Below are positions 1 through 64,000 of a stretch of DNA of 64,000 bases, one piece after another. Source of the DNA: Novosphingobium sp. Lineage in GTDB: Bacteria; Pseudomonadota; Alphaproteobacteria; Sphingomonadales; Sphingomonadaceae. Location: NCBI GenBank assembly GCA_004211435.1, contig SECS01000005.1:1-64000 (forward strand). Direction: 5' to 3'. The translations under genes were made by a program, and so were the position numbers. How positions within the stretch are numbered: the stretch's first letter is position 1; every line of letters starts with the position of its first letter. Under the pieces are notes generated by a model. It was not told where the DNA came from and did not search any database. It was given only the letters and a program-made list of their open reading frames with translations.

Positions 1-51
1 GCATGGCGTCACAGACTAGCCAAGCCGGCGTCGCCGCGCCATGGGGGCCTT

Positions 52-791
52 ATGGCCTCCCCGCCCCGGATCTTCGCCCCCGCCCGCCGCCTCGCCGCGC
101 GCCGCCGCATGCTCGCGCTCCAGGGGCAACCCGACGCGCCGCGCTACCTTATGGCCGACATGGTCGACGACGTGCTCGATCGCCTGTCGTTCCTGCGGGT
201 CGAGCCGCGCAAGCCACTGGTGATCGGTGATTTCACCGGCATGCTCGGCGTCGGGCTCGGTCCCGGCACGGTGGAGGTCGAGCCCGCGCACGGTTTCGAC
301 GAGGAGCAGCCCTTCCCGTCGGGCGGCTACGACCTGATCGCCAGCCTCGGCACGCTCGACACGGTCAACGATCTGCCCGGCGCGCTGATCCATTTGCGCG
401 GCGCGCTCGCGCCCGGCGGTCTGATGATCGCGAGTTTCCTGGCCGCAGGCAGCCTGCCCGTGCTGCGTGGTGCGATGCTCGCCGCCGATGGCGAGCGCCC
501 CGCCCCGCGGATCCATCCGCAGGTCGACGTGCGCGCGGGCGGCCAATTGCTTCAGCGCACGGGCTTCGCTGATCCGGTGATCGACAGCCGCTCGCTCGAC
601 GTGCGGTTCTCGTCGCTCGAACGCCTGGTCGACGACCTGCGCGCGCAGGGGCTGTCGAACCTGCTCGACCGCGCCGGTCCGCCGCTGGGCAAGGCCGCGC
701 TGGCCCGGGCGCGGACCGCCTTCGCCGAGGCCGGCGAAGACGGTCGCACTACGGAGCGCTTCGAGATTCTGACGCTAAGTGGCTGGAAGCG

Positions 792-795
<4 letters not shown>
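52..795 (+). CDS. NDUFAF5/BioC-like SAM-dependent methyltransferase
   Basis: A 247-aa class I methyltransferase-like protein. The N-terminus is basic (residues 1-20, Arg-rich). A short beta strand with a degenerate SAM loop (VIGDFTGMLG, residues 57-66) is followed by the family hallmark YDLIASLGTLDTVNDLPGAL (residues 93-112) and the post-motif LAPGGLMIASF. The NDLPGAL signature is shared with mitochondrial NDUFAF5 and bacterial relatives, which modify or assist respiratory complex I; BioC is the other close branch. The usual GxGxG SAM loop is weak here, so catalysis is uncertain. Its stop codon (793-795) overlaps the stop codon of the convergent ppdK by three bases. The start at 52 is the first ATG of the conserved frame; no strong ribosome binding site is visible near the window edge. 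Confidence 0.75.
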
Positions 796-3455
<2,660 letters not shown>

Positions 3456-3580
3456 CGTCGCTTTCCTCACTGGCACTTGGGCCGATTGGCGCTTGGGGGA
3501 CGCAGGTGCCGTATGACACCCCATCCTGAGGGGCAGCCTCTAAAGGCTGAAAATCTCCCGGTAATCTCTCAACTGCGATA

Positions 3581-3603
3581 GGGTGACGTTCTGGCCGTCA
3601 CCC
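3581..3603. terminator. Hairpin overlapping the glyS stop codon
   Basis: GGGTGACG (3581-3588) and CGTCACCC (3596-3603) form a perfect 8-bp stem with a 7-base loop. It covers the glyS stop codon (3598-3600). No T-run follows on the minus strand, so it is only a possible Rho-independent or mRNA-stabilising hairpin between glyS and ppdK. Confidence 0.35.
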
Positions 3604-5976
3604 CTCGATCTTCGAGAAATCGGCCACGCCGTGCACCGCCTGGCGGAACCGTGCGAGCAGGTCGAGCCGCGACCGACGCTTGATCTCGTCGGCGTCGTTG
3701 ACCGTCACGCTATCAAAGAACGCGTCGATCGGCGCGCGCAAAGTCGCGAGCGCGGCCATGGCCGTCGCAAACGCCTCGGCTTCCACCGCAGCGGCGGCCT
3801 GCGGACCGGCCGCGTCGAGCGCGTCGGTCAGCGCCTTTTCGGCCGGTTCGGGGGTATAGGACAGGTCCTGCGCGTGGCGGTCGGCCATCTTGGCAGCGAT
3901 CACCGGCGCGAGATCGGGATCGTCGACCTGCGCCAGCGGATCTTCCTCGCCGGTGCGCGCGATCTCGCCCTCGCTGCCGTGCCAGTCCTCCTTCTTGAGG
4001 ATGTTGGCGGCGCGCTTGTAGCCGGCGAGCAGGTTGGTGCCGTCCTCGGTGCCGACGAAAGCCTGGAGCGCATGGACGCGCGCGAGCAGCCGGACGAGAT
4101 CGTCCTCGCCGCCGAGCGCGAAGACCGCGTCGATCAGGTCGTGGCGGACGCCGGCTTCCTTCTGCTGGATCTTGAGGCGGTCGGCGAAGAAGTCGAGCAA
4201 ACGTTGGACGACCACCCAAGATGCCTGATTTTCTACGTGAGTAAGACGCCCAACGTATGCCTCGGCAACTCTGGCAATCTTTTCGTCATCAAACACGTAA
4301 TCCGCTCCGATTTTCTCGGAGCGCTCCAGGATATCAAAAAGATGTGGGTAATCATTTTCTTGAACAACCTGCATTCCTGCAAGTTGCTCTATCGCAGACT
4401 GTTGGCCATTTTTGATTTCAGTAAAAAGTCTATCAAACTCTTTACGGCCGTATTGTTCAAGGTAGAAGAACCTTGCCTCAAACAGAACGTTTTTGAGATC
4501 AAACGGCTCTGATACGGCCAAAATCTGGCGGATCACACCAAGGGCTGCGCGTCGAAGCGCGAACGGATCTTTTGATCCGGTTGGTTCCATAGCTTCCGAG
4601 AAGAAACAAAGTAGAGTGTCCAACTTGTCCGCCAAGCTCACCGCCACTGTCACCGGTGCAGTCGGCACTTCATCACCCTGCCCGACCGGCTTGTAGTGAT
4701 CGCGGATCGCGTCGGCGACCGCTTCAGACAGACCTTCGGCGCGGGCGTAATAGCCGCCCATAAGACCTTGAAGTTCGGGGAATTCGCCGACCATTTCGGT
4801 GACGAGATCGGCCTTGCATAGTTCCGCGGCCTGTCGCGCCAGCTTGGGATCGCAGTTCGGGACGATGCCCTCGCTGGCAAGCCATTCGGCCAGCTTGGCA
4901 ATTCGGACAACCTTGTCGGCGACGGTGCCGAGCTTCTCGTGGAAGGTGATCCGCTCGAGCTTCTTCGCCTGATCGGCGAGCGTGACCTTGCGGTCCTGCT
5001 GCCAGAAGAAGCGCGCGTCGGAGAGGCGTGCGGCGAGGACCTTGCGGTTGCCGTCGACGATCGCGGTGCCGCCGTCGCTGGCCTCGATATTGGCCGTGCA
5101 AACGAAGGCGTTGGCGAGCTTGCCGCCCGCCTCGCAGACGAAATATTTCTGGTTGGTACGGGCGGTTAGTTGAATGACCTCGGGTGGAACCTCAAGAAAG
5201 GTCTCGTCGAAGCGGCCGAGCAGTGGCACCGGCCATTCGGTCAGGCCGGCGTTCTCGATCACCAGGCCTTCGTCGGCCACGAGGGTCAGGCCCGCGGCGC
5301 TCGCCGCCTCGGCGGCCTTCGACCGCACGATGTCCTGGCGCTCCGCGTGATCGACGAGGACGTGGCAGGCGCGCAGCTTGTCGGCATAGTCGTGCGCGCC
5401 GCCGATCGTGATCTCGCCGGGGTGGTGGAAGCGGTGACCCTTGGTGGCATAGCCCGACTGGATGTCGCCGACCGCGGTCTCGACCAGGTCTTCGCCGAGG
5501 ATCGCGACGATGCCCGAAAGCGGGCGCACCCAGCGCAGGCTCTCGGTGCTGATCGACTGGGCGCCCCAGCGCTGCGACTTCGGCCAGGGGAAGGCGCGGA
5601 CGATCGCCGGGATCGCCTCGGCCAGCACGTCGCGGGTGGCGCGGCCGGGCTTCTCGGTGACGGCGAAATAGATGCCGTCGCGCTCGGTGAGCTGGTCCTG
5701 GGTCAGGCCGGTCTTGCGCAGGAAGCCTTCGAGCGCCTGCGGCGGCGCCGAGGTCTTGGGCCCCTTGAGCTCCTCGCTGACGGCTTCGGTCGCGAGCGGC
5801 AGGTCGCGCGCGATCAGCGCGAGCCGGCGCGGGGTCGACCAGACCGTGATCGCACCGGGCTTGAGCCCGGCGGCGGCGAGCTGCTCGCGGAACAGCTTCT
5901 CGAGGCTGGCGCGCGCGCCAGCCTGCATGCGCGCGGGAATTTCTTCCGAACGCAGTTCGAGGAGGAAATCGCTCAT
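3598..5976 (-). CDS. glyS: Glycyl-tRNA synthetase beta subunit, mosaic composition
   Basis: A 792-aa beta subunit of the alpha2beta2 glycyl-tRNA synthetase; it carries tRNA-binding and anticodon-binding domains and acts with GlyQ. Conserved blocks include [13 protein letters not shown] at the N-terminus, [10 protein letters not shown], and [12 protein letters not shown] near residue 468. The start at 5976 (MSDF) overlaps the glyQ stop as ATGA; the ATG three codons upstream lies inside glyQ. The protein is about 100 aa longer than E. coli GlyS. About 70 of the extra residues follow DPFALRR, between that motif and [10 protein letters not shown]. This stretch, codons about 453-592 (4201-4620), is about 47% GC by hand count against over 70% in lines counted on either side, with A/T-ending codons. 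The reading frame is intact, so the gene should be functional. Confidence 0.95.
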
Positions 5977-6875
5977 ACCGTCCACCCCGGGAATTCCTGT
6001 GCCCAGCGGGCTTCGTTCTTGCGGATCCAGCCTTCGCAGGCGCCCTTGGCGAGGTCGCGGACGCGGCCGATGTAGCTGGCGCGCTCTTGGACCGAGATCA
6101 CGCCGCGCGCCTGGAGCAGGTTGAACAGGTGGCTGGCCTCGATCGCCTGGTCGTAGGCGGCCAGCGGGATCTCGGCCTCGAGGCAGCGCCGGGCCTCGGC
6201 CTCGGCGTGCTGGAAGCCCTTGAAAAGCTGTTCGGTATCAGCGACTTCGAAGTTGTACTTCGAAAGTTCCTGCTCGTTCTTGAGGAACACGTCGCCATAG
6301 CTGACGCCGTGATCGTTGAAGGCCAGGTCGTAGACGTTGTCGACGCCCTGGATGTACATCGCCAGGCGCTCGAGACCGTAAGTCAGCTCGCCCGCGACGG
6401 GCTTGCAGTCGAAGCCGCCGACCTGCTGGAAATAGGTGAACTGCGTCACCTCCATGCCGTCGCACCAGACCTCCCAGCCGAGGCCCCAGGCGCCCAGGGT
6501 CGGGCTTTCCCAGTCGTCCTCGACGAAGCGGATGTCGTGCGCCAGCGGATCGACGCCGATCGCCGCGAGGCTCTGCAGGTAGAGCTCCTGCAGGTTCTCG
6601 GGGTTCGGCTTGAGGATCACCTGGTACTGGTAATAGTGCTGCAGCCGGTTCGGGTTCTCGCCATAGCGGCCGTCGGTCGGCCGGCGCGAAGGCTGGACGT
6701 AGGCGGCCTTCCACGGTTCGGGGCCGAGCGCGCGCAGGGTAGTCGCTGGGTGGAACGTCCCCGCGCCCATGCGCATGTCGTAAGGCTGAAGGATCAGGCA
6801 GCCTTGCGCGCTCCAGAACGAGTGGAGGCGCAGGATCATCTCCTGGAAGGAAAGCGGTTTCGGGCTCTCTGACAT
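5973..6875 (-). CDS. glyQ: Glycyl-tRNA synthetase alpha subunit
   Basis: A 300-aa protein of standard length for the class II catalytic alpha subunit that forms glycyl-adenylate and charges tRNA-Gly together with GlyS. It contains the class-defining stretches [47 protein letters not shown] and [15 protein letters not shown]. It lies upstream of glyS in the same operon, overlapping by four bases (ATGA). The start at 6875 gives [13 protein letters not shown], the usual N-terminus. The divergent GumN gene starts about 100 bases away, so the promoter must lie in 6876-6975. Confidence 0.98.
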
Positions 6876-6975
6876 GGCTCGGGCCTTTGGCGCAGGGCCG
6901 GTTTGGGGTCAACAGGCGTTGGTTTTCTGGTGCCCGTTCATCGACTGGAGACCAAGCCCTGCCTATAGACGGGGC

Positions 6976-7911
6976 ATGCAGCAGCTCTTCCGCCGTATCG
7001 CCTGTCTTGTCCTCGCGCTGATCTCGAGCCTTTCGATCACCGCTTCGGCGCGGACCAGCCCCGCCCCCGTCCCCCAGGCGCCACCTCCGGCGGCCACGGT
7101 GACGGCCGAAGTGATCGCTCCGGCGCTGTGGAAACTGTCCGACGAGGACACGACGATCTGGCTGTTCGGCACGATCCACGCGCTGCCCGAGGGCGTCGAC
7201 TGGTTTCACGGCCCGGTGCGCGAGGCCTTCGACGGCTCGCAGGAGCTGGTTACCGAGATCACCGATGCCGATCCCACCGAGATGCAGCAGCTGGTGCTCA
7301 AACATGCAGTGCTGCCGCAAGGCCAGTCGCTGCGCGGCATGCTGACACCAGCGCAGAAGGCGGCCTACGAGAAGCAGCTCGGTGGCCTCGGTCTGCCGCT
7401 CCAGGCCTTCGACGGCTACGAGCCCTGGTACGCGGCCGTGGCGCTTTCGACCCTGCCGCTGATGCGCACAGGCTATGATCCCAAGTTCGGCGTCGAGCAG
7501 GTGCTCGATGCGCGGGCCAAGGAGCTAGGGCGCAAGCACTCGGGGCTCGAGACCCCCGCCTTCCAGATCGGCCTGTTCGATTCGCTGCCGATGGAAGCGC
7601 AGAAGCGCTATTTCGCCGACGTCGTCGAGCAGTTGTCGACCGTGGCCGAGCAGCTCGGCCAGATGGTCGCAGCCTGGCGCCGCGGCGATGCCGATACGCT
7701 GGCGCACCTGATGAACGACGAGGAGGACGATCCGGCGCTGATCGAGATGCTGCTGGTCAACCGCAACAAGGCCTGGGCGCAATGGGTCAAGCAGCGGCTC
7801 GACCAACCGGGCACGGTCTTCGTCGCGGTCGGCGCCGGGCACCTCGCCGGCCCGGGCAGCCTGCAGGAGCAGCTTGCGGCGCAGGGGTTCAAGACGACGC
7901 GCGTGCAGTGA
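6976..7911 (+). CDS. TraB/GumN family protein, exported (copy 1)
   Basis: A 311-aa protein with a cleavable-looking signal peptide (RRIACLVLALISSLSITASA) and the TraB/GumN hallmarks: IWLFGTIHALP near the mature N-terminus and FVAVGAGHLAGPGSL near the C-terminus. The family resembles the EreA/Tiki fold, with proposed metal-dependent hydrolase activity; no precise role is established for most bacterial members. I start at the ATG at 6976, because the longer frame (6874) overlaps the glyQ start and would bury the signal peptide. Its stop TGA shares bases with the GTG start of the second GumN-like gene, so the two are translationally coupled. Confidence 0.85.
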   Translation: MQQLFRRIACLVLALISSLSITASARTSPAPVPQAPPPAATVTAEVIAPALWKLSDEDTTIWLFGTIHALPEGVDWFHGPVREAFDGSQELVTEITDADPTEMQQLVLKHAVLPQGQSLRGMLTPAQKAAYEKQLGGLGLPLQAFDGYEPWYAAVALSTLPLMRTGYDPKFGVEQVLDARAKELGRKHSGLETPAFQIGLFDSLPMEAQKRYFADVVEQLSTVAEQLGQMVAAWRRGDADTLAHLMNDEEDDPALIEMLLVNRNKAWAQWVKQRLDQPGTVFVAVGAGHLAGPGSLQEQLAAQGFKTTRVQ

Positions 7912-8777
7912 CGGCCGCGCCGCGCCTGTTCGCGCTGGCCTTGGCGACGCTGCTCGCGGCCTGTGCGCCCGAACCCGAGCCGGCCAATCCGGCGCTGTGG
8001 CGCGTGGACGGCGCGCGGGGCGAACGCGGCTATCTGTTCGGCACGATCCACTCTCTCGACCGCCCCGCGCTCTGGCGCTCGGGGAAGGTCGACGCGGCCT
8101 TGCGCGCGAGCGACCGGATTGTCGTCGAGGTCGCCGGCCTTGCCGATCAGGCTGCCTTGCAAAGGACCTTCGCCGCCATGTCCAAGAGCCCTGGCTTGCC
8201 GCCGGTTTCGGCGCGGATCGATCCGGTGCTGCGCTCGCGCCTCGCGGCGCTGATGAGCAAGGTTGGGGCGCGCGAGGCGAGTTTCGCGGGGGTCGAGACC
8301 TGGGCCGTGGCGCTGTCGCTCGCGCGGGCCAGTCAGGGGCGCGACGATGCCGGCAACGGCATCGACCGCGCGGTTCTCGCCGCTGCCGAAGGCCGCCCGG
8401 TGGTCGAACTCGAAGGCGCCGCCGCGCAGCTCGGCCTGTTCGACGCGCTGCCCGAGGCCGAACAGCGCGATCTCCTGAATGCGGTGCTGCGTGATGAAGG
8501 CGCGATCGACAACGAGAGCGCCGACCTCGCCAAGGCCTGGCGTCAGGGCGACATGGCGCTGATCGAGCGCGAGACCGGTAAGGGGCTACTCGCCGATCCC
8601 GAACTGCGCGTAGCGCTGTTCACCGCGCGCAACGAGGCCTGGAGCGCGCGGCTCGCCACGATGCTCGGCAAGCGCGAAACCCCCTTCGTTGCGGTCGGAG
8701 CCGCACATATGGCGGGGCCTGAAGGCCTGCCGGCGCTGCTGGCGGCGCGGGGCTACAAGGTCACGCGCGTGCAATAG
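7908..8777 (+). CDS. TraB/GumN family lipoprotein (copy 2)
   Basis: A 289-aa paralogue of the preceding gene. The GTG start at 7908 overlaps the upstream TGA (GTGA), which leaves a short signal sequence ending in a lipobox (LLAAC), so the mature protein should be lipid-anchored. Family motifs are YLFGTIHSLDRP and FVAVGAAHMAGPEGL; both copies end in TRVQ. The frame stays open further upstream inside copy 1, but that extension is out of frame with copy 1 and would remove the signal sequence from the N-terminus. The pair looks like a tandem duplication with divergent localisation: one soluble periplasmic, one membrane-anchored. Confidence 0.82.
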   Translation: MTAAPRLFALALATLLAACAPEPEPANPALWRVDGARGERGYLFGTIHSLDRPALWRSGKVDAALRASDRIVVEVAGLADQAALQRTFAAMSKSPGLPPVSARIDPVLRSRLAALMSKVGAREASFAGVETWAVALSLARASQGRDDAGNGIDRAVLAAAEGRPVVELEGAAAQLGLFDALPEAEQRDLLNAVLRDEGAIDNESADLAKAWRQGDMALIERETGKGLLADPELRVALFTARNEAWSARLATMLGKRETPFVAVGAAHMAGPEGLPALLAARGYKVTRVQ

Positions 8778-8897
8778 CCGCTCCGACCTTGCATTTCCGT
8801 GGCTTTGCCGCTAACCGCGCCGGCTTCCCGTCATGGTCATCCCTGGAGGCGTGACGGCGAAGTATGTGCAATCCAGTGTTTTCGAAAGGCAAGTACC

Positions 8898-9509
8898 ATG
8901 AGCGATACGCTTAACCTGCCGGCAGAGACGCGCGAACGGGCTGGCAAGGGAGCCTCCCGTGAACTGCGTCGTTCTGGCCGTGTCCCCGCCGTTGTCTATG
9001 GCAACAATGAAGAGCCCCTCTCGATCCACGTCGAGGAGAAGGAACTGCGCCGTCAGCTCGGCACCGGTCACTTCTTCAACTCGATCGTCGAGATCGAAGT
9101 CGGCGGCAAGAAGGTGCGGACGCTGCCCAAGGACGTCGCTTTCCACCCCGTCAGCGATCGCCCGCTGCACGCGGACTTCCTGCGCGTTTCGAAGAACGCC
9201 AAGGTCCACGTCAACGTGCCCGTCGTCTTCATCAACGAAGAGAAGTCGCCCGGCCTCAAGAAGGGCGGCGTGCTCAACATCGTGCACCACAGCCTCGACC
9301 TGGTGGTCGAAGCCGACAAGATCCCTGATGACATCCAGGTCGACGTCACCGGCCTGGACGTGGGCGATTCGATCCACATTGGCAGCATCAAGCTGCCCGC
9401 GGGTGCCGTCGACGGCAGCCACGAGGCCGATCTCACGATCGCGACGATCGTTGCCCCCTCTGCGCTGAAGAGCGAAGAAGGCGACAACGAGACCGCCGCG
9501 AGCGAGTAA
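8898..9509 (+). CDS. rplY: 50S ribosomal protein L25 (CTC/TL5 long form)
   Basis: A 203-aa protein of the long L25/CTC class that binds 5S rRNA. The L25 domain contains [21 protein letters not shown] and [15 protein letters not shown]; the C-terminal TL5-type beta domain contains [18 protein letters not shown], and the tail is acidic. The start at 8898 ([13 protein letters not shown]) fits the family; the longer frame from 8799 has no conserved residues. The 120-bp gap before it must hold the promoter. Downstream, a strong hairpin separates it from pth, its usual partner. Confidence 0.96.
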
Positions 9510-9519
9510 TATGGCCGCG

Positions 9520-9547
9520 CGCCGTCCCGGCATGTGTCGGGACGGCG
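9520..9547 (+). terminator. Perfect hairpin between rplY and pth
   Basis: CGCCGTCCCG (9520-9529) and CGGGACGGCG (9538-9547) form a perfect 10-bp stem with an 8-base loop. Only a short TTT follows, then the pth ribosome binding site. It may act as a partial terminator that lowers pth expression relative to rplY. Confidence 0.55.
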
Positions 9548-9563
9548 GCGTTTAGGAGGTCCG

Positions 9564-10133
9564 ATGCAGCTCTGGGTCGGCCTCGGCAATCCCGGTCCGC
9601 AATATGCGATGAACCGGCACAACATCGGCTTCATGGCGCTCGACACGATCGCCGAAGTCCACGATTTCGGTCCGGTCCAGAAGAAGTTCCTGGGCTGGCT
9701 GCAGGAAGGCCGCATCGGCGGCAGCAAGATCCTCCTGCTCAAACCCGCCACCTTCATGAATGAGAGCGGCCGTGCGGTCGGCGAGGCGCTGCGCTTCTAC
9801 AAGCTCGGCACCGATGCGCTGACCGTGTTCCACGATGAGCTCGACCTCGCGCCGTTCAAGGTCAAGATCAAGCAGGGCGGCGGCACGGCCGGGCACAACG
9901 GCCTGCGCTCGATCGACCAGCATCTGGGCGCCGACTTCCGCCGCGTGCGCATCGGCATAGGCCACCCCGGTCACAAGGACCGCGTCACCGGTCACGTCCT
10001 CGGCAACTATGCCAAGAGCGAGATGGACGATCTCGCCGACATGCTCGGCGCGATCTCGGCCGAGAGCGAATGGCTCGCCAAGGGCGAAGACACGCGCTTC
10101 ATGAACGACATCGCGCTGCGGCTGCAGGACTGA
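9564..10133 (+). CDS. pth: Peptidyl-tRNA hydrolase
   Basis: A 189-aa cytoplasmic enzyme that releases peptides from peptidyl-tRNA dropped off the ribosome. Family signatures: LWVGLGNPGPQYAMNRHNIGF with the catalytic His, LKPATFMNESG, the FHDELDL Asp region and GGGTAGHNGLRS. The start at 9564 has an exact AGGAGG a few bases upstream; the earlier in-frame ATG at 9534 lies inside the upstream hairpin. It forms the conserved rplY-pth pair. In many alphaproteobacteria ychF follows directly; here two accessory genes intervene. Confidence 0.97.
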   Translation: MQLWVGLGNPGPQYAMNRHNIGFMALDTIAEVHDFGPVQKKFLGWLQEGRIGGSKILLLKPATFMNESGRAVGEALRFYKLGTDALTVFHDELDLAPFKVKIKQGGGTAGHNGLRSIDQHLGADFRRVRIGIGHPGHKDRVTGHVLGNYAKSEMDDLADMLGAISAESEWLAKGEDTRFMNDIALRLQD

Positions 10134-10217
10134 ACCCCACACTTCGTTACAGTCGACTGCCTCGACTATCCTCGGCATCGGTATATCTTCCGCGCGTCAT
10201 AGCAGGAGGTTCAGGCC

Positions 10218-11219
10218 ATGCCCGAGATCACCCGTCGCTCCCTTCTCGCGGCAAGCGGCGCCCTCGCCGCCACGGCCGCGGTTCCCGGCGCTGCCCAAGC
10301 GGCCAAGCCGCTCGCAGGCAGGAGCTTCCTCGTCACCGGCACCTCGTCGGGCTTCGGCAATGTCGGTGCTTTGCATTACGCTCGGCTCGGCGCACGGGTC
10401 TTCGCGACGATGCGCAACCTGCCGCGGCCCGAGGGCGAAGCGCTGCTCAAGATCGCGCGCGACGAAAAGCTCGATCTCCATGTCCTGCCGCTCGACGTCC
10501 TGTCGGAGGATTCGGTGAACGCCGCAATCGCCGAGGCAGAGAAGCGCAACGGCGGTCCGCTCGACGTGTTGGTCAACAATGCCGGCATCAACATCGCCGG
10601 GCCGGTCGAGGTGCAGGACCTCGAGGCGACCAGGCTCACCTTCGACACCAACGTCTTCGGCCTCCAGCGCACGATGCGCGCGGTTCTGCCGGGCATGCGG
10701 CGCCGCAAGGCCGGGCTGATCTTCAACGTTTCCTCGCAGCAGGGCCGGATCATCATGCCTGCGGGCGGGCTCTATTCGTCGACCAAGTTCGCGGTCGAGG
10801 CGATGAGCGAGCAGATCGCCTACGAGCTCGCGCCGCACGGGATCGAGGTCGTGATCATCGAGCCCGGTGGTTTCCCCACGGGCATCGGCCGCAACCGTGC
10901 GCGCTACACGGCGGCGCTCGCAGCGCGGGCAGACGAGAAGCACAAGGCCGGCTATCCCGAACTGGTCGCGCAGATGAGCCGGATGCCCGGTGGTGGCGCG
11001 GCGCCGGCGGTGCTGCCGCCCGGCCTGCCCGATCCGATAGAGGTGCCCAAGGCCATCGCCGAGATCGCCGCGCTGCCCGCCGGAACACGGCCGCTGCGAC
11101 GCCCGGTCCATCCCGGCAACAAGCCGCAGCTCGAGATCAACCGCGTCTCGGCCGAGACCCAGCGCGGGTTGCTGGAGAAGAGCCCCTATGCCGCATGGGG
11201 CAAGGCGGTACTCGACTGA
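10218..11219 (+). CDS. Short-chain dehydrogenase/reductase with a Tat signal peptide
   Basis: A 333-aa SDR. The N-terminus is a twin-arginine signal (TRRSLLAASGALA, Arg at residues 6-7) ending near AAQA. The Rossmann domain then begins with LVTGTSSGFG, followed by LVNNAGI, the Ser in FNVSSQQG and the YxxxK motif YSSTK, so catalytic residues are intact. AGGAGG lies just upstream of the ATG. Export of a folded NAD(P)-dependent SDR by Tat is uncommon, since free cofactor is scarce in the periplasm. It may carry tightly bound cofactor, or the signal may act as an anchor. Substrate unknown. It lies between pth and ychF as an apparent insertion in a conserved block. Confidence 0.85.
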   Translation: MPEITRRSLLAASGALAATAAVPGAAQAAKPLAGRSFLVTGTSSGFGNVGALHYARLGARVFATMRNLPRPEGEALLKIARDEKLDLHVLPLDVLSEDSVNAAIAEAEKRNGGPLDVLVNNAGINIAGPVEVQDLEATRLTFDTNVFGLQRTMRAVLPGMRRRKAGLIFNVSSQQGRIIMPAGGLYSSTKFAVEAMSEQIAYELAPHGIEVVIIEPGGFPTGIGRNRARYTAALAARADEKHKAGYPELVAQMSRMPGGGAAPAVLPPGLPDPIEVPKAIAEIAALPAGTRPLRRPVHPGNKPQLEINRVSAETQRGLLEKSPYAAWGKAVLD

Positions 11220-11354
11220 TCGCGGCGCGCGAAATGTCGGAATCGTTGACAGTTTGGTTGGCGCGGCCAGAGCGTTAACCATTACAATACCCGCGAAACC
11301 GCCATTGGTACGGGATTTGCCAGGTAAGAGGTAAATCAACCAGTGGAGGCCAGG

Positions 11355-11600
11355 ATGAAGAAGATCGTAATGCTGAGCGCACTCGTCGCCAGTTTCGCCA
11401 TTGCCAGCCCGGCGATGGCAGGAGGCTGGAGTGGCTGGAAGCCGGGTTCCTCGACCTCGGGCGGTCACTCGTCTTCGGGTGGCACCACATCTTCGTCGGG
11501 CGGCAGCCATTCGGTCCCCGAGCCGGGCATGCTCGGCCTGATGGGCGCGGGCGTGGTCGGTCTCGTCGTCGCGCGTCGTCGCCGCAAGCGCCAGGACTGA
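11355..11600 (+). CDS. Small PEP-CTERM sorting-domain protein
   Basis: An 81-aa protein. A signal peptide (MKKIVMLSALVASFAIASPAMA) is followed by about 30 residues rich in Gly and Ser, then a C-terminal sorting signal: VPEPG, a hydrophobic helix (MLGLMGAGVVGLVVA) and an RRRRKR tail. PEP-CTERM proteins are processed by an exosortase at the membrane and linked to exopolysaccharide biology; no exosortase gene is in this window. I start at the ATG at 11355, five bases after GGAGG; a GTG at 11343 overlaps that ribosome binding site. A strong terminator follows at 11632-11664. Confidence 0.85.
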   Translation: MKKIVMLSALVASFAIASPAMAGGWSGWKPGSSTSGGHSSSGGTTSSSGGSHSVPEPGMLGLMGAGVVGLVVARRRRKRQD

Positions 11601-11631
11601 TCAAGCGCGCGGGCCGTCACCCGCTGCGTTG

Positions 11632-11664
11632 AAGGCCGTCGCCGGAATGTCTGGCGACGGCCTT
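11632..11664 (+). terminator. Intrinsic terminator-like hairpin after the PEP-CTERM gene
   Basis: AAGGCCGTCGCC (11632-11643) and GGCGACGGCCTT (11653-11664) form a perfect 12-bp stem with a 9-base loop, followed by TC and mixed sequence. It isolates the PEP-CTERM gene from ychF. Confidence 0.75.
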
Positions 11665-11759
11665 TCTGCGTGTGGCAGGTCCGATCGTGCTCCGGAGAAC
11701 TGGCCAAACCGCGCCGCCCCGGCTATGGGCCCGCGCTTCAAGGCAATTCGGAGCATACC

Positions 11760-12860
11760 ATGGGTTTTCGTTGCGGGATCGTCGGCCTGCCCAATGTCGG
11801 CAAGTCCACGCTGTTCAACGCGCTGACCGAGACGCAGGCAGCACAGGCGGCGAACTATCCCTTCTGCACGATCGAGCCCAACGTCGGCCAGGTCGGCGTT
11901 CCCGATCCGCGGCTCGACAAGCTGGCGGAGATCGCCGGCTCGGCCAAGATCATCCCGACCCAGCTCGGCTTCGTCGACATTGCCGGCCTCGTGCGTGGCG
12001 CCTCGAAGGGTGAAGGCCTGGGCAACCAGTTCCTCGGCAACATCCGCGAGGTGGATGCGGTCATCCATGTGCTGCGCTGCTTCGAGAACGACGACATCCA
12101 GCACGTCGACAACAAGGTCGACCCGATTTCCGACGCAGAGACGGTCGAGACCGAACTGATGCTGTCGGACCTCGAAAGCCTCGAGAAGCGCGTTCCCGCA
12201 GCGCAGAAGAAGGCGACGCAGGGCGACAAGGAAGCCAAGGTCATGGCCTCCGTGCTCGGCCAGGCGCTCGAACTGCTACGCGAGGGCAAGCCCGCGCGCT
12301 TGACCCAGCCCAAGGACGAGGACGAGGCGCGCGTCTTCGCCCAGGCGCAGCTGCTCACGGCCAAGCCCGTGCTCTACGTCTGCAATGTCGAAGAAGAGAG
12401 CGCGGCCGAAGGCAACGCCTTCTCGGCCAAGGTGTTCGAGAAGGCCAAGGCCGAAGGCGCCAATGCCGTGATCGTCTCGGCGGCGATCGAGGCCGAGCTC
12501 GTCGGCATGGATCCCGAGGAGCGTATGGTCTTCCTCGAGGAAATGGGTCTGGCCGAAACCGGCCTCGCCCGCATCATCCGCTCGGGCTACGACCTGCTCC
12601 ACTTGATCACTTTCTTCACCGTCGGCCCCAAGGAAGCGCGCGCCTGGACCGTCCATCGCGGCGCCAAGGCGCCCGAGGCCGCGGGCGAGATCCACTCGGA
12701 CATGCAGCGCGGCTTCATCCGCGCCGAGACCATCGCCTATGACGACTATGTCGCGCTGAACGGCGAGGCTGGCGCCAAGGATGCCGGCAAGTTGCGTCAG
12801 GAAGGCAAGGAATACGTCGTCCAGGACGGCGACTGCCTGCACTTCAAGTTCAACGTCTGA
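11760..12860 (+). CDS. ychF: Redox-regulated Obg-family ATPase/GTPase YchF
   Basis: A 366-aa protein of typical length for YchF/OLA1, a ribosome-associated P-loop ATPase. It has G1 GLPNVGKST, the G3-like DIAGLVRGASKGEGLGNQFL stretch, the central coiled insertion, and the C-terminal TGS domain with FFTVGPKEARAWTV and the final DGDCLHFKFNV. The start at 11760 (MGFRCGIVGLPN) matches the family; the frame is open upstream but not conserved. A 16-bp imperfect inverted repeat lies downstream, between ychF and the convergent merR-like gene. Confidence 0.97.
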   Translation: MGFRCGIVGLPNVGKSTLFNALTETQAAQAANYPFCTIEPNVGQVGVPDPRLDKLAEIAGSAKIIPTQLGFVDIAGLVRGASKGEGLGNQFLGNIREVDAVIHVLRCFENDDIQHVDNKVDPISDAETVETELMLSDLESLEKRVPAAQKKATQGDKEAKVMASVLGQALELLREGKPARLTQPKDEDEARVFAQAQLLTAKPVLYVCNVEEESAAEGNAFSAKVFEKAKAEGANAVIVSAAIEAELVGMDPEERMVFLEEMGLAETGLARIIRSGYDLLHLITFFTVGPKEARAWTVHRGAKAPEAAGEIHSDMQRGFIRAETIAYDDYVALNGEAGAKDAGKLRQEGKEYVVQDGDCLHFKFNV

Positions 12861-12881
12861 GTTGAGCGGCTGATCTGGGGA

Positions 12882-12947
12882 GCTTGCCGAAGACCTGCCT
12901 CTTGAGCGGGGGCGGGGTACGGGGTGCAAGTCAGGACTTCGGCAAGC
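12882..12947. repeat. Inverted repeat between ychF and the merR-like gene
   Basis: Sixteen bases at 12882-12897 (GCTTGCCGAAGACCTG) are the reverse complement of 12932-12947 except for one mismatch, with a 34-base loop. It lies in the convergent gap (12861-13007) and could form a long hairpin acting as a bidirectional terminator, although no T-run follows. Confidence 0.5.
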
Positions 12948-13007
12948 AATCGGATAACCCGTCGATCACTCGCGGGTTCCGGACAGCTCCATTTCGGTTG
13001 CGATGTT

Positions 13008-13406
13008 TCAGCGCTCGAAGGCCTCGATGATCGGGCATGGCCCTTCATCGGATTTCGCGCATTCGCGCGCCAGGCTTTCGAGCGAGCGCCGCGCGGCTTC
13101 GAGTTCGGCTATGCGGGCATCGAGTTCGACGATCCGCAGCCTCGCCATTTCGCGCGCCCGCGCCCGGTCGTTGCTGCGATCGAGTTCCAGCAGTTCGCGG
13201 ATTTCCTCGAGCGCGAAGCCGGCGCGCTGGGCGCCGCGGATGAAGCGAAGCCGGCGCATCTCGTCGTCGCCGTAGTGCTTGCGGCCCGAGGACGTGGGAA
13301 CCGAGCCCGGCCGCGGATCGAACAGCAGGCCCTTGCGCTGATAGAAGCGGACGGTCTCCACTCCCACCCCGGCGCTGCGCGCCAATTCCGAGATCGTGAG
13401 CGCCAC
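13008..13406 (-). CDS. MerR-family regulator, mercury-type operator, missing one metal Cys
   Basis: A 132-aa MerR-family activator. The N-terminal winged helix-turn-helix (ELARSAGVGVETVRFYQRKGLL, residues 7-28) is followed by RRLRFIRGAQRAGFALEEIRELLEL and a dimerisation coiled coil. Two C-terminal cysteines (116 and 124, in ARECAKSDEGPCPII) correspond to the Cys117/Cys126 loop of Tn501 MerR, one residue closer together; the Cys82 equivalent is absent (LLELDRSND). I start at the GTG at 13406: the dyad operator lies immediately upstream, and any longer start would translate through it. It diverges from the glutaredoxin-MauE gene and very likely controls it. A Hg, Zn/Pb or thiol-stress signal is possible; the missing Cys argues against a canonical Hg sensor. 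Confidence 0.85.
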   Translation of the reverse strand: MALTISELARSAGVGVETVRFYQRKGLLFDPRPGSVPTSSGRKHYGDDEMRRLRFIRGAQRAGFALEEIRELLELDRSNDRARAREMARLRIVELDARIAELEAARRSLESLARECAKSDEGPCPIIEAFER

Positions 13407-13410
13407 TCGC

Positions 13411-13441
13411 TTGACTCCGTACCGTGGTACGGAAGCTATAG
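13411..13441 (+). promoter_or_regulatory. MerR-type promoter/operator with 19-bp spacer
   Basis: TTGACT (-35, 13411-13416), then a 19-bp spacer holding the dyad CCGTACC-GT-GGTACGG (13417-13432), then CTATAG (-10 candidate, 13436-13441). A 19-bp spacer with a central dyad is the defining feature of MerR-activated promoters. The -35 box, the CCGTAC/GTACGG half-sites and the trailing AAG match the classical mer operator as I remember it. The promoter reads toward the glutaredoxin-MauE gene. Confidence 0.85.
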
Positions 13442-13452
13442 GCCGATTCGTC

Positions 13453-14205
13453 ATGGAACGCCAAGCCGCCCCGCCCACCGCCACGCTCCATCGCATGGTC
13501 ATGGACAAGCACGTCTGCCCCTGGGGGATCAGGGCCTTGCATCTGCTGCGCCGTAGCGGTTTCGCCGTCGAGGACCGCTGGCTGACCACGCGCGAGGCGA
13601 CCGAGGTCTTCAAGGCCGAGCATGGCGTCAAGACGACGCCGCAGGTCTTCATCGACGGACAGCGGATCGGCGGTCACGACGATCTGCGCCGCCATCTCGG
13701 GCTCGCGGTCCGCGATCCGCATGCGACCAGCTACGTGCCGGTGATCGCAGTCTTCGCCACGGCCGCCGGTCTCGCTCTCGCCGCCTCCACGGCAGCATTC
13801 GGCACGCCGCTGACCGTCCGAGCCGGCGAATGGTTCGGCGCCTTCGCGATGATGATCCTCGCCATGCTCAAGCTGCAGGACGTCGACAGCTTCGCGACGA
13901 TGTTCCTCGGCTACGATCTGCTGGCGAAGCGCTGGCTGCCCTATGCCTGGCTTTATCCCTGCCTCGAATGGACTGCAGGGGCGCTGATGGCGGCGCATTG
14001 GCTCGATGTCGTTTCGATCCCGATCGCCCTGTTCATCGGCACGGTGGGTGCGGTGTCGGTTTTTCGCGCGGTCTATGTCCAGAAGCGCGACATCAAATGC
14101 GCGTGCGTCGGCGGATCGAGCCGCGTACCGCTGGGTTTCGTCTCGCTCAGCGAGAACCTGGGCATGGTGGCCATGGCCGCCTGGATGCTCGGCAAGTACC
14201 TTTGA
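13453..14205 (+). CDS. Glutaredoxin-MauE/DoxX-like membrane fusion protein
   Basis: A protein of about 250 aa. An N-terminal glutaredoxin domain has a monothiol-type CPWG site (HVCPWGIRALHLLRRSG) and a TTPQVFIDGQRIGGHDDL glutathione-binding stretch. About four transmembrane helices follow (ATAAGLALAA, FGAFAMMILAML, the CLEWTAGALMAA region, IALFIGTVGAVSVF) with a cytoplasmic/periplasmic CACVGG motif typical of MauE/DoxX redox-associated membrane proteins. The ATG at 13453 lies only about 11 bases after the -10 box, giving a nearly leaderless mRNA; ATGs at 13495 and 13501 are alternatives nearer the Grx domain. The longer frame from 13396 starts inside merR, upstream of the promoter, and is rejected. 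Likely a membrane thiol-disulfide relay for a metal or oxidative stress response. Confidence 0.8.
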   Translation: MERQAAPPTATLHRMVMDKHVCPWGIRALHLLRRSGFAVEDRWLTTREATEVFKAEHGVKTTPQVFIDGQRIGGHDDLRRHLGLAVRDPHATSYVPVIAVFATAAGLALAASTAAFGTPLTVRAGEWFGAFAMMILAMLKLQDVDSFATMFLGYDLLAKRWLPYAWLYPCLEWTAGALMAAHWLDVVSIPIALFIGTVGAVSVFRAVYVQKRDIKCACVGGSSRVPLGFVSLSENLGMVAMAAWMLGKYL

Positions 14206-14221
14206 CATGATGGAGAATGTG

Positions 14222-15505
14222 ATGAAAACCGCTCTGCGGCTCACCGCCTGCGCGCTGGCGATGGGCTTCGCTGCATCCGCCGAGGCCCAGGACCACGATC
14301 ACGGCGCGATGGATCATGCCGCCATGGGGCACGAGATGCCAGCCGAAGCAGGGGAAGAGATCGCCGAGGCGGTCCCTGCCGGCGCCAGCACGGGTTCGGG
14401 CACGGCGCTGCTGCCCGCCAACGAGTCGATGCGCGGCCTGCACCTGCCCACGGGCGACTGGATGGTCATGGCGCACGGCTTCGTCTCGGGCCAATATACC
14501 GACCACTCGGGCCCACGCGGCGACGACAAGGCCTACGTCACTTCGATGCTGATGGTCACTGGCGAGCGTGAGACGAGTTTCGGCCGCGTCCTGCTCAAGT
14601 CGATGCTCAGCCTCGAGCCGGCGATGGACGCGCGCGGCTATCCCAACCTGTTCGCCACGGGCGAGACTGCGCGCGGCGCTCCGCTGATCGATCGCCAGCA
14701 TCCGCATGACCTGTTCATGGAACTGGCCGCGCGCGTCGATTTCGATCTGGGCGGCGACGACAAGCTGTTCCTTTACGGCGGCCCCGTCGGCGAGCCGGCG
14801 CTCGGCCCCAGCGCTTTCATGATGCGCGGTTCCGCACGCTACAATCCCGAACCGCCGATCACGCATCACTGGTTCGATTCGACGCACATCACCTATGGCG
14901 TCGTCACCGCGGGCTATTCCTCGCCGCTGTTCCAGCTCGAAGCCTCGGCCTTCCGGGGCGCCGAACCCGACGAGCACCGCTGGGGGATCGAGACTCCCAA
15001 GCTCGACTCCTGGTCCGTCCGCGCGACCCTGAGCCCCTCGCCTGCCTGGACCTTGCAGGCGAGCTACGGGCAGATTGAGCAGCCCGAGGAACTGCACCCG
15101 GGCGAGGACGAGCATCGCGTAACGGCCTCGGCGCATTACAATGATGGCAAGGGTTTCGCGGCGATGCTGGCCTTCAGCAACAAGGATCGCGTGCCCGGTG
15201 GTTCGCTGAGCGCCTGGCAGGCCGAAGCCAACTGGGACATCGACGATCGCAACACGCTGTTCGGCCGCTTCGAGAACGTCGCCAACGACGAGTTCTTCCC
15301 CGATCACGCCGATCCGCTGCACGATCAGGTCTTCCGCGTCAGCAAGTTTCAGCTCGGCTATGCGCGGCGCCTGCCGCTTGGGCCGTTCGAACTCGCGCTC
15401 GGCGGCTCGGCCGCGCTCTATGCGAAACCCGCGGCGCTCGACGCCACCTATGGCGATACCCCCTGGGGCTATACGGTGTTCGCGCGCTTCATCCTGGGGC
15501 GTTGA
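14222..15505 (+). CDS. Outer-membrane beta-barrel-like protein with His/Met-rich N-terminus
   Basis: A 427-aa exported protein. The signal peptide (MKTALRLTACALAMGFAASAEA) is followed by a short His/Met-rich segment (DHDHGAMDHAAMGHEM) of the kind that binds soft metals in copper proteins. The body has alternating amphipathic strands and ends in a strand near the C-terminus (YTVFARFILGR), suggesting a beta barrel. HPHDLFMELAARVDF and NPEPPITHHWFDSTHI are further His-bearing stretches. GGAG lies six bases before the ATG at 14222. It follows the glutaredoxin-MauE gene by 16 bases and is probably in the same MerR-controlled operon. It is not a clear CopB; an unnamed metal-locus family is the best description. 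Confidence 0.7.
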   Translation: MKTALRLTACALAMGFAASAEAQDHDHGAMDHAAMGHEMPAEAGEEIAEAVPAGASTGSGTALLPANESMRGLHLPTGDWMVMAHGFVSGQYTDHSGPRGDDKAYVTSMLMVTGERETSFGRVLLKSMLSLEPAMDARGYPNLFATGETARGAPLIDRQHPHDLFMELAARVDFDLGGDDKLFLYGGPVGEPALGPSAFMMRGSARYNPEPPITHHWFDSTHITYGVVTAGYSSPLFQLEASAFRGAEPDEHRWGIETPKLDSWSVRATLSPSPAWTLQASYGQIEQPEELHPGEDEHRVTASAHYNDGKGFAAMLAFSNKDRVPGGSLSAWQAEANWDIDDRNTLFGRFENVANDEFFPDHADPLHDQVFRVSKFQLGYARRLPLGPFELALGGSAALYAKPAALDATYGDTPWGYTVFARFILGR

Positions 15506-15576
15506 GGCGCAACACTAAGATATATTCCAACCATACGGGAGCAAAAGGGGGGCGATAATCCCGCGGATAGAGCGCG

Positions 15577-16629
15577 TTGCGAGCCTTGAAGCGGGATGAG
15601 ACCATAGCCGACCTTGCCCCTCTGGCAGCGCGCCCTGATGGCGCAGGCTCGTCGCGGCGGGCTCTGCCGCCGCAGGACGCGATCGCCGCGCTCGCGCGCG
15701 AGATCGAGTCCTGCCTGGCAGCCTGCGCGCCTCTCTCGCTCGGCGAGCATCCCATCGAAGCCTATCTGGCCTCATTCGCGGAGCTTCCTGCCGGCTCGCA
15801 GTATCATGCGATTCCGCCCGCAGCCCGGGCGACCTGCAGGGCGATCGAGGCCGCGGGCGGCGCCGAGGCGGTGGAGGCCTATCACCGCCTCGTCCTGCTT
15901 CACCTGATCATGGGCGTGATCGCCCGTGGTCCGTCGGCGCCGATGCATCTGACGCCCGAAGCCCTGGCCCTGCTAGACGCCTATCTAGCGCGCGTGGTGG
16001 CCGACGTGGCGAAGCCCCGCAAAGGCTTCTTCCGCCACGGCAACGATCAATTCGCCAAGGACTTTGCGGTCTGCCGCGGCCGCCTGCTGCCCTGTGGGGT
16101 CGAGGTGCTCGATCCGCTGGGCGGCATTCCGCGCCGTCTCGTGTTCAAGGGCCGCCAGGGTGCGGACCACTTGCGGCAGGCGGTGACCATGGCGCGTATG
16201 GCCTGGCGGCTCGGTGGGACGAAGGCGGTGTGGGGGCTCCACTTCGACCGCCGGCAGATCCAGAACTTCACCGCCAAAGGCTATGCCGATCTCTATCTGC
16301 GCGTAGCGGATCTGCTCGAGGCCAATCCAGAGATCCGCGGCATCAGCAGTGGGTCATGGTGGCACGATCCGCGGGTCCTCGAGATTAGCCCCGAGCTGTC
16401 GTTCATCGGCACCATCCCCGAAAACGGCGGCGCCTTCCTGATCCGGGTCGGTGAGGATGACCGTACGACCAGCGATGCGCTGCGCTTCGCGCCCCAGCGC
16501 ACTGCACTGCACAGGCTGGGCAAGTATCGCCCCTGCTTCTACATGCTGGCCTGGGCGCGGCAGGACGTGATCGCCTGGGCCGAAGCCTATCGCGCGGGTT
16601 CGGTGCAGCGCAGGATTCCGGTCGCCTGA
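15577..16629 (+). CDS. Unrecognised 350-aa protein
   Basis: I do not recognise this protein. The frame is open for 350 codons with coding-like composition. Conserved-looking stretches include GFFRHGNDQFAKDFAVCRGR (residues 148-167), GVEVLDPLGGIPRRLVF, an ISSGSWWHDPRVLEISPELSFIG block, IPENGGAFLIRVGEDD, and GKYRPCFYMLAWARQDVIAWA near the end. No signal peptide or transmembrane helix is apparent; it is probably cytoplasmic. There is no in-frame ATG before residue 112, so the start must be TTG at 15577 or 15586, and neither has a good ribosome binding site; the true start is uncertain. Its 3' end overlaps the convergent lipoprotein gene by 43 bases. Confidence 0.6.
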   Translation: MRALKRDETIADLAPLAARPDGAGSSRRALPPQDAIAALAREIESCLAACAPLSLGEHPIEAYLASFAELPAGSQYHAIPPAARATCRAIEAAGGAEAVEAYHRLVLLHLIMGVIARGPSAPMHLTPEALALLDAYLARVVADVAKPRKGFFRHGNDQFAKDFAVCRGRLLPCGVEVLDPLGGIPRRLVFKGRQGADHLRQAVTMARMAWRLGGTKAVWGLHFDRRQIQNFTAKGYADLYLRVADLLEANPEIRGISSGSWWHDPRVLEISPELSFIGTIPENGGAFLIRVGEDDRTTSDALRFAPQRTALHRLGKYRPCFYMLAWARQDVIAWAEAYRAGSVQRRIPVA

Positions 16630-17072
16630 TAGACGATTCGCTCGAAGCTGTCCCGGATGGTCAGGCGATCGGGGCCACGCGCGATCTGCGCCGATTGCTG
16701 CCGGCCGACGTATTTCGCGCGAATTCCTGCGGCGATGAGCGGGCTGCCACTGTCCGAGGCGAGAATCGCCGGCTCGCCGTTGAGCTGGAATACGGCCTTG
16801 TCACTGCCGATGACGGCAAGTGGGAAAGCCCCGGGGTTGGGATCGGTGAAAAAGCCGCAGCCGTTGTCCGAAAGGTTGAAAACACGCCGCACGGTCGGAT
16901 CGATCACACCCAGTTCGAGCGGTTGGATCGGCGGCTTGCGCTTTTGCGCCGCTTCGACCTCGGCAACCGCACGCGCATCGGCTGCGGCCTTCTCGGCGGG
17001 GGTCTGGCCACCGCAGGCGCTCAGCAGCGCGCACGGCATGATGATCGATAAAGCGAGCCGGGTTTTGTTCAC
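16587..17072 (-). CDS. Hypothetical lipoprotein
   Basis: A 161-aa protein with a lipoprotein signal (NKTRLALSIIMPCALLSACGG; lipobox LSAC). An Ala/Glu-rich helical segment follows, then a compact domain with NLSDNGCGFFTDPNPGAFPLAV and a second late Cys (LRCTEPAR) that could pair with it. It starts with GTG at 17072; the longer upstream frame would mask the signal sequence. It overlaps the convergent 15577 gene and lies just downstream of mutL on the same strand, 41 bases away. Function unknown. Confidence 0.7.
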   Translation of the reverse strand: MNKTRLALSIIMPCALLSACGGQTPAEKAAADARAVAEVEAAQKRKPPIQPLELGVIDPTVRRVFNLSDNGCGFFTDPNPGAFPLAVIGSDKAVFQLNGEPAILASDSGSPLIAAGIRAKYVGRQQSAQIARGPDRLTIRDSFERIVYQATGILRCTEPAR

Positions 17073-17113
17073 GAGTGGACAATGCGCGACGCCGAGGCGT
17101 GGTTCCCGCGCGG

Positions 17114-18955
17114 TTACTTGCGGCCGAACAGCTTCTCGATGTCGCCGTGGGCCAGCTTGACCCAAGTCGGACGGCCGTGGTTGCACTGGCCCGAGCGCGG
17201 CGTGCGCTCCATTTCCCGCAGCAGCGCGTTCATTTCCGCCACCGCCAGCACGCGTCCGGCCCGGACCGAGCCATGACAGGCCATGGTCGCAAGCACGTGT
17301 TCGAGCCGCTCACCAAGCAACAGGGCATCGCCGTTCTGCGCGAGGTCGTCGGCGATGTCGCGCACCAGCGCCTGGACGTCGCTCTTGCCCAGCGCGGTCG
17401 GCACCGCGCGCACGAGCATGGTCGCCGGGCCGAAGCGCTCGATCGCGAGGCCCAGCCCTGCAAGTTCTTCCGCCTTTTCCTCGAGCCGGTCGCAGGCGGG
17501 TTCCTCGAGATCGACGACTTCGGGCAGCAGCAGTGCTTGGCTCGCAGCGACCGCGCCCTGGGCGCCGGCCGCGCGCAGGCGCTCGAGCACGAGCCGTTCG
17601 TGCGCAGCGTGCTGGTCGACGATGACCAGTCCGTCCTCGGCCTCGGCGACGATGTAAGTGCCTGCCACCTGCCCGCGTGCGACGCCGAGCGGGAATTGAA
17701 CCGCTTCCTCTCCGATCTCCTCGGCCACCTCGGCGCGCGCCGCCGGTGGTGCCATCAGCGCCTGCTCGTAGCCGCGCCAGCTCTGTCCCGACTCGCTGAG
17801 GCGCGGCGCCGGGCGGTCGAAACTGGTGAACAGGCTGCCCAGCGGTGTCGGCGCCGGCGGCGTATAGGGCGCGGACGCCGTGACGGGCTCTACCTGCCAG
17901 TTGGCCATGGCGCCGGCGGCCGGGCTCTGCGCCGAACGCTGGCCCGAACTGTCGAGCGCGTGGCGCAGCGCACCGACGATGAAGCCGCGAACGAAGGCCG
18001 GATCGCGGAAGCGCACCTCGGTCTTGGCCGGATGAACGTTGACGTCGACCTCTTCGGGCGAAAGCTCGAGGAACAGCGCGAGCACGGCGTGACGGTCGCG
18101 CGCGAGCATGTCTGCATAGGCGCCGCGCACCGCGCCGATCAGCAGCCGGTCCTTCACGGGGCGGCCGTTGACGAACAGGTACTGGTGATCGGCGACGCCG
18201 CGATTGTAGGTGGGTAGGCCCGCCACCCCCGTGAGCCGTGCGGACCCGCGTTCTGCATCGATGACCACGCCATCGTCGGCAAGCTCGCGCGCGACGAGGC
18301 GGGAGACGCGCGCGGCCAGTGCCTCTTCGGGCTGAACCTGGAGCACGCGGCGGCCGTCGTGCTCGAGCGTGAAGCCGAGTTCGGGCCGCGCCATAGCGAG
18401 TCGCCGCACCACGTCGAGGCAGGCCGCATATTCGGCGCGCGGGGTGCGCAGGAACTTGCGTCGCACAGGAACCTTGCCGAACAGGTCCTCGACCCGGATG
18501 CGGGTGCCCGGTGGCAAGGCGGCGGGGCCGTCGTCGGCGACCTGGCCGTGATCGACCACGCGCTTCCAGCCCTCCTGCCCGCGCGGCCGCGACTCGATCG
18601 AGAGACGCGCGACGCTGGCGATCGAGGGCAAGGCCTCACCGCGAAAGCCGAGCGTGCCGACCAGTTCGATGTGCTCATCGGGTAGCTTCGAGGTGGCATG
18701 GCGTTCGAGCGCGAGCGCGATCTCGGCCGGGCCCATGCCACAGCCGTCGTCGGTCACCTCGATCAGGTCGAGCCCGCCGGCGGCGAGCCGCACGGTGATG
18801 TTGCTCGACCCCGCATCTATCGCGTTTTCGACCAGTTCCTTGAGTGCCGAGGCCGGACGCTCGACCACTTCGCCCGCGGCGATGCGGTTGACGAGTTCCT
18901 CGGGCAGGCGCCGGATGACCGGGGGGATTCTTGGTGAGCTTTCGGGCACTTCCAC
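17114..18955 (-). CDS. mutL: DNA mismatch repair protein MutL
   Basis: A 613-aa MutL that couples MutS mismatch recognition to strand incision. The GHKL ATPase N-terminus is intact: LVENAIDAG, DDGCGM, LGFRGEALPSI. The C-terminal domain carries the endonuclease motif DQHAAHERLVLE, ACHGSVRAG and a CNHGRP variant of CPHGRP, so it is the self-nicking type expected in organisms without MutH. A proline-rich linker joins the two. The GTG start at 18955 is two codons upstream of another GTG (18949); both lead to IPPVIRRLPEELVNRIAAGEVV. It diverges from mreB across a 182-bp gap holding both promoters. Confidence 0.96.
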   Translation of the reverse strand: MEVPESSPRIPPVIRRLPEELVNRIAAGEVVERPASALKELVENAIDAGSSNITVRLAAGGLDLIEVTDDGCGMGPAEIALALERHATSKLPDEHIELVGTLGFRGEALPSIASVARLSIESRPRGQEGWKRVVDHGQVADDGPAALPPGTRIRVEDLFGKVPVRRKFLRTPRAEYAACLDVVRRLAMARPELGFTLEHDGRRVLQVQPEEALAARVSRLVARELADDGVVIDAERGSARLTGVAGLPTYNRGVADHQYLFVNGRPVKDRLLIGAVRGAYADMLARDRHAVLALFLELSPEEVDVNVHPAKTEVRFRDPAFVRGFIVGALRHALDSSGQRSAQSPAAGAMANWQVEPVTASAPYTPPAPTPLGSLFTSFDRPAPRLSESGQSWRGYEQALMAPPAARAEVAEEIGEEAVQFPLGVARGQVAGTYIVAEAEDGLVIVDQHAAHERLVLERLRAAGAQGAVAASQALLLPEVVDLEEPACDRLEEKAEELAGLGLAIERFGPATMLVRAVPTALGKSDVQALVRDIADDLAQNGDALLLGERLEHVLATMACHGSVRAGRVLAVAEMNALLREMERTPRSGQCNHGRPTWVKLAHGDIEKLFGRK

Positions 18956-19053
18956 TGCATAGCGACGAAGTGCCGGAAATTCGAGACTGGGGCGCGAAAG
19001 CTATCCCCGGATTGCGCCACAAAATTTTGGCCTTTCGCCAAATGCTGCGCTAG

Positions 19054-20184
<1,131 letters not shown>

Positions 20185-20205
20185 TCGCCAGGAGGAGAAG
20201 GCTCC

Positions 20206-21114
20206 ATGGCGCCGCCACCTAACCGGCGCTCCGGATATTCGCGCAGGGCGCAGTACGGCACGTTCTTCGGCTACATCGCCGGGATCGTCGGTGCGCTCGT
20301 CGGCGGCGGATTCCTGATCGTCTCGATTTTCGATTCCGGCAGTTTCGCCGGCCTGCGCGGTGTCGCGGCCGATGCCGCAGAACCCGGCGGCAAGGTCGTG
20401 GCCGAGAGCCGCGCCGCGAGCCACAGCTTCTTCGACGTCGTGCGCGGCTATGCTGTTGCGGGCGTGCGCAACGCCAAGCTCGAACGCGAACTGGCCGAAG
20501 CGAAGATCCGCCTGGTCGAGGCGCAGGCGATCGCCGAAGAGAACGCGCGGCTCAAGGGGCTGCTCGGCCTGGTCCAGCAGGACCCGGCTCCCGTGGTGAC
20601 GACCCAACTCGTCGCCGCGACGGGTGGTTCGACGCGCCGCTTTGCCACGCTCGGCGCGGGTTCGGGGCGCGGCGTCATGATCGGCATGCCGGTGCGTTCG
20701 CCGCTCGGCCTGGTCGGGCGCGTGCTCGAGGTCGGCAGTTCGACCGCGCGCGTGCTCCTGGTCACCGATACCGAAAGCGTCGTGCCGGTACGCCGCGCGC
20801 AGGACGGTGTCGCCGCTTTCGCCCAAGGGCTCGGCGATGGCCGGCTTCAACTGCGCCTGATCAATCTCGGGATCAATCCGCTCAAGCCCGGCGACGTATT
20901 CGTCACCTCGGGTTCGGGCGGGCTCTATCGGCCCGGGATCGCGCTTGCCGCGGTGACGAGCATCACGCGCGACGGCGCCATCGCCCGCGTGCTCGCCGAT
21001 CCGGCGGCAACCGAGTTCGTCACCGTCGACCGCGTCTGGGCGCCCCAGCCCGAGCCGACGCCCGTCGCCTCGGGACCGGCCGCGCCGCCCCCGGCAGCCC
21101 CCGGCCCGCGCTGA
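20206..21114 (+). CDS. mreC: Rod shape-determining protein MreC
   Basis: A 302-aa bitopic protein. A cytoplasmic basic N-terminus and one transmembrane helix (FGYIAGIVGALVGGGFLIV, residues about 18-36) are followed by a coiled coil rich in Glu/Ala/Leu (KLERELAEAKIRLVEAQAIAEENARLK), the MreC beta domains (LVGRVLEVGSSTARVLLVTD; VTSGSGGLYRPGIALAAV) and a Pro/Ala-rich tail. It regulates PBP2/RodA activity from the periplasm. A strong AGGAGGAG precedes the ATG. The stop TGA overlaps the mreD ATG by one base. Confidence 0.95.
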   Translation: MAPPPNRRSGYSRRAQYGTFFGYIAGIVGALVGGGFLIVSIFDSGSFAGLRGVAADAAEPGGKVVAESRAASHSFFDVVRGYAVAGVRNAKLERELAEAKIRLVEAQAIAEENARLKGLLGLVQQDPAPVVTTQLVAATGGSTRRFATLGAGSGRGVMIGMPVRSPLGLVGRVLEVGSSTARVLLVTDTESVVPVRRAQDGVAAFAQGLGDGRLQLRLINLGINPLKPGDVFVTSGSGGLYRPGIALAAVTSITRDGAIARVLADPAATEFVTVDRVWAPQPEPTPVASGPAAPPPAAPGPR

Positions 21115-21671
21115 TGCCGTCGCGCCTGGTCAACGCCGTACAGAGCCGCTTTCGCCGGCGCATCAACCGGGCGCCCTCGCCCTTCGTGGCGCGCAGCGTA
21201 CCCTGGCTGTCGATCATGTTCGCCTCGGTACTGCCCGCCTGGCTGTTCGTCGCCTCGGCCCCCTATGTGCCTCCCTTCGGCTTCCTGACGCTGCTCGCCT
21301 GGCGCCAGCTTCGCCCTGGGCTTCTGCCGGTCTGGGCCGGGTTTCCGCTGGGCTTCTTCGACGATCTCTATAGCGGCCAGCCGCTGGGCAGTGCGATCCT
21401 GCTGTGGTCGCTGGCGATGATCGTGCTCGAAGTCATCGAGCTGCGCTTCCCCTGGCGCAATTTTGCGCTCGAATGGGCGCTCGCGACGGCGCTGATCCTG
21501 GTCTACATCGTCGCGGCACTCGGCGCGGCCAATGCCGCCGGCGGCGGCGCCCATGTCGGCGTGCTCGCGCCGCAGGTAATCCTCGCGGTGCTCGTCTATC
21601 CCTTCGTCGGCCGGGTGGTGGCCGCCTTCGACAAGTTCCGGCTCATACCCTTCATGGACATGAGCCGATGA
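21114..21671 (+). CDS. mreD: Rod shape-determining protein MreD
   Basis: A 185-aa integral membrane protein with about five hydrophobic segments, including PWLSIMFASVLPAWLFVAS, FLTLLAWR, GFPLGFFDDLYSGQPLG (the family's conserved GFxxDLxSGxxLG signature) and ALILVYIVAALGAA. It completes the MreBCD set. It begins at the TGATG overlap with mreC and ends in an ATGA overlap with mrdA, so the whole operon is translationally coupled. Confidence 0.93.
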   Translation: MPSRLVNAVQSRFRRRINRAPSPFVARSVPWLSIMFASVLPAWLFVASAPYVPPFGFLTLLAWRQLRPGLLPVWAGFPLGFFDDLYSGQPLGSAILLWSLAMIVLEVIELRFPWRNFALEWALATALILVYIVAALGAANAAGGGAHVGVLAPQVILAVLVYPFVGRVVAAFDKFRLIPFMDMSR

Positions 21672-23761
21672 ACTGGAAGGCGATCTGGCGGATGCCGACC
21701 ACCAGCCCTGCCCTGCTGCGGCAAAGCTTCGAGCGCCGCGTCGTCGTGCTCGGCGCGATCCAGGGCGGGCTCGGCGTGCTGCTGGCTAGCCGCCTCGCCT
21801 ACCTGTCGGTCGCACAGAACGAGAAGTATCAGCTCGAGGCCGAGAGCAACCGCGTCAACCTGACCCTGATCCCGCCGCGGCGCGGTTGGGTGCTCGATCG
21901 CAACGGCGCGCCGCTCGCCTCGAACCGCGCGGATTTCCGCGTGGACGTCATTCCCGAGCGGCTGATCGACGCCGACAAGACGGTGAACCAGCTCGGTCAG
22001 CTGCTCCAGCTCACCGCGATCGAGGTTCAGGACCTCAAGGACAAGCTCGACAAGGCGCACGGCTTCCAGCCGGTCGAGGTCAAGTCGGGGCTCGACTGGG
22101 AGCGCTTCGCGGCGGTTTCCGTCCGTCTGCCCGACCTGCCCGGCGTGGTGCCGCAGCGCGGCTTCTCGCGCTATTATCCGACGGGTCCTTCGGTCGGTCA
22201 CCTGATCGGCTATGTCGGCCCGGCCTCGGCCGAGGAATACGAGAAGGATCGCAATCCGCTGCTCGTCACGCCCGGCTACAAGGTCGGCAAGGACGGCATG
22301 GAGAAGCAGTTCGAGGAACTGCTGCGCGGCACGCCCGGCGCGCGGCGTGTCGAGGTGACCGCCTCGGGCCGCGTCGTCCGCGATCTCGATACGCGCGAGG
22401 ACGTTCCCGGCAAGCCTTTGCATCTGACGATCAACGGCCCGCTCCAGGACTATGCGGCGCGGCGGCTGGGTCTCGAATCGGGCGCCGTGGTGGTCATGGA
22501 CTGCCTGACGGGCGATCTGCTGACGATGGTATCGATGCCCAGCTTCGATCCCAACAGCTTTGCCGACGGCATCGGCCGCATCGAATGGAAGATGCTGTCC
22601 GACGACGATCACGTGCCGTTGCGCAACAAGGTGCTGCGCGGCCTGTTTCCGCCGGGCTCGACGGTCAAGCCGATGGTGGCGCTCGCCTTCCTCGAGGCGG
22701 GCCTCTCGCCCGATGCCTCGGTCGGGTGCGGCGGCGGTCTGCGTGTCGGCAACCGCGTGTTCCACTGCTGGAACCGCCGCGGTCACGGCACGGTCAACAT
22801 GGCCAAGGGCATCTATCAGTCCTGCGACGTCTACTTCTATCATTTCGCCCAGCAGATCGGCATGGAGAAGATCGCGGCCATGGCCAAGCGCCTGGGCCTG
22901 GGCCAGCAGTTCGAGCTGCCCGTGGTCGGCCAGTCCTATGGCACGGTTCCCGATCCCGCCTGGAAGATGAAGAAGTACGGCAAGGAATGGGCCGTCTTCG
23001 ATACGGTCAACGCGACGATCGGCCAGGGCTACATGCTCGTGAACCCGCTGCAGCAGGCAGTCATGGCCGCGCGGCTCGCGAGCGGCATGGAGCTGATGCC
23101 GAGGCTGCTCTACGACAAGAACCCGCCGCAGCCCAAGTCGCTGGGCATTCCGCAGGAACACCTCGACTACATCCACCAGGCGATGAGCGACGTGGTCAAC
23201 GGTCCGGGCACCGCCGGTCGCGCGCGGCTGCCGATCGAAAACGTGCTGCTGGCGGGCAAGACCGGGACGGCGCAGGTCGTCGGCCTCAACATATCGAGCG
23301 GCAAGGGCGGCCTGTGGAAGCACCGCGATCACGGCCACTTCATCTGCTTCGCGCCTTTCGACAAGCCGCGTTATGCCTGCGCCGTGGTGATCCAGCACGG
23401 CGGCGGTTCGGGCGCGGCCTATCCGGTGGCGCGCGACGTCATGACCTATCTGTTCGATCCCGGTAAGGCGATGGACGTGCTGCTCGAGATGGAAAAGGGC
23501 TGGGGTGGTACGCCGCAGGAGCGCATGGCCGCCAAATATGCGTCCTACTCGGCGCAGTACGGCGCGCGCGCGCCGGTGGTATCACCCCAGGCGCAGGAAA
23601 GCGCGGCAGCGGCGGCGGACGAGCCCGTGGCGCCGCGATCGCAGCCCGAGGTGCGTGACGCCCAGACGCCGCCACCCGAACCCGTGATCGAGGCTCCGAC
23701 CCTTGCTCCTGCCGCACGCCCCTCCCCGGCACCGGCGCCCACGATCGTGCTGCCGCAATGA
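21668..23761 (+). CDS. mrdA: Penicillin-binding protein 2 (peptidoglycan transpeptidase)
   Basis: A 697-aa class B PBP that cross-links peptidoglycan during cell elongation with RodA. One N-terminal transmembrane segment (VVVLGAIQGGLGVLLASRLAYL) precedes the pedestal domain (RRGWVLDRNGAPLASN). The transpeptidase domain has the active-site SxxK at Ser331 (PPGSTVKP), an SxD in place of SxN (YQSCDVYFY) and KTGT (LAGKTGTAQV). A C-terminal extension of about 80 residues is rich in Pro, Ala and Glu and is longer than in E. coli PBP2. ATGA overlaps join it to mreD and to rodA. Confidence 0.97.
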   Translation: MNWKAIWRMPTTSPALLRQSFERRVVVLGAIQGGLGVLLASRLAYLSVAQNEKYQLEAESNRVNLTLIPPRRGWVLDRNGAPLASNRADFRVDVIPERLIDADKTVNQLGQLLQLTAIEVQDLKDKLDKAHGFQPVEVKSGLDWERFAAVSVRLPDLPGVVPQRGFSRYYPTGPSVGHLIGYVGPASAEEYEKDRNPLLVTPGYKVGKDGMEKQFEELLRGTPGARRVEVTASGRVVRDLDTREDVPGKPLHLTINGPLQDYAARRLGLESGAVVVMDCLTGDLLTMVSMPSFDPNSFADGIGRIEWKMLSDDDHVPLRNKVLRGLFPPGSTVKPMVALAFLEAGLSPDASVGCGGGLRVGNRVFHCWNRRGHGTVNMAKGIYQSCDVYFYHFAQQIGMEKIAAMAKRLGLGQQFELPVVGQSYGTVPDPAWKMKKYGKEWAVFDTVNATIGQGYMLVNPLQQAVMAARLASGMELMPRLLYDKNPPQPKSLGIPQEHLDYIHQAMSDVVNGPGTAGRARLPIENVLLAGKTGTAQVVGLNISSGKGGLWKHRDHGHFICFAPFDKPRYACAVVIQHGGGSGAAYPVARDVMTYLFDPGKAMDVLLEMEKGWGGTPQERMAAKYASYSAQYGARAPVVSPQAQESAAAAADEPVAPRSQPEVRDAQTPPPEPVIEAPTLAPAARPSPAPAPTIVLPQ

Positions 23762-24870
23762 GCCGGTCGATCGTCCCCGTTCAGGTCGCGCGGCAGCCGT
23801 GGCAGATGATCCTGCCGCTCACCGCGCTGGTCCTGTTCGGATCGGCCGTGCTCTATTCCGCCGCGGGCGGACACCTCCAGCCTTGGGCGGTGACGCATGT
23901 CATCCGCTTTGCGGTGTTCCTCGGCATGGCCGTGGTCATGTCGCGCTTCTCGCGCGAGCTGTTCAAGCTCGGTTCCTATCCGATCTACTTCGCGGTCCTG
24001 ATTCTGCTGATCCTGGTGGAAATGCTCGGCGCGATCGGCGGCGGCAGTCAGCGATGGCTCAATCTCGGCTTCATGACCCTGCAGCCGTCCGAACTGATGA
24101 AACCGGCGATCGTGTTGGTGCTCGCGCGGTTCTTCGATGCCTTGCCCGCGCCGATGACGGCAAGCTGGCGCGGGCTCGTACCCGCCGGCGGTCTGATCGC
24201 CGTGCCGGCGGCCTTCGTCATCATCCAGCCCGATCTCGGTACGGCGCTGGCGATCTGCTTCGGCGGTGTCGTCGTGATGTTCCTTGCCGGGCTACCGCTG
24301 CGCTGGTTCGTGGCGGGCGGCCTCGCCGGCATGATCATCGCGCCGCTGGCCTATTTCTTCGGGCTGCACGACTATCAGCGCAAGCGCGTGCTGATCTTCA
24401 TGGACCCCGAGAGCGACCCGCTCGGTTCAGGCTATCACATTACCCAGTCGAAGATCGCGATCGGTTCGGGCGGCATCTTCGGCAAAGGCTTCGGCAACGG
24501 TTCACAGAGCCATCTCGAATACCTGCCCGAATCGCACACCGACTTCGTCTTCGCGACGATGGCCGAGGAATGGGGATTGGTCGGCGGCCTCTTCGTGCTG
24601 CTGGTCTTCGCGCTGGTGCTGCGCTGGGGGATCGGCATTGCGCGCCGCGCGCCCGATCGCTTTTCGCAGCTCCTCGCCGCCGGCATGGTCGCGACGATAT
24701 TCTTCTACGCGATGATCAACACGATGATGGTCATGGGCCTGGCGCCCGTCGTCGGAATTCCGCTGCCCTTCATGAGTCATGGCGGTTCGTCGATGATGAC
24801 CAACATGATCTGCATCGGCACGCTGATGGCGATCGATCGCTGGCGCGTGCGACCTGCGGGGCTCTCGTGA
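23758..24870 (+). CDS. rodA: SEDS peptidoglycan glycosyltransferase RodA
   Basis: A 370-aa polytopic membrane protein (about ten transmembrane helices) of the SEDS family that polymerises lipid II for elongation in partnership with PBP2. Conserved segments: GGGSQRWLNLGFMTLQPSELMK, VIIQPDLGTAL, KIAIGSGGIFGKGFGNGSQSHLEYLPESHTDF (with the functional WxxD-type loop variant HTDFVF) and the C-terminal GIPLPFMSHGGSSM. It ends the mre operon; a 198-bp AT-rich stretch and then a tRNA gene follow. Confidence 0.97.
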   Translation: MSRSIVPVQVARQPWQMILPLTALVLFGSAVLYSAAGGHLQPWAVTHVIRFAVFLGMAVVMSRFSRELFKLGSYPIYFAVLILLILVEMLGAIGGGSQRWLNLGFMTLQPSELMKPAIVLVLARFFDALPAPMTASWRGLVPAGGLIAVPAAFVIIQPDLGTALAICFGGVVVMFLAGLPLRWFVAGGLAGMIIAPLAYFFGLHDYQRKRVLIFMDPESDPLGSGYHITQSKIAIGSGGIFGKGFGNGSQSHLEYLPESHTDFVFATMAEEWGLVGGLFVLLVFALVLRWGIGIARRAPDRFSQLLAAGMVATIFFYAMINTMMVMGLAPVVGIPLPFMSHGGSSMMTNMICIGTLMAIDRWRVRPAGLS

Positions 24871-25068
24871 GGGCATGATTCCGAACACGATCGACCGATT
24901 CGGCCGAAATTCGACGAAGAAATTCAATATTTCCTATATATTTCAGATATTTGAAAAATAATCGAAACACCCCCTTCCCAGCCGCCGAACAATCGCTATT
25001 AGGAGCGCTCCCGAGCGATCGGGCCCGAGCAATCGGCCTGATCGATCGAGTGTCGGAAACGGCAGTGT

Positions 25069-25144
<76 letters not shown>

Positions 25145-25173
25145 CCTTCCTCTGAAATCGATGGCAAAGACGG

Positions 25174-25389
<216 letters not shown>

Positions 25390-25409
25390 CTACCAACGGA
25401 TAGGCTGAC

Positions 25410-26591
25410 TCAGGCCTTCTTGACGATATTGCTCGGCACCAGGGTCGGCTGCCCGTGCAGCAACTGGTTGGCGATGATCGCATAGTGGATCTCGCTCGCA
25501 CCCTCGGCGACGCATTGGGCGCGGGCGTCGCGCATGTAGCGGTTGACCCCGGTCGAATCCATGATGCCGCTGCCGCCCCAGAGCTGGAGCAGCTTTACGC
25601 AGACGTCGAAAGCGGTCTCGCAGACGAAGGTCTTGCAGACGTTCGACTGGGCCGGCGCCATGGCCCCTGCCTCGAAGGCACGGACCGTATCGTAGAGCAG
25701 TGCGCGGCAGGCGGCGATCTTGGCGTGGCTCTCGGCCAGCCAATAGGCGACGGGCTGCAGTTCGGACATGTCGCGGCCATAGAGCCGGCGCTGCTTCACA
25801 TAGTCGAGTGTCTTGTCGAACAGCCCCTGCGCGCAGCCGACCGAGACCGCGCAATGCGCGAGCAGGTTGGCGGTGTTCGCGGCGCGGTGCGAGAAGCCGC
25901 CGCTGAGCAGGTCGCCGAGGATATCGTCGGGGGCGAGATGGACGTTGTCGAACGCGATCGGGCCGGTGTTGGTGCCGCGCCAGCCGAGCTTGTGCTCGTA
26001 GGGGGCGACCTGGAAGCCCGCGTCTTCGGCCTCGACGATCACGCAGCCGTAGCCTTCGTTGCCGTCGCGGTCGCGGGTCTTGCACATGACGAGATAGGTC
26101 TGGGCTGAGCCCTGGGTGCAGAACAGCTTGGCGCCGTCGAGCCGCCAGCCCGTGCCGTCGGCGTCGGGCACGGCCCGCGTCAGGTGCGCGGCGACGTTCG
26201 CCGCCCCGCCCGGCTCGCTCTGCGAATAGGCCATCAGCCGTTCGCCCGTGGCCGCGCGCGGCAGGATGCGCTGCTTCTGCTCTTCGGTGCCGAGGATCTC
26301 GACCGTCTTGGGACAGAGCACCATCTGCACGGTCAGCATGCCGGCGAAGGCCGGGCTGGCCTTGGCGATCTCCTCGCTGACCAGGCAGACCGAGACCAGG
26401 TCTGCGCCCACGCCGCCGTAGGCCTCGCTGGTATAGAGCCCGTAGAGACCGAGTTCGGCCGCCTTGGCGACGAGTTCGTCAGGCGTCCGTTCCTCCATGT
26501 CGATGCGGTTGGCCACGGGCTCGACCTCCTTGCGCGCAAAGGTCTCCGCCATGTCGCGCAGGGCGCGCTGGTCGTCGTTCAGCCAGTCCAT
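25410..26591 (-). CDS. Acyl-CoA dehydrogenase
   Basis: A 393-aa FAD-dependent acyl-CoA dehydrogenase of ordinary length. The N-terminal helical domain is followed by the FAD-binding middle domain (MAYSQSEPGGAANVAAHLTRAV; substrate loop KLGWRGTNTGPIAFDNVHL) and a C-terminal domain ending in RAQCVAEGASEIHYAIIA, where the Glu of AEGASEIH matches the catalytic base of the family. LQLWGGSGIMDSTGVNRYMRD replaces the usual QxxGGxG segment. It diverges from the phosphotransferase gene; the shared 104-bp promoter gap carries a palindromic AATGAAT/ATTCATT site. Substrate unknown. Confidence 0.93.
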   Translation of the reverse strand: MDWLNDDQRALRDMAETFARKEVEPVANRIDMEERTPDELVAKAAELGLYGLYTSEAYGGVGADLVSVCLVSEEIAKASPAFAGMLTVQMVLCPKTVEILGTEEQKQRILPRAATGERLMAYSQSEPGGAANVAAHLTRAVPDADGTGWRLDGAKLFCTQGSAQTYLVMCKTRDRDGNEGYGCVIVEAEDAGFQVAPYEHKLGWRGTNTGPIAFDNVHLAPDDILGDLLSGGFSHRAANTANLLAHCAVSVGCAQGLFDKTLDYVKQRRLYGRDMSELQPVAYWLAESHAKIAACRALLYDTVRAFEAGAMAPAQSNVCKTFVCETAFDVCVKLLQLWGGSGIMDSTGVNRYMRDARAQCVAEGASEIHYAIIANQLLHGQPTLVPSNIVKKA

Positions 26592-26633
26592 CGAATCCCG
26601 TCCTTCGATTGTCGTATCGTTGCCACGGTATAA

Positions 26634-26660
26634 AATGAATCATGGCAAGTGCAATTCATT
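26634..26660. promoter_or_regulatory. TTGCA-type catabolic operator candidate, site a
   Basis: AATGAAT (26634-26640) and ATTCATT (26654-26660) form a perfect 7-bp inverted repeat spaced by 13 bases; the spacer ends in GTGCA, so the minus strand reads TTGCA. It lies in the divergent gap between the acyl-CoA dehydrogenase and the phosphotransferase and is the most symmetric of nine related sites. Confidence 0.55.
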
Positions 26661-26695
26661 GCGTGTGGACAGCCCTTCTGATCGCCCGCATAGAA

Positions 26696-27685
26696 ATGAC
26701 CATGATCGCCGACCTCGACCAGACGACCCGCGTACTGCAAGCGATGCTGCCCGAGGGTGCGACGATAACCGGTGTGAAGCCACTGACCACCGGCTTTTCC
26801 AACGAGACCTACCTGATCGAAGGCGCCGACCTGATCTTGCGGTTGCCGCCTTCGGCCGGGGCTATGCTCGACGGTCACGACGTCATCGCCCAGGCGGCGA
26901 TCTACAGCGAACTCGGCCATGCCCCCGGCGCGCCCCCCGTCCCGCGGATCGTCCTGGCGAGCGAGGATGTGGATGCGCTCGGCGTGCCGTTCTTCGTGAT
27001 GGAGCGCGTCGCGGGAGAATCGATCCACGACCTCGATCTCCAGCCCTGGTTCGTCGATGGCAGCGACGCCTTCCGTCGGAATGTCGCGCAGCGCTGGGTC
27101 TCGGCCTTCGGCTCGCTGGCGAAATTGCGGCCGCTCGACGTGCTCGGTGCGCCGGTTTCGCCGGAAGACGACGCGCGCATGTGGCGTGCCTTTGCCGCGT
27201 CGGCGAATAGCCCCGCCCTCGTCGCGCAGTACGATCGCCTGCTGGCCCGCCCCGCCCCGCGCAGCGGCGTGCCGGCCGTGGTTCACGGCGATACCAAGCT
27301 GTCGAACCTGATGTGGCAGGCCGGTCAGGTCAGCGCCGTGCTTGACTGGGAGATGGCGCTGAACGGCGAGCCGCTCGCCGATCTCGGCTACATGCTCTAC
27401 GGTTTCGCCAGCGATTATCACGGCGCGACGACGCCGCAGAAACAGCCCGGCATGCCCGATCGCGCGCAGGTCATCGCCTGGTGGGAAGAAGCCTCGGGCC
27501 GCTCGGCCGAAGGCGTGTTCTGGCACGAGATTGCGCAGATCGGAAAGATCACCGCGATCATCGCCGAAGGCACCGCGATGTGGCTGACCGGCCGCAGCCA
27601 GGACCCCAAGCTCGCCTACTTCGCGAAGAATCTCGATTACTATCTCGGCGTCATGACGACGATGCTCGACGGCGGCGACTTCTAA
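26696..27685 (+). CDS. APH-family phosphotransferase (ACAD10/LvaA-like)
   Basis: A 329-aa kinase-fold protein. The N-lobe has LTTGFSNETYLIEGADLILRLPP (a glycine loop variant followed by the ATP Lys/Arg region), the Brenner motif VVHGDTKLSNL (His197, Asp199, Asn204) and the metal-binding DWE (Asp217, Glu219) in VLDWEMALNGEPLADLGYML. In acyl-CoA catabolic clusters such proteins resemble the kinase domain of ACAD10/11 and LvaA, which phosphorylate hydroxyacyl-CoAs, rather than antibiotic kinases. Start at ATG 26696; a second ATG follows at 26702. It heads a short operon with the 27697 and 28884 genes, with AGAGGA preceding the next start. Confidence 0.88.
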   Translation: MTMIADLDQTTRVLQAMLPEGATITGVKPLTTGFSNETYLIEGADLILRLPPSAGAMLDGHDVIAQAAIYSELGHAPGAPPVPRIVLASEDVDALGVPFFVMERVAGESIHDLDLQPWFVDGSDAFRRNVAQRWVSAFGSLAKLRPLDVLGAPVSPEDDARMWRAFAASANSPALVAQYDRLLARPAPRSGVPAVVHGDTKLSNLMWQAGQVSAVLDWEMALNGEPLADLGYMLYGFASDYHGATTPQKQPGMPDRAQVIAWWEEASGRSAEGVFWHEIAQIGKITAIIAEGTAMWLTGRSQDPKLAYFAKNLDYYLGVMTTMLDGGDF

Positions 27686-27696
27686 GAGGAATTCCC

Positions 27697-28866
27697 ATGA
27701 TCCCGACCATCGCGCCGCTGACGCCTGCGGACGAATTCCTGAATCACCAGATCGTCAACACCCACGCCACGGTAGGAACGGCCGACCGCGCCTGGACCGA
27801 AAAGGTCTGGTTCATGCTGGCGCGCAAGGATGGCTCGCTCGCCGCGAGCTTCGGCCTGGGCAAGTACACCAACCGCAACGTGCTCGACGGTTTCGCCGGA
27901 ATCCAGAAGGGCACGCAACAGCGGACCGTGCGCGCGAGCCGGGTGCTGCGGCCGCGGCTAGAGGAAACCGCGGTCGGGCCGCTGTCCTACGAGGTGATCG
28001 AGCCGTTCAAGGCGGTGCGCATCTCGCTCGCGCCCAACGCAGCGCAGCCGATCGCCTTCGACCTGGTCTTCACATCGACGATGCCGGCCTTCTTCGAAAA
28101 GCGCGACACGGTCTTCGCCGCGGGTCGCGCTGCCTCCGACGTCATCCGCTATCACCAAGCCGGCACGATCACGGGATGGATCGAGATAGAGGGCGAGCGA
28201 CAGTCCGTGGAACCCGAGGACTGGTTCGGCTTCCGCGATCATTCGTGGGGTGTCCGCGAACACGTCGGCAAGGATCCGAGCGACCTCGTGCCCGGCAATA
28301 TCGGCGCGACCGGCGGCAGCAAGGCGGGGCAGGCCTACCACTTCAACTGGCTGGTCTCGCAGATCGATCGGCCCGACGGCACCTCCTACGACCTCGCCTA
28401 CTACTTCCGCGACTTCGGCGGCGAAGGCCCGCCCGAGTTCTTCAGCGGCTACATCAACGAGAGCGACGGCACGCAGATCCCGATCCTCCATCTCTATCCC
28501 GAGATCGCCTATCGCGCGGGTGACAAGGCGGCGATGCACGGGCGGATCACCGCCGTGCTCGCGGGCAAGGGAAAGTCGGTCGAGGAGCGCGTGTTCGAGA
28601 TCGAGGCGCTCGACCCCGAGATGGGCTTCCGCCTGTTGCCCGGCATGTACGGCCCGTGGAAGGACCAGATCCACGGCAGCTTCAAGGGCGAGGATTTCCT
28701 CGACGGCGAATGCGTGGAAGACGTCAACGCGCCCGAGAAGACCGCCGAGAACTACCGCTGGCAGATCCGCGACCGGCCTGTCCGTATTCGCGAAGGTGCC
28801 AACAGCGGCTATGGCGACATGGAGAGCATCATCATCGGCGACTATCCCGGTGTGACGCTGGTTTGA
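27697..28866 (+). CDS. Uncharacterised protein with RDHSWG motif
   Basis: A 389-aa protein without signal peptide or transmembrane helices. It is rich in predicted beta structure and carries DWFGFRDHSWGVREHVG (residues about 171-187). A (R/D)HSWG(x)R element also occurs in lipocalin-like AttH/CrtC-type proteins and in related uncharacterised families of catabolic clusters, so a ligand-binding beta-barrel pair is possible. Other stretches: VRASRVLRPRLEE, RDFGGEGPPEFFSGYINESDG, GFRLLPGMYGPWKDQIHGSF. AGAGGA at 27685-27690 gives the start. It lies 11 bases after the phosphotransferase. Function unknown. Confidence 0.7.
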   Translation: MIPTIAPLTPADEFLNHQIVNTHATVGTADRAWTEKVWFMLARKDGSLAASFGLGKYTNRNVLDGFAGIQKGTQQRTVRASRVLRPRLEETAVGPLSYEVIEPFKAVRISLAPNAAQPIAFDLVFTSTMPAFFEKRDTVFAAGRAASDVIRYHQAGTITGWIEIEGERQSVEPEDWFGFRDHSWGVREHVGKDPSDLVPGNIGATGGSKAGQAYHFNWLVSQIDRPDGTSYDLAYYFRDFGGEGPPEFFSGYINESDGTQIPILHLYPEIAYRAGDKAAMHGRITAVLAGKGKSVEERVFEIEALDPEMGFRLLPGMYGPWKDQIHGSFKGEDFLDGECVEDVNAPEKTAENYRWQIRDRPVRIREGANSGYGDMESIIIGDYPGVTLV

Positions 28867-28883
28867 GCAACGGAGGGGGCACA

Positions 28884-29279
28884 ATGCATACCGAGATTCT
28901 GATCCTGGCCTGGGGCGCGGTGCTGCTCTTCGTCCACATCTTCGCCGCGGGGCACGTCAAGACGCGCCAGTACGGCACCAAATGGAACACCGGCGCGCGT
29001 GACGAGGCGCTGCCGCCGATGGACCCGATCGTCGGCCGGCTCGTCCGCGCCCAGGCGAACTACCAGGAGACCTTCCCGATCGCGATCGCGGCCCTGCTCG
29101 GCGTGGTTGTCGCTGGACGGACCGGTGACACGACCGCGCTTGGCGGTTGGATCTGGCTCGGCGCGCGCGTGGCCTATCTGCCGCTCTATGCGGTGGGCGT
29201 GCCCGTGGTGCGTTCGCTGGTGTTCCTCGTCAGCGTCGTCGGGCTGGCGATGGTGCTCTGGCCGCTGCTGGGGGGCTAG
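28884..29279 (+). CDS. MAPEG-family membrane protein
   Basis: A 131-aa protein with about four transmembrane helices (LILAWGAVLLFVHIFAAG; IAIAALLGVVVAG; WIWLGARVAYLPLYAVGV; LVFLVSVVGLAMVLWPLL) and the MAPEG signature VGRLVRAQANYQETFPI. Eukaryotic relatives are membrane glutathione transferases and leukotriene synthases; bacterial members in degradation clusters are uncharacterised. GGAGGGGG precedes the ATG at 28884. It is the last gene of the operon and is convergent with the acyl-CoA synthetase 31 bases away. Confidence 0.85.
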   Translation: MHTEILILAWGAVLLFVHIFAAGHVKTRQYGTKWNTGARDEALPPMDPIVGRLVRAQANYQETFPIAIAALLGVVVAGRTGDTTALGGWIWLGARVAYLPLYAVGVPVVRSLVFLVSVVGLAMVLWPLLGG

Positions 29280-29310
29280 TGCCCGCCCTTCCAGTGGGGA
29301 TGCGGCGTGC

Positions 29311-30843
29311 TTACGCGGGCCAATACTGGTCGCGCAGCGCTTTCTTGTAGAGCTTGCCCGTGGGCAGCCGCGGCAGCGCCTCGGTGAAGTCGACCGTCCG
29401 CGGCGTGAGCTGGCGGCCGAGTCTTTCGCGGACGAAATCGCGGATCTCTTCGGCGAGCTCGGCCGACGGCAAGATGCCTGCGGCCGGCTCCACTACGGCC
29501 TTGACCTCTTCGCCGAGTTCCTCGTTGGGCACGCCGATCACCGCGACGTCGGCGATCTTGGGGTGCAGCGCCAGCGCATCTTCGATCTGCTGCGGGTAGA
29601 TGTTGACCCCGCCCGAGATGATCATGAAGGCCTTGCGGTCGGTCAGGTAGAGGTAGCCCTCTTCGTCGAGGTAGCCGACGTCGCCGACGGTCGCCCACTC
29701 GGCGTGTTCGGGATGCGAGGCACCGACGGTCTTGCCATCGTCCTTGTGGTAGGAAAAGCGTGTGCCGGTCTGCGCCTCGCCATAGATGATCCCCGGCTCG
29801 CCCGGCTGCAGTTCGCGGCCTTCTTCGTCGCAGATGTGGAAGGGCTTGCCCTGCGACCGGCCGACCGAGCCCGGATGGTCGAGCCAGTCCCGGCTGCCGA
29901 TCTTGGCGAAGCCCGCCATTTCGGTCGAGGAATAGAACTCCTCGATGATCGGTCCCCACCAGGCGATCATCTGGCGCTTGACCTCGACCGGACACGGCGC
30001 CGCGGCGTGGATCGCGCTGCGCTGGCTCGAAAGGTCGTAACGCGCGCGAATCTCGGGATCGAGCTTGAGCATCCGCACGAACATCGTCGGCACCCACAGC
30101 GAGTGCGTGACCTTGTGACGATCGATCAGGTCGAGCGCTGCCTCGGCGTCGAACTTGTCCATCATCACGACGGTGCCGCCGGCCTGGGTGACGCCGGTGA
30201 CGTAGCCCGCGGGCGCCGAGTGATAGAGCGGCGCAGGCGAGAGGTAGACGCTGTCGCCGTCGATACCGAACATGCCGACAGTCGCCTTCATGCCCGGATT
30301 GCCGTCCTTGGCCGAAAGATCGGCGAGCGGCCGCTTGATGCCCTTGGGCTTGCCGGTGGTGCCCGACGAATAGAGCATGAAGGTGCCCAGCGGCTCTTCG
30401 GCCAAGGGTTCGGCCGGATGCTGCGCGATCGCGGTTTCGTAATCGTCGAAGCCCGGCAGCGCGCCGCCGACCGACAGCTTGACCTCGCATCGCGCGGCGA
30501 GCCGGCCGAGCTCTTCGGACTGGTCGAGCGCGGCCGAAGCGATCAGCACGCGCGCATCGCAGTCGTCGACGATATAGGCGGCCTCGGCCGCGGGCAGGAA
30601 GCGGTTGATCGGCGTGATGTAGAGCCCCGAGCGCATGCCCGCCCAGATCACCTCGAAGAAGGCCAGGTGGTTCTCGAGATAGAGCGCGATATGGTCGCCG
30701 CGGCGCAGGCCGTGGGCGTAGAGCAGCTGCGCGAGTTGGTTCGAGCGGTCGTCGAGCGCCTTGTAGGTCAGGCTCTCGCCTGTCGCGGGGCGCAGGACCG
30801 CCAGCTTGTCGGGCTGGGTCCGGGCATGGGTGCCGATGTACAA
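29311..30843 (-). CDS. Acyl-CoA synthetase (AMP-forming)
   Basis: A 510-aa ANL-superfamily ligase that activates a carboxylic acid to its CoA thioester via an acyl-adenylate. Motifs: A3 [21 protein letters not shown] (A5), [28 protein letters not shown] (A7-A8) and the C-terminal catalytic Lys in [11 protein letters not shown]. The only sensible start is TTG at 30843, with GGAG seven bases upstream. It is the third gene of an iclR-tetR-synthetase operon (gaps of 7 and 11 bases). Confidence 0.93.
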
Positions 30844-30854
30844 ATGAACTCTCC

Positions 30855-31532
30855 CTATCGCGCCGCGGCGCGTCTGCTGGCGATCACCGCCGCGAGGACT
30901 TCGGCCTCGGCCTCGACCAGGCCGCGGACATAAGCGCGCTGGTCGGCCTCGGCCGCGCCGCCCGTGATGATCCGGAACTGCGGATTGGTCACCACCGTGG
31001 CCATGCGCTCGAGCCCGGTGAGCAGGACGCAGGCCACGTTGGTCTCTGCCAGTTCGCCGCCCGAGCAGAACTGCGTGGCGAGCAGGTCGATCAGCGGCTT
31101 GGTCACATCGTTGCGATAGCGCAGCACGCGCAGGTCACCGTCGTCGGCCATGGCGTTGCGCATGTGCAGCAGCCGCGCATGCTTCTGCCAGAAGGCATAG
31201 TGCGCGCGCAGGAATGTCAGGCAGGAGGCGTGCAGTTCCGCGTCGGGCCAGCGCTGGCGCAGCCGTGCGAGATAGGCTTCCTCGGCCGTGTCCATCACGC
31301 GCGCGAGCGCGGCGAGCAGCAGTTCGGCCATGTCGGGAAAGTAGAGGTAGACGTTGGGCGGCCGAACCTGCGCTTCCTTGGCGACGCCGCTGACGGTGAC
31401 CGGCGGCCCATCGGGATCGGCAAGCAGATGGAGCATTGCCGAGATGATCCGCTCGCGCGTCTCCTGCCCCTTACGGCCGAGCTTCTGGCCGATCTGGTTG
31501 TGGCTGATCGGACGCTGTGCGGCAGTGGCCAT
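30855..31532 (-). CDS. TetR-family transcriptional regulator
   Basis: A 225-aa regulator. N-terminal helix-turn-helix: [49 protein letters not shown], with YLYF in place of the common LYYHF. The C-terminal helical ligand domain is typical in size. It lies between the IclR regulator and the acyl-CoA synthetase on one transcript, so two regulators are co-expressed with a catabolic enzyme. The likely ligand is an acyl-CoA or pathway acid. Confidence 0.9.
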
Positions 31533-31539
31533 CGCAGGC

Positions 31540-32334
31540 TCAGTTCACCATGGAGCGCACGAACGGCGCTTCCATGTCACAATCGGTCCCGAGGCAATTG
31601 CTCACGCCGTGCTCGAGCGTGGCGAGCAGCGCGTCGGGATTGACCGCGGCCGAGGTCGGATAGACCACGCCGAGCGCGAGGCGACGTTCGCCCAGCGTTT
31701 CGGGCAGAAGCATGGCCGTGACGCGGCTGTCCTTGGTGAAGCCCGAATCGCCGGTGACGTGGCCGAACTCGCCGCAGCGCGCGACGATCTCGTTGAAGTC
31801 CGCGAGGTTGAAGCGATCGGCCTGCGCGGCTTCGGCATTGAGCCGCCACAGCATGCGGCTTGCCTGTTCGAGCCCGAGTGAAGACAGCAGCAGCAGGCCC
31901 ACGGGGCTGGCCGAAAGCGGCACGCTGGCGCCGCAGTCGACCCCGCCGCTCGGCAGGTCCGCTCCCTGTACCCAGCGGAACACCTGGACGTGGGTGCCGA
32001 CCATGCCGAACAGGCCCACGCCCGCGCGCGAGGTCTGCGCGAGGCGGTCCATGTAGTCGAACAGCCGCCCACTCGCGATCGGCTCGGGCTGCGCCGCGAA
32101 GCCGAAGGCGGCGAGCCGCGGCGTCGGCGCATAGGAGCGTGAGGCCGGGTCCTTGTAGAGCAGCCCCATCTCGACCAGCGCGCCCAGCAGTTCGGACGTG
32201 CTCGACTGCGGCCGATCATATCGACGGACGATGTCCATCACCGTCGCCCGCCGATTCTCGGAGGCGAAGAATTCGAACACCTCGATCACGCGTCGCGCGA
32301 TCTTGGTCTTATTGGAATCGAGGGCGACGGTCAT
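31540..32334 (-). CDS. IclR-family transcriptional regulator
   Basis: A 264-aa regulator. The winged helix-turn-helix occupies about residues 10-75 (RRVIEVFEFFASENRRATVMDIVRRYDRPQSSTSELLGALVEMGLL); the GAF-like effector domain follows (GVGLFGMVGTHVQVFRWVQG; VPLSASPVGLLLLSSLG). It is the first gene of an operon with a TetR regulator and an acyl-CoA synthetase. A TTGCA-type site lies directly upstream (32354-32369), consistent with autoregulation, and makes this protein a candidate regulator of the cluster-wide motif. Confidence 0.92.
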   Translation of the reverse strand: MTVALDSNKTKIARRVIEVFEFFASENRRATVMDIVRRYDRPQSSTSELLGALVEMGLLYKDPASRSYAPTPRLAAFGFAAQPEPIASGRLFDYMDRLAQTSRAGVGLFGMVGTHVQVFRWVQGADLPSGGVDCGASVPLSASPVGLLLLSSLGLEQASRMLWRLNAEAAQADRFNLADFNEIVARCGEFGHVTGDSGFTKDSRVTAMLLPETLGERRLALGVVYPTSAAVNPDALLATLEHGVSNCLGTDCDMEAPFVRSMVN

Positions 32335-32353
32335 ATGTATCTCCTCACGCGTG

Positions 32354-32369
32354 TTGCATTAATTCGCAA
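32354..32369. promoter_or_regulatory. TTGCA-type operator candidate upstream of iclR, site b
   Basis: TTGC (32354-32357) and GCAA (32366-32369) flank ATTAATTC, forming a short dyad about 20 bases before the IclR start. The minus strand reads GAATTAATGCAAC, close to site h. Confidence 0.45.
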
Positions 32370-32418
32370 GTGAGCGCGAGTCGTCAATGAAAAAATTAAT
32401 TCGATTTCTTTTTTCGGG

Positions 32419-33405
32419 TCATATTGTGGCGATAGGCGTGACCGGAGAGCCGACGGCGCCGGGTAGGTTGAGCGGCGGAGCGGTCAGCAGGAAGTGGCTT
32501 CGGCCGCGCTCTGCCAACGCCGGTGCGAGCGCACCGAACCACCAGAATTCGCCGAGATGGATGCCGAGCCGCACGAGGCAATGTTCGTGCAGCGGCATCA
32601 TCGCCGTGCCCGCGCAGCGGTTCACTCCGTCGATCTTCTCGACCATCGAATTGTCCGCGCAGATTGCCGCGATCCCGGATCGGTCGATCCAGTCGAGCAA
32701 GGCGCTGTCCTTGCCGTCAAGCCCTGGACAGGCTGCGAGTTCGGCATCGGAAACGTCCGCGCCATCACGCAGCAGGATATCCGCGTATCCGGTGTAGAGG
32801 CAGAGGAGGTCCCCCTCGCCCACCTCGGCGCCCTGCTCCGCCATTGCGCGCATCAGTGCGTCGTAGCCGACCTTCTCGTCCGAGCGCCGCAGGTCGACGA
32901 GCACGCCGCGGCCTTGCACGCCGGCTTCGGCCAACTTCTCGATGCCGAGCGCCAGCGCCGCGGGGGCCCGCCCTTCGCCCGGCAGGACGAAATCGCGGTC
33001 GATGCGATAGCCGTTGTAGAACACGTGCTCGGCCACGCCGTCGTCGTCGGCATCGAAGCAGGTGCCGTAATGGCTGAGCCCGTCCCACTGCGTCGAATAT
33101 TGCAGTCCGAGCATGACCTGGTCGTCGTTTACCACGTCGATCGGCCCGCCCGCGGGCATCCAGTCGTACATCGTCCGGCCGTCGGCGCTGATCGTCGGCG
33201 AGAGCACCGGCGGATTGCGTCCGGCGAAGATCTGCTTCTTCGGATGGTCGAGCGGCAGGCTTAGCGGGAACGCCAGCCCTTCGGTCACGCTCGCGACTGC
33301 GGCTAGGCGGCGCGCGGGGGTGATCAGGTTCATCCGGCCGATCTGGTCGTCTTCGCCGAACAGCCCCCAGTTCGCGCCTTCGGGCCGCTTGAGCCAGCGG
33401 CGCAT
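32419..33405 (-). CDS. Cyclase-family (kynurenine formamidase-like) hydrolase
   Basis: A 328-aa member of the cyclase/KynB-like fold that hydrolyses amides or esters using divalent metal. The metal region reads TQWDGLSHYG, where the usual HxxxDxxxH pattern is partly changed (Gln before Trp-Asp); the C-terminal EHCLVRLGIHLGEFWWF matches the long-form cyclases. It starts at the ATG at 33405, overlapping the stop of the upstream SDR by one base (TGATG). It is third in a minus-strand operon with an NTF2-like protein and an SDR. The substrate may be a ring-opened or lactone intermediate. Confidence 0.82.
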   Translation of the reverse strand: MRRWLKRPEGANWGLFGEDDQIGRMNLITPARRLAAVASVTEGLAFPLSLPLDHPKKQIFAGRNPPVLSPTISADGRTMYDWMPAGGPIDVVNDDQVMLGLQYSTQWDGLSHYGTCFDADDDGVAEHVFYNGYRIDRDFVLPGEGRAPAALALGIEKLAEAGVQGRGVLVDLRRSDEKVGYDALMRAMAEQGAEVGEGDLLCLYTGYADILLRDGADVSDAELAACPGLDGKDSALLDWIDRSGIAAICADNSMVEKIDGVNRCAGTAMMPLHEHCLVRLGIHLGEFWWFGALAPALAERGRSHFLLTAPPLNLPGAVGSPVTPIATI

Positions 33406-34178
33406 CAGCGCAGTTTCCGCTGCCGGATTCGATCGGGCGCGTTGGGCTGGCCGGTGTGTGCGGTCATGCCGCCGTCGGCCGCGACGATCGCGCCGGTCAT
33501 GTAGGACGCGTCGTCCGAAGCGAGGAATGCGGCCACTGCCGCCATCTCGTCGGGCCGGCCCGCGCGACTAAGCGCGATGCGATCTAACCAGAAGGCACGG
33601 TCGATCGGATCGGCGATCGCCGCAGCGGCCATCTCGGTTTCGATCAGGCCCGGGCACAGCGCGTTGACGCGGATGCCGTCGCGCCCGCAATCGAGCGCCA
33701 GCGATCGAGTGTAGTTCACCACCGCGCCCTTCGACGCGTTGTAGGCGCCCATCGCATAGTCGCCGACGAGGCCCGAAATCGAGGCGATATTGACGATCGC
33801 ACCGCCGCCGGTTTCCCGCATTGCGGGGATTGCTGCCTTGCAGAACAGGAACACCGCCTTGGTGTTGATCGCGAAGACCTTGTCCCAGGCATCCTCGCTC
33901 ATGTCGGGCGTTTCGGCGAGTGCGCCGATGCCGGCGTTGTTGACGAGCACGTCGAGCCGGCCCCATCGCTCGATAGTCGCGGCGACGGCTGCTTCGACTT
34001 CGGCGGCCTGCGTCGCGTCGGTGCGGCGGTAGACGATCCGCTCGCTCTGCTGGGCGGGCGGATCGAGGTCGGCGACCAGCACGTTCGCGCCTTCCGCAAC
34101 GAGTCGCGCGACGATCGCTGCGCCGATGCCGCGAGCCCCGCCGGTGACGATCGCAACCTTGCCTTCGAACCGCGTCAT
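33405..34178 (-). CDS. Short-chain dehydrogenase/reductase
   Basis: A 257-aa classical SDR with TGGARGIG (cofactor loop), DxxDPP at the end of strand 2 (NAD preference), LVNNAGIG, NIASISG, YNASK and the LCPGLIETEM region, all intact. It sits between an NTF2-like protein and the cyclase-family hydrolase, overlapping the latter by one base. Probably oxidises a secondary alcohol of the pathway. Confidence 0.92.
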   Translation of the reverse strand: MTRFEGKVAIVTGGARGIGAAIVARLVAEGANVLVADLDPPAQQSERIVYRRTDATQAAEVEAAVAATIERWGRLDVLVNNAGIGALAETPDMSEDAWDKVFAINTKAVFLFCKAAIPAMRETGGGAIVNIASISGLVGDYAMGAYNASKGAVVNYTRSLALDCGRDGIRVNALCPGLIETEMAAAAIADPIDRAFWLDRIALSRAGRPDEMAAVAAFLASDDASYMTGAIVAADGGMTAHTGQPNAPDRIRQRKLR

Positions 34179-34230
34179 TGCATTCCTTTCCCAATCGGTG
34201 CCCGCAGTCCGCGGGCCTGAAGTCAGCCGG

Positions 34231-34635
34231 TCAGTCGTCGAGCCCCGGCGTCACCAACGCGCCGTTCGCCGGCGGCTCGAAGGCCCCGGCACGATCGATG
34301 TATTCGTCGAGCCGCGTGATCAGCCCGTTCTCGATGCGGACGACGATGCAGACCGGCCAGGCCTTGCGCTGGCCCGACGATGTGGTCGCGGTCATCACAT
34401 GCTGCTGGACGAAGCCCGTAGGCGTGGCCTGGCGGCGCGCGTCGACGAAATCGCGCTCGGGGAAGCTATCGACCAGCCCCCGGTATTGCGCGCGCATCGC
34501 CTCCTTGTCGTGCGCCAGCCGGTCGAAGCCGTGCCAGACCTTGGCCTCGTCGGAGAGGCAGGCGAGCGCGGCCTCGACTTCGCCCGCCGCCAAAGCAGCG
34601 AACATGCGATCGATCACCGAACCCTGATCGCTCAT
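34231..34635 (-). CDS. SnoaL/NTF2-like protein
   Basis: A 134-aa protein of the NTF2-like alpha+beta cone fold (MFAALAAGEVEAALACLSDEAKVWH; VRIENGLITRLDEYIDRAGAF). Members include ketosteroid isomerase and limonene epoxide hydrolase-type enzymes. The start at 34635 has GGGAGAG upstream; the frame is open further upstream but would cross the divergent promoter. First gene of the NTF2-SDR-cyclase operon, and divergent from a second NTF2-like gene. Confidence 0.82.
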   Translation of the reverse strand: MSDQGSVIDRMFAALAAGEVEAALACLSDEAKVWHGFDRLAHDKEAMRAQYRGLVDSFPERDFVDARRQATPTGFVQQHVMTATTSSGQRKAWPVCIVVRIENGLITRLDEYIDRAGAFEPPANGALVTPGLDD

Positions 34636-34673
34636 GCCGATCTCTCCCTCGCCCCGCCTTTGCCCGTCGCGCT

Positions 34674-34701
34674 GAATAAATGGAATAGGCTTTATGCAAT
34701 C
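34674..34701. promoter_or_regulatory. TTGCA-type operator candidate, site c
   Basis: GAATAAATGGAATAGG followed by CTTTATGCAATC (34674-34701). The minus strand reads GATTGCATAAAG. It lies between two divergent NTF2-like genes; the ATG at 34694 is part of it. Confidence 0.5.
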
Positions 34702-34771
34702 TGATAATCCCGATACTTCCTGGGCCGACGATTCGATGCGATCGCCCGATGTCCGGGCGGAGGAGCCGAGC

Positions 34772-35149
34772 TTGAACCAAGACCCGACCATGGCGGTGCT
34801 GGCGGCCGAAAGGCGCCGCTGCGACGCGATGCTGGCAAATGACAATGCGGCGTTGGCCGATCTGCTCGATCCGCGGCTGAACTTCGCCCATGCCACCGGC
34901 GCAGTCGACGATCGCGAGGCCTATCTCGCCAAGATGGCGGCGGGGAGGATTGTCTATGTCGGCATCGCCTGGGACGAGGAACGCGTGAATATGCTCGCGC
35001 CCGAAGCCGCGTTGCTCACCGGCCGGATGACCACCGACGTGCGCGTCGAGGGTGTCGACAAGCGCCTGAACAATCGTGTGACGACGGTCTGGGCCAAGGA
35101 TGGCGACTGGCGCCTCGTGGCCTTCCAGTCGACCCCGCTCGCCGGCTGA
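34772..35149 (+). CDS. NTF2-like (DUF4440-type) protein
   Basis: A protein of about 125 aa with the pattern VLAAERRRCDAMLANDNAALADLLDPRLNFAHATGAVDDREAYL, typical of DUF4440/SnoaL-like proteins, and a C-terminal TVWAKDGDWRLVAFQSTPL strand pair. I prefer the TTG at 34772, six bases after GGAGGAG. The ATG at 34694 lacks a ribosome binding site and sits inside the recurrent operator-like motif. It leads a plus-strand operon with the TIM-barrel and SMP-30 genes. Confidence 0.78.
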   Translation: MNQDPTMAVLAAERRRCDAMLANDNAALADLLDPRLNFAHATGAVDDREAYLAKMAAGRIVYVGIAWDEERVNMLAPEAALLTGRMTTDVRVEGVDKRLNNRVTTVWAKDGDWRLVAFQSTPLAG

Positions 35150-35155
35150 GCCGCC

Positions 35156-35956
35156 TTGCATCGGGCGATTTCGATCAACACCTTATGCCTGCCACCGGCA
35201 TCGCTCGGCGCGCAGGTCGACCAGGTGGCGCGGATTGGCGCGCGGGGGATCAGTCCCGAACTCGACCAGGTGCTGGCTTTCGGAACGGACGAAAGCGCAA
35301 GGGTGATCCGGGATGCCGGACTCGCGGTCGCGACGCTGACCCACCGCGCGTTCGGCTTCGCTACCTCCGCCGAGACCGAAGCCGCCCGCGAGCGCTTGCT
35401 GCGCACGCTGGATGTCGCCGCGCAGATTGGCGCGGACAGCGTGATTATGACGACCGGCGGTCGCGGCGAACTGTCCTGGCCCGATGCGGCCGAGCGCTTC
35501 GTCGAAGCCGTGACGCCCTGTGCCGAGGCCGCCCGCGCGGCGGGCCTGCGGCTCGGCATCGAGCCGACCTCGCACCTCTATGCCGACGTCTCGATCGTCC
35601 ATCGCCTCGCCGACACCGTCGCCCTGGCCCGGCGCGCGGGACTCGCGGTGATGATCGACCTCTTCGCCTGCTGGACCGACGCCGATCTCGAGGTGGCGAT
35701 CGCCGCGGCCGGCGCCGACATCGCGCTCGTCCAGGTCAGCGACTACATCTACGGCGACCGGGGCCTGCCCTGCCGCGCAGTGCCCGGCGACGGTGCCGTG
35801 CCGCTCGACCGGGTGATCCCGGCCATCGCCCACACCGGCTTTTCGGGATGGTACGACCTCGAGGTGATCGGCCCACGCTTGGCCGCCGAGGGTATCGAGA
35901 CCGGACTGGCCCGCGCCGCTGCCTATCTGGCCCCGCTTCTGGAGACCGTACGATGA
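35156..35956 (+). CDS. Sugar phosphate isomerase/epimerase-like TIM barrel protein
   Basis: A 266-aa protein of the AP-endonuclease-2-like TIM barrel superfamily (xylose isomerase-like). Conserved acidic and His positions are visible in LGIEPTSHLYADVSIVH, VMIDLFACWTD, LVQVSDYIYGDR and the final WYDLEVIGPRL, the usual metal-binding Glu/Asp/His set. It starts with TTG at 35156, six bases after the upstream stop, with a poor ribosome binding site, suggesting translational coupling. Its stop overlaps the SMP-30 gene (ATGA). Probably isomerises or cleaves a polar intermediate. Confidence 0.8.
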   Translation: MHRAISINTLCLPPASLGAQVDQVARIGARGISPELDQVLAFGTDESARVIRDAGLAVATLTHRAFGFATSAETEAARERLLRTLDVAAQIGADSVIMTTGGRGELSWPDAAERFVEAVTPCAEAARAAGLRLGIEPTSHLYADVSIVHRLADTVALARRAGLAVMIDLFACWTDADLEVAIAAAGADIALVQVSDYIYGDRGLPCRAVPGDGAVPLDRVIPAIAHTGFSGWYDLEVIGPRLAAEGIETGLARAAAYLAPLLETVR

Positions 35957-36831
35957 CCGAGATCCGCGTGGCTTTCGACGCGAACAACCACCTCGGCGAG
36001 ACGCCGCTCTGGTCCGTGGCCGAGCAGACGCTGTGGTGGGTGAATTGCGAGCACGAGCCCGAGCTGCACCGCTGGCATCCGGGATCGGGCGCGCATCGCA
36101 TCTGGCCGATGCCGCGGCGAGTCGGCGGTTTCGTGTTCAAGGCGAGCGGTGGGCTGCTGGTCGCCCTCGCCGACGGTCTCTACGATTTCGATCCCGAGAG
36201 CGGTGATCTGTCGCTGCGCGCGCCCTCGCCCTTCCCCGAGCATGTCCATCTCCACGAATGCGCCTGCGATCGTCAGGGGCGTTTCTGGATCGGCGGCTAC
36301 GATACGCGCTACATTTCCGGCAAGAGTTCGGCCGACGCTGCCTGGTGTCGCCTCGATGGCGATCGGCTGACCCCTGTCGTGGCGGGCATTCACGTCGCCA
36401 ATGGCCTCGCCTTCGCCCCCGACGGCCGGACGATGTACGCGGTGACCTCGCCGACTCGCCTGGTCGAGGCCTTCGATCTCGATCTCGCGACCGGCGAACT
36501 CGCTAATCGCCGCCCTTTCGTCACGCTCGGTGAAAACGAGGGCTTCGCCGACGGTGCGACGGTCGACGCCGAAGGCGGCTACTGGTTCGCCAACGTCGCG
36601 GCGGGCGCCCTGCGGCGCTATCGGCCCGACGGCACGCTCGACCGGATCGTGCGGCTGCCCTTCTCGAACCCGACCAAGCTGGCATTCGGTGGGCCCGATC
36701 TGACGACGCTCTATGTCACCAGCACTCAAATAGCGATGCCGCCCGTGACCCCGCCCAGCGTCGACAATGGTTCGGTCTTCGCACTCGAGCCCCGCGAACG
36801 CGGTCTTCCCGAAGTGCCCTTTGCCGGCTGA
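35953..36831 (+). CDS. SMP-30/gluconolactonase-family lactonase
   Basis: A 292-aa six-bladed beta-propeller lactonase. Metal-site segments are present: LGETPLWSV (Glu), HLHECACDRQGRFWIG, HVANGLAFAPDGRTMY (Asn) and FADGATVDAEGGYWFANV (Asp). Such enzymes open sugar lactones but also lactones formed by Baeyer-Villiger oxidation. Start at ATG 35953 overlaps the preceding stop. Last gene of its operon; a 163-bp gap with an operator-like site follows. Confidence 0.9.
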   Translation: MTEIRVAFDANNHLGETPLWSVAEQTLWWVNCEHEPELHRWHPGSGAHRIWPMPRRVGGFVFKASGGLLVALADGLYDFDPESGDLSLRAPSPFPEHVHLHECACDRQGRFWIGGYDTRYISGKSSADAAWCRLDGDRLTPVVAGIHVANGLAFAPDGRTMYAVTSPTRLVEAFDLDLATGELANRRPFVTLGENEGFADGATVDAEGGYWFANVAAGALRRYRPDGTLDRIVRLPFSNPTKLAFGGPDLTTLYVTSTQIAMPPVTPPSVDNGSVFALEPRERGLPEVPFAG

Positions 36832-36869
36832 TCGCTTCGGGCCTTCATCGTCCTGCCGATGCGATCGGG

Positions 36870-36895
36870 ATAAAATAACCTTCGACTGTTGCAAT
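36870..36895. promoter_or_regulatory. TTGCA-type operator candidate, site d
   Basis: ATAAAATAACC (36870-36880) and TTGCAAT (36889-36895) within the gap upstream of the 36995-41865 operon. On the minus strand it aligns without gaps to site g over ATTGCAACAG and CG. Confidence 0.55.
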
Positions 36896-36994
36896 TTATT
36901 CCCGCCGCCTTAGGAGGGGTTTCGGGATTAATGCATGGCATGTGGATCATTTTTACGATGATGAATTGGGGCTCGGGACGCGGGGGGATTTCAA

Positions 36995-37954
36995 ATGTAT
37001 CTCGCGCCTGACGGACACGAGGTCGAGATCGCCGAGGCGGCTGGCGCCTTCGTCGCCCAGGCTCTGCCGATCGCGCGCTTGCATACGCCGGGCTCGGCCG
37101 ATCTCGCGGCCGACGCACGCGCCCGTTTCGGTGAAATGGGCTGGTTCGCGCTGGCCGTGCCCGAGAGCGGCGGCGGCAGCGGCCTTTCGGCGGTCGAGCA
37201 CGCGCTGTTCTTCCGCGAGGCCGGGCGCCAGTGCGCGCCGGTGGACCTGCTCGCACAGTGTCTTGCCGCCAACCTCACCGGGGATGCCGATATCGTTTCG
37301 GGTAAGCAGGGTGTGGCGCTGCTGGTCGCTGACGGCGCGACCTGGCGGCTTATCGGCGCGGCCGACAGTGCCCTGGCGCTGCAGGTGACGCGCGACGAGG
37401 CGGTGCTCTATCCGCTGGCGGGGGTGACTACCACGGCGCGCCCCGCGCTCGATCCGGCCAATTCGCTCGGCGTGGTGAGCACCCTGCCCGATTCCGTCGA
37501 GCGCCTCGCCGGCGATCACGTCTGGCAGTTCGGCCAGCTAGGGACCGCGGCCATGCTGCTCGGCGTGGCCGAAGCGGCGCTCGATCTGATCGTCGACTAT
37601 GCCAAGATCCGCGAGACCTTCGGCCGCAAGATCGGTTCGTGGCAGGCCGTGCGCCATCCCTGCGCCGATCTCGCCGTGCGGATCGAGGCGGCGCGCGCGC
37701 AACTCTGGTATGCCGCGGCGGCGACCAAGGAAGCTCGCGCCGACGCTGCCACCCATCTCGACGTCGCCAAGCACCTCGCCAATTGCGCGGCGCTCGCTGC
37801 GACCGACACGACGATCCAGCTTCACGGTGGCATCGGAGTCACCGACGAGCACGACGCACACCTTCTGCTCAAGCACGCGCTGCTGCTGTCGCGGCTGTTT
37901 GGCGCCAAGCGTGCGCTGCTCGGCCGCGTGCTCCACGCCGGGCTGGAGGACTGA
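36995..37954 (+). CDS. Acyl-CoA dehydrogenase, short subunit
   Basis: A 319-aa, shorter than usual (380-400) acyl-CoA dehydrogenase-like subunit. The N-terminal helical region (LAVPESGGGSGLSAVEHALFFREAG) and C-terminal FAD/CoA domain (KIRETFGRKIGSWQAVRHPCADLAVRIEAAR; TIQLHGGIGVTDEHDAHLLLKHA) are present, but the middle beta domain is shortened and the usual catalytic xEG(T/A)xE loop is missing. It is followed two bases later by a full-length dehydrogenase, as in the alpha2beta2 enzymes of steroid side-chain breakdown, where only one subunit type carries the base. It opens a plus-strand operon downstream of site d. Confidence 0.9.
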   Translation: MYLAPDGHEVEIAEAAGAFVAQALPIARLHTPGSADLAADARARFGEMGWFALAVPESGGGSGLSAVEHALFFREAGRQCAPVDLLAQCLAANLTGDADIVSGKQGVALLVADGATWRLIGAADSALALQVTRDEAVLYPLAGVTTTARPALDPANSLGVVSTLPDSVERLAGDHVWQFGQLGTAAMLLGVAEAALDLIVDYAKIRETFGRKIGSWQAVRHPCADLAVRIEAARAQLWYAAAATKEARADAATHLDVAKHLANCAALAATDTTIQLHGGIGVTDEHDAHLLLKHALLLSRLFGAKRALLGRVLHAGLED

Positions 37955-37955
37955 C

Positions 37956-39134
37956 ATGGACCTCCACTACACCGAAGCCGACCGCGATTTCCGCATCCGC
38001 GCTCGCGAATGGCTGAAGGCCAACGTGCCCCAGGCGCCTCGTCCGGCACATGGGACGGCCGGCGCGCAGTTCGATCGCGACTGGCAGCGCAAGCTCCACG
38101 ACCATGGCTGGGCCGGCGTAGCCTGGCCGCAGGAATACGGCGGCCTCGGCCTGTCGGGCCTGCGTCAGGTGATCTGGTACGAAGAACTCGCGCGTGCCCA
38201 CGCGCCGCACCACATCAACACGACCTACGTCGCGCTGATGCACGCCGGGCCGACGCTGATCGCGCGCGGTACGCCCGAGCAGAAGGCGTTCCACCTGCCG
38301 CGTATCCTTTCGGGCGAGGCGTTGTGGTGCCAGGGCTTTTCCGAGCCCAATGCCGGCTCGGACCTCGCCTCGATCAAGACCCGCGGGCGCATCGAGGGGG
38401 ACCACATCGTCGTCGATGGCGCCAAGATGTGGACCACCGACGCGCAATATGGCGACTATCAGGAACTGTTGATCCGCACCGATCCCGCGAGCGAGCGCCA
38501 TAAGGGGCTCACCTGGGTGATCTGCGACATGAAGACGCCAGGCATCGACATCAAGCCGATCCGTACCATGCTGCAGGACGACCACGTCTCCATGGTGTTC
38601 TACGACGAGGTCCGCATCCCGCTGAGCAACGTCGTCGGCGAAGTCGGCAAAGGCTGGTCGACCGCGCTGGCGACGCTCTCGTTCGAGCGCGGCCTGGGCT
38701 TCATCGGTGACCAGCTCGAACTCTACGAGCGCGTCAATCGCGCGATCGATCTGGCCGGCAAGACCCGCATCGAGGATGGCCGCCTGGCGATCGAGGACGA
38801 CGGCGTGGCCCAGCGCCTCGCCGCGATCAAGGCCGACTGCATTGCCATCCGCGCGATGACCCTGGCCGATATTGCCGAGACCGACCGCACCGGCGAGCCC
38901 GGCCCCAAGGGCTCGATGATGAAGCTGATGGTCACGACGACGCACAAGGCCTTGAGCGAAGTCGTCGGCGAGATCCTGGGCTGGTCCTTCCTCGAGTTCG
39001 ACGGCGATCGCGCCGCCTATCCGTGGACCTACGACTACCTGTGGTCCTGGGTCTTCTCGATTTCGGGCGGAACCAACGAAATCCAGCGCGAGATCACCGC
39101 CGATCGCGTGCTCGGCCTGCCGAAGGCGCGCTGA
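37956..39134 (+). CDS. Acyl-CoA dehydrogenase, catalytic-type subunit
   Basis: A 392-aa dehydrogenase with WCQGFSEPNAGSDLASIKTRG (FAD contact), KMWTTDAQYGDYQELLIRTD, VFYDEVRIPLSNVVGEVGKGW and the C-terminal SISGGTNEIQREITADRVLGLPK. It lies directly after the short subunit, and its stop overlaps the next ATG (TGATG). Probably the partner subunit of a heterotetramer that desaturates a bulky acyl-CoA. Confidence 0.93.
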   Translation: MDLHYTEADRDFRIRAREWLKANVPQAPRPAHGTAGAQFDRDWQRKLHDHGWAGVAWPQEYGGLGLSGLRQVIWYEELARAHAPHHINTTYVALMHAGPTLIARGTPEQKAFHLPRILSGEALWCQGFSEPNAGSDLASIKTRGRIEGDHIVVDGAKMWTTDAQYGDYQELLIRTDPASERHKGLTWVICDMKTPGIDIKPIRTMLQDDHVSMVFYDEVRIPLSNVVGEVGKGWSTALATLSFERGLGFIGDQLELYERVNRAIDLAGKTRIEDGRLAIEDDGVAQRLAAIKADCIAIRAMTLADIAETDRTGEPGPKGSMMKLMVTTTHKALSEVVGEILGWSFLEFDGDRAAYPWTYDYLWSWVFSISGGTNEIQREITADRVLGLPKAR

Positions 39135-40216
39135 TGCTGAAATTCGGATTCGCCGGAGCCAACGCCGAGCGCGGTTGGGCGCGCGACGCGCATTTCCCGG
39201 CGCTAGAGGCCGTGCCCGACATCGCGATCGCCGCGGTTTCGGCGCGCACGCAGGCAATCGCCGATGTCGCGGCCGAGACCTTCGGTGCCGACCGGGCCTA
39301 TGCGGATTCGTGCGAGATGGCGCGCGATCCAGAGGTCGACGTCGTCGCAGTGACGGTCAAGGTGCCCGAGCACCGCGCGATCGTCCTGGCCGCGCTCGAG
39401 GCCGGCAAGCACGTCTACTGCGAATGGCCGCTTGCGCGTGATCTGGCCGAGGCCGAGGAACTCGCCGAAGCCGCACGCCAGGCCGGCGCTCATGTCGCGA
39501 TCGGGCTTCAGGGCGCCAATGCCCTCGCCGTGCGCCACGCCGCCAGGCTGGTGCGCGAAGGCGCGATCGGCCGGCCGCTGAGCCTGCGCGTGGTGTCTTC
39601 GACGGCAGGCTGGGGCGCCGTGGCGCCGCCGCACTACGCCTATCTCCAGGATCGCAGCAACGGCGCGACCCTGGCGACGATCGCTGGCGGGCACACGCTG
39701 GCCATGGTCGAGGCCGTGGTCGGCGCCTATGCCGAAGTCTCGGCGCGCAATTCGATCCTGCGTGACCGGGTCACGATCGCGGGCACCGGCGAGGAGGTCG
39801 CGCGGACCTGCGCCGATCACATGCTGATCCACGGCCGCCACGCTAACGGCTGCGTTTCCAGCGTCGAGATTACCGCGGGCGAGAACCTTCCGCTGCGCTT
39901 CGAGCTGCGCGGCAGCGAGGGGACGCTCGAGATCCGCGGCCAGCATCCCGGCGGCTACCAGTGCGGCGCGCTGACCGTAACGACTTCGGCGGTCGCCGAG
40001 CCTCAGCCCAGTTCCGCGCTGGCGGGCCTCGACGGCGCGGCGATCAACGTCGGCCAGCTTCACGCGGACTTCGCGGAGGACATCCGCCGCGGCACGCGCA
40101 CGGTTCCCGACTTCGACGTCGCGGTGCGCTTGACGCGGCTGCTCGATGCGATCGACATGGCGTCGGCAGAAGGGCGCACGATCGCCCTCGCCGAGAGAGG
40201 ACGAGGCGAAGCATGA
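39134..40216 (+). CDS. Gfo/Idh/MocA-family oxidoreductase
   Basis: A 360-aa NAD(P)-dependent dehydrogenase. The N-terminal Rossmann fold starts at KFGFAGANAERGW, with the typical VKVPEHRAIVLAALEAGKHVYCEWPLA signature (here CEWP replaces the common CEKP, so the usual catalytic Lys is Trp). The C-terminal alpha/beta domain has FELRGSEGTLEI and a final Arg-rich tail. It is embedded with one-base and four-base overlaps between an acyl-CoA dehydrogenase and an acyl-CoA synthetase, an unusual operon partner for this family. Confidence 0.88.
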   Translation: MLKFGFAGANAERGWARDAHFPALEAVPDIAIAAVSARTQAIADVAAETFGADRAYADSCEMARDPEVDVVAVTVKVPEHRAIVLAALEAGKHVYCEWPLARDLAEAEELAEAARQAGAHVAIGLQGANALAVRHAARLVREGAIGRPLSLRVVSSTAGWGAVAPPHYAYLQDRSNGATLATIAGGHTLAMVEAVVGAYAEVSARNSILRDRVTIAGTGEEVARTCADHMLIHGRHANGCVSSVEITAGENLPLRFELRGSEGTLEIRGQHPGGYQCGALTVTTSAVAEPQPSSALAGLDGAAINVGQLHADFAEDIRRGTRTVPDFDVAVRLTRLLDAIDMASAEGRTIALAERGRGEA

Positions 40217-41865
40217 CCTGGACCTTGCGGACCGACGCGAGCGGCATCCAGATGCGCTGGTCGGACGCGGCCGCGCAGGCCTGGCGCGAGGCCGGGCATT
40301 GGCGGGACGAAACGCTCGCCGATGTGGCGCGCGCCGCCGTGGCCGAGGATCCCGAGCACGTCCTGCTGATCGAGGGCGAGCGGCGGGTCACTCGCGCGGA
40401 GGCCTGGGACCAGGCGCTGCGACTTGCCGGCTTCTTCCGCGATCGCGGGCTCGAGCCTGGCGACGTCGTCTCGTTCCAGCTCCCCAACTGGGTCGAGACC
40501 GCGGCGATCGCGCTCGCCGCGCGGATCTGCGGCCTGATCATCAACCCGATCCCGCCGATCTACCGCGAGAGCGAGCTCGCCTATATCCTCGCCGATTGCG
40601 GTGCGAAGCTGATCTTCGTGCCTGGCACCTTCCGCAAGTACGATCACCGGGCCGCGGTCGAGGCGCTCCGCCCCTCGCTGCCGGCGCTGCGCGACGTCGT
40701 GGTCGTGCGTGAAGACGGAGCGCTGACCTGGGAGCAGGCGCTGGCCGCCGATCCGCTCGATCCCGCGGCCCTGCCCGCGGTCGATCCGGCCTCGGTGCTC
40801 ATCGTCATGTACACCTCGGGCACTACGGGCCGGCCCAAGGGCGTGCTGCACACGCATTATTCCTATGGCCACCGCGCGCGCGCCATGGGCGAGGCCTGGG
40901 GCATCGGCCCCGCCGACGTCGTGTTCATGCCCTCGCCCGTCACCCATATCACCGGCGCACTCTGGGCTTTCGACATGCCCTGGCTGTTCGGCAACGCTTC
41001 GGTGCTGATCGACGTCTGGGCGGCCGAGGACGGGATCGACTGCATCGCCCGCAACGGCTGCACCGTCACCGGCGGCGCGACGCCGTTCCTTCAGCAGATG
41101 CTCGATGTGGCGCAGGACAAGCCCGAGGCGCTGGCGTCGCTGCGGCTGTTCTTCTGTGGCGGCACGACAGTCTCGCCCGAACTGATCCGCCGCGCGAGCA
41201 GCGCCTTTCCCGATTGCCTGTTCTTCCGTTGCTACGGCTCGACCGAGATGTTGACCGCCACGCTCGGCATCCGCGACCGTGCCCAGGCCCGGCTCGGCGC
41301 CGAGACCGACGGCGAGATCGTCGAGCCGGTCGAGATGCGCATCGTCGACGCCGTCACCGATGCGCCTCTGCCCGACGGTGACGAAGGCGAGATCCTGGCG
41401 TGCGGGCCCGGGCTTTTCGTCGGCTATCTGCACCCTTCGGACAACGAGGGCGCCTTCCTCGAAGACGGCTTCTTCCGTATGGGCGACCTCGGCCGGATCG
41501 TCGAGGAGCGCTACATCGTCATCACCGGGCGCAAGAAGGACATCATCATCCGCTCCGGCGAGAATATCAGCCCCAAGGAGGTCGAGGACTTGCTGTCCGA
41601 GCACCCCGCCGTGGCCGAGGTGGCGATCGTCGCGATGCCGAGCGCGACCACCGGCGAGAAAGGCTGCGCCTTCATCATCGCTCGCGCGGGTCAGGTGATC
41701 GACCTTGCCGAGATCAAGCGGTTCCTCGACGGTGCCGGCCTCGCCCGGCAGAAGTTCCCCGAACACGTCGTGCTGGTCGACGAACTGCCGCGCGTGCCCT
41801 CGGGCAAGGTCAAGAAGGACGTGCTGCGAGCGCGGGCGAAGGAGATCGAGGCCGCTGCCCAATGA
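40213..41865 (+). CDS. AMP-dependent acyl-CoA synthetase
   Basis: A 550-aa ANL ligase: MYTSGTTGRPKG (A3), RCYGSTEMLTATLG (A5), GFFRMGDLGRIVEERYIVITGRKKDIIIRSGENISPKEVE (A7-A8) and VPSGKVKKDVLR with the C-terminal catalytic Lys. It resembles cyclohexane-carboxylate/long-chain synthetases. Last gene of the 36995-41865 operon, joined to the Gfo/Idh/MocA gene by ATGA. Convergent with the SDR at 41893. Confidence 0.94.
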   Translation: MTWTLRTDASGIQMRWSDAAAQAWREAGHWRDETLADVARAAVAEDPEHVLLIEGERRVTRAEAWDQALRLAGFFRDRGLEPGDVVSFQLPNWVETAAIALAARICGLIINPIPPIYRESELAYILADCGAKLIFVPGTFRKYDHRAAVEALRPSLPALRDVVVVREDGALTWEQALAADPLDPAALPAVDPASVLIVMYTSGTTGRPKGVLHTHYSYGHRARAMGEAWGIGPADVVFMPSPVTHITGALWAFDMPWLFGNASVLIDVWAAEDGIDCIARNGCTVTGGATPFLQQMLDVAQDKPEALASLRLFFCGGTTVSPELIRRASSAFPDCLFFRCYGSTEMLTATLGIRDRAQARLGAETDGEIVEPVEMRIVDAVTDAPLPDGDEGEILACGPGLFVGYLHPSDNEGAFLEDGFFRMGDLGRIVEERYIVITGRKKDIIIRSGENISPKEVEDLLSEHPAVAEVAIVAMPSATTGEKGCAFIIARAGQVIDLAEIKRFLDGAGLARQKFPEHVVLVDELPRVPSGKVKKDVLRARAKEIEAAAQ

Positions 41866-41892
41866 TCCTCCCCGGCAAGGGGAGGATGCTTC

Positions 41893-42630
41893 TCACCGCC
41901 AGGAAAACCCGCCGTCCACCGGCAGTTCCGTTCCCGTGGTGAAGCCCGAATCCTCGGTCGAGAAGAACAGCGCTGCGCGCGCGACGTCACCCGGCTCGCC
42001 GAGCCGCTTGAGCGCGACGCGATCTGCGGCTCGGGCGGTGTGTTCGGCATTTTCCCAGAGGTAGCGCGTCATCTCGGTCTTGATCACGCCCGGACAGATC
42101 GAATTCGCGCGGATGTTCGGCCCGAGGTCGAAGGCGATCGCCTTGGTGAACATCGCGAGTCCGGCCTTGCTCGCCGAATAGCCCGTGGTTCCCGCCATCG
42201 GCATCAGTGCCGAGACCGACGCGATGTTGACGATCGTCGCGCGCTCGGCCGCCTGAAGGAAGGGCAGCGCCGCCTTCACGACGTTGAACGGGCCGGTGAG
42301 GTTCACCGCGAGCATGCGGTCCCAGCTTTCGGGCGCGAGATCGGCGAAGGGCACGATGTCGAGAATGCCCGCAGCGTTGATGATACCGTCGATGCCGCCC
42401 AGCGCTTCGCCCACCGCCGTGACGACAAGGCCCACTTCGGCGCGATCGGACACGTCGCAGCCATGGGCGGCGGCGCCGAGTTCGGCTGCGACCGCGGCGG
42501 CCCCCGCAGCATCGCGATCGAGCAGCGCCAAAGCCGCGCCCTCGGCGGCGAAGAGCCGAGCGATCTCGCGCCCCATGCCGCTTGCCGCCCCGGTCACCAG
42601 GATTTTGCGGCCCTTCAGTCTGGCGCTCAC
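41893..42630 (-). CDS. Short-chain dehydrogenase/reductase
   Basis: A 245-aa classical SDR: TGAASGMG, LLDRDAAG, IINAAGI (instead of NNAG), NIASVSA, YSASK, ICPGVIKTEM and the C-terminal GTELPVDGGFSWR. Starts with GTG at 42630. Divergent from the TonB-dependent receptor gene. Confidence 0.92.
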   Translation of the reverse strand: MSARLKGRKILVTGAASGMGREIARLFAAEGAALALLDRDAAGAAAVAAELGAAAHGCDVSDRAEVGLVVTAVGEALGGIDGIINAAGILDIVPFADLAPESWDRMLAVNLTGPFNVVKAALPFLQAAERATIVNIASVSALMPMAGTTGYSASKAGLAMFTKAIAFDLGPNIRANSICPGVIKTEMTRYLWENAEHTARAADRVALKRLGEPGDVARAALFFSTEDSGFTTGTELPVDGGFSWR

Positions 42631-42930
42631 CCGCCGTCTCCCGATCTGTTCATCTTCACGCCCTGCAGCGCTCTTCCATAGGGCTATACACGGAAATCAA
42701 CGGGAAAATATAAAAATGCATCATGGACGGCGCATTGCAATTGACTCAGTTTCGGCGATGCATAAAAAGCGTTTTGACATTGGTGTATTTCAATAATCCG
42801 AGTGCGGATCGACGTTGAGCCTGGCGGTTCGGCGAATGCTTCCGCTCGTCGGTTCCACGGGATTTCGGCGTGCGGCTCCAGGTCGCCTGCCGGTGCCGCG
42901 CCGATGGCCGGAAGACAGGGAGAGAACGAG
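42631..42930. other. 300-bp divergent control region, SDR and TonB receptor
   Basis: Holds no gene. It contains an AT-rich block at 42690-42790, operator-like site e, and the 5' leader of the receptor mRNA. The receptor's frame is open back to 42802, but GGGAGAG and a clear signal peptide favour 42931. Confidence 0.6.
42715..42743. promoter_or_regulatory. TTGCA-type operator candidate, site e
   Basis: AATGCATCATGG (42715-42726) and the palindrome ATTGCAAT (42734-42741), followed by TG. It lies between the divergent SDR and the TonB-dependent receptor gene. Confidence 0.55.
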
Positions 42931-45462
42931 ATGAAGAGCCAGAAGATGACGCGCAGCCGATTGCTGCTTTCCACCACTCTGGTCGCGATCGCCGCCATCC
43001 CGGCGCAGGCCTGGGCGCAGAGCGAAACGACCGGGCTCGAGGACATCGTGGTCACCGCGCAGAAGCGCGAGCAGGTCGCGCAGGACGTGCCGATCGCCCT
43101 CACCGCGCTCAGTGCCGACACGATCCAGGCCAACCGCGTGGTTTCGGTCAACGACCTCACCGGCCTTGCCCCCGGTCTGCTCTCGCGCCAGAACGCCGGC
43201 GCGCTCGGTTCACCCTCCTTCGCCATGCGCGGTGTCTTTGCCAGTGCCTCGGCGCCTAGCCAGGATCGCCAGATCTCGGTCTATCTCGATGGCGTCTATA
43301 TCGGCGGCACGCGCGGTTCGGTGTTCGACCTGCCCGATACCCAGCGCATCGAAGTGCTGCGCGGCCCGCAGGGCACGCTGTTCGGCCGCAATGCCACGGC
43401 CGGCGCGATCAGCGTCGTGACGCGCGATCCCAAGGGCGAACTGGCCTGGCGCCAGGATGTGACCGTCGGCAACTACAGCCAGCTGCGCGTGCGCACGACG
43501 ATCGACACGCCGCAGATCGGTCCGTTCTCGGCCTTCTTCACCTATGTCCACGACGAGCGCCGCGGCGACGTGCGCAACCTCGGCGCGGGCAGGGCCTTCG
43601 ACTTCACCAGCCCCTTCACCAATCAGCAGCTCAAGCGCTCGCCCGAATGGCTCGGCGGCCGCAATTTCGAGAACTTCTTCGCGGCGGTGAAGTTCGAGCC
43701 GAGCGATACCTTATCGGCCACCTACAAGTTCGATTCGACCAGCGGCGACGTCTATCCCGAAGCGCGCGCGCCCGTCGCGATCAACGGGGCCTCGTTCACC
43801 GGCAACATGCTCGCCCAGATCCTGGCGGCCCAGCCTGCAGGTGGCGGACGCTTCGGCCCGGTCGTGCTCAACCCCGGCAACAAGCGCCCCGACGCGACCA
43901 ACAACGCCTGGACCCAGGTCGGTTTCCAGAAGTCGTCGGGACACAACCTGACGATCAACCTGCAGCTTTCGGACGATCTCTCGTTCAAGAACATCACCGC
44001 CTACCGCAAGTCGGAAGTCTGGGGCCCCTCGACGATCGCGGGCCTCAGCGGGCTCGAGTTCACGGCCGGATCGGTCGTGCCCTATGCGACCTTCGCGGGC
44101 ATCAGCGCGTTGTCGGGCGCTGGCGTCAACGTCGCCAATCCGGCCAATGCCGCGCTGGTCCAGGCGACCATCGCCAACATCGCCGGGCAGCTCGGGCCCG
44201 CCGTGGCCGGACGCCCCTACTTCGCCGGTTACGAGGGTAATTCCTACGGCAAGGGTCACCAGTGGAGCAACGAAGCCCAGCTCAACTATCGTTCGGACTT
44301 CGTGGACCTGACGGTTGGCGCGCTCTGGTATCACTCGAAGGAACTGAACAGCGGCCTGCCCGGCATGGCCCCGAACTTCGCCTTCGCGATCACGCCGCAG
44401 CTGCTGCCGCTGGGCAATGTCCAGGACGGCACCTCGATCGCCACTTCGCTCGCGGCCTATATCCAGGGTGAATTCCACCTGTCCGATCAGTTCGAGATCG
44501 TCGCTGGCGGTCGCATCACGCGCGACAAGAAGCGCGGCGATCTGATCCGCGGCGGCGTGTTCACCGGCAGCCGCACGGGCACCGGCCAGATCGTCAGCGG
44601 CACCGGCACGGGCGCCCTCACCTCGTTCCCGTTCAACTTCGAGAAGACCAAGCCGACCTTCTCGGTGGGCCTGAACTACAAGCCGAACGACGACATCCTC
44701 GCCTATGCCAAGGTTTCGTCGGCCTTCCTGTCGGGCGGCGCGGTCGGCGCGATCTCGTTCGAACCCGAAACCGTGCTGTCGGAGGAAGTCGGCCTCAAGT
44801 CCGAATGGCTCGACCGTCGCCTGCGCGTGAACCTCGCGCTGTGGCACGCCAAGTACAAGAACGTGCAGTCGGCGCAGAGCGGCTCGGTGGTGACCTTCAA
44901 CGGCGTCAACCAGGCGGCGCTGGGCGTGGTCGTGATCAGCAACGGCGAGGTCAATGCCAAGGGCTTCGAACTCGAAGTCAACGCGGCGCCGACCGATGGC
45001 CTGACCTTCGGCGGTTCCGTCGGCTACACCGATGCCAACCTCAAGAACCCGAGCCCGCTGGTGGCGCAGGGTCGACCCTACAAGCTGACCGGCGTGGCGC
45101 CGTGGATCGCTTCGCTCAACGGCCAGTACGTCACGCAGCCGCTGTTCGATGAAGCGACGATGTTCTTCCGCCTCGATGCCACCTACCAGGGCAAGTACCG
45201 GACGATCCCGTTCACCGACGTGGCGACCGTGACTCCGGCTTTCGCGCCTTATGAATTCACCGAAGCGCGCTGGATCCTCAACGGCCGCGTTGCTCTGCGC
45301 GATTTCAACCTGGGCCCTGCAAAGGGTGAGATCGGCCTATGGGGGCGCAATCTGACGAACAACCGCTCTGCGCAGTATTTCCTGCAGTTCGGCGACTTCG
45401 AATCGAACGCCAGCTACCAGCAGGCACGCACCTGGGGCGTGGATTTCATCGCCAATTTCTGA
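42931..45462 (+). CDS. TonB-dependent outer-membrane receptor
   Basis: An 843-aa receptor for energised uptake of a hydrophobic substrate. A signal peptide (residues about 1-30, LLSTTLVAIAAIPAQAWA) precedes the TonB-box region (LEDIVVTAQKREQ), the plug domain (VPIALTALSADTIQANR; IEVLRGPQGTLFGRNATAGAISVVTRDP) and a 22-strand-type barrel ending in a terminal Phe (WGVDFIANF). It is the pesticin/FyuA-like subfamily abundant in sphingomonads. Start at 42931 has GGGAGAG upstream. A strong terminator follows. Its position in the cluster suggests it imports the pathway's growth substrate. Confidence 0.95.
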   Translation: MKSQKMTRSRLLLSTTLVAIAAIPAQAWAQSETTGLEDIVVTAQKREQVAQDVPIALTALSADTIQANRVVSVNDLTGLAPGLLSRQNAGALGSPSFAMRGVFASASAPSQDRQISVYLDGVYIGGTRGSVFDLPDTQRIEVLRGPQGTLFGRNATAGAISVVTRDPKGELAWRQDVTVGNYSQLRVRTTIDTPQIGPFSAFFTYVHDERRGDVRNLGAGRAFDFTSPFTNQQLKRSPEWLGGRNFENFFAAVKFEPSDTLSATYKFDSTSGDVYPEARAPVAINGASFTGNMLAQILAAQPAGGGRFGPVVLNPGNKRPDATNNAWTQVGFQKSSGHNLTINLQLSDDLSFKNITAYRKSEVWGPSTIAGLSGLEFTAGSVVPYATFAGISALSGAGVNVANPANAALVQATIANIAGQLGPAVAGRPYFAGYEGNSYGKGHQWSNEAQLNYRSDFVDLTVGALWYHSKELNSGLPGMAPNFAFAITPQLLPLGNVQDGTSIATSLAAYIQGEFHLSDQFEIVAGGRITRDKKRGDLIRGGVFTGSRTGTGQIVSGTGTGALTSFPFNFEKTKPTFSVGLNYKPNDDILAYAKVSSAFLSGGAVGAISFEPETVLSEEVGLKSEWLDRRLRVNLALWHAKYKNVQSAQSGSVVTFNGVNQAALGVVVISNGEVNAKGFELEVNAAPTDGLTFGGSVGYTDANLKNPSPLVAQGRPYKLTGVAPWIASLNGQYVTQPLFDEATMFFRLDATYQGKYRTIPFTDVATVTPAFAPYEFTEARWILNGRVALRDFNLGPAKGEIGLWGRNLTNNRSAQYFLQFGDFESNASYQQARTWGVDFIANF

Positions 45463-45485
45463 GCTTCCCTCCGCAGAAGGAAGCG

Positions 45486-45518
45486 CGCCCGGGCCGAAAG
45501 GTCCGGGCGTTGTTTTTT
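45486..45518 (+). terminator. Rho-independent terminator after the TonB receptor
   Basis: CGCCCGGGCC (45486-45495) and GGTCCGGGCG (45500-45509) form a 10-bp stem (one G-U) closed by a GAAA tetraloop, then TTGTTTTTT. A textbook intrinsic terminator 24 bases after the receptor stop. Confidence 0.92.
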
Positions 45519-45563
45519 GCGGGGCGGACGGAAGGACATGCAGTCGTCTTCGCCCACTGTCTC

Positions 45564-45615
45564 CGTCATCCGTGAAGATCGCATGAGATGGGTGCCCGCC
45601 TTCGCGGGGATGACG
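45564..45615. repeat. REP-like dispersed palindromic element
   Basis: CGTCATCC (45564-45571) and GGATGACG (45608-45615) enclose GGGTGCCCGCCTTCGCGGGG, which itself folds on CCCGC/GCGGG. Elements of this form (CGTCATCC with GCCCGCCTTCGCGGGC) are scattered widely in alphaproteobacterial genomes. Confidence 0.6.
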
Positions 45616-45638
45616 TTTTCTGGTTTAGAGTGGGGCGC

Positions 45639-46532
45639 TCAGGCGGCGCGAGCGCAGTTCGCGAGCACGTTGGCAGCGAAGAGGTCGAGCAGTTCGCCCG
45701 GCAGGTCGTGGCCCATGCCGCTTGCCTCGAGCAGCCAGGCGCCGGGAATGCTCCGGGCGAGATCGTGCCCGGCTTCGCGCCGGATCAGCGGATCGTCGGC
45801 GCCGTGGACCACGAGCGTCGGCACCGAAAGCGTGCGCAAGGCAGGACGCCGATCGGCCGCGCCGCGCGCGGCGGCAAGCTGGCGGGCCGGGCCCGCGGGG
45901 TTGTAGGCACGGTCGGCGGCAAGGCCGGCGAAGCGGCGCAGGTCTTCCTCGGGCGCGCGATAGAGCGGACTGCCGAGCGCGCGGTTGAGCTTTACCTGGT
46001 GCGCGAGGAAGGCCTCGCGATCGTGCGCGGGATCGGGCGCGGGTTGCGAGAGGATCGCCAGCGCCTCGGGCTGCGAGGGCGGCAGGTCGATATTGCCGCT
46101 CTGGGTCATGAACAGCGCCAGCGAGCGCACGCGCGCGGCGTACTCGATGGCCAGGACCTGCGCGACCATGCCGCCGAGCGAGACCCCGAGCACATGGGCT
46201 TCGGCTATGCCGAGCGCATCGAGCAGGCCGATGGTGTCGGCCGCCATGTCGGAGAGCGTATACGGGAGCACCGGCTCCTCGCCCGCCTGCCGCGCGGCGA
46301 CTGCGGCGGCGATGTCGGGCAGGCCCAGGTGGTCCATGTGGCTCGACAGGCCGATGTCGCGATTGTCGAATCGCAAGGTGCAGAAACCGGCTTGCTCGAA
46401 CCGCTCGATCAGCGCCGGTGGCCAGCGGATCAGCTGTGCGCCGACGCCGTGGATCATGAGGAGGACCGGGCCATCGGCGGGGCCCGAGATCTCGTATTCG
46501 ATCGCGACGCCGTTCGTCTGAACTCGTGCCAT
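45639..46532 (-). CDS. Alpha/beta hydrolase
   Basis: A 297-aa alpha/beta hydrolase: oxyanion segment LLMIHGVGAQL, nucleophile elbow GVSLGGM (Ser), acid in VHGADDPLI and the His in ASGMGHDLPGEL. Start at 46532 follows GAGGTAAG inside the end of the upstream monooxygenase gene (one base between stop and start). Third gene of the Rieske-monooxygenase-hydrolase operon, so it may hydrolyse the ester or lactone product. Confidence 0.9.
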   Translation of the reverse strand: MARVQTNGVAIEYEISGPADGPVLLMIHGVGAQLIRWPPALIERFEQAGFCTLRFDNRDIGLSSHMDHLGLPDIAAAVAARQAGEEPVLPYTLSDMAADTIGLLDALGIAEAHVLGVSLGGMVAQVLAIEYAARVRSLALFMTQSGNIDLPPSQPEALAILSQPAPDPAHDREAFLAHQVKLNRALGSPLYRAPEEDLRRFAGLAADRAYNPAGPARQLAAARGAADRRPALRTLSVPTLVVHGADDPLIRREAGHDLARSIPGAWLLEASGMGHDLPGELLDLFAANVLANCARAA

Positions 46533-46533
46533 C

Positions 46534-48027
46534 TTACCTCGGTCGTTCGACGAAGTGATCCCACTGCACCTCGGCAAGCTGCTCCTGCAGTTCGGACAGC
46601 GTCGAAGTGTCGAGCGTCGGCGTGCCCGTCTTGTCGAGATACCACGACTGACAGCCGCCATTGCCCCAGACCGAGTCCCGCGCCTTGGCGCGGATGCCGT
46701 CGAGCCAGGCGCGCGCCGGCTCTTCGCGCGGGACGATCTGGACCTGCTGTTCGACGATACGGTCGATCAACTGGAGGATATAGTCGACCTGCGCTTCGGC
46801 GATGCCCACCACCGACGAGGTGCCGCCGGGCGAATAGGGCCCGTTGATCATCAGGAAATTGGGCATGTGCGGGATCGCGATCGAACGATAGGACAGCGGC
46901 AGGTCGCGCCAGACCTCGTCGAGCGTCACCCCGCCCTCGCCCGTGACCTGCATCGGCCGGATATAGGCGTGGGCGTCGAAGCCCGTGGCGAGCGCCAGCA
47001 CGTCGAGCTCGTGCAGCTTGCCGCTCTCGGTCACCACGCCCTCGCGCACCACGCGCGCGATCGGATCGACCACGACGTCGACACTCGGGTGCTGGACTGC
47101 CTCGTAGTAACCGTCGGAGAAGACGAGCCGCTTGCAACCCACATCGTAGTCCGGGGTGAGCTTGGCGCGCAGTTCGGGGTCGCGGATTCCGGCGAGCGCG
47201 TCGTGGCAGACCTGGTCGCGCGCCGCGCGGCCCTCGACCGTGCTCGTCGCCGCCTTGCCGCGCGCTTCGGTCTCGCCGCGGAGCTGGCGATAGTAGTCGT
47301 CCCAGCGCCGCTTCGAGAGCCAGAAGCGCAGCTTGGTCCACCACGAACTGGGCGTGTCCTTGACCGGGAACACCCACTGCGCGGTGCGCTGGAACAGCGA
47401 GAGCCGCTCGACCTTGCCAGCTAGCGCGGTGACGATCTGCGTCGCGCTCGATCCCGTGCCGATCACGCCCACGCGCTTGTCGGCAAGCTCGATCGTCTGG
47501 TCCCAGCGCGCGGTGTGGAACAGCGCGCCGGCAAAGCTGTCGAGCCCCTCGATCTCGGGCATGACCGGCCGGTGGAGCCGGCCCGCCGCCGCGATCACCA
47601 CGTCGGCGGTGAAGACGTCGCCGTCGCGTGTGGTCACCTGCCAGAGCCCTTCGTCGAACTCGGCCGACAGCACTTCGGCGTAGTAGCGGATGAGCGGCAG
47701 CACGCCGTAGTGCCGCGCGACGCCGTGGTAATAGGCCCAGATGTCCGCGCCTTTGGCGTAGCGCGAATTCCACCAGGGATTGCGCGCGAACGAATAGGAA
47801 TAGAGATGCGCGGCAACGTCGCAGGCGACGCCTGGATAGACGTTGTCGCGCCAGGTCCCGCCCATCCTCCCGGCTTTCTCGAGGATCACGATGTCGCGGT
47901 AGCCGCGCTCGAGCAGCTTGATCGCCATGAGTACGCCGGAAATGCCCGAGCCGATGATGACGAAACGCGTGTCCTTGCCGCGCGGCGAAGCAGTCTCGCG
48001 GATATCGCTCGGCATGGCCTTGGTCAT
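46534..48027 (-). CDS. Baeyer-Villiger-type flavin monooxygenase
   Basis: A 497-aa class B flavoprotein monooxygenase. FAD Rossmann GSGISG (residues 26-31), the BVMO fingerprint FAGALFHTARWD (165-176; consensus FxGxxxHxxxW(P/D)) and the NADPH Rossmann GTGSSA (190-195) are intact. It should convert a ketone into an ester or lactone with NADPH and O2. It starts four bases after the Rieske gene and ends one base before the alpha/beta hydrolase gene, so oxidation and hydrolysis are coupled genetically. Confidence 0.93.
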   Translation of the reverse strand: MTKAMPSDIRETASPRGKDTRFVIIGSGISGVLMAIKLLERGYRDIVILEKAGRMGGTWRDNVYPGVACDVAAHLYSYSFARNPWWNSRYAKGADIWAYYHGVARHYGVLPLIRYYAEVLSAEFDEGLWQVTTRDGDVFTADVVIAAAGRLHRPVMPEIEGLDSFAGALFHTARWDQTIELADKRVGVIGTGSSATQIVTALAGKVERLSLFQRTAQWVFPVKDTPSSWWTKLRFWLSKRRWDDYYRQLRGETEARGKAATSTVEGRAARDQVCHDALAGIRDPELRAKLTPDYDVGCKRLVFSDGYYEAVQHPSVDVVVDPIARVVREGVVTESGKLHELDVLALATGFDAHAYIRPMQVTGEGGVTLDEVWRDLPLSYRSIAIPHMPNFLMINGPYSPGGTSSVVGIAEAQVDYILQLIDRIVEQQVQIVPREEPARAWLDGIRAKARDSVWGNGGCQSWYLDKTGTPTLDTSTLSELQEQLAEVQWDHFVERPR

Positions 48028-48031
48028 GCCG

Positions 48032-49027
48032 TCAGGCCGCCACGCTCTCGGGCTCGGGATCGTCGAACTGGTAGAACCGCGCGTACTGGCGGCGATAGGC
48101 GAGCAGCGGACCGTCGCCCTTGACCAGCATCGGCTGTTCCTGGAAGCGCTTGGCGTTCCAGATCGGAATGTCCTGGGTCACCTGCTTGACCAGATCGCGG
48201 ATGCGCGCGGCGGTGACGCGGGCCTTGCCCTCGGAAATGTTCGGCGGGGTGAACATCTGCCAGCGCAGATGCGTGTGCTCGGCGTCGATCGGCGTGACCT
48301 GCTGCGCCTGGACGACGTGGCAGACGTCGATGTACTCGACCATCGACTGGCCGGGGCCGACCGCGGTCGTGTCGATCTTGCCGGTCATCGGCCCGCGCGG
48401 CGTGTTCATCTCGGCGACGACGGTGTTGCGCCGCGTCCAGCCGTCGATCTTGAATTCGCCCTTGGGCGCGAAGGGCACCCCATGGACCGCGTTGAAGTGC
48501 GCGTGGTCCTGGCCGTTCTCGGTGATTTCCTGGACGTGGATGTCGATCACCCAGTCGTAGGTCGAATGGAGCACCCAGTCGCCATCGGGGCATTCGGGCA
48601 GGCGCACGACGTCCCACTTGGGCGCCACCTTCTTGGGGTGATACCAGACGTAGATCACCCCGTCGCTCTCGCTGACCGGCCAGGTCGGCAGGCAGCCGCG
48701 CTTCGCCTGGGGCGGGATCGTGTCGGTATAGGGAATGTCGGTGACGCGGCCCTCGCCGTCGAACGACCAGTGGTGGAAGCCGCAGCGCAAATCGTTGCCG
48801 ACCACTTCGCTGGCGACGCCCAGATGGGCGCCGAGGTGCGGACAGAACGGATCGACGACGTTGGCCTTGCCGTCATGCCCGCGCCACAGGACGAATTCAG
48901 TGCCGAAATAGCGCAGCGTCCTGATCTCGCCCGGCGCGATCTCGCCCGAGGTCGCCACGGCGAACCAGCCGAACGGGATCGGCAGCTTGTGGAAACCGCG
49001 ATCGAGGGGAGAGGTGGCTGCGTCCAT
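48032..49027 (-). CDS. Rieske oxygenase (KshA/DAF-36-like)
   Basis: A 331-aa oxygenase component. The Rieske cluster ligands are Cys62-x-His64 (CPHLGAHLG) and Cys82-x2-His85 (CGFHHW). The mononuclear iron site is ENGQDHAHFNAVHG, with Asp174 and His177/His182. The architecture resembles 3-ketosteroid 9-hydroxylase KshA and cholesterol 7-desaturase. No ferredoxin or reductase gene is adjacent, so electrons must come from elsewhere. Start: two adjacent ATGs (49030, 49027) follow GGAG; 49027 has the better spacing. First gene of a three-gene operon preceded by site f. Confidence 0.92.
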   Translation of the reverse strand: MDAATSPLDRGFHKLPIPFGWFAVATSGEIAPGEIRTLRYFGTEFVLWRGHDGKANVVDPFCPHLGAHLGVASEVVGNDLRCGFHHWSFDGEGRVTDIPYTDTIPPQAKRGCLPTWPVSESDGVIYVWYHPKKVAPKWDVVRLPECPDGDWVLHSTYDWVIDIHVQEITENGQDHAHFNAVHGVPFAPKGEFKIDGWTRRNTVVAEMNTPRGPMTGKIDTTAVGPGQSMVEYIDVCHVVQAQQVTPIDAEHTHLRWQMFTPPNISEGKARVTAARIRDLVKQVTQDIPIWNAKRFQEQPMLVKGDGPLLAYRRQYARFYQFDDPEPESVAA

Positions 49028-49050
49028 CATCAACTCCGTGGCTCCGACTC

Positions 49051-49078
49051 ATAATGAATCGAGCAAATGTCATTCTAT
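49051..49078. promoter_or_regulatory. TTGCA-type operator candidate, site f
   Basis: ATAATGAATC (49051-49060) and CATTCTAT (49071-49078) form an imperfect dyad with GAGCAAATGT between, closely matching site a. It lies 24 bases upstream of the Rieske oxygenase start. Confidence 0.5.
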
Positions 49079-49141
49079 CGTGTGCGTCCGGCCAGGTCAA
49101 AACGTGGGCACGATGCGTGATCTCCCTGCCCCACCCCCGCT

Positions 49142-49237
49142 TCGTCATTGCGCGCCGCGAAGCGGCGCGGCAATCCAGGGCGACAGAGCATGACCGCCCT
49201 GGATTGCCGCGGCCCCTGCGGTGCCTCGCAATGACGA
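49142..49237. repeat. Dispersed palindromic repeat (about 96 bp)
   Basis: The arms TCGTCATTGCG...GCGGCAATCCAGGGCG (left, 49142-49182) and CGCCCTGGATTGCCGC...CGCAATGACGA (right, ending 49237) are near-perfect reverse complements around a central AGAGCATG. Palindromes with CGTCATTGCG and GCAATCCAGG arms are a common non-coding repeat class in bacteria. It lies between the acyl-CoA dehydrogenase pair and the Rieske operon. Confidence 0.75.
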
Positions 49238-49268
49238 GGGTTTAGGTCGAGCGGTGCGGTCACGCCCC

Positions 49269-50495
49269 TCACCGCCCGTTCGGGATCTCGCGGAACGGCA
49301 CATTCTTGTCGACGCGCACATCGCCGGGCAGGCCGAGCACGCGTTCGGCGATGATGTTCTTCATGATCTCGTCGGTGCCGCCGCCGAGCCGCAGCCCGGG
49401 TGCCCAGAGGAAACGGTGCTGGAAGGCGCCGCCGAGCAGCGCCTCGTCGGGATCGTCCATCAGGCCGCCGTGATCGAGAATGTCGAGTGCCTTGTCGGTC
49501 AGGGTCTGCGCGAGGTTCGACCAGAGCAGCTTGCCGGCCGAGCCCTCTGGCCCCGGCGCCGTGCCTTTCGACAGCGAGGTCAGGGTGCGGAAGCTCAACA
49601 GCCGGATCGCTTCGGCATCGACGTAGAGATCGGCCAGCCATTCGCGGAAGGCCGGGTCCTCAAGCGCCGTGCCGTCCCACGAGGCGACCTGCCCCGCGAG
49701 CTTCATCACGTCGCGCCAGTTGAGGCCCGTGCCCGAGCCCAGCGCGGCGCGCTCGTTCATCAAGGTCGAGATGATGACCTTCCACCCGCCGCCGAGTTCG
49801 CCGACCCTCTGGCTGTCGGGCAGGCGCACGTCGGTGAGGAAGACCTCGTTGAGCTCGTTGTCGCCCGACATCATGCGGATCGGCCGGACCTCGACGCCCG
49901 GCGTCTTCATGTCGAGCCAGAACACGGTCAGGCCTTTGTGCTTGGGTACGTCGGGATCGGTGCGCGCGACGAGCATGCCGTAGTCGGCGATCTGCGCGCC
50001 GCTGTTCCACACCTTCTGGCCGTTGATGACCCAGCTGTCGCCGTCCTTGACCGCGGCGCAGCGCACGCCGGCCGAATCCGATCCGCTCGCCGGCTCGGAA
50101 AACAGCTGGCACCAGATCTCCTCGCCGCGCACCGCCGGGGGAATGCGCGCGAGCGAGGCTTCGTCCTTGTTGTGCTCCATCAGCGCGGGCAGCAGCATAT
50201 GCAGCCCGGTCATGAAATAGGTGAACTGCAGCCCGGCGCGGTTCTCTTCCTGGTTGAAGATCGCCTCCTCGATCGCGCTACCGCCCGCCCCGCCCTGTTC
50301 CTTGGGCCAGGACAGGCAGGCATAGCCGGCCTGGGCCTTGGTCGCCTGCCACTGGCGCGCGACGTCCTTGTGCGCCGGGTGCCAGTTGCGGCGTTCCTCG
50401 GGCGAGAGCCGGCTCAGGTCGGGCGCATTGGCGGCGATCCAGGTGCGGACCGTGGCGCGGTAGGCGGCCTCTTCAGGGGTGTCGTCGAAGTTCAT
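49269..50495 (-). CDS. Acyl-CoA dehydrogenase (pair member 1)
   Basis: A 408-aa dehydrogenase with WCQLFSEPASGSDSAGVRC, KVWNSGAQIADYGMLVARTD, VFLTDVRLPDSQRVGELGGGW and the C-terminal GGGTDEIMKNIIAERVLGLPGD. It starts at 50495 with ATGA overlapping the stop of the upstream dehydrogenase. The arrangement of a GGT(D/N)EI-type protein with a second, divergent paralogue is typical of alpha2beta2 acyl-CoA dehydrogenases for bulky CoA esters. Confidence 0.93.
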   Translation of the reverse strand: MNFDDTPEEAAYRATVRTWIAANAPDLSRLSPEERRNWHPAHKDVARQWQATKAQAGYACLSWPKEQGGAGGSAIEEAIFNQEENRAGLQFTYFMTGLHMLLPALMEHNKDEASLARIPPAVRGEEIWCQLFSEPASGSDSAGVRCAAVKDGDSWVINGQKVWNSGAQIADYGMLVARTDPDVPKHKGLTVFWLDMKTPGVEVRPIRMMSGDNELNEVFLTDVRLPDSQRVGELGGGWKVIISTLMNERAALGSGTGLNWRDVMKLAGQVASWDGTALEDPAFREWLADLYVDAEAIRLLSFRTLTSLSKGTAPGPEGSAGKLLWSNLAQTLTDKALDILDHGGLMDDPDEALLGGAFQHRFLWAPGLRLGGGTDEIMKNIIAERVLGLPGDVRVDKNVPFREIPNGR

Positions 50496-51610
50496 GCCGC
50501 GGACTCCAGGGCCAGCTTGTGTTCGAGCCGGTCGGCGACGCGGCGCTTCCAGTCGCGCGGTGCGCCGAGGATCAACCCGAGGTGTCGCGCGCGGCGGTAG
50601 AAGAAGTGGCAGTCGGCCTCCCAGGTGAAGCCGATGCCGCCGTGGGTCTGGATGTTCTCGCGCGCAGCCAACAGATAGGCGGCCGATCCCGCGACCCTCG
50701 CGGCGGCGGCGGCCAGCGGCAGTTCGGGCGCATCGGTCGAGAGCGCCCAGGCGCCGTAATAGGCATTGGCCCGCGCGACCTCGTTGCGCACGAAGACGTC
50801 GGCCAGCTTATGCTTGATCGCTTGGTAGGAGCCGATCGGCCGGCCGAAGGCATAGCGTTCGAGCGCATAGTCGCGCGCCATCTCGAGGCAGCGGTCGGCC
50901 CCGCCGAGCTGCTCGAAGGCGAGGAGCACTGCAGCGCGATCCTGGACCTGTGCCAGCAGATCGAGACCACCGGTAAGCGGCTCTGCCGGCGCCTCGCGGA
51001 ACACGATCTCGGCCGCACCGCGCGTGGGGTCGATCGTCGAGACCAAGCGGCGTTCGACGCCGGCGCCGGTCAGGTCGGCGAGGTAAAGGCCCGGACCGTC
51101 GTCCGACGCGGCGAGAACCACGACGCGATGGGCCGCGAGGCCGTCGGTGACGGGCAGCTTGGTCCCGGTCAGCGTGCCGTTGGCGAAGCGCGTGGCGATC
51201 CGCTCGGGCACGAGCACGCCCGGCCCTTCGCTGACGGCCAGCGTGCCGATCAGCGCGCCGCTGGCGACCTGCGGCAGCAGTTCTGCCTTCTGCGTGCCCG
51301 AACCTCCGAGCAGCAGGGCCTCGGCGAAGAGGTAGACGGTCGAGGCGAAAGGCACCGGCGCCACCGCGCGGCCCAGTTCCTCGGCCAGCGCGCAGAGCTC
51401 GACATAGCCCATGCCGATGCCGCCGAATTCCTCGGGTATCGCCGCGCCGCACCAGCCCTGCTCGCCGATCCGCTGCCACAGCGCGTGGTCGTAACCCGCA
51501 TCGGGGTTCTCCAGCGCTGTGCGCACCACGCTCAGTGGCGAGACGGCAGACAGGAAGCGGCGCGCTTCGTCCTTCAAAGCTTTCTGATCGTCGGTATAGT
51601 CGAAATTCAC
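50492..51610 (-). CDS. Acyl-CoA dehydrogenase (pair member 2)
   Basis: A 372-aa dehydrogenase-like protein: IPEEFGGIGMGYVELCALAEELG, RDYALERYAFGRPIGSYQAIKHKLADVFVRNEVARA and TWEADCHFFYRRARHLGLILG. The middle domain lacks the usual SEPxxGSD segment (LAVSEGPGVLVPERIA instead), as in the non-FAD-contacting or partner subunits of heteromeric enzymes. GTG start at 51610 with GGGAGAA upstream. First gene of the pair; its promoter region contains site g, shared with the divergent amidohydrolase. Confidence 0.9.
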   Translation of the reverse strand: MNFDYTDDQKALKDEARRFLSAVSPLSVVRTALENPDAGYDHALWQRIGEQGWCGAAIPEEFGGIGMGYVELCALAEELGRAVAPVPFASTVYLFAEALLLGGSGTQKAELLPQVASGALIGTLAVSEGPGVLVPERIATRFANGTLTGTKLPVTDGLAAHRVVVLAASDDGPGLYLADLTGAGVERRLVSTIDPTRGAAEIVFREAPAEPLTGGLDLLAQVQDRAAVLLAFEQLGGADRCLEMARDYALERYAFGRPIGSYQAIKHKLADVFVRNEVARANAYYGAWALSTDAPELPLAAAAARVAGSAAYLLAARENIQTHGGIGFTWEADCHFFYRRARHLGLILGAPRDWKRRVADRLEHKLALESAA

Positions 51611-51639
51611 GCGTCCATTCTCCCGGCGGCACCTCGGCT

Positions 51640-51666
51640 TTACAATACTCCACGCCTGTTGCAATA
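51640..51666. promoter_or_regulatory. TTGCA-type operator candidate, site g
   Basis: TTACAATA (51640-51647) and TTGCAATA (51659-51666) are direct repeats 19 bp apart, in the divergent gap between the dehydrogenase pair and the amidohydrolase. Confidence 0.55.
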
Positions 51667-51713
51667 CCGCCCGAGAAACTACGCCCCCGAAGATACCAGA
51701 GGAAGCCCGAACC

Positions 51714-52571
51714 GTGCCACGTCCCCGCGATATTCCCGTGATCGACACGCTGATCGGCTTCCGCGACACGCACCAGATGGACGTCGCATCGCTGCGCACC
51801 GAATGGAAGACCCACCCCGCCGAATACATGTTCAAGGTGATTCCCGACGAGATCGGCCAGGGTGATGACCGCCTCGCCTCGATCGCCGAGACCCTCGCGC
51901 AGATGGACGAGCACAACGTCCGCGTCGGCGTGATTCACATGTCCGACGATCGTGCCGAGGAAGCGCTGCGCCGCCACGCCGACCGCTTCGTCGCGATCCG
52001 CCCGGTCGATCCCAACAAGGGCATGGACGCGGTCCGCCTGATCCAGCGCGAATACGACGCCGGCCTGCTGCGCGGCGTCTCGTTCTTCCCCTCGGGCCAG
52101 AACCCGCCGGTGCCGATCAACGACAAGAAGGCCTATCCGATCTACGCCAAGTGCATCGAGCTGGACCTGCCGATCTTCATCAACGTCGGCGTGCCCGGCC
52201 CGCGCGTGCCGATGATGCCGCAATGGGTCGGCCACCTCGACGAAGTCGCCTACGACCTGCCCGAGCTCAAGGTCGTCATGCGCCACGGTGCCGAGCCCGA
52301 GGAGGACCTGGCGGTAAAGCTTTTGCTGAAATGGCCGAACCTCTATTACTCGACCAGCGCTTTCGCGCCGAAATACTGGCCCGAGGCGATCATCAAGTTC
52401 GCCAACTCGCGTGGCGCCGACAAGGTGCTCTACGGCGGCTACTTCCCGATGGGGCTCGAACTCTCGCGCATCTTCGCCGAGATGGACGCGGTGCCGTTCA
52501 AGGACGAGGTCTGGGGGAAGTTTCTCTACGACAATGCGGCCAAGCTGTTGAAGCTGCCAGCGCGGGGGTAA
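51714..52571 (+). CDS. Amidohydrolase-2-like protein with degenerate metal site
   Basis: A 285-aa ACMSD/amidohydrolase-2-like TIM barrel. Family order is clear (LDLPIFINVGVPGPRVPM; LPELKVVMRHGAEPEEDLAVKLLLKWPNLYYSTSAFAPKYWPEAII; KVLYGGYFPMGLELSRIF). The N-terminal HxH is absent (IDTLIGF instead), the second His is Asn (FIN) and the DYP Asp is replaced (GGYFP). Only the RHG His remains. Either it uses a metal-free mechanism such as decarboxylation, hydration or isomerisation, or it is structural. GTG start at 51714. Confidence 0.82.
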   Translation: MPRPRDIPVIDTLIGFRDTHQMDVASLRTEWKTHPAEYMFKVIPDEIGQGDDRLASIAETLAQMDEHNVRVGVIHMSDDRAEEALRRHADRFVAIRPVDPNKGMDAVRLIQREYDAGLLRGVSFFPSGQNPPVPINDKKAYPIYAKCIELDLPIFINVGVPGPRVPMMPQWVGHLDEVAYDLPELKVVMRHGAEPEEDLAVKLLLKWPNLYYSTSAFAPKYWPEAIIKFANSRGADKVLYGGYFPMGLELSRIFAEMDAVPFKDEVWGKFLYDNAAKLLKLPARG

Positions 52572-52654
52572 GGCCGGCGGGGGCGTCGCGGAAACCGGGC
52601 TGCCGGAATTTGGTCGTGGCCAGTCGATTTAAGGCCTCGCCTATTGCCCCAAAC

Positions 52655-52682
52655 CCGATCGGCTTGAGCTTGTCGAAGGCCC
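52655..52682. repeat. Probable dispersed sphingomonad repeat fragment
   Basis: CCGATCGGCTTGAGCTTGTCGAAGGCC resembles the CGGGCTGAGCTTGTCGAAG intergenic element that I know to be frequent in sphingomonad genomes. Recognised from memory only; there is a single copy in this window. Confidence 0.35.
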
Positions 52683-52875
52683 CTTGCGCGGCTCCGCCGC
52701 TTATCCTCGAAAGCGGGGGTGACGGATGTCTGCCTTTTCAGCTGGCTGCAATGTCGGGTTAGTGGCTTGGAAGCGTGCCTCATTTGGCCAGCCAGCCATC
52801 CCATCGCGGCCGTCGTCATGGGATTGACCCCAGGCCCGCAGCAGCTATCGTTTGTTTCGTATTTGAAGATATATT

Positions 52876-52889
52876 TTCTATATATAGAA
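52876..52889. promoter_or_regulatory. Perfect AT-rich palindrome before epoxide hydrolase
   Basis: TTCTATATATAGAA is a perfect 14-bp palindrome ending 17 bases before the TTG start at 52907, close to where a -10 box and transcription start would fall. It could be an operator or the -10 region itself (TATATA). Confidence 0.45.
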
Positions 52890-52906
52890 TTAAATGGAGA
52901 AGAGCC

Positions 52907-54076
52907 TTGGCCGAGGAAGCTGTCCAACCGTTCCGCTGCAGCGTGCCGGACGAGGTCATCGCCGACCTTCATGACCGCCTCGATCGCACCCGTTGGCCCG
53001 ACCAGCTTCCCGATGCCGACTGGGACTATGGCACCGAACTCAGCTTCCTCCGCGCGCTCTGCGATCACTGGCGACACGACTTCGATTGGCGCGCGGCGGA
53101 AGCGCGGTTCAACGCCTTCCCGCAGTTCATGACCGAGATCGACGGGGAGCAAGTCCACTTCTACCACATTCGCTCTCCCGAGCCCGACGCGGTGCCGCTC
53201 ATCATCACACATGGCTATCCGGGGTCCGTCGCCGAGTTCCTCGACATCCTGGGGCCCTTGACCGATCCGGTGGCGCACGGCGGCAATCCACGCGACGCCT
53301 TCCATGTGGTCGCACCGTCCATTCCGGGCTACGGCTTCTCCGGCCCGACCCGTCAGCGCGGCTTCAACATCGCCAGGGCCGCGGAGGTCAACCTGCGGCT
53401 GATGGAGCGCCTCGGCTATGACCGCTATATCGCCCAGGGCGGCGATTGGGGCTCGGGAATCTCGACCGCAATGGCGGCGATGCAGCCCGAACGGCTGATC
53501 GCCTTGCACCTCAATTTCATCGTCGGCTTCCCCGCGGATCCCGCCAACCCGCTCGAAGGTCTGACCGAGAAAGAGAAGGCCGCGGTCGCCTGGAAGGAGA
53601 ACTACGATCTCCACGAGCACGGCTACCGCATCATTCAGTCCACCAAGCCGCAATCGCTGGCCTATGGCCTGACGGACTCGCCGGTGGGTCTGGCCGCCTG
53701 GGTGGTGGAGAAGTTCAAGACCTGGAGCGATTGCGCTGGCGATGTCGAAACCTCGTTCTCCAAGGACCAGCTCCTCGAGAACATCATGCTCTACTGGGTG
53801 ACGGGAACGATCAACTCGGCGATGCGCCTCTATTACGAAGGCAACGGTCCCGGGCGGGCGCCTAGTCAGCTCGCCAAGGTGAATGTGCCCACCGGTTATG
53901 CCTTCTTTCCGGCAGAGATCCGTCCTACCCCGCGCGCCTGGGCGAACCAGATCTACACCAACATCGTGCGCTGGACCGAGATGCCCAGGGGCGGACATTT
54001 TGCCGCCTTCGAGCAGCCGACGGCCTTCGTCGATGAGCTTCGCGCTTTCGTCAGGGAATTCCGATCAGGCCGCTGA
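52907..54076 (+). CDS. Epoxide hydrolase (EPHX1-like)
   Basis: A 389-aa epoxide hydrolase with the N-terminal EHN domain (VIADLHDRLDRTRWPDQL) and an alpha/beta hydrolase core: oxyanion HGYPGS, nucleophile Asp in GGDWGS, and catalytic His in RGGHFAAFEQP. It opens an epoxide to a diol via an alkyl-enzyme ester. TTG start at 52907 with GGAG seven bases upstream. It stands alone, downstream of the amidohydrolase, with its own AT-rich promoter. An epoxide intermediate in the pathway, or detoxification of one, is implied. Confidence 0.92.
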   Translation: MAEEAVQPFRCSVPDEVIADLHDRLDRTRWPDQLPDADWDYGTELSFLRALCDHWRHDFDWRAAEARFNAFPQFMTEIDGEQVHFYHIRSPEPDAVPLIITHGYPGSVAEFLDILGPLTDPVAHGGNPRDAFHVVAPSIPGYGFSGPTRQRGFNIARAAEVNLRLMERLGYDRYIAQGGDWGSGISTAMAAMQPERLIALHLNFIVGFPADPANPLEGLTEKEKAAVAWKENYDLHEHGYRIIQSTKPQSLAYGLTDSPVGLAAWVVEKFKTWSDCAGDVETSFSKDQLLENIMLYWVTGTINSAMRLYYEGNGPGRAPSQLAKVNVPTGYAFFPAEIRPTPRAWANQIYTNIVRWTEMPRGGHFAAFEQPTAFVDELRAFVREFRSGR

Positions 54077-54405
54077 CGAAGCCCGAGACCGGCACGATCC
54101 CGGAGCAGCGGAGTTTTCGAGGTTCAAAGGGGCCTTCAGAGCGACCGAACGATCGTTCGCTCCGCGGTGCTTGGGACAGCCTGCGGGCCTGCGGGTGCTT
54201 TCCTACAACAACGCTTTAAGCGCAGTCTGCGCTGGCTCTGTCCCATTGTCGGCATCGCGGTGTTTTACGGATAGCTGCACCATCCTGCGCGTCTATCTGC
54301 GGTACAAAGTGACACGTTTGCCGCAAGCTGAAATCCTCTGGACCGTGTCAACTGTGTCAACTTCGCCCGAAAAACCATGTCTTTTCAGCTTCCGCCCGAA
54401 ACGTC
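54077..54405. other. Non-coding convergent gap
   Basis: No gene is supported in these 329 bases between epoxide hydrolase and the small helical protein. It contains a perfect palindrome (54146-54159) and a tandem GTGTCAACT repeat at about 54345-54362. Confidence 0.5.
54146..54159. repeat. Perfect palindrome CGAACGATCGTTCG
   Basis: A 14-bp perfect palindrome resembling TetR-family operators, but it lies in a convergent gap without an obvious promoter. Confidence 0.4.
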
Positions 54406-54810
54406 CTAGCCCCGCGGCGCGCGCGCCATTTCGAAGGCGCGTAGGGCGCGCCAGATCGCCTGGTCGAGCGCGCGCGCTTCGGCTCCGTCCTCGGCCTCGA
54501 CCCTGGCGTGAAGCTCGACCAGCAGCGCCCGCAGGCGGCCGTTCTCGGCATCCAATTCGCTGATCTTCAGCCCCGGATCCTGCGAGGCCGCGGCCTCGCT
54601 TAGCCCACCCTGCCCCAGCAGCTCACGGATCCGCGCATTCTCGGCGACACGTATCGCCGCGGCATCGTCGCCGGCGCGGCCAACGATCGCGATCAGCGAC
54701 TGCGCCATGCGCGCGGCATCGGCGGCGAAAGCGTCGGTCAACTGTGGCGCGACCTGATCGCGCAATGCATCGATCACGCCTTCGAGCACGATCTCACCGG
54801 TGAGCTTCAT
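54406..54810 (-). CDS. Small helical partner protein of the phosphotransferase (LvaB-like candidate)
   Basis: A 134-aa, Ala/Glu/Leu-rich, almost wholly helical protein (AADAARMAQSLIAIVGRAGDDAAAIRVAENARIRELLGQGG; DAENGRLRALLVELHARVEAE). No signal peptide. It starts at 54810 with ATGA overlapping the phosphotransferase stop. In the Pseudomonas putida levulinate pathway a small protein, LvaB, encoded directly after the LvaA kinase is required for phosphorylation of 4-hydroxyacyl-CoA; this pair has the same order, size and coupling. Homology is not certain from sequence alone. Confidence 0.65.
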   Translation of the reverse strand: MKLTGEIVLEGVIDALRDQVAPQLTDAFAADAARMAQSLIAIVGRAGDDAAAIRVAENARIRELLGQGGLSEAAASQDPGLKISELDAENGRLRALLVELHARVEAEDGAEARALDQAIWRALRAFEMARAPRG

Positions 54811-55823
54811 CCCATGACTCCCAGGCGTTCCATCCGTTCGAGCATTTCCTTGCGGTGGAAATGGTTGGCGCGTAGCGCGGTCAGCGCGACGATCATCTCG
54901 CGGCTCGTGCCGTCCTGGAAGCTTGCCTCAGCCGTGGTCCAGAGCCCGCAGGCCTTGACCGTGGCGAAGAGCCCCCACCAGTCGAGCACCGCGCGGTCGA
55001 GCGTCAGGCCGCTCTCCTCCTCCCAGAGCGCGAATCCCTCGTCGAGTGGCAGGTGCTTCTCGACCGACCACATCGGATTGAGCGCCCAGGCGACGTCCTC
55101 GAGCGGATCGCCGACGTGGCACATCTCCCAGTCGAGCACCGCGCTGATCGAGCCGTCAGGCACGAACAGGAAGTTGCCGCAGCGGTAGTCGCCGTGGACG
55201 ATGGCGGGCTTGGCGGCCGCGGGTGGCGGATTCCGCCGTAGCCAGCGGATAACACCGCGCACGATCGGTTCGACCGCGGCCTCGCCGGCGTCGAGCGTCG
55301 CTTCCCAATGATCGAGCTCGCGCTGCCAGTAGGCGCCGTCGGCCTCGCCATTGCGCAGGTCGGTCAGCCCGAGAGCGCGATGGTCCTGCGCGGCCAGGGT
55401 GCCGAGATGCCGCCAGAAATTGCGGCCGACGGTCTCGCCCTGGCCCTCGTAGGGATCGCTCGAATGGAAGAAATGGCCGGGCTTGCCGGGCATCATGTCC
55501 ATGACGAAGAACGGTCGATCGAGCCATTCGGACCCGAGCTCGAGCCAGTGAGCGGTCGGGACCGGCACGCCACGCCCGGCGAGCGCCGAATAGACATTGA
55601 ATTCGATGTCGCGCTCGGCGTTGACCAGTCCGGCCGCGGGCGCGCGGCGAAGGATCAGACGGCGGTCCTCGGCACGGCCGCCGGCCTGCCAGCGAGCGCG
55701 AAAGCGGAAGGTTTCCTGGCTGGAGCCGCCGTGAATGCGTGCGAGATCGTCGATGCGGATATCGCTTGCCTCGGGCATGCGGTGCCCGAGATAGTCGGCA
55801 ATGCGCGATTCCAGCGTGGTCAT
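54807..55823 (-). CDS. APH-family phosphotransferase (LvaA/ACAD10-like)
   Basis: A 338-aa kinase-fold protein: ARIHGGSSQETFRFRARW (glycine loop), LILRRAPA (ATP-binding basic strand), Brenner motif HGDYRCGNF (His210, Asp212, Asn217), and DWE (Asp231, Glu233) in VLDWEMCHVGDPLEDVAW. The HGDYRxGNF and DWExxxxGDPLxDVAW forms are those of acyl-CoA-linked kinases of the ACAD10/11 and LvaA group rather than antibiotic kinases. Coupled by ATGA to the small helical gene; a TetR regulator lies 110 bases upstream on the same strand. Confidence 0.9.
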   Translation of the reverse strand: MTTLESRIADYLGHRMPEASDIRIDDLARIHGGSSQETFRFRARWQAGGRAEDRRLILRRAPAAGLVNAERDIEFNVYSALAGRGVPVPTAHWLELGSEWLDRPFFVMDMMPGKPGHFFHSSDPYEGQGETVGRNFWRHLGTLAAQDHRALGLTDLRNGEADGAYWQRELDHWEATLDAGEAAVEPIVRGVIRWLRRNPPPAAAKPAIVHGDYRCGNFLFVPDGSISAVLDWEMCHVGDPLEDVAWALNPMWSVEKHLPLDEGFALWEEESGLTLDRAVLDWWGLFATVKACGLWTTAEASFQDGTSREMIVALTALRANHFHRKEMLERMERLGVMG

Positions 55824-55875
55824 TCCTCGTCCCGGTTCGATGCTTGGTCTTTCGACGCGTTCTAGCCGGGATGGC

Positions 55876-55908
55876 CGGTCGAGGGCAGTTCAAACGCCCC
55901 CGACCGGT
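55876..55908 (-). terminator. Hairpin between tetR and the phosphotransferase
   Basis: CCGGTCG (55876-55882) pairs with CGACCGG (55902-55908), with an inner GGGC/GCCC stem and a 9-base loop. No T-run follows. It may attenuate read-through from the TetR gene into the phosphotransferase pair. Confidence 0.45.
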
Positions 55909-55933
55909 TATATCGTGGTCACGATCAAGACGG

Positions 55934-56680
55934 TCACGCCTTCTTCTTGGCCGCCTTCTTGTCCGCGTCCTTGGCGGGCTTCTTGCCCTCGGCGCCGCCG
56001 AAGCGGCCCTTGATGAACAGTTCGATCTTGGCCTCGATATCGGCCTCGGTCGGCGTGGCATTGGCCCAACCGAAGTAGATCATGACCGTGCGCTGGCCGA
56101 GCATCAGGTCGATGAACAGCTCGGCCGACTGGTCGTGATCGCCCTCGGGGATAAGGCCATTCTCGGCGAGCTGGCGGAACAGCTGCGCGACGTTGCGCGT
56201 GAAGCGCGAGAAGATCGCGGTGGCGACCGAGCTCATCAGCTCGGGGAAGCGCGCGGACTCGGCGATCATCAGGCGCATCAGCTCGATCGAGCGCTCGCGC
56301 AGCGCGACCTGCGACGAATACTGCGCCGCCTTGCGCAGCGCCGAGACGAGATCATCGCCCGTCTCGAACTCGGGCTTGTCGATCTTGGCCGTGTCGCGCG
56401 CGAAGATCACCTCCTGGAAGATGGCCTCCTTGTCGCCGAAGTGCTGGTAGAGCGTGCGCGTGGCGACACCGGCCACCTTGGCGATGTCGAGCAGCGTCGT
56501 CGCCGCATAGCCGCGGTTGACGAACATGTCGGTCGCGACTTCCATGACCTTGAGCTTGCGCCGCTCGAGTTCGTCGGCGGTCGGGCGTCCCGCGCGGTTA
56601 CGCTTGCGCTTGGGCGGCGCCTTGGCGCGCGCGGAAACGGCAGAAGCCTTCTTCGAAGTCGGGGCGACCTTGTCCAACAT
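55934..56680 (-). CDS. TetR-family regulator with Lys/Ala-rich tails
   Basis: A 248-aa regulator. The helix-turn-helix is KLKVMEVATDMFVNRGYAATTLLDIAKVAGVATRTLYQHFGDKEAIF. A basic N-terminal extension of about 35 residues (SKKASAVSARAKAPPKRKR) and a C-terminal Lys/Ala tail (GKKPAKDADKKAAKKKA) resemble histone H1-like tails, not the usual TetR layout. The ATG at 56680 lies 38 bases downstream of site h. Candidate regulator of the phosphotransferase pair or of the wider cluster. Confidence 0.9.
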   Translation of the reverse strand: MLDKVAPTSKKASAVSARAKAPPKRKRNRAGRPTADELERRKLKVMEVATDMFVNRGYAATTLLDIAKVAGVATRTLYQHFGDKEAIFQEVIFARDTAKIDKPEFETGDDLVSALRKAAQYSSQVALRERSIELMRLMIAESARFPELMSSVATAIFSRFTRNVAQLFRQLAENGLIPEGDHDQSAELFIDLMLGQRTVMIYFGWANATPTEADIEAKIELFIKGRFGGAEGKKPAKDADKKAAKKKA

Positions 56681-56717
56681 TCTACCTCGCTAACGGCGGA
56701 AAAACGGGCTCGCGCAC

Positions 56718-56730
56718 GGAATAATGCAAC
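56718..56730. promoter_or_regulatory. TTGCA-type operator candidate upstream of tetR, site h
   Basis: GGAATAATGCAAC; the minus strand reads GTTGCATTATTCC, nearly identical to site b upstream of iclR. Confidence 0.45.
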
Positions 56731-56819
56731 GCGAGGGCGCGCAAATGGTCAATTTTCGTCCGCGAGACAAGCCCTCTTTCCGCATCTTTTCACCGATTGC
56801 ATTGCATTCCCTCAGTCGA

Positions 56820-58847
56820 TCATATCCGCCGGGCGAGATATGCGCTTTCGTGTATCGCATTGCCGTAGGAACGCGGGGTCCGCGCATCGCCGACCACCTG
56901 AACTTCGATCCCCGAACCGAGCAGTGCGCGCGACAGCGGATCGTACGCCACGCGTCCCGGCGCGACGATCAGGTGCGCGGCCGCGATCGTCTCGCTGCGG
57001 CCGTCGCCGTGGCGAACCGCGACCGAGCCGTCACCGACTTCGGCCAGTTCGACCTCGGTCTCGGGCGCAAGGCCCGCCTGCGCGGCCCAGAGCATGACGT
57101 AGCGCGCGCGCGAACCGATATAGGCGGCGGGCGCGAACTTGGCGCGCGGATCGAGCAAACGAACCTGCCGCCCAGAGCGCGCGAGGTCGAGCGCGAGCTC
57201 GATGCCCTCGGCCCCGCCCCAGACCACGATCGGCCCGTCTTGCAAGGTGTCGATGCCTTCGCTCAGCACGCGATCGATCGTACGCGCGAAACCGCTGTCG
57301 AGCGCCGAGCCGAGGCCCGAGACATCGGGCAGCGCCGCCCTGGCGCCTGTCGCGACGACGACCACGTCGGGCTTCTCGGCAAGCACGTGCTCGACCGTCA
57401 GTTCTTCGCCGAGCCGCACGTCGACGCCGCGCTTGGCGATCATCGTGCGGTGCCAGTCGGGCTGGTAGGCGATCTGCTCGACGTTGCGCAGCGTACGGTA
57501 ATTGCCGGCCCAGTTCATCACACCGCCGAGCCGGTCGGACTTCTCGTAGACGGTGACCTTGTGGCCGATCTCGTGCGCGGTCAGCGCATATTCGAGCCCG
57601 CCCGAGCCGCCGCCGGCGATCAATACCCGCTTGGGCCGGTTGGTCGGCACCAGGCGGTACTCGCGGTCGCGGCCGAAGGCGGCGTTTTGCGCCGAACCGG
57701 CGACGCCTTTGCCGAAGATGTTGCCCTGGAGCAGCGAGGCGCCGGTACGGGTCGACTTGCGGATCTCGTCCTCGCGGCCTTCGGCGATCTTGCGCGGGAA
57801 GTCAGGATCGTCGAGCGACTGGCGGCACGAGGCGTAGAAGTCGGCGGCGTCCTCGGCGACCATCTCGCGCATCTGGTCGGGCGTGTTGACGTTGCAAGAG
57901 CCCATCAGCGGCATGTCGATGCCGCGCGCCTTGAGGCCCTCGCGCGTGCGCTGGATATAGGGCAGCGCCACGAGGTTGGGCACGTAGAAGCCACCGCCGA
58001 TGATCTCGCCCGAATTGACCTCGGGGTCGCGGCTCTTGGCGGGCAGCATCGAGCCGAAGGTACAGTCGAGCGCGTCGATGCCCAGCGCGTGGAGGCGCGG
58101 CGCATATTCGTCGAGGAAGTAGTCGAGATCGTAACCGCCGACGAAGTTCTCGTCGCAGACCAGCCGCGGGATCAGCGGGAAGTCCTTGCCGCAGAGCTCC
58201 TGCGTGCGCTGGATGATCTGCTCGCAGAACAGGAAGCGGTCGGCATATTCGTCGTTGCGGCCGGTGTTCTCGAGCAGCGACAATGTCACGTGCGGCAGCG
58301 AGCCGTGGCAGAAGTGGAACGAGACGTAGTCGTAACCCGCTTCCTTCGAGCGCCGCGCGGCCTGGGCATAGTCCTCGACCAGGTCACGATAGACCTCGGT
58401 CGGGACGACACCGGGCTGCTGGTTGCCGATCGGGTACTTGCCCGTCGGCCCCCAGGCGACCGTGCCGGGGATCCAGCCCTTGCCCGGCTCGAGCGGAAAG
58501 GTCGCGCCGACGCCGGGGATCAGGCCGCCGTAGAACAGCTGGATGCCCGCGAGCGCATTGTTGTGGTGGATCACCTCGACCAACTCGCGCTGACCGATGA
58601 TGTAGGTGTCGTCGTAGAAGCCGAGCATACGCTCGTTGATCAGCCCGTCCCAACGCACGCAGGTCGCGCCGACGCAGACCGCGCCGTAGCCGCCCGCCGC
58701 CAGGGCCTCATAGGCGCCTACGGCCTGGCGGGTAACGTAGCCCCGGTCGTCGGACATGTTCATCGTTGTCGGCGCGTGGACGATGCGGTTCTTGAAGGTC
58801 AGGCCGCGGGTCTGGAACGGCTGCAGCAGGGGATCTGTGGCGGTCAC
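56820..58847 (-). CDS. Dienoyl-CoA reductase-type FMN/FAD oxidoreductase lacking Fe-S cysteines
   Basis: A 675-aa protein with the FadH/BaiCD-like layout: an old-yellow-enzyme TIM barrel (residues 1 to about 340), then a FAD/NAD Rossmann domain beginning at VLIAGGGSGGLEYAL (408-422). Between them, family members carry four cysteines for a [4Fe-4S] cluster. Here residues 356-395 (GREDEIRKSTRTGASLLQGN and on to FGRD) align in position but contain no Cys. The barrel retains HFCHGSLPHVTLSLLENTGRNDEYADR. GTG start at 58847, with AGAGGA six bases upstream. Last gene of the DUF35-thiolase-SDR-reductase operon. Substrate likely an unsaturated ring ketone or enoyl-CoA. Confidence 0.88.
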   Translation of the reverse strand: MTATDPLLQPFQTRGLTFKNRIVHAPTTMNMSDDRGYVTRQAVGAYEALAAGGYGAVCVGATCVRWDGLINERMLGFYDDTYIIGQRELVEVIHHNNALAGIQLFYGGLIPGVGATFPLEPGKGWIPGTVAWGPTGKYPIGNQQPGVVPTEVYRDLVEDYAQAARRSKEAGYDYVSFHFCHGSLPHVTLSLLENTGRNDEYADRFLFCEQIIQRTQELCGKDFPLIPRLVCDENFVGGYDLDYFLDEYAPRLHALGIDALDCTFGSMLPAKSRDPEVNSGEIIGGGFYVPNLVALPYIQRTREGLKARGIDMPLMGSCNVNTPDQMREMVAEDAADFYASCRQSLDDPDFPRKIAEGREDEIRKSTRTGASLLQGNIFGKGVAGSAQNAAFGRDREYRLVPTNRPKRVLIAGGGSGGLEYALTAHEIGHKVTVYEKSDRLGGVMNWAGNYRTLRNVEQIAYQPDWHRTMIAKRGVDVRLGEELTVEHVLAEKPDVVVVATGARAALPDVSGLGSALDSGFARTIDRVLSEGIDTLQDGPIVVWGGAEGIELALDLARSGRQVRLLDPRAKFAPAAYIGSRARYVMLWAAQAGLAPETEVELAEVGDGSVAVRHGDGRSETIAAAHLIVAPGRVAYDPLSRALLGSGIEVQVVGDARTPRSYGNAIHESAYLARRI

Positions 58848-58869
58848 GAAAGGTCCTCTTACGCGCGGG

Positions 58870-59658
58870 TTATGCACCTTGAGCGCGGTCTACGGAGATG
58901 ATGGAGCCCGAGACGAAGCTGGCCCGGTCGGAAGCGAGGAACAGCACCATGTTGGCGATCTCCTCGGGTTGTGCAGGACGGCCGGCGGCGAACACGGCGA
59001 GCGTCTTGTCGCGGCCGCCCAGCTTGTCGTCGAACTGGTCGTAGACGGCCTGGGCCATCGCCGTGTCGGTGAAGCCCGGCAGCACGGCGTTGACGCGAAT
59101 GTCGCCGCCCGCGCGCATGCATTCGAGCGCGGCGCTGCGCGTGAAGTGCGCGATTGCCGCCTTGCTTGCGCCGTAGGAGGCCATCGCCGGATTGCCCTTG
59201 AGCGATGCGGTCGACGAGATGTTGACGATCGCGCCCTTGCCGGCGGGCCGCATGAAGCGCAGCGCCATGGCCATGCCGAACAGCGAGCCGTCGACGTTGA
59301 CCGCGAAAGCCTCGCGATAGGTCTTGCTCATGCCCTCCTCGACCCGGTCGAAGCGCGCGACACCGGCGCTGTTGACCAGCACGTCGATCCTGCCCCAGGT
59401 CTCGGCGATCCAGTCGCCGAGCGCAGTCCAGGCGGTTTCGTCGGTCACGTCGAGAGCGCGGGCCATAGCCGCGCCGCCGTCGCCGCGGATCAGGTCGGCA
59501 GTCTCGGCCGCGCCTGCCTCATTGAAGTCGAGCACCAGCACCGTCGCACCCGCCGCGGCCAGCGCGCGCGCAGAAGCCCGGCCGATGCCCGAAGCGCCGC
59601 CGGTGACGAGCGCGATCCGGCCCGAGAGGTCGATCCAGCCTTCCGCCAGTCCGCTCAT
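58870..59658 (-). CDS. Short-chain dehydrogenase/reductase
   Basis: A 262-aa classical SDR: TGGASGIG, LDFNEAG (NAD-type Asp), LVNSAGVA, NISSTAS, YGASK and VLPGFTDTAM. The C-terminal end reads SGSIISVDRAQGA, where most relatives have VDGG, so the cofactor/substrate lid differs. It lies two bases after the thiolase stop and 22 bases before the FMN/FAD reductase. Confidence 0.92.
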   Translation of the reverse strand: MSGLAEGWIDLSGRIALVTGGASGIGRASARALAAAGATVLVLDFNEAGAAETADLIRGDGGAAMARALDVTDETAWTALGDWIAETWGRIDVLVNSAGVARFDRVEEGMSKTYREAFAVNVDGSLFGMAMALRFMRPAGKGAIVNISSTASLKGNPAMASYGASKAAIAHFTRSAALECMRAGGDIRVNAVLPGFTDTAMAQAVYDQFDDKLGGRDKTLAVFAAGRPAQPEEIANMVLFLASDRASFVSGSIISVDRAQGA

Positions 59659-59660
59659 GA

Positions 59661-60797
59661 TCAGGCCTTTTCGAGAATGTGGACGCCGGCCGCGGCGCCG
59701 AAGCCGAGCACGTGCGACAGTCCGATCTTCGCCCCCGCGACCTGCCGCGCGCCGACCTCGCCGCGCAGCTGCTCGACGACCTCGACCATGTTGGCGACGC
59801 CGGTCGCGCCGATCGGATGGCCCTTCGACAGCAGCCCGCCCGAGACGTTCACGGGAATGCGGCCGCCGAGCGCAGTATCGCCGCTGTCGATCAGCCGCCC
59901 CGCCTCACCCTCCGCGCAGAGGCCGAGGTTCTCGTAGTGGAGGATCTCAGCCGTAGCGAAACAGTCGTGGAGCTCGACGAGATCGAGGTCCTGCGGGCCG
60001 AGCCCGGCCATCTCGTAGGCCTTGGCTGCGGCAAGCTGCGTCACCGAATTGCAGTCGAACATCACCGGATTGCGGGGCTCGTAGGGATCGGAGACGAGCA
60101 TCGAGGCGCGCACGCGCACCGCGCGGCTCAAGCCGATCTCGCGGGCCTTCTTCTCCGAGACCAGTACCAGCGCGGCTGCGCCGTCGACATTGGCCGAGCA
60201 CATCAGCTTGGTCAGCGGCCAGGCGATCATCTCGCTGGCCAGCACTTCCTCGAGCGGGGTCTCCTTGCGGTAGGCCGCTTTGGGATTCATCGTCGCGTGG
60301 TGGTGGTTCTTGACCGCGACCTGGGCGAACTGCTCGAGCGTCGTGCCATAGGCCGCGGCGTGGACCATGCCGGCCTCGGCGAAGACCGCGGGCATCGATT
60401 CCGAACCGAACAGGCCTTCGGGCGGCGGTCCCTCGAACGGCGCGCCGCCGAGCATGCCGCGCGGGTTCTTTTCCGAACCGACGGCCAACACGGCATCGTA
60501 GATCCCGCTCTTGATGCCGATGAAAGCCTCGCGCACAGCGGTCGCACCCGAGGCGCAAGCGTTCGAAACGTTGATGCATGGTACACCGGTCTGGCCGATC
60601 TCCTTGAGCACCTTCTGCCCGAGCATCGACTGCGCGTTGAAGCACGACGAGGCATAGACCGCGCCGATGTCCTTGATCGACAGGCCGGCATCGTCGAGCG
60701 CGCCGAGCGACGCCTCGGCGCCGAGCTGCCAATAGGTCCGGTCCGGATAGCGGCCGAAGGCGATCATCTCGGCGCCGACGATATAGACGTCGCTCAT
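59661..60797 (-). CDS. Thiolase-family protein (SCP-x/lipid-transfer type)
   Basis: A 378-aa thiolase-fold protein. The nucleophilic Cys is Cys81 in NVSNACASGATAV; HDCFATAE and SKGHPIGATG supply the His residues. The usual final CxG loop is replaced by SHVLGFGAAAG, as in SCP-x-type thiolases that work with DUF35 proteins. It is directly preceded by a DUF35 gene (gap of two bases), a pairing seen for steroid side-chain thiolases and aldolases. Probably cleaves a beta-ketoacyl-CoA. Confidence 0.92.
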   Translation of the reverse strand: MSDVYIVGAEMIAFGRYPDRTYWQLGAEASLGALDDAGLSIKDIGAVYASSCFNAQSMLGQKVLKEIGQTGVPCINVSNACASGATAVREAFIGIKSGIYDAVLAVGSEKNPRGMLGGAPFEGPPPEGLFGSESMPAVFAEAGMVHAAAYGTTLEQFAQVAVKNHHHATMNPKAAYRKETPLEEVLASEMIAWPLTKLMCSANVDGAAALVLVSEKKAREIGLSRAVRVRASMLVSDPYEPRNPVMFDCNSVTQLAAAKAYEMAGLGPQDLDLVELHDCFATAEILHYENLGLCAEGEAGRLIDSGDTALGGRIPVNVSGGLLSKGHPIGATGVANMVEVVEQLRGEVGARQVAGAKIGLSHVLGFGAAAGVHILEKA

Positions 60798-60799
60798 GC

Positions 60800-61225
60800 C
60801 TAGTTCTCCCGAGGCTGGAAGTGGAAGCCGATGTAGGGCACGCCTTCCTTGTCGCGCGCGCCGCCGGCATCGTCGAAGACGAGTGCGACCGGCAGGCCGT
60901 GGCGCAGATTCTCCACGTTGACGCCGTGCAGAGTGCCCTTGAGCGTCAGCCCGTCATCGAGATCGACGATCGCCGAGACGAAAGGCACGGCCACGCCCGG
61001 ATAGGAGCGGTGGACCACCGACCAGGTGTGCAGATGCCCGGTCTCGACCGAGCGGAATTCGGCGGGCGGCGTCCGGCTCGCGCAGGCGCGGCAGGCCAGG
61101 GTCCGTTCGATAAAAGCGGCGCCGCACGCATCGCAGCGGAAGCCGGCGATCGATGGGCGGGCATCACTGCCGATGCGGATCACCGTGTTGCCGGGTTTGG
61201 GGGCCACCAGGCCGTCCGTGGTCAA
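60800..61225 (-). CDS. DUF35 OB-fold/zinc-ribbon acyl-CoA-binding protein
   Basis: A 141-aa DUF35 protein: a zinc ribbon with Cys31, Cys34, Cys45 and Cys48 (CDACGAAFIERTLACRAC), then an OB fold (HLHTWSVVHRSYPGVAVPFVSAIVDLDDGLTLKGTLHGV). DUF35 partners bind acyl-CoA and stabilise SCP-x thiolases, aldolases or hydratases. TTG start at 61225, five bases after GGAGAG-ATGGC; the overlapping ATG is out of frame. Heads an operon with the thiolase, SDR and FMN/FAD reductase; site i lies upstream. Confidence 0.92.
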   Translation of the reverse strand: MTTDGLVAPKPGNTVIRIGSDARPSIAGFRCDACGAAFIERTLACRACASRTPPAEFRSVETGHLHTWSVVHRSYPGVAVPFVSAIVDLDDGLTLKGTLHGVNVENLRHGLPVALVFDDAGGARDKEGVPYIGFHFQPREN

Positions 61226-61281
61226 GCCATCTCTCCTCAATTCCCCGCCATCCTTAGCGTCGGAGGCACCCGCGAGTAAAG

Positions 61282-61304
61282 AATGAATAAGGTCTATTGC
61301 AATA
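61282..61304. promoter_or_regulatory. TTGCA-type operator candidate, site i
   Basis: AATGAATA (61282-61289) and the palindrome TATTGCAATA (61295-61304), 57 bases upstream of the DUF35 start. The best-conserved example of the motif. Confidence 0.55.
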
Positions 61305-61374
61305 TGTGATCGCGGGTGCGGAAATTCGGGCCTTGTCGGGCGCCGTCCTCCCGCAGAAGGACGGCGCCAACGGT

Positions 61375-63069
61375 TCAGGCGATGTTGCTGGCGTTGGCTG
61401 CATGCTTCGCGGCGATCCAGCCGAAGACGAAACTCGGCCCGACGCTCGATCCCGCGCCCGGATAGATCCGGCCCATGACCGAAGCCGTCGAGATGCCCGT
61501 GGCATAGAGCCCCGGGATCACCGAGCCGTCGTCCCGCAGCACGCGGGCGTTCTCGTCGGTGACGACGCCGCCGTAGGTCCCGACGTCGCCCGGCACCACG
61601 GGTGCGGCGTAGAACGGCCCGGTCTCGATCGGCCCCAGGGTGTGCGAGCCGTCCTTGCGGTGGAAGTTGCCGAGGAAGTTGTCGTAGGCGCGGTTGCCGC
61701 GGCCAAATTCGCCGTCCACGCCCGCGCGCGCGTCGGCGTTGAACCTGTCGACCGTCTGGCGCAGGATATTCCGGTCGACGCCAATCAGGTCGGCCAGTTC
61801 CTCGATCGTGTCTGCCTGCTTGAAGAAGCCGCTTTCGAGCCAGGCCTTGGGCGGCGTGCCGCCGTGATAGTCGTTCCGCCCCTTCTGGTCGCCGATCCAC
61901 CACGAGTGCACGGCGGGCACGACCTTGTCGCGCTTGAGCATGTTCTGGCAGAACTCCATGTAGGAGCCGCCTTCGTTCATGTAACGAACGCCCGACTGGT
62001 CGACGACGATCGAATGCGGCTTGGCATAATGTGTCTGACCGCCGGCGAGCTCGCCCAGCGCGACGCCGTTGCCCTGGTTCTCCTTGCCTGGCGGGATCGA
62101 CATCTGGTTGCCGACCATCTCTTCCATCTGGCCGAGCGCGGCGCCGATCTTCTGCATCTCGAGGATCATCTCGCCCGTGCTGCCCGGCGTCGCCGCGGTC
62201 CATTTGGCGGAAGTGCCGGGCTGGTACTTGTCGCGCATTTCCTGGTTGTGGCTGAAGCCGCCGGCGTTCACCAAGACGCCCAGGTTCGCGCCGACGCGCC
62301 AGGGCTTGCCGTTCTTCTCGGTGACCACGCCTTTCACCGCGCCGCTCTCGTCGCGGATGAAGCTGCTGACCTTGCTGTCGACGCGCAGATCGACGCCGGC
62401 CTTGAGGCTGGCCTGCAGCATACGCCCCTGCAGCGCGCCGCCAGCGGTGACCCAGCGCTTGCCGGTGAGCTTGGCCAGGATCATGCGCATGCCGACCTTG
62501 AGCAGGTCGCGCTTGCCCTGCCACGAATGCTTGGCGAGGCCGATCTCGAAGCCTTCGAACAGACGGGCCGGCGTGTTACCCAGGAAGTTGGGCTCCAGCT
62601 TGTCGCGCCAGGGGCCGAGTTCGTTGGAATTGAACAGGTCGGCGATGACCGTGCGCCCGGGCACCGAGCCGCCGGGGCGATCGTCGTAGTAATCGGGCCA
62701 CCACGGTGCGCGGCCCAGCTTGATGCCGTTGTCGACCAGGAAATCGACCATCTTGGGTCCCTCGGTGACATAGGCGCTGCGCTTGGCGGGAGTCGTGCCC
62801 GGCGCATCGAGCGACTGGCCGGCGGTCGCTTCCATATAGGCCATCGACTTCTCGTAGGAATCCTCGACCCCGTCTTCCTTCATGAAGCGGTTGTTCGGGA
62901 TCCACATCACCCCGCCCGAGCGTGATGTCGTGCCGCCGATGCGCGGCATCTTCTCGAGCACGACCACGCTCTTGCCCAGCGAGCGCATGAGTAGCGCCGA
63001 GACCATCGAACCGCCGCCGCTGCCCACCGAGACGAAGTCGAACACTTCGTCGAAAGCCTGTTCGGTCAT
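61375..63069 (-). CDS. 3-Ketosteroid dehydrogenase-like FAD-binding protein
   Basis: A 564-aa flavoprotein of the fumarate reductase/KstD superfamily. The N-terminal Rossmann is VSVGSGGGSMVSALLMRSLG; FAD-binding continues in EKMPRIGGTTSRSGGVMWIP. The C-terminal GLYATGISTASVMGRIYPGAGSSVGPSFVFGWIAAKHA matches the KstD region that carries a catalytic Tyr (Tyr of IYPGAG). It probably introduces a 1,2-double bond into a cyclic ketone. ATG start at 63069 with GGAGGG upstream. It follows the enoyl-CoA hydratase gene by 29 bases. Confidence 0.88.
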   Translation of the reverse strand: MTEQAFDEVFDFVSVGSGGGSMVSALLMRSLGKSVVVLEKMPRIGGTTSRSGGVMWIPNNRFMKEDGVEDSYEKSMAYMEATAGQSLDAPGTTPAKRSAYVTEGPKMVDFLVDNGIKLGRAPWWPDYYDDRPGGSVPGRTVIADLFNSNELGPWRDKLEPNFLGNTPARLFEGFEIGLAKHSWQGKRDLLKVGMRMILAKLTGKRWVTAGGALQGRMLQASLKAGVDLRVDSKVSSFIRDESGAVKGVVTEKNGKPWRVGANLGVLVNAGGFSHNQEMRDKYQPGTSAKWTAATPGSTGEMILEMQKIGAALGQMEEMVGNQMSIPPGKENQGNGVALGELAGGQTHYAKPHSIVVDQSGVRYMNEGGSYMEFCQNMLKRDKVVPAVHSWWIGDQKGRNDYHGGTPPKAWLESGFFKQADTIEELADLIGVDRNILRQTVDRFNADARAGVDGEFGRGNRAYDNFLGNFHRKDGSHTLGPIETGPFYAAPVVPGDVGTYGGVVTDENARVLRDDGSVIPGLYATGISTASVMGRIYPGAGSSVGPSFVFGWIAAKHAANASNIA

Positions 63070-63098
63070 CTGCAATCCCTCCCGTTATCTGATTGTGT

Positions 63099-63983
63099 CT
63101 AAGAGTAGTCGGGCTCGCGCCACCACGGATAGAAGTCAGGCATGTCTTCCGACGCTGTCTCCGGGAAATGCGGCGCGCGCTTGTCCATGTAGGCGCGGAT
63201 GCCCTCGCGCACGTCGCCGGCGCGCGCGCGCGAATAGGTCCCGCGGCTCTCGATCCGGTGCGCTTCCATCGGATGCGCCATGTCGAGACCGCGCCACAGC
63301 ATCTGCCGGGTCAGCGCGATCGATACCGGCGCGGCGTTGTCGATGATCTCGCGCGCCAGGCGCCGGGCGGCGGGCATTAGCTCGTCGGGCGCGAAGACTC
63401 CGCTGACGAGGCGTTCGCGCAGGGCCTCCTGCGCATCGACATGCCGGCCCGAATAGCATCATTCGAGCGCCTTGGAGATGCCCACGAGGCGCGGCAGGAA
63501 GAACGAGGAGCAGACTTCGGGCACCATGCCGCGGCGGGCATAGACGAAGCCGAATTTCGCGGTCTCGCTGGCGAGGCGGATGTCCATCGGTAGTGGCATG
63601 CTGGCGCCGAAACCCGCACAGCCGCCGTTGATCGCGGCGATCACGGGCTTCTTCAACCGATAGAGCCGCAGCGCCAGCGGACCGCCGGGCTCGCGTGCTT
63701 CTTCGCGGGCATAGACCGTCTCGCCACCGGCCCCGAGACCTTCGGTGCGCGCCGCCACGAAGGTCTCGTCGCCGCGCGTCAAGTCCGCGCCGGCGCAGAA
63801 GGCGCGGCCGACGCCGGTGATGATCAACGCGCCCACGCCATCGTCGGCATCGGCACGGTCGAAGGCGGCGAGCAGTTCCTCGATCATCAGCCCGCTGGCG
63901 GCATTGAGCTTGTCCGGGCGGTTGAGCGTCACCGTCGCCACGCCGTCCGCCAGATCGTAGAGGATGTGCTGAAAGTCGCTCAT
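63099..63983 (-). pseudogene. Enoyl-CoA hydratase/isomerase interrupted by in-frame TGA
   Basis: A crotonase-family gene of 294 sense-length codons with an in-frame TGA at 63459-63461 (codon 175). Upstream: LADGVATVTLNRPDKLNAASG, GRAFCAGADL (oxyanion) and INGGCAGFGASMPLPMDIRLAS with the catalytic-region Glu in RRGMVPE, up to ISKALE. Downstream in the same frame: CYSGRHVDAQEALRERLVSG and MPAARRLAREIIDNAAPVSIALTRQM. Relatives read ALEWCYSGR, so TGG to TGA explains it with one base change. Unless this is a sequence error, the product is truncated before the C-terminal trimerisation helices. First gene of the ketosteroid-dehydrogenase-like operon. Confidence 0.85.
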
Positions 63984-64000
63984 GCCGGCTCGCGCAGCGC

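Follow-up and report, generated by a model that had tools for sequence, protein, structure and literature searches.

A mer-type operator was found between a MerR-family regulator and a divergent glutaredoxin-MauE gene in a 64,000-nucleotide stretch of Novosphingobium sp. DNA (contig SECS01000005.1; hereafter the window). The regulator probably responds to copper (Cu(I), and probably to Ag(I) and Au(I) as well); it would have arisen from a mercury-sensing MerR and would drive copper-handling genes. The system is widespread in Alphaproteobacteria and is predicted to serve copper. A preliminary description had proposed that a separate system for sensing metal or thiol stress retained the mer DNA code. 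That proposal is supported, in that the operator is shared with mercury operons and the regulator lies inside the MerR tree, and the genes found at operators without a diverging regulator narrow the probable signal to copper or to monovalent soft metals that resemble it.

Promoter and operator

The promoter of the glutaredoxin-MauE gene (grx-mauE) was read in the sequence. A -35 box, TTGACT (13411–13416, forward strand), and a -10 box, CTATAG (13436–13441, forward strand), are separated by a 19-base spacer (13417–13435, CCGTACCGTGGTACGGAAG), and the strand-neutral dyad TCCGTAC-CGTG-GTACGGA lies at 13416–13433. The elements first reported for this promoter (mer-type operator, TTGACT box and CCGTAC/GTACGG half-sites within a 19-bp spacer, the arrangement expected for Hg(II)-MerR) were all present. 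CCGTAC-N2to4-GTACGG occurred once in the window and in none of 100 shuffles; 0.00009 copies of the full 18-base pattern were expected from base composition in the 4.49-Mb draft genome, and two exact copies were found. Among 37 related upstream regions, 34 shared TTGACT, and related loci carried a sequence resembling CTATAG at the matching -10 position.

The dyad is identical in type to those of annotated mer operons on a Caballeronia plasmid (merRTPCA) and a Pseudomonas plasmid (merRTP), with 0 and 1 mismatch, respectively, to TTGACTCCGTACN4GTACGG, and the label of mercury-type operator is correct because the dyad is common to both. TCCGTAC-4-GTACGGA in a 19-bp spacer also matches the mer operator consensus in PMC1526738, where the CueR consensus is of the ACCTTCC type; the window operator is of the CCGTAC type.

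Regulator

The regulator gene (P0001; 13008–13406, reverse strand; 132 aa, GTG start) diverges from grx-mauE, an arrangement shared with proteobacterial MerR of the Tn501/Tn21 type, and the DNA-reading helix is likewise similar (VGVETxRxYQR, compared with VNVETIRFYQR). P0001 contains exactly two cysteines, 116 and 124, arranged C-x7-C, and not the three Hg(II) ligands of MerR (82, 117 and 126). Solved MerR 5crl, the Tn501 protein (4ua1 being the Bacillus one), has a C-x8-C loop, one residue longer, and a further cysteine absent from P0001. Comparison with 5crl bore out the initial reading that the regulator keeps two of the three MerR metal cysteines, lacks a Cys82 equivalent and has a loop shortened by one residue. 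P0001 scored 103.8 bits against TIGR02051 (Hg(II) MerR equivalog; cut-off 150.85) and 86.6 bits against TIGR02044 (CueR/HmrR equivalog; cut-off 147.4), below the membership score in both cases.

The alignment comprised 59 distinct regulators, all of them complete and no more than 1.5 kb from a GrxMauE match; 12 other regulators were left out, 8 with a seven-residue loop and 4 without a C-x5to11-CP loop. The two-cysteine, CueR-length loop C-x7-CP was present in all 59, and the position corresponding to MerR Cys82 and CueR Ser77 was occupied by Arg in 57, His in 2 and Ser in none. This Arg fell in the Cys82/Ser77 column in one alignment and two columns away in the alignment used for the tree, where a gap was placed differently; by either alignment the family has neither Cys nor a conserved Ser at the position. 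Under the published rule, Ser at the CueR-77 position goes with monovalent sensing and Cys with divalent sensing.

By phylogeny the regulators form a clade within mercury MerR and not within CueR, joining Tn501/Caballeronia MerR with support of 98/85 and with Pseudomonas MerR next outside (98/84; midpoint root). The window regulator resembles CueR/HmrR in its C-x7-CP loop and in having multicopper oxidase and copper-ATPase genes among its predicted targets; it differs in clade, in the lack of Ser77 and in its operator. A canonical CueR was rejected, as operator, Ser77 position and tree all disagree with it.

The genome yielded no CueR and no MerA above curated cut-offs (14 sub-threshold MerA relatives were recovered), and encodes a CsoR/FrmR-type regulator. 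Among the open reading frames at 9000–20000, as read by eye, no mer gene was recognized, merT and merP included, the genes downstream of the operator being those for GrxMauE and a porin-fold protein. The module had been described as lacking mer genes, which holds for MerA genome-wide at the cut-off and for the frames read at 9000–20000. A degenerate mer operon was also rejected, on the lack of MerA above cut-off in the genome and the recurrence of regulator and operator with GrxMauE.

Proteins encoded behind the operator

P0002 (13453–14205, forward strand; 250 aa) is a glutaredoxin (C22-P-W-G25) fused to a MauE membrane domain, with both domains above their cut-offs (Glutaredoxin PF00462, E 1e-7; MauE PF07291, E 4e-12). 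An N-terminal glutaredoxin with CPxG followed by a C-terminal MauE domain is the architecture of SmGrx3 of Sinorhizobium meliloti, from which P0002 differs in having CPWG in place of CPYG. C22, P23 and G25 were invariant across 39 GrxMauE sequences, and C216-x-C218 was invariant in the MauE domain.

P0003 (14222–15505, forward strand; 427 aa) is a predicted outer-membrane protein of porin fold whose N-terminal region is rich in His and Met. The predicted structure is a porin-like barrel (mean pLDDT 71; below 50 over the first 58 residues) whose best fold matches were OmpF-type porins (Z 22–24 across ~300 residues at ~10 percent identity). Its score against Pfam Porin_4 (18.4 bits) lies below the gathering score of 27, so that the assignment is one of fold similarity and not of family membership. 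The barrel aligns with general porins (OmpF/OmpC type), from which P0003 differs in its His/Met-rich N-terminus and in the motifs QHPHD and HHWxDSxH, both conserved in ten homologues. CopB/PcoB was not indicated, the only Pfam match being the sub-cut-off Porin_4 and the best folds OmpF-type; other barrels are possible. Pfam domains and the predicted fold agree with the original account of a membrane glutaredoxin-MauE fusion and a His/Met-rich barrel-like protein behind the operator.

Recurrence of regulator and operator

Of 126 GrxMauE loci from named genomes, the best 80 were analyzed; neighborhoods were counted by tblastn, and the simple codon-position gene caller used missed some genes. Regulator and operator were both present at 27 loci, and the porin-fold gene was also present at 9 of these, so that the three-gene order, for which a search of other genomes had been suggested, recurs in 9 of the best 80. 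The operator (≤3 mismatches) was found at 27/27 loci with an adjacent regulator and was absent from 50/53 without one. One regulator among the 27 (L045) diverges from the family sequence beyond ~28 residues and may be broken. Of the 27 loci with a regulator, just one had a match to CopA, CsoR-type or DUF305 references nearby, and 17 had neither these nor the porin-fold gene. Loci without a regulator had such references nearby in 12 of 53 cases, and 41 of the 80 had no regulator, no CopA, CsoR-type or DUF305 match and no porin-fold gene. Eight annotated plasmid regions were also inspected: in five, GrxMauE or the porin-fold gene had copper or heavy-metal genes as neighbors, in one DUF305 only, and in two none.

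The operator likewise tracked the regulator at porin-fold loci (9/9 with a regulator, 0/16 without). Regulator and operator were lacking at the porin-fold gene in 16 of the 25 genomes examined, and constant control of this gene by a mer-type operator was rejected; one of the 16 (L137) has a 5-mismatch operator match, which was not counted. Three porin-fold loci had a CueR-clade regulator with Ser77 and three had a CsoR-type gene.

Genes at other operator sites

The second exact operator in the genome, at C372:24033–24054, lies 5' of a gene for a CopA multicopper oxidase; the sole CopB match in the genome comes next. Across 149 family genomes, 40 operator sites were recovered in 32, with none for the reversed control among the matches listed. 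A divergent regulator was present at 35 of the 40 sites. The first gene was a glutaredoxin at 31 of these 35, making it the commonest, and within the stretch examined CopA was found at two and a DUF305 match at six (three partial). At the five sites without a diverging regulator, the genes behind the operator are copAB, copCD (over the cut-offs of NF033814/NF033808), a copper P-type ATPase gene (over the cut-off of TIGR01511), a DUF305-protein gene (G124) and one for a tiny Cys-rich peptide (G012); in the last two the regulator lies within 1 kb.

Elsewhere in Alphaproteobacteria the same operator was found at other MerR genes, one of them beside MerA-like and MerT-like open reading frames, and the operator alone therefore does not mean copper. 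MerA-like and MerT-like, as well as YchF, MutL and DUF1206, are our own presumed readings of open reading frames; the MaoC neighbor was identified by a Pfam match.

Cysteine-rich peptides

An operator-independent motif scan placed CNPCTC metallothionein-like peptides in eight genomes, each 65–105 bases behind the operator. The peptides are 23–40 residues long and share C-x-CNPCTC-x-x-C-x-C; three were searched in Pfam and NCBIfam with no significant match. The CNPCTC scan gave 4 matches in 3 of the 149 family genomes, all at operators, and 13 matches in 12 of 396 order genomes, a sample that overlaps the first. Among these 12, three (G169, G218, G778) had no Cys-rich peptide and two (G211, G703) had Cys-rich peptides without a mer-type operator. 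Any Cys-rich small open reading frame within 1.2 kb was found at 9/142 distinct operators and in 43/710 control windows, a comparison that is uninformative because the control windows were drawn from the same short loci. With the start required within 150 bp, one was found at 8/142 operators and in 26/5,780 controls, figures that are biased, as the CNPCTC motif was itself the reason for retrieving several of the loci.

Proposed mechanism and alternative explanations

The regulator would bind the mer-type dyad that separates the two promoter boxes and keep the promoter off. A monovalent metal held between Cys116 and Cys124 would untwist the 19-bp spacer, allowing RNA polymerase to transcribe grx-mauE and the porin-fold gene, and the regulator may also activate copA-copB in trans at its separate position in the genome. 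At the inner membrane, the membrane glutaredoxin could use C22 and C216-x-C218 to handle Cu(I)-glutathione or damaged thiols; at the outer membrane, the His/Met-rich porin could bind or pass copper; and CopA would oxidize Cu(I). In related genomes the same operator would drive the metallothionein-like peptides. Copper is favored by the genes at the second exact operator and at sites lacking a diverging regulator, by the copper genes seen in plasmid neighborhoods, by the loop of CueR type, by the CNPCTC peptides and by the genome's lack of a CueR above cut-off. Counting against it are the single regulator-bearing locus in 27 with a CopA, CsoR-type or DUF305 match, the few such matches at the 35 family sites, the missing Ser at the CueR-77 position, the use of the operator by other MerR genes, the porin-fold loci without regulator and operator, the CsoR/FrmR-type regulator and the findings on Smgrx3 in S. 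meliloti. We give roughly even chances to a fuller account in which a mercury sensor became a Cu(I) sensor with its DNA code unchanged, by loss of the third cysteine, a loop of CueR length and gain of Arg at a position that the published rule restricts to Ser (monovalent) or Cys (divalent), and came to govern a dispersed copper regulon that includes undescribed metallothioneins.

The system differs from proteobacterial MerR in Arg/His in place of Cys82, C-x7-C in place of C-x8-C and copper genes behind the operator. In an alternative reading, Hg(II), or soft metals generally (Hg, Ag, Au, Cu), would still be sensed at a two-coordinate bis-cysteine site, and the recruitment of copper genes would reflect the co-occurrence of mercury and copper stress. 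The starred support for placing the regulator within Hg(II) MerR, the kept mer operator and a C-x7-C pair that could bind Hg(II) linearly fit such a sensor. The replacement of the third ligand in 59/59 regulators, a genome with no MerA above cut-off and the copper genes or Cys-rich peptides at sites without a diverging regulator make it unlikely, with the qualification that the metallothionein-like peptides do not decide between copper and mercury because they could also bind Hg.

Less probable still is a thiol-redox or heat-stress sensor that would form a Cys116/Cys124 disulfide and control the membrane glutaredoxin. The prevalence of glutaredoxin as first gene (31/35) speaks for it, as does the inducing condition given for Smgrx3 in PMC6315971, "HS", taken here as heat shock; copAB, copCD, the copper ATPase and metallothionein-like peptides, which share the operator, are not genes of redox stress, and the metal-loop signature C-x7-CP is retained as in CueR. 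A relic operator in the window, with no co-regulation of the three genes, seems very improbable: operator and regulator are missing at 16/25 porin-fold loci, but the operator is kept at every GrxMauE locus with a regulator (27/27), and its copy in the window has no mismatch and lies in a promoter with both boxes.

Implications

A copper-responsive regulator of this descent would mean that metal specificity and DNA specificity were uncoupled in MerR evolution, with a new metal read through an old operator, and would break the Ser/Cys rule by which the metal of a MerR protein (copper or mercury) is predicted. In cells that also carry true mer operons, both regulators would compete for one operator. 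Genes annotated only as MerR family regulator, glutaredoxin or hypothetical protein in the plasmid records examined would gain a function, and a family of tiny metallothionein-like peptides would be added. A search of open-licence papers returned, among the matches listed, no description of the regulator, of a copper role for GrxMauE or of the peptides.

SmGrx3 would gain a testable role. The available part of PMC6315971 states its function as unknown, makes no mention of copper for it and reports no free-living or symbiotic phenotype for the S. meliloti mutant of Smgrx3 (SMa0280). The S. meliloti GrxMauE copy examined, on pSymA, has no copper genes as neighbors; it has a divergent regulator of the same family as P0001 and an operator with 2 mismatches.

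Operator copies in the window and draft genome

The gene for P0001, a MerR-type regulator of 132 residues, was located at 13008-13406 on the minus strand of the window. Four bases from its start codon lay a promoter, TTGACT-19-CTATAG, with the dyad TCCGTAC-CGTG-GTACGGA, and downstream of this lay the glutaredoxin-MauE fusion GrxMauE (13453-14205) and, 16 bases after it, the gene for a protein of porin fold whose N-terminus is rich in His and Met (14222-15505). The preliminary description of the locus was correct in those elements that were checked, and its assignment of the operator to the mercury type was borne out by the same dyad in both annotated mer operons compared (Caballeronia and Pseudomonas plasmids). 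The dyad was present once in the window and in none of 100 shuffles. Two exact copies were found in the draft genome, both with the TTGACT box, where 0.00009 occurrences of the full 18-base pattern would be expected; chance does not account for the operator.

The second copy (C372:24033) was immediately 5' of the multicopper oxidase gene copA (TIGR01480 score 801 bits, cut-off 479), followed by copB (PF05275), the genome's sole CopB match. No MerR gene was read beside this copy in the fetched stretch and the only MerR match on the contig was 13 kb off and of a different type, so the site would need control in trans. Another candidate copper regulator, a CsoR/FrmR-type gene, was found on contig C289.

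Operator sites across genomes

Family genomes (149) were scanned with one mismatch allowed, yielding 40 operator sites in 32 genomes; the reversed control gave 0 sites among the matches listed. The window's own site and the other 39 were classified. A diverging regulator of the P0001 family was present at 35 of the 40, the 34 outside the window being 49-69 percent identical to P0001, and the next recognised gene was GrxMauE (31 sites), a porin-fold gene (2) or a tiny Cys-rich peptide (2). The remaining five, where no regulator diverged, lay in front of copA-copB (this genome), copC-copD (G138), a copper-translocating P-type ATPase (G079), a DUF305 protein (G124) and a Cys-rich peptide (G012), the last two with a regulator within 1 kb.

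A further sample of 337 genomes added 6 with exact operator sites. At 57 and 52 percent identity, the regulators of two were assigned to the P0001 family; one was adjoined by copA, copB and DUF411-like ORFs and the other by a porin-fold gene. The remaining four had MerR genes at only 40-42 percent identity, one adjoined by MerA-like and MerT-like ORFs (our ORF reading); the operator is thus also used by more distant MerR genes of other Alphaproteobacteria. Paired mer-type operators, 1.5-2 kb between members, were seen in two other Alphaproteobacteria (L270, L272), one pair adjoining MerA-like and MerT-like ORFs.

Co-occurrence was scored in the best 80 of 126 GrxMauE loci of named genomes, counting regulators within 400 bases and operators with up to 3 mismatches. 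A regulator was present in 27, one of which (L045) may be broken, and all 27 had the operator, which was absent from 50 of the 53 loci without a regulator. One operator-bearing locus without an adjacent regulator (L044) had a regulator homologue ~3.6 kb away. Among 25 porin-fold loci, the operator was found in 9/9 with a regulator and 0/16 without. Regulator and operator travel together. GrxMauE loci L059 and L080 had operators at 2 mismatches each, with no P0001-family regulator in the fetched stretch. On Sinorhizobium meliloti pSymA (L217), an Smgrx3-type gene was accompanied by a divergent P0001-family regulator and an operator at 2 mismatches, offering a ready laboratory model.

Regulator sequence and phylogeny

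By sequence, the nearest PDB entry to P0001 was MerR 5crl (79 bits), but it scored below the curated thresholds for MerR and for CueR alike. A maximum-likelihood tree was built with 19 family members (P0001 and 18 drawn at random from the 59 distinct regulators beside GrxMauE). They formed a single clade (support 100/99) inside proteobacterial MerR, joining Tn501-type MerR at 98/85 with Pseudomonas MerR next outside (98/84); CueR formed a separate clade and Bacillus MerR was placed elsewhere on a long branch. With midpoint rooting of the tree, the direction of change is an inference.

The DNA-reading helix VGVETxRxYQR was conserved in the family, which fits the conserved mer operator; passages of PMC5045206 on MerR-family residue-base correlations place such helix residues with MerR, under our own mapping of positions. 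The metal loop was C-x7-C, as long as in CueR, in 59/59 regulators. According to the relevant parts of a review and an experimental paper (PMC9909328, PMC11591864), one position sets selectivity for +1 (Ser) or +2 (Cys) ions. It was Arg in 57/59 and His in 2/59, so the family fits neither class.

Copper context and proposed mechanism

In the same 80 GrxMauE loci, CopA, CsoR-type or DUF305 references were nearby in 12/53 without a regulator and in just 1/27 with one; of these 27, 9 had a porin-fold gene and 17 had none of the four. At the 35 family sites with a diverging regulator, CopA was in reach at 2 and DUF305 at 6 (3 partial). The copper link thus rests mainly on sites lacking a diverging regulator, regulator-free loci and annotated plasmids. 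A CsoR-type gene was present in 3 porin-fold loci, and in 3 porin-fold loci the regulator had Ser77, grouped with CueR in the tree and scored just under the CueR cut-off. Neither regulator nor copper references were found in 41 of the 80 GrxMauE loci, many of them at an erythrobacter chromosomal site that we interpret as ychF-mutL. In part of L046-L110 (Qipengyuania, Erythrobacter and relatives), regulator-free GrxMauE at this site, which is also that of the window, was flanked by DUF1206-like and MaoC genes and looks like a resident housekeeping copy.

Eight annotated plasmids were opened (three porin-fold matches and five of 60 listed entries). MerR and glutaredoxin genes were followed by PepSY, CopD, CopC, CopB and multicopper oxidase in Blastomonas; a copper-binding protein and RND efflux were present in Sphingomonas paucimobilis, a porin-fold gene, DUF305 and a heavy-metal P-type ATPase in Sphingobium baderi, copper oxidase and copper-binding proteins in the vicinity of glutaredoxin in Agrobacterium, and DUF305 alone in Sphingobium YBL2. 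No copper genes were found in the opened S. meliloti and Sphingobium YG1 regions. In Pontibacter akesuensis, of another phylum, a porin-fold homologue (L115, 34.5 percent identity) was one gene behind a copper P-type ATPase and adjoined a four-helix copper-binding protein, which suggests horizontal spread.

The best-supported account of P0001 is that of a copper-responsive activator of MerR type, which narrows the metal or thiol-stress sensor first proposed. Apo-regulator would hold the over-long promoter, and Cu(I) at Cys116 and Cys124 would untwist it and permit transcription; activation through such spacer distortion is described for relatives in parts of PMC9909328 and is extended here to P0001. 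From residue conservation and context, GrxMauE may handle thiols or Cu(I)-glutathione via C22 and C216-x-C218, and the porin-fold protein (modelled with ten sequences, mean pLDDT 71) may bind or pass copper at the outer membrane.

Cys-rich peptides behind the operator

Three operator sites without a recognisable gene preceded ORFs of 25, 30 and 40 residues, each with a plausible ribosome site and the core C-x-CNPCTC-x-x-C-x-C. Three peptides were submitted to Pfam and NCBIfam, and none gave a significant match. Genomes were scanned with back-translated CNPCTC, the operator not being used as a criterion. The motif was found in just 3/149 family genomes, at the operator every time, and in 12/396 genomes of the order (a sample overlapping the 149). 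In the pooled scans, the short peptide was present in 8 genomes, preceded in each by the operator (0-3 mismatches) at a distance of 65-105 bases; the regulator was directly divergent in 6, 0.9 kb away in 1 and absent from the fetched stretch in G681. Gene order was operator-peptide-porin in G704 and operator-peptide-GrxMauE in G633. Three CNPCTC matches were not Cys-rich peptides, and no peptide of this type was found in the window. CNPCTC-core peptides of 23-40 aa, seen directly behind mer-type operators at L276-L279 and L283-L287, are metallothionein-like. Two further genomes (L282, L289) had Cys-rich CNPCTC ORFs of 42 and 45 aa without this operator; that at L282 had a distant MerR (31 percent) divergent to it and another dyad, CTGTAGTTACTACAG, in front.
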